Assembly: GCA_937894085.1 (NCBI GenBank)
Contig: CALCSG010000074.1
Coordinates: forward strand, 1 to 43,820
Reading direction: 5' to 3'
DNA from: an uncultured Gammaproteobacteria bacterium
GTDB lineage: Bacteria > Pseudomonadota > Gammaproteobacteria > GCA-001735895
Length of the DNA: 43,820 nt
Position numbers and translations under genes: made by a program. Below are positions 1 through 43,820 of this stretch, one piece after another. The notes beneath the pieces are model-generated. The model made no database searches. It was not told where the DNA came from and saw only the letters and a list, made by a program, of their open reading frames with translations. Position 1 is the first letter of the stretch. Each line of letters begins with the position of its first letter.

Positions 1-1
1 G

Positions 2-439
2 AAACCCACCTTTGAATCTGCACCTCAGTATGACGATCAAGATATTGATTCTCTAACGCCAGGAGCAACTCAAAGGAATTGGAAGTGGCCGAGTGAGTTC
101 CCCACGTGTCCTAATCACTTGAGTGACAATCCTCTACAAAACTACCTCACAAATCTTAAAGTTGGAGCAGTTTTTTCTCGTAATAAATTCGGCGAGTCAA
201 TTGTTGATAAGGCCGAGATTGGAGATGAAAGTACCTGCCTCAGTGTAATTTGCAGGATTGATTCTGGAGTTAAGAATTACGCCTTGGCCAAAGTAACTTT
301 CGAGAATGGAAAATTTATCCACGCAAGCGAAGGCACATTTTTCACTTATGATGGCGCAGAGAAAACACACTGTTCACTTATTGGTGTCGATTGGATGGAG
401 CCAGATGGATATGAGGGATGTATTGATGACTACTGTTAG
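2..439 (+). CDS. Hypothetical protein, 5' end outside the window
   Basis: The frame is open from the first bases of the window to TAG at 437-439, so this is the C-terminal part (about 145 residues) of a longer protein. The TTG at 119 is not needed as a start, because the codons before it read through without a stop. The visible part is acidic and soluble, with no signal peptide or membrane segment. It has a short Cys-containing tail (GCIDDYC). I do not recognise the family. It lies upstream of other accessory genes in AT-rich DNA and is followed by a strong hairpin, so it is probably cargo of the mobile element. Confidence 0.6.
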   Translation, partial: KPTFESAPQYDDQDIDSLTPGATQRNWKWPSEFPTCPNHLSDNPLQNYLTNLKVGAVFSRNKFGESIVDKAEIGDESTCLSVICRIDSGVKNYALAKVTFENGKFIHASEGTFFTYDGAEKTHCSLIGVDWMEPDGYEGCIDDYC

Positions 440-479
440 CTCTCTTTAGCCGAGAATAAATTATTGGAAGCATATTGAT

Positions 480-508
480 CCAGAGCGGAGTCGTTTTGTC
501 CGCTCTGG
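480..508 (+). terminator. Perfect 10-bp hairpin after the first gene
   Basis: CCAGAGCGGA (480-489) pairs with TCCGCTCTGG (499-508) across a 9-base loop, about 40 bases after the stop of the first gene. There is no U-run after it, so it is not a textbook intrinsic terminator. It is fused to the dispersed repeat starting at 507. Confidence 0.4.
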
Positions 509-565
509 GTCGATTCCAGCGATAGCGAAGGCTGATGCGATTGACCGCTTATTTGACTAACCGGA
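507..565. repeat. Dispersed intergenic repeat, copy 1
   Basis: About 58 bases starting GGGTCGATTCCAG closely match a second copy at 2346-2404. Both copies follow a gene, and both are preceded by a sequence that can fold. Differences are scattered substitutions, with about four fifths of bases identical by eye. It may be a miniature repeat or a cargo-cassette junction. I could not match it to an integron attC core site. Confidence 0.5.
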
Positions 566-954
566 CTTACAGGGTCTGGTACATTAAAAATATTTAATTT
601 CTAACACTGAATACCCGCTGTGTTGATAAAGCAGTCGTTCCCGATAATTTAGCGTATGTCTTTGGGGTGCTATGAGCAGTCAGTCCGTACATGCAGTAGG
701 TTGCTACCGGATTATGGACTAACTTGCTTATCTGGCTGAAATATGGAATGGTTGGTCTAGAGCGGGAGCTGAAATTTAAAGTCAGTCAAAAACTCCAGGC
801 AGGAGAGAAAATATCTGAATTGCAGCACACAACTCAAAGCCGATGGCGAGTAATAAATTGGTGCTAGATTCTGATTCAGTGAAAAATCTGTGTAGTTGTT
901 TTATGTTTTGGTGGGAATTTGGAAACAAACATTTCAAATCTATTTGAGTTGCGT
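566..954. other. Gene-free stretch
   Basis: Between the repeat and the Sel1-type gene I see no convincing gene, RNA or strong inverted repeat. The AT-rich end of this stretch probably holds the promoter of the next gene, but I cannot pick -35/-10 boxes with confidence. Confidence 0.3.
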
Positions 955-1833
955 ATGAACACTATTTCATTATTGGTATTCAGTATCATTACCTTTTTAT
1001 ATTCAAGCGTGTCAATATCATATGACGACAGTTTGAATGCAGCAATACATTTTTATAATCAAGGTAAGTATGCTGAAGCCAAGAAGGCTTTGGACAGAAC
1101 CAATATTGAAAAAAACCCCAATGGTTCTTATATGATGGGTGCTATATTGCTTAAAGAAAGTAATCTCAATGAAGCAGTAAAGTGGTTTCAGATTGCCGCA
1201 GATAACAACCTGGTTGAAGCCTATCATGCGCTCGGAAGTGCCTATCATCAACTATGGCAGAGAAATTATATCGATTCTTACTATGTCAAAAGTAAAGAGC
1301 ATTATGCAAAAAGTACAGCAACAGGTTTTCAACAAGCCCAAACAGGCCTGGCACAGCTTGAGAGAGAATACTACGATCACAAACAAGAAAAAAAGAGAAA
1401 ACAAATTCAACTAGATAAAGCAGAAAAAAAGAGAAAACAAATTCAACTAGATAAAGCAGAAAAAAAGAAAGTCATTGCGCCTAAGAAGTCTGCTCTTACT
1501 AACAAGATCGCTCGTGCTAATACCGCTCAGGTTAATAACATAGCAAAGAAAGTGGCTAATTCAATTGCAAAGGATGCGCCTGCTCGAATAAACCAGCACA
1601 TGACGTTGTTATCAGTAATGTTCGTGTCATCCACGCGAACATTTTTTTATAGTTATGAAACTAGTGGCTACATAACCGAAAGTAGCGCAAGAAGCAAAAT
1701 AACTGCAGGAGTTTGTTCAAACGAAATAATGTATGCCCTTGCAAAGAAAGGAATACTGTTTCGTTATGAGTACAGTTCCCCGTCTGGATCGAAAATACTA
1801 TCTATTTCCGTTACATCAAGAGATTGCTACTAG
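955..1833 (+). CDS. Secreted Sel1/TPR-repeat protein with two-Cys C-terminal domain
   Basis: I place the start at ATG 955, because the N-terminus then becomes a typical signal peptide (hydrophobic residues 3-20). A TTG start at 919 would add 12 residues in front of it. Residues of about 25-140 form Sel1/TPR-type helical repeats (AIHFYNQGKYAEAKKAL, then AVKWFQIAADNNLVEAYHALG), which usually bind other proteins. A lysine-rich stretch with a perfectly duplicated 12-residue unit follows. The last 75 or so residues, with a Cys after AGV and a final DCY, resemble a small periplasmic domain often found alone in proteobacteria. The role is unknown; it is likely a periplasmic cargo protein. Confidence 0.65.
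   Translation: MNTISLLVFSIITFLYSSVSISYDDSLNAAIHFYNQGKYAEAKKALDRTNIEKNPNGSYMMGAILLKESNLNEAVKWFQIAADNNLVEAYHALGSAYHQLWQRNYIDSYYVKSKEHYAKSTATGFQQAQTGLAQLEREYYDHKQEKKRKQIQLDKAEKKRKQIQLDKAEKKKVIAPKKSALTNKIARANTAQVNNIAKKVANSIAKDAPARINQHMTLLSVMFVSSTRTFFYSYETSGYITESSARSKITAGVCSNEIMYALAKKGILFRYEYSSPSGSKILSISVTSRDCY
1395..1466 (+). repeat. Two tandem copies of a 36-bp unit inside the Sel1 gene
   Basis: Unit 1 (1395-1430) and unit 2 (1431-1466) are identical. They keep the frame and encode a lysine-rich 12-residue unit twice. The copy number could change by slippage without breaking the protein. Confidence 0.85.
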
Positions 1834-1837
1834 GCCA

Positions 1838-2309
1838 ATGGATCCAGAGGTATTTAAGTTCATAGCACAGGCTGTCATATCTCTTTGTGGTGCGCTTCTG
1901 GCTGCAATTCTAGCCGCACACATCGCAATGAAGAAATTTCGTAAAGAAAAATGGTGGCAAAGAAAATCAGAAATTTATAGTGAATTGATTAACGAGCTAC
2001 ATGAATTGAAGTATCCAAAAGAGCGTTTTTTTTGATTCACTCGCCGAGGGAGTAAAGATAAATGATGATGAAGCACTTGAACTAATAAGGAGGGAGAAGG
2101 ATTCTCAGACTAAGGTGTTTCAAGTTGCCGAAAGATCGTCGTTTGTCCTAAATAATAGTGTCTTGTCCGAAATCAGAAAGATGGATCAATATATAAAACG
2201 GGCAAAAAATCAAGAATCCTCAATAGAGCAATATCAAGATGAGATTCATGCAATTAATGAATGTATTTCACGTGTCATGGCAATTGGTCGAAAAGATTTA
2301 CAAATTTAA
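1838..2309 (+). pseudogene. Membrane-anchored coiled-coil protein, frame broken at a T8 run
   Basis: ATG 1838 starts 4 bases after the previous stop. Residues 5-30 form one membrane helix (FIAQAVISLCGALLAAILAA). The basic KKFRKEKWWQRKSEIYSELI and a helical tail follow. The frame closes with TGA at 2033-2035, just inside the T8 run at 2026-2033. With seven (or ten) T residues it continues as FDSLAEGVKINDDEALELI and reaches the stop at 2307-2309, giving about 157 residues. The one-helix plus KWW-Y layout matches small proteins I know only as hypothetical. The break may be real or a homopolymer miscall. Confidence 0.55.
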
Positions 2310-2345
2310 GAGTAAAGAAAGAGCCTAAGTGTTAAAAGGCCGCTT

Positions 2346-2404
2346 GGGTCGATTCCAGAGATAGCAAAGGCTAAAGCATTTGACTGCTTATTTGACTTAA
2401 CTGA
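2346..2404. repeat. Dispersed intergenic repeat, copy 2
   Basis: Second copy of the element at 507-565, again beginning GGGTCGATTCCAG and again directly downstream of a gene. The hairpin in front of it (about 2322-2345) is much weaker than in copy 1. Confidence 0.5.
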
Positions 2405-2456
2405 CTAATTGTCTAATCTGGTCGAATTCATGTTCTGGATGAGCCACTACACATTA

Positions 2457-3287
2457 TTAGCTGAAATATCTTCTTCTTAGGTATTCAATATAATTTTGAT
2501 TCACACTATCGCTTTCATCTAGTGCGCGAAATAATTCCTGATAGCTTATTGCCTTGAATCGAAGTTCCTCACCTACCACATCAGTAAATAGGTTAATTTC
2601 ATTTTTGTGTACTTTAGTTTCATTCCCACCTGGCCAATCATAATATATGTAGTAGAGAGAGAATCGACCCTCAAGTTGCGTAGCCATACCCAATGCATGT
2701 TTTAATAACTGGGGAGTATCAAGATAACGAAAATTTTCACTTCCATTAAATATAGCTTCTGAAATTTCTTGTGTTTTAGTTAAACCATAATTGCTCCATA
2801 GTCGTTCATCTTCTGGAAAGTATTTTTGCTTGAAAGTGTCTTTGTTTTTCGATTTTGGAGTCAGCCACTCACTAAATTTACTTTCAATCCCAATTATATG
2901 ACGTGTAGATAATTTTAGAGCGATATCAAGATTTGGAGGGATGCCGTTCAAACCAGTTGAAAACTGCTCTTCAAAAGAGATTGAGTCAATAGTATCCTCT
3001 ATCCCTAATGCTAATTGCAGTGTTGAAGTGTCTTTATCTACCCAGCTATCAAACACATTAACCGCCAGAGCAGATGACGAATGGAGAGCACGCATCTTTG
3101 CAGGTCGAGATGCTGTATCAATAAGTTCAGAACCACTACCATTGTTGAATGCCGTCCTGGTTCGAGATGAAAGTGGCTTCACTAAATTCGATTCAATGTT
3201 ATCAAGATAGCCACGTGAATCAGGGTTTAGCCCTACCGACTCGGCCCAATTCTTCTGTTGTTGAATCAACTCTGTTCTTGATGTCAT
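2457..3287 (-). CDS. Putative PD-(D/E)XK nuclease, PGN_0703-like
   Basis: 276 residues, with a complete frame opposite to its neighbours. Residues 66-80 (ALHSSSALAVNVFDSW) and 104-137 resemble proteins annotated as PGN_0703-type putative restriction endonucleases. The candidate active site is D121 (PPNLDIAL) followed 14 residues later by E135-S-K137 (IIGIESKF), which is the D...ExK arrangement of the superfamily. No methylase or specificity subunit lies next to it, so it is not an ordinary restriction system. As a lone nuclease in a mobile element it may be a defence gene. The motif reading is solid; the family name and role are inference. Confidence 0.55.
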   Translation of the reverse strand: MTSRTELIQQQKNWAESVGLNPDSRGYLDNIESNLVKPLSSRTRTAFNNGSGSELIDTASRPAKMRALHSSSALAVNVFDSWVDKDTSTLQLALGIEDTIDSISFEEQFSTGLNGIPPNLDIALKLSTRHIIGIESKFSEWLTPKSKNKDTFKQKYFPEDERLWSNYGLTKTQEISEAIFNGSENFRYLDTPQLLKHALGMATQLEGRFSLYYIYYDWPGGNETKVHKNEINLFTDVVGEELRFKAISYQELFRALDESDSVNQNYIEYLRRRYFS

Positions 3288-3352
3288 TTCTTATCCTCAT
3301 TTTTTTCCTTAATTAACATTGTATCTAGCGTAGTCAACAATTACTCACCCAT

Positions 3353-3392
3353 TTTTCGAGTTGTGATAGATTGATATATTCCAATTCGAAAA
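3353..3392. promoter_or_regulatory. Inverted repeat in a divergent intergenic region
   Basis: TTTTCGA (3353-3359) and TCGAAAA (3386-3392) form 7-base arms between the divergent nuclease gene and the pre-relaxase gene. The position suits a shared operator, but the arms are short and AT-rich. Confidence 0.2.
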
Positions 3393-3480
3393 GTGAATAT
3401 CTGTTTTTATAAGACATAAAAAATCATGAACCATACAATCAAATCCATATTTACAATGATATTGATTCAGGATCTTTCTA

Positions 3481-3855
3481 ATGACTTACGAAACATCTGT
3501 GCTCATAAATAAAATAAAAAGCTCATTAAACAATAATTACCAACAGTTTCCTTTAGATTTAGAAAACCAGATACCATCGAGCAGTTTAGATGAACTGGTC
3601 AACCTTGCTGCAGAAAAAGAATCAGAATGGAATACTACTCTAGAAACATTGCACCAGTTCATAAATGGAGTCACAAAACTTGACTGCTTCACTTACCGTG
3701 CGGTCAATCAGGTCGGTGATGAACTGGTTTATTGGAATGCTTTGCTACAGCCATTTGGTGTTTTTAAACAAGATGGTACGGTTATCTATCAGACTGATGC
3801 TCCCTACCCCACAGCTGATATGATTATTGCCTGGTGCAATAGACAGGTTTCATGA
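3481..3855 (+). CDS. Hypothetical protein preceding the relaxase
   Basis: 124 residues, with no signal peptide or membrane segment. The ATG at 3481 has AGGA 8 bases upstream. The stop TGA (3853-3855) overlaps the likely relaxase ATG (3852-3854) as ATGA, so the two genes are translationally coupled and probably work together. The N-terminal half is predicted helical; the C-terminal half has a FGVFKQDGTVIYQTDAPYP segment. I do not recognise the family. A DNA-transfer accessory role is suggested only by the coupling. Confidence 0.6.
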   Translation: MTYETSVLINKIKSSLNNNYQQFPLDLENQIPSSSLDELVNLAAEKESEWNTTLETLHQFINGVTKLDCFTYRAVNQVGDELVYWNALLQPFGVFKQDGTVIYQTDAPYPTADMIIAWCNRQVS

Positions 3856-5785
3856 AAATGTTTTCCTGGAAAACTAAAAAAAAACAGTCTTTGAATTAAA
3901 CCAGAAAAAGCTCCCCATATTAGCTGGCCATGAGCTTATAGAGTTATTGGGTCTCGGTAACAAAATTAAATCTATAGAACGTATAACCAGCGTTGGATCA
4001 GAATATTTTAATGGATTATACCGCCCCGCTATTGAGTTGTTTATTGAGTCTGTACAGTTAGCACCCGCATCGACTGCTCACCACCACGCTGGCCCTGGTG
4101 GTTTAGCAACTCATACCATTGATGTTATAGAAAGAGCGTTGAGACAACGTAAATCATTTGAACTTCCGTTAAATGCTGACTCAGAAATTATATTTCAGCA
4201 AGATCACTTCTGGACATATTCGATTTTCATCGGGGCATTGCTACATGATATTGGGAAAATGATCACAAGCACTTTGATCGTGTTAGATAATGGAAAGATC
4301 TGGAACCCGCATCAAAGTAGTCTGTTGAATTCTGGAGCAAATTCTTACCAAATCCGTTTTGATCAAAATCCATATAAATATCATACCCAGATAGCCAATA
4401 GCTTTTTTCACATAATCCCCGAAAAAGGACGAGGTTGGCTCGCTCAATACCCTGATATATTTTCTGAACTGTGTGCATGGCTCTACGGTGATTACTATGA
4501 ATTTGGCATGATCGGTAAAATTATCCGCTTTGCGGATGGCCAATCGGTTGCATCAAACCTTAAAATTGGGGGTGAACAGGCACGATTCATCAATGCCCCG
4601 GAAATTCCACTGATTGAAAAAATGATGACAGCCCTTCGAGAGCTGCTGCAAACAGGAGCGCTGAAGATAAATGGAGCTGAAGGGTCATCAGGCTGGTGCA
4701 TGGGTTCCTTTACCTATCTGGTCTGTGGAACCGTGGCAGATAAGGTTCGTAGCTACCTGTTAAAATTAGGTTCTACTGATATCCCTGGTGACAATACTCG
4801 TCTATTTGATACCTGGCAGGAACATGGCTATGCCATCAGCAATCAGAGTGATGCCGCAATATGGTTAATCAAAATTAACGACCGTTTCAAATTAACCGTT
4901 CTTAAATTTGAAACCAATAGATTATTCCACCCAAGCAAACAACCGGGAGAATTTCTGGGACAAATATCAGTCATTGAAAATAATCAAGGTATTGATCAGA
5001 ACGACAATCAAGCTAAAAAACCAGTAGCTGAGACAACTATCCAACATCAAGCTGCTGAATCAACCATCCAGACCGATTTAACTCAAGTGACTGAAACAAA
5101 TGTGAAGGGTGACTACAAATCTGTACCAGATAATGAGCAAAATACTGTTTCAACGCAACCTGAAACAGATTCTCCGGGTTCTGCGGCAGATTTAACTGCA
5201 AATAACCAGAAAAATACCCCTGTGAAAGATTTTTACAGGGATGAAACTGAAGATAATCGAGAGCTGAAACAAAGCAATGAAGGGGAAGGTAACAATCGAG
5301 GTTCTACGCCTAACTATCAGAAACTCAGTAAGCTTCCTGAAGATTTAAAACTGGAAGATCCAGACATTGCCAAACATTTCATTATCTGGATTAAAGAAGG
5401 TCTTCAGGAAAGAAAGATTCAGGTCAATAATTCAAAGGCACTCGTACATGTTGTAAAAGAAGGGGTTTTGATTGTCACTCCTATAGCCTTCAAGAAATTT
5501 ATCTGGGAGAACAAGCTTAATGTTGATGGAGGTAATATCAATAAACAACTGACACGGATTCAGGATCGTTTGAAGACAAACATGGAAAAGAAAAAACTGC
5601 ATCGAAGAACAAAATCAGGTCTTAATATTCATACCTACCATATTAATGGCGATTCAAAATCAGCAAAAATCAAGTGCTGGCTATTACCAGTTAAAACCAT
5701 TTTTGAAAATTCCAAGCCACCATCCATAAATCCTGTACTTGAAAATGCCAGTGGATTTAGTAGTGATACTGAGAATGTAAAATGA
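3852..5785 (+). CDS. traI: MobH-type TraI relaxase (conjugation/mobilisation)
   Basis: The TraI_2 domain lies in the N-terminal half: HHHAGPGG (HHH at 4079-4087), then LLHDIGK and NGKIWNPH. A low-complexity linker follows (about 4960-5300), then a TraI_2_C/DUF1528-like domain near the end (HVVKEGVLIVTPIAFKKFI). MobH relaxases nick the transfer origin of integrative elements and some plasmids. The long uninterrupted frame begins after a TAA at 3875. The natural start is ATG 3852, whose frame meets the main frame if the A9 run (3876-3884) had ten or seven A; the joined N-terminus then reads naturally into LPILAGHELIELLGLGNKIK. The total would be about 644 residues. The family is clear; the start depends on the homopolymer. 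Confidence 0.85.
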
Positions 5786-5837
5786 TTAATAAAATTGAAA
5801 GCTTATTTGATTGCAGCCATTCTCAAATTGTGACATT

Positions 5838-5865
5838 TTGTCCATTTTTTTACCCATATGGACAA
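5838..5865. promoter_or_regulatory. Inverted repeat just upstream of the xafT-like gene
   Basis: TTGTCCAT (5838-5845) and ATGGACAA (5858-5865) form perfect 8-base arms, ending 5 bases before the ATG at 5871. It may be a regulator binding site or may mask the start codon in the RNA. The decayed copy near 8490 keeps the TTTTGTC part but not the symmetry. Confidence 0.4.
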
Positions 5866-5870
5866 CTGAA

Positions 5871-6224
5871 ATGAGGCCTGAAAGCCATAATACCCTTAAT
5901 TATTTACCACATTTGAGGCTTTTAGCCGGTTTTAGAACACAGCAAGATGCAGCAGATTATTTTGAAGTTCACAGGAAAACTTGGAATCGTTGGGAAAAGT
6001 CGGGAAAGATAAGAAGGAATGTCCGAGAAATGCTAAAAATTAAAGCTGGATACCTCCCTTTCAGCGACTGGCATAAATTTAGATTTAGTGATGGAAAGCT
6101 CTGGACACCGCAGAACTACGGGCTTTCTCCCAATGTCATAGAATCTCTTCCCTTATTATTACAATCAGCTAGAGATACATTTGGATATGATGAATTTGTA
6201 AAAGCCAGGGAATTAGATTCCTAA
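5871..6224 (+). CDS. VC1465/XafT-like (DUF3653) DNA-binding protein
   Basis: I take ATG 5871 (117 residues), because the segment before it is not protein-like and holds the inverted repeat. Residues 12-50 form a helix-turn-helix (LLAGFRTQQDAADYFEVHRKTWNRWEKSGKI). The rest, with W-HKFRFSDGKLWTPQNYGLSP, matches the layout of the VC1465/DUF3653 family. The TLC satellite phage member, XafT, activates XerD and is used by elements that integrate at dif. Here the gene follows a relaxase gene and is followed within 170 bases by a dif-like site, which supports that role. It could instead be a plain phage-type repressor. Confidence 0.6.
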   Translation: MRPESHNTLNYLPHLRLLAGFRTQQDAADYFEVHRKTWNRWEKSGKIRRNVREMLKIKAGYLPFSDWHKFRFSDGKLWTPQNYGLSPNVIESLPLLLQSARDTFGYDEFVKARELDS

Positions 6225-6239
6225 GCCTGCCAGGGGAAA

Positions 6240-6261
6240 AGCGCCATATTTTTATGGCGCT
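6240..6261 (+). terminator. Intrinsic terminator-like hairpin after the xafT-like gene
   Basis: AGCGCCATA (6240-6248) pairs perfectly with TATGGCGCT (6253-6261) around a TTTT loop, 16 bases after the stop codon. The downstream T-run is poor (CTTAGCTTA). Confidence 0.6.
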
Positions 6262-6315
6262 CTTAGCTTAGCCCATTGCTTCAAAAGAAAATATATTTGA
6301 ATATTTCTTAATTGA

Positions 6316-6359
6316 CCGATAATATCGGGCTTGTTTAGGTTATCCCTTACGCGGATAAC
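6316..6359. other. Two palindromes next to the dif-like site
   Basis: CCGATA-A-TATCGG (6316-6328) and GTTATCC-N7-GGATAAC (6339-6345 and 6353-6359) lie 26 to 70 bases before the dif-like site. The first is kept in the second copy (8778-8789); the second is kept only in part. Candidates are accessory protein sites for recombination or part of a transfer origin. Confidence 0.4.
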
Positions 6360-6384
6360 TTTAAATCACCTCCTCATTAGACCA

Positions 6385-6412
6385 ACCCCAAGGTCTGTAT
6401 ATTATGTAAAGT
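6385..6412 (+). other. dif-like Xer recombination site 1
   Basis: TGTATA (6396-6401) followed by TTATGTAAAGT (6402-6412) matches the central region and XerD arm of E. coli dif (TGTATA, TTATGTTAAAT) at 15 of 17 bases. The preceding 11 bases (6385-6395) do not resemble a XerC arm. Degenerate arms are usual in the attachment sites of elements that use the host XerCD. A near-identical copy lies at 8845-8872. Confidence 0.55.
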
Positions 6413-6594
6413 TAAATATTTAATTAAATCAATAAGATAAATAATTAATCTAATGTATTGCTTTAATAAAATACGAATACTAACCAACTTTAATTAAGCC
6501 TGATGGAGTCGAATATCGTTTAATTTAAGTACTTACCTGCTTCTATCTTTTCGTGTGAAGGTTATCAGCTGTAATAAAATCAAACTCTCACTCT

Positions 6595-7501
6595 CTATTC
6601 CACAGACAAAACTTCCTGAAGCTTTTCATAGGCTGCTTTATGTTTCCCTGGATCCATTTTTTTTAAATTGATCAGTTTCCAGTTCACTGCCGGTAAATAT
6701 TCTACTCCCTGTAAATTGAGCAAACTCCAGTCTGGCAATTTGTTTTTGAATGACAGTAAAAAACGTTTTTCTTTTCTGTCAGTGATTCATTTACAAGGCG
6801 AATCAGTTGCTCCCGTGTTAATTCAAGTTCTTCAAGTGAAACGGTCTCCTGCTCCATTTGCACAAACTCGCCCTCATAAAGTTGCTTAAAATCTTTACGT
6901 ACTGGAGTAAGAAGCTCAGCTATAGGCCTAGGATGGCTTATCAGATAAATAATTAACGCCTGACGAATATCATCAGTGAGTCTAATACATGTTTTACATC
7001 ATAAAAATCCCTAGGATGCTGACGATCCAGTGATGCACAAATCTTCCCAGCATAAAGATCAGGGAGCGCCACAACAGCCATCTCAGCATAACCAAATTCG
7101 TCTTCTACTTTTTGGCACACTTCCAGTGATTCGGGTTTATAAACGGTTCCCCGTAAGACCGGTGATAACTCTATTTTAACTCTTACACCTTTACGGACTA
7201 CCACAAGACGTAATGCGTCAGATTTGTCTTTAAATGACTCAACAATTTCTGCGTCTGAAAAAACATCATTTATCCTCTGCGTAATTCGTTGCAGAGCTTT
7301 TTTAATATTATTGAGTACTGTTTGCCGGTCATTCATTGGCAAGTACACCAGATCTATATCCACTGAAAGCCGTGGTAAATTCAGCACAAATAAATTAATG
7401 GCTGTGCCACCTTTCAAGGCAAATCACTCTTCTTCAGCAATCAGCGGTAACAGTTGTACCAATAATTGGACCTGTTTGTAGTAAGTGCTCGTCCTATCCA
7501 T
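6595..7501 (-). pseudogene. abiEii: AbiEii nucleotidyltransferase toxin, broken
   Basis: The natural start is ATG 7499-7501, overlapping the end of abiEi by 8 bases. Reading from there gives an AbiEii-type N-terminus (MDRTSTYYKQVQLLVQLLPL). A TGA at 7424-7426 interrupts it where relatives have Cys before FALKGGTAIN. The nucleotidyltransferase core follows (GGTAIN, then SVDIDLVYLP with the metal-binding acids). At about 6985 the frame is lost and resumes as LTDDIRQALIIYLISHPRP, continuing to a normal C-terminus (LQEVLSVE) at TAG 6595-6597. Compared with relatives, about ten bases seem deleted at that point. Two lesions make an active toxin unlikely. The partner antitoxin is intact. Confidence 0.8.
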
Positions 7502-8273
7502 TCAAATCCTTCGGCACAGTGATTAGATATTTATTATCAAGTTTACCTTTAGCAGCGATAACTCGCTTACCCTTGCCAAGATTAAATTCTCTGTAATCCA
7601 GTTTATTTACCCATGAATAACCTGCTCTATCTGCTAGCCAGAAAAACAATCTTTTAACTTTGATATTGCTGCAGGCATGAAGAAGAACTAAAAGTTTTTT
7701 AGGTGATAGACTGGTCATTCCCTGCATTAACTCCTCTCCATGTTCAAAACTTATTATGTCAGGAAGATCTTTGAGCACTTCCAGTATGGCTTTTTCAGGG
7801 CATGATAACTTCACCGGTGGTAAGTCGTCTCGCCACCGGTGTTCTATCGTGTAGTTTGCATTCTCTACAACTTCTGGAGTCCATAATGTTTTGGTTCCAT
7901 GCCACTCAAAAGTAACCGGTAACTTCAATTTTTTAAGCCATGCTGGTAATTTATTCATCGAATACAGGCGGATGATTTTTGACTTGTTATTCGAAAGGTA
8001 TTGCCCATACCCAAGAAGTTCCAATGCAGTAAGCCCACCAACATCAACAGTTTGATCAGACATTTTTTGGAGTGAGCATACTACTCCCTGCCATGTTATC
8101 GGTACGCCACTACGCGCATATACACCAGTTGCCTGCATATCCAGCTTTTTACTTTTCAAGGCATTATCTATGCTATGAAGACTTAACCCCATGGATAACA
8201 GCCACTGTTTTGTCGCTATCATGCCATAGGGTAAGAGTTGGTCTAATGTTTGTTTAGTATTTGCGGTTACCAT
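7494..8273 (-). CDS. abiEi: AbiEi-type antitoxin (type IV TA)
   Basis: 259 residues, complete. It starts with a winged-helix segment (TLDQLLPYGMIATKQWLLSMGLSLHSIDNALKSKKL described by position, residues 8-42) that binds DNA in this family. A middle domain (VDVGGLTALELLGYGQYL) and the conserved KLSCPEKAILEVL region of AbiEi antitoxins follow. AbiEi represses its own operon and counteracts the AbiEii nucleotidyltransferase. The gene overlaps abiEii by 8 bases. Inverted repeats upstream (8281-8379) are plausible autoregulatory sites. It has outlived its damaged toxin, so it may now act only as a DNA-binding protein. Confidence 0.85.
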   Translation of the reverse strand: MVTANTKQTLDQLLPYGMIATKQWLLSMGLSLHSIDNALKSKKLDMQATGVYARSGVPITWQGVVCSLQKMSDQTVDVGGLTALELLGYGQYLSNNKSKIIRLYSMNKLPAWLKKLKLPVTFEWHGTKTLWTPEVVENANYTIEHRWRDDLPPVKLSCPEKAILEVLKDLPDIISFEHGEELMQGMTSLSPKKLLVLLHACSNIKVKRLFFWLADRAGYSWVNKLDYREFNLGKGKRVIAAKGKLDNKYLITVPKDLNG

Positions 8274-8280
8274 TTTTAAT

Positions 8281-8379
8281 ATTTACGGCGTTAATCAACG
8301 TGTTTAGCTAATAAACTAAACCAATAGGATACACTGCAGTTTATTAAATACAATTTATACGGCATAAAACGCCGTAAAT
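8281..8379. promoter_or_regulatory. Inverted repeats upstream of abiEi (likely autoregulatory operator)
   Basis: ATTTACGGCGTT (8281-8292) and AACGCCGTAAAT (8368-8379) are perfect 12-base inverted repeats about 75 bases apart. A third ACGGC half-site (8359-8363) faces the second arm, and GTTTAG/CTAAAC (8302-8307, 8316-8321) lies between. AbiEi proteins are known to bind inverted repeats in their own promoters. The first arm begins 7 bases upstream of the abiEi start codon. Confidence 0.6.
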
Positions 8380-8452
8380 AATTAAACTATCAAACTCTAT
8401 CATCTTTCTTCACTACTATCCCTAAATCTTGTTATTGAGAACACAGGTAAAT

Positions 8453-8675
8453 TTATTTGATTTGAATCACTTTTAAAATGTAACTTTTTGTCTGTTTTTA
8501 TTCCAACAAGGACGGTAAGAATTAGACCTGAAGTCAGTACATTCTTAATGTTATATATCACTTCTGAGACTATTAGAAGAAATGACTGAAGATGCAGCTG
8601 TTTACCTGCTCTTCAGTAAATGTCATCAAATAGATTTAGTAATGGAAGCTCTGGAAACCGCAGAACTACCGGCTT
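8453..8675 (+). pseudogene. Decayed second copy of the xafT-like gene
   Basis: Alignment by eye pairs 8453-8580 with 5803-5940 (upstream region and start of the xafT-like gene) and 8628-8673 with 6080-6122 (the segment encoding RFSDGKLWTPQNYG). The start codon has become ATT, the middle of the gene is missing and no frame survives. The copy is followed, as in the intact one, by the flank with palindromes and a dif-like site. Confidence 0.65.
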
Positions 8676-8740
8676 TACTATCATCTCATTGAGTTACTTC
8701 ATCTACTATTCCTAATCACCAGAAATACACACGCGATTGT

Positions 8741-8872
8741 TTGAAAAGAAAAATATAATTGAATATTTCCTAATTGACCGATAATATCGCATTAACAGGT
8801 TGTCATTTATCGGATTAACTTAACTTGTCTCCTCCTTTAGGCCATCCCCAAGGTCTGTATATGATGTAAAGT
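8741..8872. repeat. Second copy of the att-proximal flank
   Basis: This roughly 130-base segment matches 6279-6412 over its whole length, including GAATATTTC, TAATTGACCGATAATATCG and the dif-like core. It shows scattered substitutions. The pair of flanks brackets the AbiE module. Confidence 0.75.
8845..8872 (+). other. dif-like Xer recombination site 2
   Basis: TGTATA (8856-8861) followed by TGATGTAAAGT (8862-8872) differs from site 1 by one base in these 17 positions. Its left 11 bases (8845-8855) are nearly the same as site 1 and again not XerC-like. The two sites are direct repeats 2460 bases apart, so recombination between them would release the AbiE module as a circle. Confidence 0.5.
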
Positions 8873-8969
8873 TGGATGAAGGGGTAAGTTAAGAGTCAAT
8901 TCAAGGACAGCCTGTTAGATAGATTTAAATAAATTAAATTGCAGTAAATACGGACGAATTACCCCGTTA

Positions 8970-9046
8970 GTCGAGTAAGCAAGGGGAACTTCCCCCCAAG
9001 CTTCTCACACAACCGTACGTGAAACTCTCGCTTCATACGGCTCTTA
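8970..9046 (-). ncRNA. Group II intron 3' end (domains V and VI)
   Basis: On the minus strand 9043-9011 reads as a classic 33-base domain V: GAGCCGTATGAAGCGAGAGT, then TTCACGTACGGTT, with complementary GAGCCGTA and TACGGTT ends. A domain VI-like hairpin (GGGG/CCCC, about 8983-8996) and CTTACTCGAC near the 3' splice end (about 8970) follow. It lies just downstream of the maturase remnant, as expected for an ORF carried in domain IV. Domains I-III are absent from the window. Confidence 0.75.
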
Positions 9047-9050
9047 TCAT

Positions 9051-10190
9051 TCACCATTGAACGCATGTTTGACTCCAGTGTGCAAATAGCTGTCTATTCC
9101 TTCTTCTGAAGGCATTCAGTCTTTTTGCAGCCTGAAATAATGACCTGACCTTTTTATACTTGTGCAACGCCCAGCGATTGAGTCTCTTATCAAAGTGAAC
9201 GAGTAGTTTGGCTGCTGCCGCTTTCCCGAATGCTCCGTAATAGTTCATCCAACCTCTCAGCTTGTTGCTACAAAAACGTATTATGACGTTAATACTACAC
9301 TGCTGCCATTTCTGCCAAGGCCATTCATTTATTGCGCTTTTTATCCACTTTGCTGCTTTTTGACTTATCCCTGGTATAAAACAGATTCGAAATGGAGCTT
9401 TGCGTGTTTTCACTAATCTGGGCTGAAAGGTAAACCCAAAAAAGTCAAAACTTACTCGGTCATAATTCGCCTTGTTTAACCAGCTTTTACAGTAGACGAT
9501 TTTGGTCTTTTCCGGATGGAGCGTTAAACCACAGTCATTAAACCTTTTCGTTAGAATCGATTGTAATTTTATGGCTTCCTGTTCTGTCTTACAGTGGCAC
9601 ACTATCATCAGCATATCGTTCAAACTGTATATCTTCTCAGCTCCTTTCCACCCAGAGATCAAAGGTATAGTGTAGAAAAAGGTTCGCTAGAAGTGGACTA
9701 ATGACCCCTCCTTTTAACGTGCTTTTCTACCGCACGCATCAGTAGGTCATGGTCTATGGCATCAAAGAAACCTTTGATATCCATGTCTAATACCCATGCC
9801 CTTTTCCAGCATCTTGCCCTTACTTTTTCAAGCGCCTGATGCGCTGATTTGTTCGGGCGATAACCATACGAATCCGGATGAAAGTGTTGCTCCAGCTCCT
9901 CTTCTACTTGCAGCTTCACGGCCATTTGAGCTATCCGATCGCTAATCGTGGGAATACCTAATGATCTTATCCCTCCATCTGCTTTCGGTATTTCTACTCG
10001 CTTGACCGCTTGCGGAAAATAACTTCCCGATGACATTCGGTTCTATAGCTTGTAAAGGTTGCTCTTGAGGTTCAGTTCAAACAATTCGAGTGTTTGACCA
10101 TCAACTCCTGCACTACCTTTGTTAGCTTTGACACGTTTATACGCCTCCAATATCAGGCGCTTCGGAATGTTATGCGGATGAAGGGTTGCT
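9051..10190 (-). pseudogene. ltrA: Group II intron reverse transcriptase/maturase remnant
   Basis: The RT N-terminus is recognisable from about 10180 (PKRLILEAYKRVKANKGSAG). It is interrupted by TAG at a position where relatives have Trp (LYKL-stop-NRMSSGSYFP). It continues through GIRSLGIPTISDRIAQ and LDMDIKGFFDAIDHDLL to about 9700. There the region between HVK and GGVISPLLANLF is deleted. YADD is present only in a third frame. The thumb, maturase and C-terminal part (LHPEKTKIVYCK ... GWMNYYG) runs from about 9660 to 9051. The protein cannot be made. The remnant directly abuts the yqjK stop codon, so the intron's 5' half was lost there. Confidence 0.85.
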
Positions 10191-10191
10191 G

Positions 10192-10470
10192 CTACCTGCC
10201 GCGTAGTTTATTGATAATCTGCCATGTCCCCCAGCCACGACCAAACCATTTCAAAACATGTTTCGGTTTGATCACTACAAGCAGCACGACGACACCGGCT
10301 ATCCATTCGGGATGGCGTCCGAGTTTTCGCAGTGCGCTCAATCCCTGGTCAACAAACGCCAGTGGCATACGCCACGTCTCGAAATTCTGAGCCAGAGTTA
10401 CCCGTTGCGCTGAGATTTGCGCAACCAGGCGTTCTCGTTTTTCTGCCAGTTTACGTTGTTTTTTATTCAT
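10192..10470 (-). CDS. yqjK: YqjK-like protein
   Basis: 92 residues from ATG 10468-10470, overlapping yqjE by 4 bases (ATGA). The N-terminus is a charged helix (NKKQRKLAEKRERLVAQISAQR), typical of YqjK-like proteins. A hydrophobic segment (IAGVVVLLVVI) and a basic tail follow. Third gene of a yqjD-yqjE-yqjK operon of envelope-stress proteins with unknown mechanism. Its stop codon is the last base of normal chromosome before the intron remnant, so the very C-terminus (INKLRGR) may have been altered by that junction. Confidence 0.75.
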   Translation of the reverse strand: MNKKQRKLAEKRERLVAQISAQRVTLAQNFETWRMPLAFVDQGLSALRKLGRHPEWIAGVVVLLVVIKPKHVLKWFGRGWGTWQIINKLRGR

Positions 10471-10859
10471 CGACGTGAAGAAACCTGCTGCCGGTCTTTG
10501 GATAACTCCGACAGACTCGCAGCAAAAAGTCTCGGTCTGGTTTTCGCTTTGTGCAGGGCGAATGCCCATACCAGCACACCGAGCGTCACAAAGCAGCCTG
10601 AAAGACCACCCAACACCAACAACCGGTGTGTATCCCAGAATGTGACTACCAGTAATATCAGCGCTAGTACGACACCGACTCCGAAGCAAAACAGGGCTAC
10701 CAGCGTCAGCACCATCTGCGTAAATACCTGTTCCCGTTCCTCATCCAGATCATTTGACAGCAGATCAAGGCGCGTATGCGCGATGGCTAGCAACGTAGTT
10801 GCAAATGCGGTCAATGATGCGAGCAGACCCTGAGTTTCAGGCTGTGTATCCCTCGACAT
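10467..10859 (-). CDS. yqjE: YqjE-type (phage holin superfamily) membrane protein
   Basis: 130 residues. After an N-terminal amphipathic part (LLASLTAFATTLLAIAHTRLDLLSNDLDEE) there are two membrane helices (about 48-75 and 80-102), the arrangement of the YqjE/holin_X family. It lies between yqjD (9-base gap) and yqjK (4-base overlap). Despite the family name, there is no phage context here; it is a conserved inner-membrane stress protein. Confidence 0.8.
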   Translation of the reverse strand: MSRDTQPETQGLLASLTAFATTLLAIAHTRLDLLSNDLDEEREQVFTQMVLTLVALFCFGVGVVLALILLVVTFWDTHRLLVLGGLSGCFVTLGVLVWAFALHKAKTRPRLFAASLSELSKDRQQVSSRR

Positions 10860-10868
10860 GACGCAGGC

Positions 10869-11183
10869 CTAGCGGCGGCGGGTGATCAGCCCGATCAACA
10901 GGCCGACACTCGCGGCGATGCCAATGGCCTGCCATGGATTTTCATGAATATAGGCATTGGTGGACCTGACCGCATGTCTGGTTTTGACCATCAATACCTC
11001 GCTCTCCTCCGCCATCCTTGCTTTGGCAACCCTGAGGGATTCTTCCGCCCTGGCGCGAACTTCTTTCAGCTCGTCACCACCGTGCCTGGCAGTCGCTTTG
11101 AGTAGCGCCTCAGCGTCTTCCACCACTTTCTTAAAATCGTCGACCAGCTGTTCTTTGGTGACGTCATCATTTACTTTTTCCAT
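10869..11183 (-). CDS. yqjD: DUF883 protein, YqjD/ElaB family
   Basis: 104 residues. A long charged coiled coil (residues 8-75) is followed by a C-terminal membrane anchor (NPWQAIGIAASVGLLIGLITRRR, near residues 82-104). The NPW-x-A-x-G-x-A-x-x-G-x-x-G pattern is the DUF883 signature. In E. coli, YqjD and ElaB are inner-membrane proteins that bind ribosomes in stationary phase. First gene of the yqjDEK operon. Confidence 0.85.
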   Translation of the reverse strand: MEKVNDDVTKEQLVDDFKKVVEDAEALLKATARHGGDELKEVRARAEESLRVAKARMAEESEVLMVKTRHAVRSTNAYIHENPWQAIGIAASVGLLIGLITRRR

Positions 11184-11272
11184 ACATTACTCCAATGTTG
11201 ATCTTTACAGACCTGTTTTATTTTACTTATTACCCCTCAGCTTCCGCCATCCCAGGATAAAAAAGAGATTGG

Positions 11273-11377
11273 ACTCTCGCGAAGGCGCAAAGTGCGCTGA
11301 GCAAATAAGGTAGATTGATTAGCCTTAATAAATATTAAAATGTCTTAATCTTTGCGACCTGTCGTCTTTGCGAGAGT
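11273..11377. repeat. Intergenic element with terminal inverted repeats
   Basis: ACTCTCGCGAAGGCGCAAAG (11273-11292) is mirrored by CTTTGCGAGAGT (11366-11377) and by an extra CTTTGCG (11350-11356). AATAAGG/CCTTAAT pair inside. The CTTTGCGAGAG / GGCGCAAAG wording is familiar from repetitive intergenic elements of many bacteria. It sits between yqjD and the end of the small lipoprotein gene and encodes nothing. Confidence 0.55.
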
Positions 11378-11445
11378 AAATTTTTTACTGAAAATAAACC
11401 GTTCAATTAAAATATTACCTTTCAGAGTCTGAAGGGTAATCAGTT

Positions 11446-11628
11446 TTATTTATGTGTCTTTTCTTTGATGGTATCACCGGCTTCTTCGATCTTTTCTCCA
11501 GCCTGCTCTACCGCATTATCGATACTCTGCCCCGCTTTCTCCGCAGGGCCCGATTCTTCGCAACCGGGTAGCGCTACAAACAACACACTTAACAGCAGAG
11601 CTGCTCTAACGATCTGGACAAACTTCAT
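11446..11628 (-). CDS. Small entericidin-like lipoprotein
   Basis: 60 residues. A signal peptide ends in the lipobox LPGC (Cys 23), followed by a short acidic and helical mature part (SIDNAVEQAGEKIEEAGDTI). Size and composition are like entericidins and other small stress lipoproteins. It diverges from the first Crp/Fnr gene, and its start is 55 bases from the palindrome at 11684-11699, which may regulate both. Confidence 0.7.
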   Translation of the reverse strand: MKFVQIVRAALLLSVLFVALPGCEESGPAEKAGQSIDNAVEQAGEKIEEAGDTIKEKTHK

Positions 11629-11683
11629 GATTTATTACCTCTTGTTAAAAAATTGAAAAAATTAATGTATTAATCATTTGATA

Positions 11684-11699
11684 TGTACGGTTGCGCACA
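11684..11699. promoter_or_regulatory. Candidate operator 1 (TGTACG-GTTG-CGCACA)
   Basis: Member of the shared TGTWCG-N4-CGMACA palindrome. Here it lies within an even longer perfect inverted repeat, CATTTGATATGT (11675-11686) and ACATATCAAATG (11697-11708). It is exactly between the divergent lipoprotein and Crp/Fnr genes, 55 bases from each start codon. Confidence 0.65.
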
Positions 11700-11754
11700 T
11701 ATCAAATGAGGTGTATACCTTAAGATATTTACAGCATCAGCTTCCCCCACGACG

Positions 11755-12537
11755 ATGAAACAACTTGACCTCGTCCAATACCCAGAAATTGACATGCACG
11801 AACACAATCCACTTCAGAACCACCTGCTAGCCGCCCTCCCTGCTCAGGAATACACACTGCTGTCGCCAAATCTTGAACTGGTATCAATGCCACTTGGCAA
11901 GGTGCTCTACGAGTCCGGCGACGAACTGAATCACGTTTATTTTCCCACCAACTCCATCGTGTCGTTACTCTACGTCATGCTCGATGGCGCATCGGCGGAA
12001 ATCGGTGTGGTCGGCAACGAAGGCATCATCGGTGTAGCCCTGTTTATGGGCGGCGAGACCATGCCCAACCGCGCCGTGGTGCAGAGCGCCGGCTACGCCT
12101 TCCGCCTGAAGGGGCAACTGCTTAAACTGGAATTCAATCGCTCCGGTGAGCTACAGCATCTGCTTCTGCGTTACACCCAGGCCCTGCTGACCCAGATGGC
12201 ACAAACCGCAGTGTGCAACCGGCATCATTCACTCGACCAGCAGCTTTGCCGCTGGCTACTGTTAAGCCTCGACCGCCTGACCTCCAATGAACTGGTGATG
12301 ACCCAGGAGTTGATTGCCAATATGCTCGGGGTACGCCGCGAGGGCGTCACCGAGGCAGCTGGCAAACTGCAGAAAGCCGGCCTGATCACCTATCAACGAG
12401 GACACATCACTGTAATCGACCGGCCCGGACTGGAGGCACGATCCTGCGAGTGCTACTCCGTTGTCAAGCATGAGTTCGACCGCCTGCTGCCAGAGGTTGC
12501 CCCGCGCTTGAAAGGTCACTTTCACACCAGGTCATAG
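11755..12537 (+). CDS. Crp/Fnr-family transcriptional regulator A
   Basis: 260 residues from ATG 11755. ATG 11794 would give the same N-terminal length as the paralogue at 37198; neither has a clear ribosome binding site. Residues of about 20-150 form the cyclic-nucleotide-binding-like beta roll. It lacks the CRP cAMP residues and the FNR N-terminal cysteines, so the ligand is unknown. The C-terminal winged helix has recognition region MLGVRREGVTEAAGKLQ, and the protein ends with a CECY motif. It is convergent with the OmpA-family gene, with no gap. Operator 1 lies 55 bases upstream, suggesting autoregulation. Confidence 0.85.
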   Translation: MKQLDLVQYPEIDMHEHNPLQNHLLAALPAQEYTLLSPNLELVSMPLGKVLYESGDELNHVYFPTNSIVSLLYVMLDGASAEIGVVGNEGIIGVALFMGGETMPNRAVVQSAGYAFRLKGQLLKLEFNRSGELQHLLLRYTQALLTQMAQTAVCNRHHSLDQQLCRWLLLSLDRLTSNELVMTQELIANMLGVRREGVTEAAGKLQKAGLITYQRGHITVIDRPGLEARSCECYSVVKHEFDRLLPEVAPRLKGHFHTRS

Positions 12538-13404
12538 TCAGACAGGATCATTCATCCCGAGACCATCGGGCGCAACGGTATTTTCGATTATCACTTCAAC
12601 GCGGCGGTTCAACTGGCGTCCTGATGCACTGTCATTGCCGGCGACCGGTAAACCTTCACCCATGCCGGAAGTTACAAGGCGACCTGTACCCACGCCCTGG
12701 CTTAACAGCCAGCTCTTCACTGAATCTGCGCGACGTTGTGACAAACCCAGATTGTATGCATACTCACCCGTGTTGTCGGTGTGACCCTCGATAAGCACGG
12801 AACGATCTGGATACTTGTTGAGAAAGGCGGCAAGTTTGGCGAGGTTTGTAGCGGCGCCACTCTTCAGATCAGACTTGTTAGTGTCAAACAGCAAATCACC
12901 CAACGTCACTACCAGGCCCCGCTCGGTGGGTTTGGCATTCAGCGCTACGATCTGTCTCTGCAATTCAGCCGCCTGCTTGCGCGCTGCAATTGTGTCCATA
13001 CGCGCGGCATCGGTATCGTTAAGGGCGTTTTCGAGTTGCTGGTTACTAGCTTCAAGCTGGGCGCTGGCACGTTGTTGGCTCAATATTTCGCGCTGCGACA
13101 CTAACATTCGGCTTTGTGCCAAAGCCCTGGCGAGTTCAATCTTGCGATCAGCCATATACATCAGATGATCAGCTACTTCCTTATCCGTCTGAGGTTTCTC
13201 GGCTGCAAGCACTGCAAGTTCCGCGTCCTTGATTGCGACTGGCGCACGGCTTGCAAGCTGCGACTCAGACTGCAGTTGGGTCAACCTGTTGCGCAGGTCG
13301 GTGGCTCCCTCAGGTTGCATAGCTGTCGTCGCGCATCCAGCAATTACCACAGATGTTACGGCGGCGGCAATCAGGGTTCTAACGATTCGGTTAGGCTGTT
13401 TCAT
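12538..13404 (-). CDS. DUF4398 plus OmpA-domain lipoprotein
   Basis: 288 residues. The lipobox IAGC follows a signal peptide. Residues of about 30-150 are a DUF4398-like helical region. The OmpA C-terminal peptidoglycan-binding domain starts near residue 165 (LGDLLFDTNKSDL) and contains IEGHTDNTGEYAYNLGLSQRRADSV and NRRVEVII. It would tether the outer membrane to the cell wall. It overlaps the upstream DUF4398 gene by 4 bases, forming a two-gene operon. Confidence 0.88.
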   Translation of the reverse strand: MKQPNRIVRTLIAAAVTSVVIAGCATTAMQPEGATDLRNRLTQLQSESQLASRAPVAIKDAELAVLAAEKPQTDKEVADHLMYMADRKIELARALAQSRMLVSQREILSQQRASAQLEASNQQLENALNDTDAARMDTIAARKQAAELQRQIVALNAKPTERGLVVTLGDLLFDTNKSDLKSGAATNLAKLAAFLNKYPDRSVLIEGHTDNTGEYAYNLGLSQRRADSVKSWLLSQGVGTGRLVTSGMGEGLPVAGNDSASGRQLNRRVEVIIENTVAPDGLGMNDPV

Positions 13405-13844
13405 ATTTTTTCTCCTGTAATACGCTGTATTTCAAGCTTCAGCATGTCGATACTTTTTTGCATTTCCTGATTGTCCGATTCGGCCTTCGCTACTTCTGCC
13501 CTGGCGGAAGCGAGTTGCGCATCAACGCGCGACTGTTGGGCCAGGCGCTGGGCTTTATCCATATTCTCCGACTGCACCGCGCTGATAGCTGCGGTAAGTT
13601 TTTCGCGTGCATTGTCCAGTTCGTCGGAGGAATAATCCGCGACATCTGAGCGATTAGCTTCCACAATTGCCTGTTCTGCTGCCTGTATATCTGCGCTTGG
13701 CGGCGCCTGTGCAGAAGCACAGGCGGCAAGCATCAGTAACCCCGCAACGGCGCTTCCCATAAACCTGGCTGTGGTTGCAGTAACCGGGCGCAATGACAAA
13801 TTGCTTTCTCCCCTTACCGTTGATAATTGTACTGTCTGAATCAT
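13401..13844 (-). CDS. DUF4398 lipoprotein
   Basis: 147 residues. Translation may begin at the annotated ATG or at Met 29 (MGSAVAGLLMLAAC), which gives a shorter, more typical lipoprotein signal. The mature part is a DUF4398 helical hairpin (AEQAIVEANRSDVADYSSDELDNAREKL by position 57-85). The stop overlaps the start of the DUF4398-OmpA gene (ATGA), so the two products are probably partners in the periplasm. Operator 2 is 85 bases upstream. Confidence 0.8.
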   Translation of the reverse strand: MIQTVQLSTVRGESNLSLRPVTATTARFMGSAVAGLLMLAACASAQAPPSADIQAAEQAIVEANRSDVADYSSDELDNAREKLTAAISAVQSENMDKAQRLAQQSRVDAQLASARAEVAKAESDNQEMQKSIDMLKLEIQRITGEKI

Positions 13845-13929
13845 TTGGTTTTTCCTCTGTTAACGTTTGAATCGCGACATCCTACACCTCGATTTAGCAA
13901 TCAGTATCTTCGATCGCAACCAGCAATTC

Positions 13930-13945
13930 TGTTCGTTAGCGAACA
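13930..13945. promoter_or_regulatory. Candidate operator 2 (TGTTCG-TTAG-CGAACA)
   Basis: Perfect 6-base arms of the shared palindrome, in the divergent region between the DUF4398 operon (start 13844) and Crp/Fnr regulator B (start 14127). It is followed by TAGCG, as is operator 3. Confidence 0.65.
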
Positions 13946-14126
13946 TAGCGGGTGGCTGTGCTATCTTATGTGCGCTAGCGTCCAGACAGTCCCCGATTTT
14001 CAGACCATAGTGAGCTACATACATCAGTGGGCAATCAAACCTGCCCTTTCCTATCAACTATCGATACTGCATTTTCGAAACGCCATGTTTGGTTTTGCGG
14101 GTCTTACCGACACCAGGGAAGTTCAT

Positions 14127-14834
14127 ATGACAGTCATCAATTCAACACCTGGCGCCAACCGTTTACTAACCATCTTGCCGCACAAAGATCGTCAACTTTT
14201 TGTGGCAGCTTGCACACCGGTTGAGCTGGTTTTAGGCGAGATTCTGGCCGAACCCGGTGAACACACACCTCATGTCTACTTCCCCATGACAAGTTTCATT
14301 TCCCTGGTCATACCGATCGATAGTCACTCCAGTCTGGAGGTAGGCCTGATCGGAGATGAAGGTATGCTTGGAACTTCCCTCATACTTGGAGTCGAGGTAT
14401 CTCCACTGCGTGCTCTGGTGCAGGGGGCTGGCTCGGCTCTGCGTATGGACACAGCTGTGTTCATGCTTGAGCTCGAACACAATCCAGATTTGCAACGGGT
14501 GCTGAAGCTTTACCACTATGTAGTGATGTGCCAACTCGCACAAACTGCCGCCTGTACCCACTTCCATGTGGTTGAGGCACGCCTCGCCCGTTGGCTTCTA
14601 ATGACGCATGATCGAGCACACTCGGACACGTTTCATATCACTCACGAATTCCTCGCCTACATGCTGGGCGTACGTCGCGTCGGTGTTACCCGGGCTGCCA
14701 CTTCGTTACAAAATCAAAAAATCATTCACTATCGGCGCGGTGAAATTACGGTTCTCGACCGCAGTGCTCTGGAGGCCGCATCCTGCGACTGTTACGCTGC
14801 TGACATAGTAAGCTATGAGCGAATGCTGGGTTAA
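14127..14834 (+). CDS. Crp/Fnr-family transcriptional regulator B
   Basis: I choose ATG 14127 (235 residues): GGGAAG lies just upstream and the residues before it are not protein-like, although the frame stays open back to 13827. A cNMP-binding-like beta roll spans residues of about 12-125, followed by a winged helix. The recognition region is MLGVRRVGVTRAATSLQ, so Glu of paralogues A and C is Val here, suggesting a shifted DNA preference. It ends with a CDCY motif equivalent to CECY. It lies opposite the DUF4398 operon across operator 2. Confidence 0.85.
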   Translation: MTVINSTPGANRLLTILPHKDRQLFVAACTPVELVLGEILAEPGEHTPHVYFPMTSFISLVIPIDSHSSLEVGLIGDEGMLGTSLILGVEVSPLRALVQGAGSALRMDTAVFMLELEHNPDLQRVLKLYHYVVMCQLAQTAACTHFHVVEARLARWLLMTHDRAHSDTFHITHEFLAYMLGVRRVGVTRAATSLQNQKIIHYRRGEITVLDRSALEAASCDCYAADIVSYERMLG

Positions 14835-14854
14835 TAGTATAATGTTCCCAATCA

Positions 14855-14875
14855 CGTATCGAACTCCTCGATACG
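14855..14875. terminator. 8-bp hairpin after regulator B
   Basis: CGTATCGA (14855-14862) pairs with TCGATACG (14868-14875) around a 5-base loop, 20 bases after the stop of regulator B. There is no strong T-run, so it may instead be a protein-binding palindrome. Confidence 0.4.
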
Positions 14876-14903
14876 ATAAACATTCTTCGAGTAATCGTAA
14901 AAC

Positions 14904-15044
14904 CAGGGATACAGCACCAGCTTCCCGAAACGCAGAGAGATAATCTGAACTAAAGAAGCTTTAATTTCAGATAATCACCACAAATAGCCAGAACAATGTG
15001 GTGTACCGTACAGTGAAGCTGTCACAGCTTTAGTAGCATCCCTG
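14904..15044 (+). ncRNA. Structured leader RNA candidate upstream of the DUF4382 gene
   Basis: Four nested helices can form together. The closing stem is CAGGGAT (14904-14910) with ATCCCTG (15038-15044). A long arm pairs ATCTGAA (14943-14949) with TTCAGAT (14966-14972), extended inside by TAAAG/CTTTA around AAG. A third is CACCACA (14976-14982) with TGTGGTG (14997-15003). The fourth is AAGCTG (15016-15021) with CAGCTT (15025-15030) around TCA. The closing stem ends 34 bases before the ATG at 15079. I do not recognise a known riboswitch class. A cis-regulatory RNA or a small RNA are both possible. Confidence 0.5.
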
Positions 15045-15078
15045 ATCTCGACAATTAATAATCAATAAGGTGATCTTT

Positions 15079-16020
15079 ATGAACAATTTTCTGAAACAAG
15101 CACGGCAGTCCATACTGCTGGCGACGATGGGCACTCTCGCCCTGGTTCTCGCTGGTTGCAGCGATGGCTCCAGCTCTCAAAATAGCGCATTATCCGTGAG
15201 TATTACCGATGCACCGGTCGACGGTGTTCAGGCAGTAGTGATTGAATTCACTAAAGTACAGGTCAATTCTTCCAGTGGCACGCTTGATTTCACACTTGAA
15301 ACTCCGAAGCAAATCGATTTGCTGCAATTGACCAACGGCAGGAGTGAGTTTCTGCTGGATGAGCAGATCCTGGCTGCTGGCGAGTATCAGTGGATACGCC
15401 TGTTTGTTGACGTAACAGATACGACCCATTCGTACGTGACTGACAGCACCGGTGATCACCCACTGGAAATCCCAAGCAATGATCAGACTGGCCTGAAGAT
15501 TAATCGTCCGTTCAGCATCAGCACTGATGGTACGGCAGCATTCGTTATCGACTTTGATCTGCGCAAGTCACTGCATCTGCCCAGCTCTGCCGGCCGCCCT
15601 TACAAGCTGCGCCCAACCCTGCGTATGGTGAGTGCAACTGTGGTGGGCGGTATTACCGGAACGGTCGACACTACGCTGGTTGATGATCCTGCATGCACCG
15701 ATTTAAACGCCAGTGGTGGTACAGTGGGTGGTTCGGTTTATGTTTATAGCGGCGCCAGCGTGATACCCGTCGATGTCAATATCAACCTGACCACGGTACA
15801 GCCATTGAGCACGGGGTCAGTGACACTGAATAGCAATGACAGCAGCTGGCACTATACTTTAGCCTTCCTTGAGCCAGATATGGATTACACCGTAGCATTC
15901 ACCTGCCATGCATCGCTGGATGATCCCGATACCAGCGACACCTCAGTTGTGTTCCATACGCCGGAGACCGTTCATGTTATAAGTGGTACAACTACGCATG
16001 ACATTCATGATGCTCCGTAA
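15079..16020 (+). CDS. DUF4382 lipoprotein
   Basis: 313 residues from ATG 15079, preceded by AAGGTGAT; the GTG at 15070 falls inside that ribosome binding site. The lipobox is LVLAGC. DUF4382 (residues of about 35-185) begins SVSITDAPVDGVQAVVIEFTKVQV and includes IDLLQLTNG and LDEQILAAGEYQWIRL. The last 125 or so residues form a carboxypeptidase-regulatory-like beta domain (GGITGTVDTTL). It is probably exposed on the outer membrane; the ligand is unknown. Expression may be controlled by the structured leader. Confidence 0.85.
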   Translation: MNNFLKQARQSILLATMGTLALVLAGCSDGSSSQNSALSVSITDAPVDGVQAVVIEFTKVQVNSSSGTLDFTLETPKQIDLLQLTNGRSEFLLDEQILAAGEYQWIRLFVDVTDTTHSYVTDSTGDHPLEIPSNDQTGLKINRPFSISTDGTAAFVIDFDLRKSLHLPSSAGRPYKLRPTLRMVSATVVGGITGTVDTTLVDDPACTDLNASGGTVGGSVYVYSGASVIPVDVNINLTTVQPLSTGSVTLNSNDSSWHYTLAFLEPDMDYTVAFTCHASLDDPDTSDTSVVFHTPETVHVISGTTTHDIHDAP

Positions 16021-16089
16021 TTCTGCATGAGATATTTACTGGACAACATGCAAAACTCAAACAGGTAGACTAACTACCAGTTTCAAACC

Positions 16090-16121
16090 GCGATCACATG
16101 CCACAACGGCATGCTGATCGC
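16090..16121 (+). terminator. Long hairpin between the DUF4382 gene and the antiporter
   Basis: GCGATCA (16090-16096) and TGATCGC (16115-16121) close a stem continued by ATGCC (16098-16102) and GGCAT (16108-16112), with small bulges and an ACAAC loop. The weak T-run (CCTTTGC) argues for a partial terminator or a processing site. Confidence 0.5.
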
Positions 16122-16181
16122 CTTTGCATTACACAATAGCCATACCCATTTCTATCTTCTGTAGGGGAAATAACGCTGCTC

Positions 16182-17468
16182 ATGAATAATGCCAACTGGT
16201 TTCTGCTTGTAGGCGCACTATTGCTCGCTATGGGACTGATCACGCCGGTCGTTAAACGCCTGCCTATCACCTCTGCCATGATCTATCTGGGCGTGGGTAT
16301 CCTGGTTGGCCCCATGGTCCTGGGGCTGTTCCACTTTAACCCGCTCAAACAGTCGGCGTTGCTAGAGGTGTTGACCGAGGTCGCGGTGCTGATCTCGCTG
16401 TTTGCCGCAGGCGTTAAAATGCCGGTGCCTGTGACCTATGGCCGTTGGCGCACGCCGGTGCTGCTCGCGTTTCTCGCCATGACTATCTCGGTCGCGCTGG
16501 TCACAGTGTTTGCCTATTATCTGCTCGGTTTACCGCTTGGTGCAGCCATACTGCTCGGCGCCATCGTCGCCCCAACTGATCCGGTACTGGCCACTGATGT
16601 GCAGATTCGTCATCCCCATGACCATGACCGGCTCCGATTTATATTAACCTGCGAAGCGGGCATGAACTACGGCACCGCCTTTCCATTTGTCATGCTCGGC
16701 CTGGGTCTGCTCGGCCTGCACGAACTGGGTGAGTTCGGTCTGCATTGGGTGCTGGTGGATGTGCTCTGGGCGACGACAGCAGCCATTGCCATCGGCGTGG
16801 CAACAGGTAGTGCCGTTGCGTACCTGGTAGTGCACCTGCGGCGCAACGGGCGTGATGCCGGTCTGCTGGACGACTTCCTGGGCCTGGGCCTGATTGGTGT
16901 GGTGTACGGCGTGAGCGTGTTATTCAGCGCATGGGGCTTTCTGGCCGTATTCTTCGCCGCCGTGGCGCTACGTCAAACCGAGCTCAGGCTCGCTGGTGGC
17001 GCTGCAGACCCCCCACAACAGCTGCAAACCGATATGCCGGTCGTCACCCATGATAGTGCGACGACACACCATGTTAGTGAAGCCTCCCTGGTGTTCAAGG
17101 AACATCTCGAGCGCCTGTCAGAACTTGTCCTTATTCTGCTCATTGGCGGCACCCTATTTATGGACTCGTGGAGCTGGGGTGCTGTCGGTTTCGCGCTATT
17201 TCTATTCACAATAGCGCGCCCGTTGAGTGTTTTCTCCAGTCTGCCTGGCAGCCGCACCTCGTGGCGCATACAGGGTATGGCCGGCTGGTTCGGGGTACGG
17301 GGTATTGGCTCTCTCTACTACCTCATGTACGCCATCCAGCACGGACTTCCTGAAAATCTGGCTCTGCAGTTGATTCAATTGACGCTGGTAGTGGTAACGC
17401 TTTCCATTGTCGTTCACGGCATCAGCGTGAAACCGTTGATGCGTCATTTCTGGCGGCGGCGTGGATAA
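16182..17468 (+). CDS. CPA1-type cation/proton antiporter with altered ND motif
   Basis: 428 residues with about 12 membrane helices, the usual length for the membrane part of NhaP-like antiporters. Typical motifs are GAIVAPTDPVLATDVQ (from residue 126; D133 in TDP) and EAGMNYGTAFPF (Y163). In the family the second motif is normally EAGxNDGxAFPF, whose Asp belongs to the ion-binding site; here the codon is TAC (16668-16670), Tyr. One G-to-T change explains it. Transport may be lost or changed, or the base may be an error. A hydrophilic loop (residues of about 275-305) separates the two halves. No RCK or UspA domain follows. Confidence 0.85.
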   Translation: MNNANWFLLVGALLLAMGLITPVVKRLPITSAMIYLGVGILVGPMVLGLFHFNPLKQSALLEVLTEVAVLISLFAAGVKMPVPVTYGRWRTPVLLAFLAMTISVALVTVFAYYLLGLPLGAAILLGAIVAPTDPVLATDVQIRHPHDHDRLRFILTCEAGMNYGTAFPFVMLGLGLLGLHELGEFGLHWVLVDVLWATTAAIAIGVATGSAVAYLVVHLRRNGRDAGLLDDFLGLGLIGVVYGVSVLFSAWGFLAVFFAAVALRQTELRLAGGAADPPQQLQTDMPVVTHDSATTHHVSEASLVFKEHLERLSELVLILLIGGTLFMDSWSWGAVGFALFLFTIARPLSVFSSLPGSRTSWRIQGMAGWFGVRGIGSLYYLMYAIQHGLPENLALQLIQLTLVVVTLSIVVHGISVKPLMRHFWRRRG

Positions 17469-17764
17469 TCCTGGAAACCTCAGTTGGGCGCGAAAAAGAC
17501 GCGTAAGGCAGCTCTTTTGCTTCCTGCAACCACTGCATTAGTGCATCCATGCACGACATTTTGGCGTGCATGGTGAATCAGAAAAACTCGAGGTCACCTT
17601 ATTGGTGATAAAAGCTTTTTCTGGTTTGCCAGGTGCGTCAAGTAGTTGCGTGGACTTTTGTGATCCAACTGAGGTTTCCAGGATTATACTCAAGGGAGTT
17701 ATCAGCTTACTTGAAAATTCAGTACCTAAAAACTATAAGGGGGTCAGCGCCCTTTACCGCACAT
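17469..17764. other. Convergent intergenic region with two hairpins
   Basis: The antiporter and the ATPase operon converge here. CCATGCACG (17547-17555) pairs with CGTGCATGG (17565-17573). TCACC (17594-17598) pairs with GGTGA (17604-17608), flanked by A and T tracts on both sides (GAAAAAC and GCTTTTTC). The latter could end transcription from both directions. No gene is convincing in this stretch. Confidence 0.4.
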
Positions 17765-18643
17765 CTACCTCAGTGCTTCGAAGCCAGAAATCACGTCGAA
17801 CAGTTCCTCATCGATACCACTTTGCCGCAGGCGGTGAAACGTTCGGTTAAGATCTTGCTGCAGTTCATCGATATTTTTTTCTGCGCGTTGCATCGCGGCC
17901 AGTCGGCTGGCATTTTCACTGGCGAGCGATTCAGCACACGCCCTGAACAGGGTAACAAAAAGATATTCACGCACCATTGCCCGTAAGGTTCGTTCTCTGC
18001 TGTTCATCACCTCTGGCAAATTTTGCGTCGGCCATTGAATCTCGGCCAGATTCTGCAACCAGGTTTCATCCAGCGGCAGCAACTGCTGACTTGCGGGGGT
18101 ATAAATCGACCCGGTTTTTGGGCGATTATGAAACAGGTAAACATGTTCAATTAAACCCTGTTCACGCTGTGCTTCCAGTTCAATCAGAATCTGCCCCACC
18201 AGTGGTGTAATGGCATTAATCGAATTCGGCAAAGTAAAGCCTGACATCGGTTGCAGCCGGGTTTCCGCGAGGCGTGATTGAATACGCACTCCCACTGCCC
18301 AGACAGTTTTTTTACCCGGCAGTTTTTCCAGCGTATCAACCGCGTATTCCACCATGGCCTCATTAAACTGACCAACCAGGCCCTGATCGGAACCAAATAC
18401 GATGGCGGCAATCGCGGTCTGCTATTGCTGTTTTTTTGCCGGCATAGCAGCCAGTGATTTACCCTCGCGGAAACAGGCGGCGAGCCCCAGTTGAACCGTT
18501 CGATAATAATCATCCAGCGAGCGCACGGCATTTTCGTACTGGCCGATGCTCGATGCCGCCATCGCTTTCATGGTGCGCACCACGGATTCAAGCTCTTTAG
18601 CACTACCAATCTTGTGACGCAGGCTGGCGACGCTATCGCTCAT
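17765..18643 (-). pseudogene. atpG: N-ATPase gamma subunit, interrupted by an in-frame TAG
   Basis: The frame starts at ATG 18641-18643 (SVASLRHKIGSAKELESVVR), overlapping the atpA stop by 4 bases. It meets TAG at 18422-18424 after AKKQQ and then continues in the same frame (QTAIAAIVFGSDQGLVGQFN) to the normal C-terminus (SGIDEELFDVISGFEALR). No frameshift is involved; one C-to-T change from CAG would explain it. Without suppression only 73 residues are made, lacking the C-terminal coiled-coil half of the rotor shaft, and the enzyme would not work. An error in the sequence is the main alternative. Confidence 0.85.
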
Positions 18644-20244
18644 GATGTTTCTTTCATTGATGTCTCATTCGGTGTCGGCTCAGGATGAAAGCTGGCGAGT
18701 GCCTGGCTGGCAATCTGGATAATCGATGCCTGATCTTCTTCACTCAGCTTTTTAGCGCTGTCAAACCGTGCGCGCACCTCGGCCGGAATATCCGCGGCGG
18801 CTTCACGCACGGCCTGCTCGGCCGCGGTCATTTGCTCTAGCGGTACAGCATCAAATAGATTTTCCGACAACGCCAGTAACACGGCAATCTGTTCTGTCAT
18901 CGACACCGGAGCAAATTCCGGCTGTTTGAGACAGGCACGAATGCTCCGTCCGTGTTCGATAATTTTTCGGGTGTTGTCGTCCAGCCGGGCACCAAAGCGG
19001 GCAAACGTTTCCAGCTCTTCGAATTGTGCGAAGGCCAGTTTAAGATCACCAGTCACGGCGCGGTAAGCCGCACGTTGCGCCTTGCCACCGACGCGTGAAA
19101 CTGATTTACCAACGTCAACTGCGGGTAACACACCGAGTTCAAACAGCGAAGGCGAGAGGTAAATCTGGCCATCGGTAATGGAAATTAAATTGGTTGGAAT
19201 ATAGGCGGAAATATCCTGCGCTTCGGTTTCGATAATCGGCAATGCCGTCATCGATCCGCCACCAAGCTCGGTGCTTAGATGCGTGGCGCGTTCCAGCAGG
19301 CGTGAATGAATATAAAAAATATCACCGGGAAAGGCTTCCCGACCCGGTGGCCGGCGCAACAATAAAGACAGTTCGCGATAAGCACGCGCATGATGCGTCA
19401 GATCGTCATAAACCACCAGTACATCAAGACCCTGCTGCATAAAATACTCCGCGATGCTGGTCGCGGCATACGGCGCCACGTAAGCCAGTCCGGGCGGATC
19501 GTTACCTTCGGTGACTACAACGACGGTGTATTCCAACGCACCCTGCTCGCGCAATGTGGCGATCACTTTGGCGACACCCGAGGCGCGCTGGCCAATGGCG
19601 CAATACACACACAACACATTCTTACCGCGCTGGTTAAGTATCGTGTCGAGCGCAATCGCCGTCTTTCCGGTCTGCCGGTCACCGAGAATTAATTCACGCT
19701 GACCGCGACCTACTGGAATAAGTGCATCAATCACCTTGATGCCGGTTTGCAGCGGTACACTGACCGGATCACGATCCAGTATAGCTGGCGCAGGACGTTC
19801 AACGGGCAGGCGTTCACTGGCAACCAGTCGGCCCTTGCCATCCAGCGGCTGACCCATGGGATTAATAATGCGTCCAAGCAATCCATCGCCCACCGGCACA
19901 TCCACCACGTGCCCGCTGCGTTCGACTTCATCGCCAGCCTGCAAGTGCCAGTAGTCGCCAAGCAGCACGACGCCGATTTCATCTTCATCCACATTGAAGG
20001 CAATGCCATAAATATCGCCGGGGAATTTAAGCACTTCTTCAAAGCCGACACCGGGTAGACCGGATACTTTAGCGATACCTGTCGCAATACTGGTAATCGT
20101 GCCCACTTCCCGCGGAGTTAGTTGTGGCACAAAAGATTCACGCGCCTGGCTTATTCCGGCAAACGCACGATCAAACACATTTTTCAGATTGTCCCTTTTC
20201 AGATTATCCCTTTTTAGATTGTCATGGGCTTTTTCAGTGCTCAT
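18640..20244 (-). CDS. atpA: N-ATPase alpha subunit
   Basis: 534 residues from ATG 20242-20244 (MSTEKAHD). Met codons at 20256 and 20295 lie further upstream in frame, inside atpF. The P-loop GDRQTGKT is at residues 178-185. The alpha-type nucleotide domain ([32 protein letters not shown] by position) and the C-terminal helical domain are complete. The N-terminus carries a short DNLKR triplication. It overlaps atpF by 11 bases and atpG by 4. It forms the non-catalytic sites of the F1 head. Confidence 0.93.
20185..20223 (-). repeat. 15-bp triplet repeat in the atpA N-terminus
   Basis: Units at 20185-20199, 20200-20214 and a partial third (20215-20223) encode repeated DNLKR. The length is a multiple of three, so copy changes would not break the frame. 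Confidence 0.8.
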
Positions 20245-21064
20245 TGTTCTCGACATCCTGACCCGTAGTAGCTGCCGTTTTTTCAGCAACAGCACCCTCC
20301 GTTGCAGTCTTATTTTTCAGCAGATCATCAACACTGTTTGCCAGTGAATCCAGATAATCAGTAATACTCCAGGCTATCTTGCGTCCACCAGAGATGATCT
20401 CAATGCCGCTGACCAGATCCGGCACGATGATGAACTCGAGTGGTTTCTGTTTGCCCAATATTTCCGCAACCGCCGTTTCAATAGCCGCACTTTGCTTTTC
20501 TGATAATTGAAAGGCAGTACGTACTCGCAATGCATCGGATGATTTTTTTAAAGCTGATTTCAATTCGGTTATCTGTGCCTTGTTTAGCTTATGCAAACTA
20601 TCAAGAAAGATATCCGTCATGCGTTGTTCCAGACTCGTTCCAGCAAGATCAGACAGGACCTTACGGGCAATCGCAAACACTTCTTCGCGTGCGCGACGGC
20701 CGAGCTCTTCATTTAGACTCTGCTGTTCGTTTCTTAATGCCTGTTCCAGTCTGCCACGCAAATCCTCGGACTCCTGTCGTGCCGCATCAAGCAACTGCGC
20801 ACGTTCTGTTTTGGCCGCTTCCTGCATCTCATTCATGTGTGCGTTACGTTGTTGATCGAATACCTCGTTTTTCTGCTGATACTCTTCGCGTTGCTTTTGC
20901 GCTTCGGTTTCTTTTGTTTCGGCATCAGCAATTTTCGCGGCGATGCGTTTTTCCCGCGCATCAATCGCGTCTAGAATTGGCCGGTACAAAAACCGTTTCA
21001 GCAACCATACCAGGATAAGAAAGTTGATGACCTGCGCAATAACGGTAAACCAGTCGATCAGCAT
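20234..21064 (-). CDS. atpF: N-ATPase b subunit with delta-like C-terminal extension
   Basis: 276 residues, far longer than a normal b subunit (about 156). Residues 5-25 form the membrane anchor ([21 protein letters not shown]), followed by a long coiled coil to about residue 140. The tail, with [24 protein letters not shown] and TDYLDSL, resembles the end of delta/OSCP. N-ATPase operons lack a delta gene, and this extension may replace it as the stator cap; that is inference. A charged, low-complexity end overlaps the start of atpA. Confidence 0.88.
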
Positions 21065-21067
21065 GAG

Positions 21068-21355
21068 CTATTTTCCTGCAGCCTGGGCGAGGGCGATGAC
21101 CTGATTCCAGAACGGATTGGCAAAAATCAGGATCATCGACACCACAAAACAGTAAATGGCGGTGGATTCGATCATCGCCAGACCGACAAACAATGTGCGG
21201 GTAATGGTTGCCGATGCATCGGGTTGTTGGGCCAGAGAAGTCAGCGCGGTTGCCACTGCCTTGCCTTCACCCAGTGATGGCCCGATAACCCCGATGGCGA
21301 TGGTAATGCCAGCGGTGAAAATCGATACCATAGCGATAATAGTTACGCTGTCCAT
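21068..21355 (-). CDS. atpE: N-ATPase c subunit (rotor ring)
   Basis: 95 residues from ATG 21353-21355; a longer open frame continues upstream, but only this start gives a two-helix proteolipid. Helix 1 has GPSLGEGKA with E30. Helix 2 has E63-S64-T65-x-x-Y68, the residue set associated with Na+ coordination in sodium F-ATPases, with E30 at the place of the usual Gln. N-type ATPases have been proposed as Na+ pumps on this basis. The ion actually moved cannot be fixed from sequence. Confidence 0.92.
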   Translation of the reverse strand: MDSVTIIAMVSIFTAGITIAIGVIGPSLGEGKAVATALTSLAQQPDASATITRTLFVGLAMIESTAIYCFVVSMILIFANPFWNQVIALAQAAGK

Positions 21356-21389
21356 AATATCTCCTTTAATTGTCGTAGTTGATGATTCA

Positions 21390-22106
21390 TTATTTGCTTT
21401 CCGATTCTGTTTTGTTTTCTGCTTCGCCTTCCGGTTTGGTGCTGCGGACTCGTGTCGCCGCAGCAATATAAACCGTGGCCAGAATGCTGAAGATGTAAGC
21501 CTGCACCATGCCGGTCAGTAATCCGAGCGCACTCATGATGATAGGGAAAATGAAGGGCGTAATGGTCAACAGGATGGCCAGTATCATGGTGCCGCTCATC
21601 ATGTTGCCGAACAGTCGTACAGCCAGTGCCAGGGTGCGCGAGATCTCGCTGACAATATTGAATGGCAGCATGATAACCGTCGGCTGCAGGTAGGAACGAA
21701 GGTAGCCACCTACCCCGCTCTGTTCGATGCCAAACATCGGTACCGCGATAAACACACAGATCGCCAGCGCGGTGGTGGTGGAGAGCGAACCTGTCGGTGG
21801 CTCATAGCCGGGTACAACAGTGAACAGGCTCGCCATGGCAACGAACAGGAACAGGCTGCCCAGAAAGCTGAGATATTTTTGTGGGTTTTTAAGTCCCACC
21901 TCTTCTATCTGCTGATTAATGCCGGTGACGATAATCTCCAGCAAATTCTGCCAGCGCGAACGTTGCTGCTCTGTCGACAGATTTCGAGTAATGAGTTTCG
22001 AACCGATGACCAGCACCAGCATCAGCCCCCAGGTATAAACAATGGTGGCATTGAGTTTGAAAAAACCCATTTGCCAGTAAATAATGTTGTCAGGACTAAG
22101 ATTCAT
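21390..22106 (-). CDS. atpB: N-ATPase a subunit
   Basis: 238 residues, with five or six membrane helices. The essential arginine is R164 in SRTLALAVRLFGNMMSG, facing the c-ring carboxylate. It overlaps atpR by 11 bases and is followed by atpE after 34 bases, a gap that includes the atpE ribosome binding site (GGAGA). The acidic C-terminal tail is short. It provides the ion half-channels. Confidence 0.93.
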   Translation of the reverse strand: MNLSPDNIIYWQMGFFKLNATIVYTWGLMLVLVIGSKLITRNLSTEQQRSRWQNLLEIIVTGINQQIEEVGLKNPQKYLSFLGSLFLFVAMASLFTVVPGYEPPTGSLSTTTALAICVFIAVPMFGIEQSGVGGYLRSYLQPTVIMLPFNIVSEISRTLALAVRLFGNMMSGTMILAILLTITPFIFPIIMSALGLLTGMVQAYIFSILATVYIAAATRVRSTKPEGEAENKTESESK

Positions 22107-22407
22107 GCGCTTCTACCGTAATACTGTTTTTAGGCTGATCTGCAATGCGCGTTAGCCGGGTGACGATGATGCGTGCGATGATAAAACCCAGTAAGCCAGC
22201 GACGAGTCTCTGCCAGTTGTCACCCAGAATAAAATAGAATCCCAGTATGACGACACTACTGCGCAGCAACATACTGCCTAAAAACAACAACGCCACCTGT
22301 TTGCTCGATTCAATTTTACGTACCGTCCACCAAAGTCCGGCGAAAAAAAACGTACCAAGCAATCCACCTTCTAATAGAGCAAATAGCAGATGCAGATATT
22401 CATTCAT
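22096..22407 (-). CDS. atpR: N-ATPase accessory membrane protein AtpR
   Basis: 103 residues from ATG 22405-22407 (MNEYLHLLFALLEGGLLG). It has three membrane helices (about 4-24, 36-57, 62-82), with arginines R30 and R49/R50 near helix ends. AtpR is specific to N-ATPase operons and has been suggested to help Na+ delivery or c-ring assembly. It overlaps atpQ by 8 bases upstream and atpB by 11 bases downstream. Confidence 0.88.
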   Translation of the reverse strand: MNEYLHLLFALLEGGLLGTFFFAGLWWTVRKIESSKQVALLFLGSMLLRSSVVILGFYFILGDNWQRLVAGLLGFIIARIIVTRLTRIADQPKNSITVEAHES

Positions 22408-22737
22408 GTTTATTCTCCTCTTCGTCCTGATGAATTTCCCTGTCTTCCTTAACGATCCAGCGCCAGGCATTAAAGCAGCCCAGACAAAGGCCTGCAACCA
22501 GCAGCGCGAGCGTCCATGAATGTTCACCCGGATAATGCTTGTCGAGCCAGAGCCCGAGAGCCGCACCCAGCAAGGTGGGCATTGCCACCGACCAGCCAAC
22601 CAGCCCCATCATACCCAGGCCGGACCACACGGTTTTCGTCACATGGCGTTGCGCCTTCAGTTTGCGTGCAGCCATATCACCGACCTGCCGGCTGAATTCG
22701 GTTTTGCCCGGTCGCTGATTCATATCTGGTTTTTCAG

Positions 22738-22741
<4 letters not shown>
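22400..22741 (-). CDS. atpQ: N-ATPase accessory membrane protein AtpQ (AtpI-like)
   Basis: 113 residues, with two membrane helices (about 45-66 and 77-95) separated by a short loop (LDKHYPGEHSW), the AtpI/AtpZ pattern. The N-terminus is basic and the C-terminus is charged (EDREIHQDEEENKHE). AtpI-like proteins assist c-ring assembly. It overlaps atpC by 4 bases and atpR by 8 bases. Confidence 0.85.
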
Positions 22742-24661
<1,920 letters not shown>

Positions 24662-24674
<13 letters not shown>

Positions 24675-25549
24675 GGGTTAACCTTCATCAGCTGTTTGCG
24701 AATCGATAGCAACTCCTGCTGGCGCCTGGCATCAGTTTCAGGGTAGTGCATTTTGAGTGAGTTGAAGGTGTCGAGAATAATCTTTGAAACAATCAGCCGG
24801 GCATTCTTTTTGTCGTCGGCGGGAACCACATACCATGGCGCAAGTTTTGTGCTCGTTGCGCCCAGGCATGCTTCATAGGCCCCCATGTACTGGTTCCAGA
24901 ATTTCCGCTCTTCAATGTCAGCAAGAGAGAGTTTCCAGTTTTTTTCCGGCACATCGATGCGATCGAGAAAGCGTTTGCGCTGCTCTTCCCCGGACAGATG
25001 CAAAAAGAACTTGATGATACGTGTGCCGTTACGATGTAGATGATTCTCCAGATCCACGATGGAACGATAGCGCTCCTGCCAGATGGTTTTCTCGTCGAGC
25101 ACCCCATCCGGCAATCCCTGGCTGCGCAAAATCTCAGGATGAACTCGAACAATCAACACTTCCTCATAATAAGATCGGTTAAAGATACCAATCCGACCGC
25201 GTTCAGGCAATCGCTGGGTGCTGCGCCACAAAAAATCGTGCTCCAGTTCCTCTGCACTAGGGTGCTTGAAACTGAACACCTGGCAGCCCTGGGGGTTGAT
25301 GCCAGACATCACATGCCGAATGGCACCATCCTTGCCGGCGGCATCCATTGCCTGAAAAATCAGCAACACTGAATAGTGGTCAGATGCGTAGTGTAGGCGT
25401 TGCAACTCGCTCAGCTCCTTCACCTGTTTTTTGAGGAGTTTTTTGTATTTCTTTTTCGACTTGTACGCCGATTTAACCAGCGTCGGCCACTTCTCGAGAT
25501 CGACTTTCTCGCCTTCCTGTACCCGGAAATCTTTTGATTTAATTTTCAT
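24662..25549 (-). CDS. ppk2: PPK2-family polyphosphate kinase
   Basis: 295 residues. The Walker A region is [19 protein letters not shown] (K73), followed by the Walker B and lid signatures [13 protein letters not shown] and [23 protein letters not shown]2 enzymes move phosphate between polyphosphate and nucleoside mono- or diphosphates; single-domain members of this length act on ADP or AMP. AGAGGAAAAA precedes ATG 25547-25549. Placed between stress genes and the N-ATPase, it suggests an energy reserve function. Confidence 0.9.
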
Positions 25550-25652
25550 TTTTTCCTCTATGTTTTTGCCTCACCTCGCCGAATCACACGCGCCGCCGCC
25601 TCGAGCCGCCCTGATCCGCGTAGACGTCGTGGTGGCCTGGCTCTTACTTGTT

Positions 25653-26189
25653 TCAAAGCAGCGTGAACACAGGCGCCGCACCTTTCCATTCCATGCGTTT
25701 ACGCCAGGTTTCAGGGTCATCATTACCACAGTGCATCAGCAACACGGTCTTACCACCCATAACCGCCTGATGCAGCAATTCCAGTTTGTCCTCGGGAATC
25801 CCTATTCGGCGAAAAGCAATGGTCAGGTGCGTTGCTGCGGCACCCGTGGTCATCACGCCGGCACCAACCGCCGCACCCACAATCGCATCGATCAGTGGTC
25901 CGGCCAGAAGCACGGGGCCGATGCCGGGCAGCAGAAATAGCCCGGCAGTGCCGATAAACAGTCCACCCAGTGAACCCCATAAGGCACCCTGTGCACCCCA
26001 GACCTTGAAACGTTCCTTTTCATTGGTATAGGCAATCCCCAGCACATCGTCACCCAGTCCACCCGACTTGTGCAGGATTGAAACCTGATCCATCGGAAAA
26101 TCATGTTTGATCATCTGTTCTACCAGATTCTGGGCGTCGTCAGGATTTTCAAATACTGCACCCACAAAATGTTCGCTATGTTTAGTCAT
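25653..26189 (-). CDS. DUF1269-like membrane stress protein
   Basis: 178 residues. The N-terminal ferredoxin-like part (FVGAVFENPDDAQNLVEQMIKHDFPMDQVSIL by position 8-39) resembles general stress protein 17M. A glycine-rich membrane hairpin follows (GLFIGTAGLFLLPGIGPVLLAGPL, then IVGAAVGAGVMTTGAAATHL). A short C-terminal domain (GGKTVLLMHC) ends it. Such proteins are annotated as DUF1269 or heat-induced membrane proteins; the function is unknown. Confidence 0.7.
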   Translation of the reverse strand: MTKHSEHFVGAVFENPDDAQNLVEQMIKHDFPMDQVSILHKSGGLGDDVLGIAYTNEKERFKVWGAQGALWGSLGGLFIGTAGLFLLPGIGPVLLAGPLIDAIVGAAVGAGVMTTGAAATHLTIAFRRIGIPEDKLELLHQAVMGGKTVLLMHCGNDDPETWRKRMEWKGAAPVFTLL

Positions 26190-26249
26190 ATTAAGAGCTC
26201 TCTTTATCAGGATTAAAAATTATTTGTTTCTCTATAACCTGCTGAGGTT

Positions 26250-26809
26250 TCATGGTGATTCGTTTGTGCTGGTTTTATGCAAACTCCATCCGATTGCGAC
26301 CAGCGCCATACCGTCGAAAAGCAGATTGATACCAACATACAGACCCACCAGCCACAGCGAGGTGACTGGCCAGCTGGTCAGAAACAGAGTTACGAGTACA
26401 ATCGACATCACACCATTGATGACCATCCAGCCCCAGCCTTTTGCAGGGTGCACGGACTGAGCGAGAATAAAGCTGCCCAGCGCATCGAGCAGCAGATACA
26501 CAGCCAGCAGCATACCCACCACTTGCACGCCGCCAATGGGATAGAACAGCATCAGACTGCCGGTGATGATCAACAGTAATGGTTTGAGCCAGGCCATTAC
26601 CTGCGTTGGGCAGTGTTTATATGTGTGTGCCGCCCACAGCACACCACCTACCAGCATTAGCCCCCCCCCACAAAGATCACGGTGCTAAATGCCATCAGCG
26701 CTGGCAGTAAAATTCCGAAAGCACCCAGCATGATCATCAGAAAACCGATAGGTAATGTATAGGATCCGAATTTTTCGAAAACTTTTGTATCAATTACAGG
26801 GTTATGCAT
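26250..26809 (-). pseudogene. hdeD: HdeD/DUF308 membrane protein, frame broken at a G9 run
   Basis: Start ATG 26807-26809 with GGAAAAT upstream. The first part (FGSYTLPIGFLMIMLGAFGILLPALMAF) runs to TAA 26657-26659 right after a run of nine G on the minus strand (26661-26669). With seven or ten G the frame continues as LMLVGGVLWAAHTYKHCP to a complete protein of about 185 residues with six helices, the HdeD layout. HdeD in E. coli takes part in acid resistance. The tract may be a phase-variable switch or a homopolymer miscall. Confidence 0.75.
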
Positions 26810-26833
26810 ATATTTTCCATGGTTCTGGTTCAA

Positions 26834-26849
26834 GTGCACATACGTGCAC
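26834..26849. promoter_or_regulatory. Palindrome upstream of hdeD
   Basis: GTGCAC-ATAC-GTGCAC (26834-26849) begins 25 bases before the hdeD start and lies 35 bases after the phosphoketolase stop. It is not a member of the TGTWCG family. It may be an operator. Confidence 0.35.
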
Positions 26850-26883
26850 GCTTTTGTTTTCATCAATATCGACAGCTTGTTGC

Positions 26884-29259
26884 TTAAACGTCAACATCCA
26901 GCCATCTCCAGTTGAGAATTTCAGGCATGTCTTCGCCGTGTTTATCGATGTAGGCCTTGTGGTCGAGCAGCTTGTCGCGCAACATCTGTTTTGCATAAGC
27001 GGCTCGCGAACCCAGACTCGGTACCCGATCAATGACGTCACCGGCCAGATGGAAGCGGTCGAGATCATTTAATACAGCCATATCAAACGGCGTCGTCGTG
27101 GTGCCGTTTTCCTTGTAACCACGCACATGCAGGTTCCGATGATTGGTGCGGCGATAGGTCAGACGATGGATCAGCCAGGGATAACCGTGATAGGCAAAAA
27201 TGATAGGCCTGTCTCTGGTAAACAACACATCATAATCCCTGTCAGAAATGCCGTGAGGGTGCTCAGCCGGTGGTTGCAGGGTCATCAGGTCCACCACATT
27301 AATTACGCGGATTTTCAGTTCCGGGAACTGCTTGCGCAAGAGTTTCACGGCCGCCAGCGTTTCCAGCGTCGGCACGTCACCGCAACAGGCCATCACCACA
27401 TCAGGGTCACCACCCTCATCGTTACTGGCCCATTTCCAGATTCCAAGACCAGCGCTGCAGTGTTTAACTGCCGCGTCCATATCCAGCCATTGCAACTCAG
27501 GCTGTTTGCCCGCAACAATCACATTAATATCATTGTGGCTACGCAGGCATTGAGCGGTCACTGCTAGCAAACTATTAGCATCGGGAGGCAAATAGACACG
27601 GATAATCTCCGCTTTTTTATTCACCACCAGATCGATAAACCCCGGATCCTGATGACTAAAGCCATTGTGATCCTGGCGCCAGACATGCGAAGACAATAAA
27701 TAATTCAGCGAGGCAATGGGCCGGCGCCATTCAATATCACGCGATACATCCAGCCACTTGGCGTGCTGATTAAACATCGAATCGACAATATGGATAAATG
27801 CCTCATAGCAGGAAAAAAAGCCGTGGCGCCCGGTTAGCAGGTAACCTTCAAGCCAGCCCTGACACTGGTGCTCACTCAGCATTTCCATCACCCGGCCATC
27901 TGGCGCAATATTTTCATCACCGGGTAATATGTCTGCTGTCGAACAACGGTTGGTGACTTCGAACAGCGCCCCCCCCCAGCGATTCGATGCGGTTTCGTCC
28001 GGACTGAAAATACGAAAGTTGCGTGCTTCGGCATTGAGTTTCATCACGTCGCGGATGAATTCACCCTGGGCGCGCGTTGCTTCTGCTTTTACCTCACCTG
28101 GATTGGGCACCTGTACCGCATAATCGCGAAAGTCCGGCAGGCGCAAATCACGTAGTAACTTGCCACCATTGGTATGTGGGTTGGCACCCATGCGCCGCTC
28201 ACCTGATGGCGCCAGTTCGGACAGTTCTGCGATCAATCTGCCCGTATCATCAAATAATTCTTCGGGCCTGTAAGACTTCATCCACTTTTCAAGAATTTTT
28301 ATATGCTTTGGATCTTTAACAAAATTGGTGACCGGTACCTGATGTGCATGAAAGGTGCCTTCGACCTGTAGGCCGTCGACGAATTCGGGGCCAGTCCAGC
28401 CCTTGGGTGAACGCAGGATAATCATCGGCCAGCGTGGTCGCTCAGTGAATCCATTGGTTTGCGCGTCACTCTGAATAAGTTTGATGCTTGCGATCACAGT
28501 ATCCAGTGCTGCGGCCATCAACTGGTGCATGGTTTCCGGGTCATCACCTTCGACGAAATACGGCGTGTAACCGTAGCCACGAAACAATGCTTCAAGCTCG
28601 TCGTGAGAGATCCGCGCCAGCACGGTGGGGCCGGCAATTTTGTAGCCGTTCAAATGTAGAATCGGCAACACGGCACCATCATGTACAGGATTGAGGAATT
28701 TGTTGGAGTGCCAGCTGGTTGCCATGGGCCCGGTTTCCGCTTCACCATCACCCACCACGCAGGCGACCAGTAAATCGGGATTATCGAAGGCGGCGCCATA
28801 GGCATGGGATAGCGCATAACCCAGTTCGCCACCTTCATTAATTGAGCCAGGGGTTTCCGGTGCGACGTGACTGGGAATGCCGCCCGGAAATGAAAACTGG
28901 GTAAACAGTTTTTTCATTCCTGCCTCGTCCTGGGAAATATTGGGATACACCTCGCTGTAAGTCCCTTCCAGATAAGTATTCGCAACCAGTCCCGGTCCGC
29001 CATGGCCAGGGCCTGTGACATTCACAATACTCAGGTCATATTGCTGGATGATGCGATTAAGATGCACATAAATAAAATTGAGACCAGGGGTAGTACCCCA
29101 GTGCCCCAGCAGACGTGGCTTGATATGCTCAAGGGTGAGCGGTTTTTTCAGCAGCGGATTGTCATATAAATAGATCTGGCCGACCGATAGATAGTTGGCG
29201 GCGCGCCAGTAGGCGTCCATCTTGCGGAGCTGTTGCTGAGTAAGCGTGCTGGTATTCAT
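26884..29259 (-). CDS. xfp: Phosphoketolase (xylulose-5-P/fructose-6-P)
   Basis: 791 residues, full length. TPP and phosphate motifs: GPGHGGPG (83-90), the SFPGGIPSH region (123-131) and GDGEAETGP (170-178), then NGYKIAGPT. The enzyme splits xylulose 5-phosphate (and often fructose 6-phosphate) with phosphate into acetyl phosphate and an aldose phosphate, a carbon-saving route. No acetate kinase or phosphotransacetylase gene lies in the window. It sits between DUF302 and hdeD on the same strand; GGGAAAAT precedes the ATG. Confidence 0.95.
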
Positions 29260-29366
29260 GATTTAATTTTCCCGGTTTGAGTGCAGCTGGTCCTGCAGAG
29301 CTTCATGTACAGCGGCCGAATTCGACTCGCCGATGTCAATGTCCCACGGAATGTTCACTTCAAAGC

Positions 29367-29801
29367 CTACGCCACATCCGTTAATGCGGTTGCACCTGGC
29401 AGTTGCTCGTTCTCCACCTTGAGGGTCGCAACGACTTTCTGCAACAGTACCAGCACTTCCTCGCCAAGGGCATGCACTTCCGGTTTATCGACCAATTGCA
29501 ACACAGCTGAAGGATCCATGAACGCGATCGTTACGCTTCCATTGGCTTCTTCGCGCACAACCACGTTGCACGGCAGAAGCAACCCGATGTCGGGATCGGC
29601 CTCGATAGCACGATGGGCGAGTGGCGGATTGCAGGCGCCGAGTATGCGATACGGCAAATGCTCGATGTTGAGTTTTGCTTTCAATGTCGCCTTGATATCA
29701 ATATCGGTAAGTACACCGAAGCCTTCTTTTTTCAAAGCCTCGATGACTTTGGTGACGGCGGTATCGAACGGTAGTTCTAGCTGAATGCTGAATCCGTACA
29801 T
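29367..29801 (-). CDS. DUF302 protein
   Basis: 144 residues. The DUF302 core is clear: [54 protein letters not shown] and [14 protein letters not shown]. The conserved C-N-P and P-C motifs suggest metal or thiol chemistry; the function is unknown. It is the first gene of the minus-strand run that continues with phosphoketolase 107 bases downstream. Operator 3 lies 196 bases upstream. Confidence 0.85.
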
Positions 29802-29997
29802 GAATCTACTCCTGGTTAGGTGGTGAAAGAATTAATACTGTTGGTACATCAGCAATTTCTCGTCCTGCAGCTTGCGCATCCGCTCCTTTCAGAGCCGTAT
29901 AGATGCATGGTTCCGTTATTGGCTACCATGCTCACCGGCCGAGTCAGCATGACTAATTGCGTGAATATCCTTTATACATACCTTTCTTTTCAGCGTC

Positions 29998-30013
29998 TGT
30001 TCGCTATCGAACA
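29998..30013. promoter_or_regulatory. Candidate operator 3 (TGTTCG-CTAT-CGAACA)
   Basis: Perfect arms of the shared palindrome, followed by TAGCG as in operator 2. It lies in the 333-base gap between the end of the GGDEF-EAL gene and the start of DUF302, so it could control the DUF302-phosphoketolase run. I see no gene in this gap. Confidence 0.6.
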
Positions 30014-30134
30014 TAGCGCGTGTCAAGCACTGGATTGCAAATGCTCCCGACAATGCTACAGCAGAGCTAAGCGCGGTTTGCAAACCCTCGGATCATGCTA
30101 TAGATCGATGAAGTCTTAACTATTAATTCGGTAC

Positions 30135-32728
30135 TCATATCGATAATGGTGGGCTGCGCTTAAGGCTACTATCTGTCTCTGCATCCCCTGCGTTCTGACT
30201 GATCAGGCAGTTTCCATCCGCAAGCAGAAAACTGAAGTCCAGAGCCGGTAGCGAATGACTAAAATGAAAGCCCTGCCCTTCGTCGCATTGCTGATCGCGT
30301 AGAAACTCGAACTGCGCCTGCGTTTCCACGCCCTCGGCGATGACCCGTTGTTTGAGGTTTTTGCCCATGCCGATTACCGCACTAACGATGGTGGCATCAT
30401 CTGTATCGGTAACGATGTCACGCACGAATGACTGGTCGATCTTCAGCGTGTCGATGGGGAATCGCTTCAGATAACTCAGGCTCGAATAGCCGGTACCGAA
30501 ATCATCTATGGCTAGACGCACGCCCATGGCCTTCAGTGCGTCCAGCACCAGAGCCGAGGAATCGGCGTCGTGCATGAGAATACTTTCGGTCAGCTCCAGT
30601 TGAAGAAACTCCGGCGCCAGACCGGTCTCCTTCAGGATACTGGCAACACCCTCGACAAAGCCTATGTGCCTGAACTCCACCGCAGAAATGTTGACCGCCA
30701 CGGGCACCGCGGGTAGACCAGAGTCTAGCCAGGCCCTGACCTGTCTGCAGGCTTCGCGCAGCACCCAATGCCCGATGGGCACGATGAGTCCGCAGGCTTC
30801 GGCAATCGACACAAACTGCCCAGGATAGATCATTCCGATATCTGGATCCTGCCAACGGATGAGGGCTTCGGCCCCGGTCAACGCACCCGAGGCTAGATTA
30901 ACCTTCGGTTGATAATGCAGCAGGAACTCTTCCTGCTTCAGCGCTCGTCGCAGGCTGCTTTCAACAGTCAAACGATGCACCGCGTTGATATTCATATGAT
31001 CCCTGAAGAACTGGAAGTTATTGCGTCCGTTTGTCTTGGCGTGAAACATCGCAGTATCCGCGTTCTGCATAATGGTTTCCACGTCATTGCCATCATCCGG
31101 ATAGACGCTGATGCCGATGCTCACGGTGACATGAAGCTCCTGACCGCCAATGCGATGAGGTTTAACAAGCACCCCGAGCAATTTTTCGGCAATCTGCGCC
31201 GCACCCTGCGGATGATCGATCTCGGCCAGCAGGATAACAAACTCGTCACCGCCCTGGCGGCAAACCATATCTGTGTTGCGCACACAGGCTGTCAGCCGGT
31301 TCGCCACCGACTGCAGCAGCTGGTCACCGATTGCATGTCCCAGCGAGTCATTGATGTGCTTGAAATCATCCAGGTCCAGAAACAGCAGCGCGACCTGTTT
31401 GCAGTGCCGTTTAGCTAAGCCGATGGCCTGGATGAAATGTTCCGTCAACAGCGCACGATTGGGCAGGCCTGTGAGTAAATCGTGCTGTGCCTGATGGGTC
31501 ATCTTCTGTGACATAGCGCGCGATTGACTGACATCGTGGAATACGATCACTGCACCTGTGACCTTGCCGCTTCGATTATGGATCGGTGCGGCAGAATCCT
31601 CGATAGCGAACTCCAATCCATCGCGCCGGATCAGCACGCAGTTTCAGCCAGACCCACGGTCCTGTCCTCTTTAAGGGCATGCTGCGCTGGATTCGCGGCA
31701 GTCTGGCGTGTGCTGCCTTCGATGATTTTGAAAATCTCAGCCAGGGGCCGGCCCAGTGCTTCTTCCCGGGACCAGCCAGTCATTACCTCAGCCTCCAGGT
31801 TTAGATAGGTCACATTCCCCGCCAGATCGGTGACAAGCACGGCATCACCGATGGAGTTGAGCGTGACCTGAGCGCGCTCTTTTTCCTCGAACAGGGCCTC
31901 TTCAGCTACTCTCAACCCGGACTCCACTAACCTGCGCTCGGTGATATCCTCAACCGTCTTTACATGGCCGTGCGGTTGCATGCCGTCCTGCATGGCAGCG
32001 CTGTTGACGCGCGTCCACACCACACTGCCATCTTCTTGCTGAAAGCGGAATTCCGTACGCATCGGCACATCGTTGTGCGCCGCAGCGTACCAGTCGGCAA
32101 TTACACGCTTACGATCTTCCGGGTGGATTGCCGTTCTCCAGCTCGTGCCTAGAGCCTGTTCAAAGCTCAGCCCCGAGATTCTTTGATAAGCTGCGTTGGT
32201 ATAGACACATTCACCGTCTGCGTCGGAGACAAAAATGCCCAGCGGGGAAGCGTCACTCATTGCACGAAAACGTGCCTCACTGTTGTTGAGTGCATCCCTG
32301 GCAGCCTTGCTCTCGATCAGGTATCTCAGGCTACGCGACAACCAGTATGTATCGATATGGTCATTCAGAAAATAATCCTGAGCACCGCGTTGCATCGCCT
32401 CACGCGCAACAGCTTCATCACTCGCCTCAGTCAGGATCAGAATCAGAGCATTCGGCGCAGCCTCGAACACCTGATCGAACACCGCGAGGCCCTGAGCGTC
32501 AGCAAGCGTGAGGTCCAGCAACACCACATCGATATCTGACCTGCCCAGGCGTTCGAGTGCGTCTTGAAGCCTCGTCACCCAATCGACACGGAACGCACCC
32601 GCAAGTCCCGACTGGATCAGTCTGGCCTCAGTTTGACTGTGCAGGACCAGAAGCACGCCGGACCGGGTATAGTTTATGGACAGCGGGCGTTTGCTCGAAT
32701 CGTCTGTTTTATCAGCAAGCTTTTTCAC
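30135..32728 (-). pseudogene. REC-PAS-PAS-GGDEF-EAL protein with one frameshift
   Basis: GTG 32726-32728 (VKKLADKTDD) starts one base after csbD. Order: REC-like receiver (VLLVLHSQTEARLIQ; DVVLLDLTLADAQG), two PAS domains (FRAMSDASPLGIFVSDADGE; LNSIGDAVLVTDLAGN), GGDEF (RQGGDEFVIL) and EAL (GAEALIRW; DDFGTGYSSLSYLKRF). The frame ends at TGA 31631-31633 after GLAETAC and resumes as VLIRRDGLEFAIED. One extra A in the AAA run at 31642-31644 would give GLAENCVLIRRDG, as in relatives. Intact, it would make and degrade cyclic di-GMP. The break may be a sequence error. Confidence 0.8.
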
Positions 32729-32729
32729 G

Positions 32730-32933
32730 CTAGTCTTCGTTGCGTTCTTTGAAATGCTTGATCTGCTGCTCAGTCGCGTCCCTGGTGATGCCATAGCCAT
32801 GCTGGATGTTACCCGACACTTCGACGAGCTTGCCGTCAATCATTTCAAGTTGACGACCAATGAGCTTACCCCACTGATTCTTCACCTCACCGGTGAACTG
32901 CTTCCAGCTGCCTTGTATATTATCTCTATTCAT
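32730..32933 (-). CDS. csbD: CsbD-family stress protein
   Basis: 67 residues, typical of CsbD: MNRDNIQGSWKQFTGEVKNQ, then WGKLIGRQLEMIDGK. Its members are small, hydrophilic and strongly induced by general stress; the mechanism is unknown. It precedes the REC-PAS-GGDEF-EAL gene by one base and follows the outer-membrane barrel gene by 41 bases, all on the same strand, so the three probably form one operon. Confidence 0.88.
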   Translation of the reverse strand: MNRDNIQGSWKQFTGEVKNQWGKLIGRQLEMIDGKLVEVSGNIQHGYGITRDATEQQIKHFKERNED

Positions 32934-32974
32934 TTAATCCTCTTCTCTGTGGCGAATGGCTGATTCGTGTTTAG

Positions 32975-33490
32975 TTAAAAACTGAAGTCGAGTCCGGCCG
33001 TATAGGTATTTATTTTTGTGTCCAGAACATCATAACGCTCGAGTTCAAGCCGCAGGGCAAGGTTGTCACTAAAACCATATTTGAAGCCAACACCCAGTAG
33101 TGGATCATTACCATTACTGGATTGAGCTGCGTTGTAGAAGGCAGCATCCGAATCCCACCAGAACTGCCCACCTTTTATAAAGATACCCATCGGTAAGGAT
33201 AGAATTGCGACCAGTCCGCGACCGTCGGCTTCGAAGCGGTCGTTACCATTGTTAACACGATTAAAATCGGTCCACACGCCTTCAATGCCGAAGAAACTGG
33301 TAAAGTGATAACCGACAAGCGTCTTTATTACGCGATCATTATCATCAAGATTACCGTCATTGATGTTATAGGATCCAACTGCAGCGCCAACATAAAAACC
33401 TGGGGATTGTGCCTGTGCAGACATCACCAGGCAAGTTAGTAATAACCCTGTTGTTATACTCAATATGTGTCTGAATTTGTTAGTGTTCAT
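32975..33490 (-). CDS. Small outer-membrane beta-barrel protein
   Basis: 171 residues. The signal peptide ends at AQA (about residue 27). The mature part has alternating strands (FYVGAAVGSYNIN; TLVGYHFTSFFGIEGVWTDF; GVGFKYGFSDNLALRLELERY) and ends in FSF, the C-terminal phenylalanine that barrel assembly needs. It is an OmpA/OmpW-like eight-strand barrel without a peptidoglycan domain. Operator 4 is 66 bases upstream. Confidence 0.85.
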   Translation of the reverse strand: MNTNKFRHILSITTGLLLTCLVMSAQAQSPGFYVGAAVGSYNINDGNLDDNDRVIKTLVGYHFTSFFGIEGVWTDFNRVNNGNDRFEADGRGLVAILSLPMGIFIKGGQFWWDSDAAFYNAAQSSNGNDPLLGVGFKYGFSDNLALRLELERYDVLDTKINTYTAGLDFSF

Positions 33491-33556
33491 ACCTTCTGTA
33501 TCCTTTTCTGTATTAAATTATGGCCGTCAATAATAGAACCGGAGTTGCTTCTGTTC

Positions 33557-33572
33557 TGTTCGGTATCGCACA
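33557..33572. promoter_or_regulatory. Candidate operator 4 (TGTTCG-GTAT-CGCACA)
   Basis: Shared palindrome, 66 bases upstream of the outer-membrane barrel start. It is one of two sites in the 375-base divergent region 33491-33865, which holds no other feature I can support. Confidence 0.65.
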
Positions 33573-33692
33573 CAGGTTGATGATTTATCTATTATGGATT
33601 GAATGCAATGCATCATTTTTGAATGCCACTGTTCGATGCTTTCAGGCCAGATAATATCATGCAGGACGAGGATGGATCGCGCATACCTGTAA

Positions 33693-33708
33693 TGTACGCT
33701 AGCGAACA
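33693..33708. promoter_or_regulatory. Candidate operator 5 (TGTACG-CTAG-CGAACA)
   Basis: Shared palindrome in the same divergent region as operator 4, 157 bases upstream of the lmo0937-type gene at 33866. With operator 4 it could serve both directions. Confidence 0.6.
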
Positions 33709-33865
33709 GACTGCGATGTGGATAGTAGTTACCTTAGCCTTAACAGTCAGACAGCTTTATGGGTGTATTTACTTTTCTTAGCGCATTAGCAGATGTGCTA
33801 CCTGTTGTGATTGCCGGTGACTATGTATCTGCGCTGTCTTTGTATAAATCTAAGAGGAAACAATA

Positions 33866-34015
33866 ATGCTTCAAACAATCGCGATCATACTGGTGGTGCT
33901 ATGGGCACTGGGTCTGGTTTCATCCTATACCATGGGCGGATTCATTCATCTGTTGCTGGTTCTCGCCATAGTAGTGATTTTGATTCGTTTTATTCAAGGA
34001 CGAAAAGTTGTGTAA
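33866..34015 (+). CDS. lmo0937-family small membrane protein
   Basis: 49 residues from ATG 33866, with AGAGGAAA upstream. The sequence starts MLQTIAIILVVLWALGLVSS and continues YTMGGFIHLLLVLAIVVILI, then RFIQGRKVV. This two-helix pattern with the Y-T-M-G-G-F-I-H turn is the lmo0937/DUF5670 family, common next to stress genes. It is 39 bases upstream of the AI-2E gene in the same direction, probably co-transcribed. The role is unknown. Confidence 0.88.
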   Translation: MLQTIAIILVVLWALGLVSSYTMGGFIHLLLVLAIVVILIRFIQGRKVV

Positions 34016-34054
34016 AGGGTCAGGCATACAGGTTATACCGGTCAACAGGACAGC

Positions 34055-35239
34055 ATGAATCGTATAAACACTCCTGCGATACCTGATGAGAAGCCAGACC
34101 TTCAACCGGACGTCGAAAATCTGGCGAAACAACCCTCTATTATCGATAAAGATGACAACTGTATGCCGACCACCACAGGTGGCCTGGCACTTGGCATACT
34201 GGCGGCCGCTGCCGTTTTATTCACCCTTGAAACAGCACAGGGCTTGCTCATATCTTTAATCCTGGGGGTTATTTTTGCCTATACGCTGAATCCCGTGGTG
34301 GTGTGGCTGGAGTGGATTAAAATACCGCGTGTACTGGGCGCTGGTATTGTGGTGATGGCTGTATTATGTGTCATGGTACTGGGAACTTTCGCATTGCGGG
34401 GCCAGGTTCAGCATATCCTCACCCAGTTACCCAAAGCGGCGAACAAGCTCTCTGATGGCCTGGCCAACATGCAAAAAGTCCAGCGCAATAATATGAAAAA
34501 TGTACAGGATGCGGCGACAGCCATGGAAAAAGTCACCAATCCTGCCAGTAGCGGACCGATTGCCACGCATGTCGTGGTTGACGAGCCAACATTCGAGATC
34601 AATAACTTTCTTTGGGTTGGTTCCAAAGGTGCTCTGGAGATTATCGGCCAGGTTTCTATGGTGCTATTTCTGGTGTTCTTTCTGCTGCTGTCGGCTGACA
34701 CCTTCAAGCGTAAGTTGGTGCGAATTACAGGCCCGCCATTGTCACGCAAGAAAATCACTGTACTCATTCTTGATGACATCAACAGTTCCATCCAGCGTTT
34801 TATGCTGATGTTATTATTCACTAACCTGCTGGTTGCACTACTTGCCTGGTTATTGTTTCACTGGATCGGCCTGGAAAATGCTGGCGCCTGGGCTGTTGCC
34901 GCAGGCCTGTTGCACATCATTCCGTATTTAGGCCCGGGTGTCGTCGCAGTCGCAGTCGGCATGGCCGGATATATGCAATCCGAATCCTTAACCCTGGGAC
35001 TGCTGGCCTCGGGTTCTATGCTGGCAATTTCAACGCTGGTAGGCACCTTTATTACCACCTGGATAACCGGAAAAATCGCCAGAATGAATATGGCGTCAGT
35101 GTTTATCTCGCTTTTGTTCTGGTCATGGTTATGGGGACTCTGGGGCATGTTGCTGAGTATGCCGATTATTGTCATCGTAAAAGTAGTCTCTCAACACGTG
35201 CCGCGTCTCAAAATTTTGTCGGAGCTGCTCAGTGAATAA
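34055..35239 (+). CDS. AI-2E family transporter
   Basis: 394 residues. After a 40-residue hydrophilic N-terminus there are about eight membrane helices with the usual long periplasmic loop (residues of about 120-195). Motifs include GVIFAYTLNPVVVWLE, LLHIIPYLGPGVVAVAVG and the final helix with LWGMLLSMPIIVIVKV. The family includes autoinducer-2 exporters and Na+/H+-type carriers, so the substrate cannot be read from the sequence. Downstream of the lmo0937-type gene. Confidence 0.88.
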   Translation: MNRINTPAIPDEKPDLQPDVENLAKQPSIIDKDDNCMPTTTGGLALGILAAAAVLFTLETAQGLLISLILGVIFAYTLNPVVVWLEWIKIPRVLGAGIVVMAVLCVMVLGTFALRGQVQHILTQLPKAANKLSDGLANMQKVQRNNMKNVQDAATAMEKVTNPASSGPIATHVVVDEPTFEINNFLWVGSKGALEIIGQVSMVLFLVFFLLLSADTFKRKLVRITGPPLSRKKITVLILDDINSSIQRFMLMLLFTNLLVALLAWLLFHWIGLENAGAWAVAAGLLHIIPYLGPGVVAVAVGMAGYMQSESLTLGLLASGSMLAISTLVGTFITTWITGKIARMNMASVFISLLFWSWLWGLWGMLLSMPIIVIVKVVSQHVPRLKILSELLSE

Positions 35240-35466
35240 AGGGTGCTGCGTTGATAGCCCGTTACAGGCAACCCGCGCCGCTACATGCCGGATGGATGGT
35301 CTGCCTTTCCGATATACCGATCAACTGGAGTTAGTCCGACTGGACAGGGCGATTACAGCCTGATAATAAAAAAGTGGCAATACGAAAGCTATCATAGCTA
35401 ATCATGTGGGACAGCAGTGACTCTACCCTCCTCCCGTTGACTTGATGACTAAAAAGATACGGAATT

Positions 35467-36438
35467 TCAGTAACACGTAATATTCAAACATTCGACCTGT
35501 TCACTGCTAACAGGGCGAATCATCAGATCATGTAATGAATCCTGTAAGTTTGCATCAGCAGGCGCGTTCTTCAAGCCGCAGCGAAGTGCTTGCTGCGCCT
35601 GGGTTTCACAACCCGCGTCATGCAGCGCATAAGCCAGATTATTCCAGCTGACAGGCGATGCTGGTTCAATACTTGTAGCAGTTCTAAAGGCGTTAATGGC
35701 CTCTGCCCAGTGCTGATTTTGAAAAGCCATATTGCCCAGTGTTAGCCAGGTCAAAGCAACATCTGGCCATTTCCTGGTTGCCGACAGATACGCGCTAAGC
35801 GCAAGTTCCGGGTGGCCGGTTTCCTCGAAGGCAAAAGCAGTTTTCAGGTAAGGCTGAGGTTTTGCTGTTGTGGGTATTTCGCCTGCAGGCACAATCACCA
35901 ATGCCCAGAAATCAGCGCGTTGCCAGCTGCGCTCAAATACTTCGAAACTGGTAATCAAGCGTCGGCTTGTGCCTGATCGAAGAATGATTTCATGCTTGCT
36001 GGTGTCATACCCAATCACAACCGCATAATGCCATTGCGGATACCATTGAAAACCGAGGTTTTGAAAAATTAGGACAGGATTACCAGCCGCTATTTCAGTG
36101 AACAGACCGAGTAGCTGTGGCGCTATTTTATAGGGCAACATACCATGACGGCGCGCAGTGACCGTCATTTCTATTTGCAGGCTTCCCTTGCGAGCCGGGA
36201 TATAAATCTCGCTGGATAATTCTTCGAGGGGGGTTTTAGCTCCATTAAACTCCAGCACTGTCGCCAGAGCAGCTGGTCCACACTGGTACTCTAATTGCGG
36301 GTAAAACGGCGTGTCAGCCAGTTCAACGGCAAAAGGCATGGAAGGCGGGGGCTCAGCCAGAATCATCCTGCTCTGCGGAGTTGATGCACAACTGCTGAGG
36401 ATCGACAGACACGCGAGCAGGCAAAGTACTTTAAGCAT
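35467..36438 (-). CDS. PA2778-family C39-like cysteine peptidase with TPR repeats
   Basis: 323 residues. Lipobox LSSC (Cys 17). The C39-like peptidase domain follows: catalytic Cys in YQCGPAALATVLEFNG (residues of about 51-66) and His in WHYAVVIGYD. Two or three TPR units follow (ALTWLTLGNMAFQNQHWAEAINAFRTA; SWNNLAYALHDAGCETQAQQAL by position). PA2778 and PA2779 homologues occur together; here the partner lies 92 bases upstream on the same strand. The target is unknown; likely a periplasmic processing enzyme. Confidence 0.87.
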   Translation of the reverse strand: MLKVLCLLACLSILSSCASTPQSRMILAEPPPSMPFAVELADTPFYPQLEYQCGPAALATVLEFNGAKTPLEELSSEIYIPARKGSLQIEMTVTARRHGMLPYKIAPQLLGLFTEIAAGNPVLIFQNLGFQWYPQWHYAVVIGYDTSKHEIILRSGTSRRLITSFEVFERSWQRADFWALVIVPAGEIPTTAKPQPYLKTAFAFEETGHPELALSAYLSATRKWPDVALTWLTLGNMAFQNQHWAEAINAFRTATSIEPASPVSWNNLAYALHDAGCETQAQQALRCGLKNAPADANLQDSLHDLMIRPVSSEQVECLNITCY

Positions 36439-36530
36439 TGCTAATAATTAATGTTGTACATCTTGACGATTAATGGTTTGCGCATGGCCTGTTTATCATT
36501 TACCTGATAACTATTATGAGTACTATGATT

Positions 36531-36866
36531 CTAAAAAATTATAATCACTAGAAGAACAATCAGAAGTAATTCAACTGTACTAACACCCGCGCCAACAGTC
36601 AGTTCACTGAGATGACCGTTGAGTTGCGCTAATTCCTGACCTGTCATTTGATCTACACGCGCCAGAGCAGCGACCGGATCAACGCCCATTCCTGTCAATT
36701 GTTGCTGAACATCTGTTCGTTCCAGCATACTCACTATCTGCGTTCGTTCCATCTGCTTGACAATTTGGGAATTGCTCACCATTGCCGCCTGAGCAGACCC
36801 CATCGCTATGAACAGAATACCCATAATACTCATCCATATACCTGCTTTTTTCAGTACTTTCATCAT
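36531..36866 (-). CDS. PA2779-family protein
   Basis: 111 residues from ATG 36864-36866 (a second ATG follows directly), with AGGTG just upstream; the frame stays open further 5' but is not protein-like there. Signal peptide or helix (AGIWMSIMGILFIAMGSAQA), then a helical domain (MERTQIVSMLERTDVQQQLTGMGVDP) and a C-terminal hydrophobic segment (STVELLLIVLLVIIIF). Partner of the PA2778-type peptidase and perhaps its substrate; that is inference. Confidence 0.82.
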   Translation of the reverse strand: MMKVLKKAGIWMSIMGILFIAMGSAQAAMVSNSQIVKQMERTQIVSMLERTDVQQQLTGMGVDPVAALARVDQMTGQELAQLNGHLSELTVGAGVSTVELLLIVLLVIIIF

Positions 36867-36921
36867 TACACCTGTATTCGTAGTTAGTTTACATAGAATA
36901 GGAAATAACAGTTCCTCAGTC

Positions 36922-36937
36922 GGTACGCTAACGCACA
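36922..36937. promoter_or_regulatory. Candidate operator 6, one mismatch (GGTACG-CTAA-CGCACA)
   Basis: Matches the shared palindrome except for its first base, and has the TAG flank of operators 2 and 3. It lies 55 bases upstream of the PA2779-type start, the same spacing as operator 1. Confidence 0.5.
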
Positions 36938-37197
36938 TAGTTCGACTTATATATCGACATGTTCAATACCGGGTTCTGTCGCTAAGCTGTTCCTTACTTT
37001 TGCCAGAGACTAAAGGTTTACTCCTAAAACAAGTAGCACTCGTGTGCAAAACCATTAACCCCATTATCGCTAGCGGCCCATCACGGCTTAATAACTGAGC
37101 AGGCGATTAGACCTCATGCAAAAATTCAAATCCTTAAATGAATGACATTGTTGGGTATTCGCCATAAAGTCTATGCAGTTTAGTGATTGAGCTCAGC

Positions 37198-37923
37198 TCA
37201 CTTCTGACGATATTGCACATCAGACAGCAGACGGTTGAGTTCATCCCTGACCACGGCGTAGCACTCGCACGTCTGTCTCTCAAGTCCGGCGCGATCCAGC
37301 ACGGTAATGTGACCACGGCGATAACTGATAATACCGGCGTGTTGTAACTTTCCAGCTGCTTCGGTTATGCCCTCACGGCGAACACCCAGCATGCTTGCCA
37401 CCAGCTCCTGCGTCATCACCAGCTCATTAGTGGGTAAGCGGTCGAGGGTCAGTAATAACCAGCGGCACAACTGTTGCACCACAGAATGATGCCGATTGCA
37501 GGCGGCGGTCTGTGCCATCTGTGTCATCAGCGCCTGGGTGTAGCGCAATAACAAACCTTGCAGGAAACCGGCACGATTGAATTCCTGCATCAGCAAATTT
37601 TTATTCAGTCGGTAAGCATGACCCGCGGTCTGCACAACGGATGAGCTGGGTGTAGTATCACCGCCCATAAATAAAGAAACACCAACCATGCCTTCATTGC
37701 CCACCCCTGCGGTTTCGGCTGAGGCGCCCGACTCCATCACATAGTGTAGCGAGACGATCGCTGTGGTCGGAAAATAGGCGTACTCTAATTGCGTACCAGG
37801 TTCATATAATAATTCACCCAGCGGCAGCGGCATCAGTTCCAGATGTCTGGCCAGGATTTCAAATTCTTTCGTCGGTAGAGCGGCGAGCAAATGGTTTTGA
37901 TTAGGGCTATGTGGCGCTGCCAT
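37198..37923 (-). CDS. Crp/Fnr-family transcriptional regulator C
   Basis: 241 residues, clearly paralogous to regulator A along its whole length (NHLLAALPTKEFEILARHLEL; VGNEGMVGVSLFMGGDTTPS). The recognition region MLGVRREGITEAAGKLQ differs from A by one conservative change, so A and C should bind the same DNA. The CECY motif is present near the end. It begins 2 bases after the REC-PAS gene and is the last gene of the signalling operon. Confidence 0.87.
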   Translation of the reverse strand: MAAPHSPNQNHLLAALPTKEFEILARHLELMPLPLGELLYEPGTQLEYAYFPTTAIVSLHYVMESGASAETAGVGNEGMVGVSLFMGGDTTPSSSVVQTAGHAYRLNKNLLMQEFNRAGFLQGLLLRYTQALMTQMAQTAACNRHHSVVQQLCRWLLLTLDRLPTNELVMTQELVASMLGVRREGITEAAGKLQHAGIISYRRGHITVLDRAGLERQTCECYAVVRDELNRLLSDVQYRQK

Positions 37924-37925
37924 GA

Positions 37926-38768
37926 CTAAGCCCTTACATCAGGTATATTATTTTTTGCGATGAGCTCTACACCGATGCCGCGGTAACCGATAAAACGGGC
38001 GGACTGGTTAAACATCGGCTCACCACTCACCAGATATTTTTGCATCGCTCCATCGGCTTTGACACGACTGATGGTGAAATCCAGAAATGGCTGACGCTGT
38101 GTAATCATCTCATGCAACTGCTTTCGCTCCGCTTCATTCCAGCCAGTCACACCGGCGTCCTTACTGTCTCCCAGCAGGGCATCGTCCCGAACCCCGAGCA
38201 TTTCAGCGACAGGGCCGTACACACGAGTGAAGCGCCCTCCCTCATCCTGCTCCCAGTACCAGTCAGAAGCCAGTTCGATCAGGCTGCGATATCGGGCTTC
38301 GCTTTCGCGCAGATCGGCGGTGCGTTCCTGCACGGTCTGTTCCAGCTGCTGATTGTAGTTGCCGAGTTTTTTATACAATAAGCGCACTTCCAGCATATTG
38401 TGAATGCGCGTTTTGACTTCAAGTAAATCAAACGGTTTGGCAATAAAATCTTTTGCCCCGGTAGTCAGTGCACGCAGCTTATGATCACTTTGCGCAGTGA
38501 GCACGAGTATCGGTAAATAGTCTTTACCCATATTGATCTTGAGTTCTTCCATCACCTGAAATCCATCCATGCCTGGCATCAGCAGATCAAGCAGTATCAG
38601 GTCGTAATGATTAGCAGAATGCAGTGCAGAGACGCTAGTCGGATCCATTGTTGAGCTTACCTGCTGGTAGCCGATTTCACGCAACAGTTGCTCTAGCAGA
38701 ATGACATTCGTTTCCTTATCGTCTACGATCAGAATGCTGGCGTTTAAAATATCTTTTTCGCTAATCAC
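37926..38768 (-). CDS. Response regulator with C-terminal PAS domain
   Basis: 280 residues. Receiver domain: ILIVDDKETNVILLEQLLRE, phospho-acceptor Asp in YDLILLDLLMPGMDGF, and KPFDLLEVKTRI. A coiled coil (residues of about 125-155) leads into a PAS domain (YRSLIELASDWYWEQDEGGRF). There is no output enzyme or DNA-binding domain, so it probably relays signal by protein contact. Its receiver is very similar to that of the neighbouring REC-GGDEF protein, indicating duplication. It follows that gene after 74 bases and precedes regulator C by 2 bases. Confidence 0.88.
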   Translation of the reverse strand: MISEKDILNASILIVDDKETNVILLEQLLREIGYQQVSSTMDPTSVSALHSANHYDLILLDLLMPGMDGFQVMEELKINMGKDYLPILVLTAQSDHKLRALTTGAKDFIAKPFDLLEVKTRIHNMLEVRLLYKKLGNYNQQLEQTVQERTADLRESEARYRSLIELASDWYWEQDEGGRFTRVYGPVAEMLGVRDDALLGDSKDAGVTGWNEAERKQLHEMITQRQPFLDFTISRVKADGAMQKYLVSGEPMFNQSARFIGYRGIGVELIAKNNIPDVRA

Positions 38769-38842
38769 GGTATTTTTTTCCTGTGCTTTGAGTGTTTCGG
38801 GACTCTGCCCCGAACTACAGCTTGCATCTCCAGAACTTAGTG

Positions 38843-39784
38843 TCAGATGTCGGTGCGCGCTGCGATGCGATAGTTATTCTTGCCAAGGTTCTTGGCTTCG
38901 TACAGTGCCAGATCAGCACTTTTCAGTAGGCTTTCCCCGTCCTCGCCATGTTGAGGATACAGGCCGACCCCTATGCTCATGGTAATACTAAGGTTATGGC
39001 CCTGGATATCAAACGGCTGCGAGATGACCTGTAATAGTTTTGACATCAACTTTGCCAGATTCTCGTCGCGGGTTAAGTCCCACAGGCCAATAACAAATTC
39101 GTCGCCACCATAACGCGCTACGGTATCCACCTGACGTACTGTAGCGACCAGACGACCGGCAACTATTTTCAATACAGTATCGCCCACATCATGGCCCAAT
39201 GTATCATTGATCTGCTTGAAGCCATCCAGATCCAGAAACAGTACTGCCATGGTTTGTCTGTTTCTGCGCGCATGCGCAATGGCCAATGCCAGCCTGTCCA
39301 TTAACAAACGTCTGTTAGGCAACCCGGTCAGTACGTCATGCAGTGCTATTGCTTCCAGCTCGTGGTTTTTGACTTCGAGTTGCCGGTAGAGCAAGCGTAC
39401 TTCCAGCATGTTTTGAATGCGAGTTTTGACTTCGAGCAGATCAAACGGCTTGCTGATAAAATCTTTTGCCCCGGCCTGCAACGCCCGTAGCTTTTGGTCA
39501 GGTTGCGCGGTAATGACAATGACGGGAAGGTAGTCATCGTCTTCATTCGACCTGATACTCTCGATCACTTTAAAGCCATCCATACCTGGCATTTTCAGAT
39601 CGAGCAAAATAAGGTCATATTGGTTGGCGCGATGTAGAGCGCTGACTGAATGCGGATCCTGTGTCGAGCTTATATTTTTATAACCGGCATCAGTTAACAT
39701 CTGTACCAGCAACTGTACATTGCTGATTTCATCATCCACGATTAATATGCTGGCATTAAGCAATTCGGATACGATGATGGTCAC
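38843..39784 (-). CDS. Response regulator diguanylate cyclase (REC-GGDEF)
   Basis: 313 residues. REC domain with ILIVDDEISNVQLLVQ, Asp in YDLILLDLKMPGMDGF and KPFDLLEVKTRI. A short coiled coil follows, then GGDEF (HDVLTGLPNRRLLMDRL; intact YGGDEFV). This is the PleD/WspR type of phosphorylation-controlled cyclic di-GMP synthase. The ATG overlaps the kinase stop by 4 bases, so the hybrid kinase is its likely partner. Confidence 0.92.
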   Translation of the reverse strand: MTIIVSELLNASILIVDDEISNVQLLVQMLTDAGYKNISSTQDPHSVSALHRANQYDLILLDLKMPGMDGFKVIESIRSNEDDDYLPVIVITAQPDQKLRALQAGAKDFISKPFDLLEVKTRIQNMLEVRLLYRQLEVKNHELEAIALHDVLTGLPNRRLLMDRLALAIAHARRNRQTMAVLFLDLDGFKQINDTLGHDVGDTVLKIVAGRLVATVRQVDTVARYGGDEFVIGLWDLTRDENLAKLMSKLLQVISQPFDIQGHNLSITMSIGVGLYPQHGEDGESLLKSADLALYEAKNLGKNNYRIAARTDI

Positions 39785-42315
39785 AGGGCCTCAGTCTTTA
39801 TTTTGGCTTTGCTTTTCGTTTCCGCAAGCTCCAGTGCCAGGGTCAGCGCATCCATGAATTTATTCACCCTGATTGGCTTGGTGAGATAGTCTAAAAATCC
39901 CGATTTTATACCCTTTCGTATATCACGCGGCATGGCATTGGCGCTGATCGCCAGCACCGGAATATCCGCCGTTATCGAATCATGCCGCAAAATGTCTAAT
40001 GCCTCGTACCCACTGATGCCGGGCAGATTGATGTCCATCAAGATGACGTCCGGACGATGCGTACGCGCCATCGCGATACCAAGATGGCCATCGCGTGCGC
40101 TCAACATGCGTATATTTGGGTAATCTTCAATAATTTGTTCGACCAGTAGCAGATTAGCCGGATTGTCTTCCACATAGAGCACACTCTGCATCACTGCATT
40201 ATCTGGCGTGTTCGTTATGAGTTCTGCGGGCAGGATATGACCATCAGCAAGAGTGGGTGTCATGTCACGGTTCAGTTCAAACCAGAATTCGCTGCCAGCA
40301 CCAACCTTACTCGTGACACCTATTTCACCTCTCATCAGTTCAACCAGCTGCCTGGTAACCACCAGGCCGATACCCGTACCTTCTTCGGAACCGGCCTCCT
40401 GGCCAAGGCGATTAAACGGCTCAAACAGGTGCTGCAGTTTTTCTGGCGACAAACCTTGACCGCTGTCTGTAATGCTGATGCGTATGCGATCCGGGCTCGG
40501 CTCGGTGCATTCCACAATGATCGAGCCATGCTTACGATTATACTTAATCGCATTGGTCAGCAGATTCATCAGTACCTGCTTGACCCGGGTGTGGTCGGCA
40601 TTGGCATACCAGGTAGTATCAAAGGGCATAAAGTTGAGCTGAATGTCGCGTTCCTGTGCCTGAGGCTCGATCATGGCCCGACATTCATCCATGACATCGA
40701 TCAGCAATACCGATTCTTGCGACAGGATTAACCGGCCAGACTCGATCACCGCGAGATCGAGAATTTCGTTAATCAGATCGAGCAGATACCAGCCGGAATT
40801 GATGATCTGGCGCGATCGCATTAACTGCTCAGCCGTTGGCGGCGGCGTACCAGACTCCAGCAACTGGGCGAAACCGAGAATCGCATTGAGTGGCGAGCGC
40901 AATTCATGGCTCATGCTGGAGAGGAATTCCGATTTGGCCTTATTAGCTTTTTCCGCCACCAACCTGGCGGCTTCCAGTTCGACGTTCTTCTCCTGTAGCG
41001 CGACAATTAGCCGCGCGCGCTCCGCTTCCACCAGCGTTCGCTGGGTGTTGTCAGTTCCGATCAACAAATAACCAATAATGACATTCTGCGCGTCGCGTAG
41101 CGCAGTCACCGACACCAGAGCCGGGAAGCGGCTGCCATCTTTACGAATGTAAGTCAGCGCATAGATATCCTCGATACCGCGTGAGGCCTTGAACACCAGA
41201 GCTTCAAAACCGGGCTTAATCCGGGTGCCGAGCTCGAGACTCAGAGCCTTCGCACGCGCGATCATTTCCTGTGGATCCGAAATATCGGCAGGGGTGCTTT
41301 TGTCCATCACCTCGTCAGCGGTGTAACCCAGCATGCGCTCGGCACCGACATTAAAAATCTGAATTACGCCTTTCGCGTCGGTGGCGATACTCGAAAAATT
41401 GGCGCTATTGAATATGGCGTTCTGTAGTGCACCCGCCTTGAGCAGTGCCGCTTCCGCCTGTTTGCGCGCGGTCACGTCACGCGCAGCAGCGAACACACCT
41501 AGCACGTTGTCCTGCGCATCCTTGTAGACGGAGGCGTTGTAGAGAACGTCGGTGAGATGACCGTCCTCATGCCGGATGGTGAGCGGGTAGTCGGTGACCG
41601 AGCCTTTTGCGAAGACCTGCTGGTAGCCCTCGCGGGCCTTGTCGGGCTCGGTGAAGTAGTTGGAGAAATCGGTGCCGATAAGTTTCTCCCGCGGCATACC
41701 GGTCACCTTGATCGAGCCCTCGTTGACGTCGGTGATCTTGCCCTCGGGACTGATGGTGACCAGCGGATCCAGACTGGCTTCGATAAGGCTGCGCGCATAC
41801 TGCGACGATGTGCGTAGCTTATCGTCGATCTGCTTGCCTATGCTGTTGTCGGTACCGATTAGCAGATAGCCGATGATGGCTCCCAGTTCGTCGCGCAGCG
41901 CGGTCACCGACACCCGGGCAGGAAAACGACTTCCATCTTTACGAATATAGGTCAGCTCGTAGATGTCTTCAATGCCGCGTGAAGCCTTGAACACCAGGGC
42001 TTCAAAGCCGGGCGCGATCGTGGTTTCAAGTTCGGTGCTGAGGGCGGCGGCACGCGCGATTACTTCCTCTGAATCAGAAATGTCGGCAGGGGTAATCTTG
42101 TTCAGCACATCCACAGCTTTATAGCCCAGCATGCTCTCGGCACCAATATTAAATAATTGAATCACGCCATTTTCGTCGGTGGCAATAATCGAGAAATTGG
42201 CACTGGTAAGAATCGCGTCTTCTAAGGCGCCTATCTTAACCAGGGATTTCTGCAGCTGTTCTTCGCTAGCTATTTCATTCTCGATATCGTGAGTTGGATC
42301 TACTGGTTTGGACAT
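39781..42315 (-). CDS. Hybrid histidine kinase (PAS x3, HisKA, HATPase, REC)
   Basis: 844 residues from ATG 42313-42315 (MSKPVDPTHD), preceded by GGAAA. PAS1 spans about 31-157, PAS2 171-290, PAS3 297-424. The phospho-acceptor is H470 (SSMSHELRSPLNAIL). The ATPase motifs are NLLTNAIKYNRK, DSGQGLSPEKL and GTGIGLVV. The C-terminal receiver has Asp in DVILMDINLPGISGY. No membrane segment, so it senses inside the cell. PAS1 and PAS3 are near-copies of each other. It heads the operon with REC-GGDEF, REC-PAS and regulator C. Confidence 0.93.
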   Translation of the reverse strand: MSKPVDPTHDIENEIASEEQLQKSLVKIGALEDAILTSANFSIIATDENGVIQLFNIGAESMLGYKAVDVLNKITPADISDSEEVIARAAALSTELETTIAPGFEALVFKASRGIEDIYELTYIRKDGSRFPARVSVTALRDELGAIIGYLLIGTDNSIGKQIDDKLRTSSQYARSLIEASLDPLVTISPEGKITDVNEGSIKVTGMPREKLIGTDFSNYFTEPDKAREGYQQVFAKGSVTDYPLTIRHEDGHLTDVLYNASVYKDAQDNVLGVFAAARDVTARKQAEAALLKAGALQNAIFNSANFSSIATDAKGVIQIFNVGAERMLGYTADEVMDKSTPADISDPQEMIARAKALSLELGTRIKPGFEALVFKASRGIEDIYALTYIRKDGSRFPALVSVTALRDAQNVIIGYLLIGTDNTQRTLVEAERARLIVALQEKNVELEAARLVAEKANKAKSEFLSSMSHELRSPLNAILGFAQLLESGTPPPTAEQLMRSRQIINSGWYLLDLINEILDLAVIESGRLILSQESVLLIDVMDECRAMIEPQAQERDIQLNFMPFDTTWYANADHTRVKQVLMNLLTNAIKYNRKHGSIIVECTEPSPDRIRISITDSGQGLSPEKLQHLFEPFNRLGQEAGSEEGTGIGLVVTRQLVELMRGEIGVTSKVGAGSEFWFELNRDMTPTLADGHILPAELITNTPDNAVMQSVLYVEDNPANLLLVEQIIEDYPNIRMLSARDGHLGIAMARTHRPDVILMDINLPGISGYEALDILRHDSITADIPVLAISANAMPRDIRKGIKSGFLDYLTKPIRVNKFMDALTLALELAETKSKAKIKTEAL

Positions 42316-42634
42316 AATGTGTTTCCGTTGAAAACTGGCTCCGGTTGGGAGAGACAAAAACCTCCGCTGTGCTTGCAACAGAAATACGCAAACATGCACA
42401 CCCGGTAAACACAGCGTTTTGCAGGCGGTAGCAGGGAACAGTAAGGCGTCAGCCCCAAACTATATGGGCCTTTCCGGTGTGCGTCTGTGCGCCAGGGCAC
42501 AGAAGAAAATCCATAGTACAGGAATTGCAGCCCGGTGTGTTTTTCGAATTTCTTTTTCTGCGTAACGCCATTCAGCGTTTTTCGACTAAACAAATTTGTC
42601 GTAATAAAAGAAAGAACCTAATCGGGTCCTTTCT
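42316..42634. other. Intergenic stretch between the kinase and the ice-binding remnant
   Basis: I see no supportable gene here. A minus-strand open frame over 42300-42593 overlaps the kinase start and is Cys-rich without resembling any protein. The region likely holds the promoter of the signalling operon. Confidence 0.35.
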
Positions 42635-43641
42635 TCATGTCACCGTATTCATGATCAACGTAACCTCAGTCTGTGCTAACAGTCTGCCATTAACCGTTGC
42701 ACCTGTATTTAAATTAATGGCTTTTTCAGCAAGGATTACGCCTTCGAAGACTACTGTCGTACCAATGGCTACACCCACACCGCCACTAACTTGCCAGAAG
42801 ATATTCTTAGGTAATGCGCCACCTGCCAGAATCATGCTAGTGCCATTTTCCCGGGTAATATTCCCTGCTATCAGGAATATTCAGACATCATTCGGACCAC
42901 CTGAGAGGGTGACATCGGTAGAGATAAAAACACCAGAACCGCATTGGAGACCAGCGTATTGTCAGCTGCATCACCTTTGAAGCAGCTGACATCGCCACTG
43001 CCGACATAGGCTGCATTAGAGCCGTAAATAGTGTCTGCTGGTATTTCTTGCACAGGTGACATCTATCGCCGCTGCAGTAATCGGGCTGGCTCCGATGTTA
43101 CAGGTGATAGCAGATGTCGGAACGTTTGTGATGCCGGTTTTTGTTAGAATGACAAAGTTTCCCGCTGTTCTGAGATTGACTGCGGCAGGCCCGGAGGCAA
43201 GAGACGTGCCGGTGGTAAAGCTCTCCACACAATATAGGCCGCCAGTGGATTGGCGGGAACCGCATGATCAGTAATGGTCGTTGTTAGCGTGGCGGTGTAG
43301 ACTGTGCCGGGCGTTAAGTTGCTGTTCGGGGTAAAACTGACGGTATTGGATGCAGCGTCAAAGCTCACGGTGCCGGTTAGCGCTGGTTCGCCTGCACCTA
43401 TTATGGTAAAACTAGTGGTGTCAATGGTGTTGGCATCCATCGCTTCACTGAAGGTTTCAGTTACTTTGCTGTTGAGCGCTACAGCTAAAATGGTATTTGC
43501 TGAACTGGTCTCGATCACCGTGGGTGCGGCAGCGGCTTCAGGTGTAGCAATGTTATTGTTATCACAGCCTGTTATCAGGTTGGTAAGCAGTAGCGCGACC
43601 AGGCATAAAACTCGCCCCGTGTATTTGTTGTTCGTGTTCAT
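42635..43641 (-). pseudogene. Ice-binding-like (DUF3494) lipoprotein with Ig-like domain, decayed
   Basis: It starts with a lipoprotein signal (NLITGC) and a Big_5-type Ig-like domain (NSKVTETFSEAMDANTIDTTSF). The frame then shifts to the start of DUF3494 (AVNLRTAGNFVILTKTGITN; VPTSAITCNIGASP). It shifts again (TIYGSNAAYVGSGDVSCF). A central part of the domain seems deleted; a TGA stands where relatives have Trp (GGPNDV-stop-IF), and the last part (LAGGALPKNIFWQVSGG ... NGRLLAQTEVTL) survives. DUF3494 proteins bind ice or act in adhesion. At least two frame changes, a deletion and a stop show it is dead. Confidence 0.8.
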
Positions 43642-43667
43642 TGTATTCCTCTCTATGGTATTTATTT

Positions 43668-43705
43668 ATATCGCGAAAAAACGAAAGCCGCGATAGCCGC
43701 GATAT
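43668..43705. promoter_or_regulatory. Inverted and direct repeats upstream of the ice-binding remnant
   Basis: ATATCGCG (43668-43675) and CGCGATAT (43698-43705) are perfect arms. Inside, AGCCGCGAT is repeated directly (43686-43694 and 43695-43703). It lies just upstream of the dead gene and may be its former operator. Confidence 0.35.
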
Positions 43706-43820
43706 TTGACTGGCAGGAATTCATATTCTTGCCTAATGTTTTTTCTCGTTTAACTGTAATGTGCCACCTGAATTCAAGTCATAAGTGCATAACCGGTTAT
43801 TGTTTTTTCATTAATATTGG

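What the first reader, a model, noticed from the sequence alone, without database searches (positions are those of the whole stretch)
3852..6412. Relaxase, XafT-like activator and dif-like site point to an Xer-exploiting mobile element
A MobH TraI gene, a VC1465/XafT-like gene and, 160 bases after it, a sequence matching 15 of 17 bases of the E. coli dif centre and XerD arm occur in order. XafT of the TLC phage activates XerD, and XafT-like genes mark integrative elements that use the host XerCD instead of their own integrase. No integrase gene is visible in this stretch. Pairing with a conjugative relaxase would make this a self-transmissible or mobilisable element of that kind.
Basis: partly seen in the sequence, partly recalled or inferred. 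Interest (0 to 1): 0.85.

Follow-up and report, generated by a model that had tools for sequence, protein, structure and literature searches.

The report
Conjugative element borrowing host Xer recombinase
The window holds one end of a self-transmissible DNA element of marine bacteria that appears to have replaced its own integrase with a small protein thought to switch on the host's chromosome-dimer recombinase, and it sits at the host's dif site next to a small hitch-hiking toxin-antitoxin unit.

Summary
traI (MobH) is followed by a VC1465/XafT-family gene (1e-11, below the curated cut-off) and a half-dif: TGTATATTATGTAAAGT is exactly the centre and XerD arm of this family's single-copy dif. 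The XerC arm is replaced by the recurring ACCCCAAGGTC.

The missing left boundary is contig C467: chromosomal fadBA, a complete dif, then parA and a PFGI-1-class parB. The same left end follows dif in two sister species. In one of them, traI–xafT is contiguous with a type-G conjugation cluster. A cousin element in this genome, and one in another genome, carry a tyrosine integrase exactly where the window has xafT. So this looks like a conjugative element that swapped its integrase for a Xer activator.

A palindrome lies 76–78 bp from every right-end site. The arm arrangement is the reverse of TLCphi and GGI.

Recombination itself is not shown. DNA beyond about 9–10 kb may be a chimeric join.

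The parts
3481..3855 (+). orf124, small gene overlapping the traI start; conserved partner upstream of traI in G000, G001, G004 and C473
   Evidence: tblastn 63-86% identity upstream of traI in L055, L057, L058
3852..5785 (+). traI, MobH relaxase; open frame from about 3947, start region split by an A9 run
   Evidence: TraI_2 8.2e-49, TraI_2_C 3e-28; NF041494 MobH 274.6 bits; A9 against A10 in G001
5871..6224 (+). xafT-like gene (HTH plus VC1465/DUF3653-type C-terminus), candidate XerD activation factor
   Evidence: NF040522 1e-11; hhalign 99.5% to other dif-linked XafT-like proteins
6283..6328 (.). conserved right-end sequence with palindrome CCGATAATATCGG, centre 78 bp before the crossover site; candidate accessory binding site
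   Evidence: invariant AATTGACCGATAATATCG in all 7 right ends aligned; only 2 copies in the window, 0.09 expected
6385..6412 (+). right-end attachment site of the ICE: replaced XerC arm ACCCCAAGGTC, centre TGTATA, XerD arm TTATGTAAAGT
   Evidence: exact match to centre and XerD arm of the family dif
6402..8861 (.). 2.46 kb satellite-like unit between two attachment sites, carrying AbiE genes and a relic of xafT
   Evidence: 87-92% identical units in G001 between sites 4064, 6566 and 9040; alignment of the two window ends
6953..7417 (-). abiEii nucleotidyltransferase (type IV toxin), broken in the window; intact 305 aa copies exist in G001
   Evidence: PF08843 6.9e-32; G001 ORFs
7494..8273 (-). 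abiEi antitoxin/regulator, 259 aa
   Evidence: PF11459 4.4e-42, PF17194 1.9e-20
8578..8732 (+). relic of xafT at the right end of the satellite unit
   Evidence: 79% DNA identity over 101 nt to G001 xafT; tblastn 50% identity, E 0.25
8775..8789 (.). second copy of the palindromic motif, 76 bp before its site
8845..8872 (+). second attachment site (one mismatch in the XerD arm)
8873..8937 (.). remnant of an ICE left end, cut just before the parA start
   Evidence: with the site, 89% identical to C467 5301-5385; side by side

Best explanation
The window contains the right end of a PFGI-1/pKLC102-class integrative and conjugative element (left end parA-parB, right end orf124-traI-xafT, MPF_G conjugation genes in the sister copy) that lives at the host's dif site and has no integrase at its ends. 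Most likely mechanism: (1) the XafT-like protein, perhaps bound at the palindrome 76-78 bp inside the right end, activates host XerD without FtsK [inferred]; (2) XerCD recombines the element's half-dif (centre plus XerD arm) with chromosomal dif inside the identical 6-bp centre TGTATA [the product is seen: host XerC arm, centre, then element]; (3) the left junction thereby keeps a complete dif for chromosome dimer resolution, while the right junction lacks a recognisable XerC arm and so should resist FtsK-driven excision [inferred]; (4) after excision the MobH relaxase and the MPF_G system transfer the circle [inferred from gene content]. Units that keep the right-end sequence but have lost xafT, here carrying the AbiE toxin-antitoxin system, stack up next to it and are probably moved in trans [inferred].
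For: Families: MobH relaxase and XafT family. Site equals the centre and XerD arm of the family dif. Left end: C467 has fadBA, mgtE, complete dif, parA, parB (TIGR03764 207.7 bits, cut-off 143.75); fadA flanks the XerC side of dif in more than 20 relatives; dif followed by the parA end also in G004 and G005. traI-xafT adjacency in three genomes, two of them from named separate sources. MPF_G T4SS contiguous with traI-xafT in G004; the orthologous cluster in G000:C473 passes the family cut-offs (TIGR03744 798 bits, TIGR03752, TIGR03749, TIGR03754), and G004's VirB4 is 87-99% identical to the three full or near-full copies in G000. Cousins with a tyrosine integrase in the xafT slot: C211, G139; the TraI tree places the xafT types together inside integrase types, support 84/84. 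Mobility: a 3.6 kb MPF_G segment is 96.6% identical between G000 and G004 while the fadBA locus is 71.8% identical. XafT-dif linkage across the class: 12 of 14 hits reaching past the HTH have a dif-like site nearby, 1 of 16 HTH-only hits. Tandem sites and conserved right end.
Against: The XafT-like score is below the curated NF040522 cut-off. No circular form or empty attP was seen; reads were not available. The full element was not assembled, so an integrase in the interior cannot be excluded. traI carries a start-region frame break and abiEii is broken in the window, so this copy may be decaying. XerC, XerD and FtsK genes of the host were not searched for. The XerC arm is unlike dif, so how XerC completes the second strand exchange is unclear.
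Confidence: 0.8

Rival explanations
1. The array is a fossil: an element that once used Xer, now immobile, kept as remnants at dif.
For: traI start region is out of frame in the window, and likewise in G004 and C473; abiEii is broken in the window; xafT relics in the satellite units; truncated parA ends in the window and G001.
Against: xafT is intact in the window and G001 and the traI body is a long open frame in three genomes; G001 traI is fully open from its ATG; the T4SS segment was exchanged recently between species; all sites keep an identical or nearly identical core and right end.
Confidence: 0.25
2. An integrase inside the element does the recombination and the XafT-like protein is only an HTH regulator.
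For: Cousin elements use tyrosine integrases; the interior of the element was not read completely.
Against: In cousins the integrase is terminal, next to traI, and that place holds xafT here; both ends show dif sequences, the natural XerCD target; XafT-like genes sit beside dif in a dozen other genomes.
Confidence: 0.1
3. xafT and the dif-like site belong to a separate small IMEX that landed beside an unrelated mobilisable island.
For: Other XafT-bearing elements in this class include short TLC-like units.
Against: traI and xafT are adjacent with short spacing in three genomes, and the parA end of the same ICE class is joined to dif in three genomes.
Confidence: 0.04
4. Metagenome assembly artefact.
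For: The window is a draft-genome contig; G+C jumps from 0.38 to 0.51 after about 9-10 kb at a group II intron end, so the right part may be a chimeric join.
Against: The arrangement up to 8.94 kb is reproduced in independently assembled MAGs (Saanich Inlet SI039_bin4 and NIOZ-UU29).
Confidence: 0.03

Closest known systems
TLCphi-type IMEX of Vibrio cholerae with XafT (Midonet et al. 2019, doi 10.1073/pnas.1902905116, cited in PMC9765430; mechanism reviewed in PMC4246890)
   Same: XafT-family protein beside a dif-like attachment site, insertion at host dif, tandem arrays
   Different: TLCphi is a satellite phage whose attP keeps the XerC arm and has a degenerate XerD arm; here the XerD arm is kept and the XerC arm replaced, and the element carries a relaxase and, in the sister copy, a conjugation system
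Gonococcal genetic island (GGI), conjugation-type island at dif (PMC5357621, PMC4207684)
   Same: MobH TraI, parA/parB, flanking dif sites, host XerCD
   Different: GGI has an F-type T4SS and a difGGI with a divergent XerD arm and is described as an FtsK/XerD-dependent integrant; whether it has a XafT-like gene was not tested here
PFGI-1/pKLC102-class ICEs (MPF_G, MobH)
   Same: PFGI-1-class ParB (TIGR03764) left end, MobH traI at the other end, TIGR03744/03749/03752/03754/03759 conjugation genes
   Different: Cousins found here have a tyrosine integrase next to traI; this lineage has xafT and a half-dif there
Acinetobacter pdif modules (PMC6449649, PMC13141974)
   Same: Small cargo units bounded by XerC/D-type sites
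   Different: Here the sites are in direct orientation, lack the XerC arm, and sit beside a chromosomal ICE at dif

Membership tests
IMEX (integrative mobile element exploiting Xer) | Inserted at the host's dif site | tested here: met
   C467: fadBA-side dif with parA-parB following; same in G004 and G005
IMEX (integrative mobile element exploiting Xer) | dif-like attachment site at the element ends | tested here: met
   6385-6412 and 8845-8872, plus five sites in G001
IMEX (integrative mobile element exploiting Xer) | No integrase of its own | tested here: inconclusive
   None at either end; interior not fully read
IMEX (integrative mobile element exploiting Xer) | Recombination depends on XerC/XerD | not testable with these tools
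   Needs an assay
TLCphi/XafT type | Encodes a VC1465/XafT-family protein | tested here: met
   NF040522 1e-11 but 44.9 bits against cut-off 70; hhalign 99.5% to dif-linked relatives
TLCphi/XafT type | attP with intact XerC arm and degenerate XerD arm | tested here: not met
   Reverse arrangement in every right-end site, while G142, G160, G185, G307 and G360 show the TLC arrangement
TLCphi/XafT type | XerD-first, FtsK-independent recombination | not testable with these tools
   Needs recombination assays with Xer and FtsK mutants
PFGI-1/pKLC102-class ICE | PFGI-1-class ParB | tested here: met
   TIGR03764 207.7 bits, cut-off 143.75, on C467
PFGI-1/pKLC102-class ICE | PFGI-1-class relaxase TIGR03760 | tested here: inconclusive
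   151.2 bits against a cut-off of 161.4; MobH NF041494 passes
PFGI-1/pKLC102-class ICE | MPF_G type IV secretion cluster in the same element | tested here: met
   Contiguous with traI-xafT in G004, orthologous to family-scored C473 genes; in G000 only on separate contigs
PFGI-1/pKLC102-class ICE | Terminal tyrosine integrase | tested here: not met
   xafT in its place; integrase present in cousins C211 and G139
GGI | F-type T4SS | tested here: not met
   Sister element is MPF_G; the F-type set of G000 (C66/C70) is on other contigs with its own relaxase
GGI | difGGI with divergent XerD arm | tested here: not met
   XerD arm is exact and the XerC arm is replaced

The most novel reading that the evidence does not exclude
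A conjugative element lineage has exchanged its tyrosine integrase for a Xer activator and uses a half-site of a new layout: XerD arm and centre kept, XerC arm replaced by a conserved non-dif sequence (CCAAGGTC), with a palindrome at a fixed 76-78 bp spacing. It also supports satellite units that carry the same right end and an AbiE system without their own xafT.
Probability: 0.5. Interest if true: 0.75.

Novelty: new variant of a known kind. Interest (0 to 1): 0.62.

Why it matters
Elements using host Xer are best known as small phages and the GGI. This one points to a further route by which a full conjugative element came to depend on the host's dimer-resolution machinery, with the integrase-bearing cousin preserved in the same genome for comparison. 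The reversed arm layout would test whether a XafT-type activator needs the XerD arm or the XerC arm, and the xafT-less units would test whether activation works in trans.

Tried and rejected
XafT close relatives in IMG/VR: none; in INPHARED phages only weak partial matches; in PLSDB plasmids none. PDB by sequence: nothing relevant. traI-xafT adjacency outside this genus: none of the other relaxase loci found among 369 genomes of the class had it. I first suspected that G142 shared the reversed arm layout; reading its three sites showed the ordinary TLC layout. I considered the window's 8856 site as the right chromosomal junction; what follows is an ICE left-end remnant, so the true right junction was not found. 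C473/C211 was considered as the T4SS part of the window element and rejected because it has its own traI followed by integrases. The XafT paper itself (doi 10.1073/pnas.1902905116) is not in the library.

Full report
What was checked. The window is contig C74 of a 6.0 Mb draft genome in 567 contigs. traI (3852/3947-5785) matches TraI_2 and TraI_2_C and the MobH equivalog above its cut-off. The gene at 5871-6224 matches NF040522, the VC1465 family of Xer recombination activation factors, with E 1e-11, though at 44.9 bits it stays under the curated 70. A profile of dif-linked XafT-like proteins from other genomes ranks it first among 518 window reading frames (8.6e-27; the next is 0.1), and profile-profile comparison gives 99.5% over 95 columns. 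The 6396-6412 sequence is not merely similar to E. coli dif: it is identical to the centre and XerD arm of the dif of this bacterium's own family, TGCGYATAATGTATATTATGTAAAGT, which occurs once in nearly every relative where it was found.

The other end. The same half-site with a true XerC arm occurs once elsewhere in the genome, on contig C467: fadB, fadA and mgtE on the left, then GATGCGTATAA-TGTATA-TTATGTAAAGT, then parA and a ParB of the PFGI-1 class. fadA lies at the XerC side of dif in more than 20 relatives, so this is the authentic chromosomal dif. In G005 and G004 dif is again followed by the parA end. The left junction thus retains a complete dif and the element begins to its right.

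The right end. In the window, and in G001 (SI039_bin4, Saanich Inlet) and G004 (NIOZ-UU29) (names), orf124, traI and xafT follow one another. In the window and G001 the half-site follows shortly after; in G004 the contig ends inside xafT. In G004 the same contig carries, upstream and divergent, an MPF_G conjugation cluster; its orthologues on G000:C473 pass the TIGR03744, 03752, 03749, 03754 and 03759 cut-offs, and G004's VirB4 is 87-99% identical to three full or near-full copies in G000. A 3.6 kb stretch of the G004 cluster is 96.6% identical to G000:C170 while the fadBA locus of the two genomes is 71.8% identical: the conjugation genes have moved between species.

The integrase swap. G000 contains a cousin element: C473 and C211 hold the two halves of another MobH traI of the same lineage, 81% identical over the N-terminal part. 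Directly after it come two tyrosine recombinases and an AlpA-type gene, and no xafT. G139 also has a tyrosine recombinase after traI. A TraI tree puts the three xafT-linked relaxases together (84/84), with integrase-linked C473 and then G139 outside. The simplest reading is replacement of an integrase by xafT plus a half-dif in this lineage; the support is moderate. That C473 and C211 form one gene is inferred from abutting contig ends.

Does the XafT family really go with dif? In a search of 369 genomes of the class, I scanned the 30 loci returned for dif-like half-sites (at most two mismatches). Of 14 hits that reach past the HTH part, 12 have one nearby; the exceptions are L069 (an interrupted reading frame) and L074 (contig ends at the gene). 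Of 16 HTH-only hits, one does (L093, an interrupted frame). The two groups were separated after the search and the count is small, but the contrast is strong. In five of these elements the internal sites show the published TLC layout, XerC arm and centre kept and XerD arm lost (layout as in PMC4246890). The window element is the reverse: XerD arm and centre kept, XerC arm replaced by a sequence that is itself conserved (CCAAGGTC, invariant in seven right ends).

The array. A second site lies at 8856-8872 in the window, and the sequence before it repeats that before 6396. Between them is a 2.46 kb unit with abiEi, a broken abiEii and a relic of xafT. G001 has four sites on one contig (4064, 6566, 9040, 11088), bounding two AbiE units, a third unit with another AbiEii-like gene, and a truncated parA end; a fifth site on C108 joins a right end to an intact parA-parB end. 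All seven right ends share AATTGACCGATAATATCG, containing the palindrome CCGATAATATCGG in some copies and one base short of it in others, with its centre 76-78 bp from the crossover centre. Its conservation in units that lost xafT suggests a cis-acting recombination function, and that such units are satellites served in trans. This is inference.

Mechanism and what is not shown. Shown from sequence: position at dif, the junction structures, gene content, conserved ends, tandem units. Inferred: XerD activation by the XafT-like protein, FtsK independence, excision, transfer, and the role of the palindrome. Not tested: host xerC, xerD and ftsK genes, circular forms, the element's interior. If the model holds, the complete left dif would continue to serve dimer resolution, and the missing XerC arm on the right would protect the element from FtsK-driven loss, by analogy with what is proposed for GGI (PMC5357621).

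Limits of the contig. The ICE left-end remnant stops at 8937, just before a group II intron 3' region (domain V at 8970-9045, minus strand), and the G+C rises from 0.38 to 0.51 beyond about 10.2 kb, while other contigs of this genome that were looked at are mostly near 0.41. The intron sequence occurs nowhere else in the assembly. A chimeric join or a later rearrangement is possible, so nothing beyond about 9 kb is used in the argument.

Verdict. The element is a new variant of a known kind: a PFGI-1-class conjugative element that behaves as a Xer-exploiting element, with a site layout opposite to the two best-known cases.

Noticed in passing
window 3852-3890; L058 14938-14980; L055 near 820: A run of 8-10 A shortly after the traI ATG differs in length between copies (A9 window, A9 G004, A8 C473, A10 G001) and only the G001 copy is in frame with the traI body. 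Programmed slippage, phase variation or sequencing error are all possible.
   Followed up: partly
window 8937-10200: Group II intron domain V and broken reverse-transcriptase frames exactly where an ICE left-end remnant stops, followed by a G+C step from 0.38 to 0.51: possible chimeric contig.
   Followed up: partly
G000:C66 and C70 (L054, L056): A separate F-type (SXT/GGI-like) conjugation gene set with its own MobH relaxase in the same genome.
   Followed up: no
G000:C170, C112, C473, C272: At least three full or near-full MPF_G VirB4 genes: the genome carries several related ICEs, and C170 looks rearranged, with a second partial VirB4.
   Followed up: partly
L098 (G142) 7734, 9241, 10658; L101 (G160) 9430, 11012, 12617: Clean TLC-layout tandem arrays with XafT-like genes at dif in two other genomes.
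   Followed up: partly
window 506-567 and 2345-2406: 62 bp direct repeat, 84% identical, flanking a TPR-protein gene region.
   Followed up: no
window 2457-3287: Restriction-endonuclease-like gene (REase-ARP, 6.7e-23) as cargo beside traI; G001 has different cargo at the same place.
   Followed up: no
window 11755-12537, 13827-14834, 37198-37923: Three related Crp/Fnr-type regulator genes in the 51% G+C part, together with an F-type ATPase cluster and a phosphoketolase-like gene.
   Followed up: no
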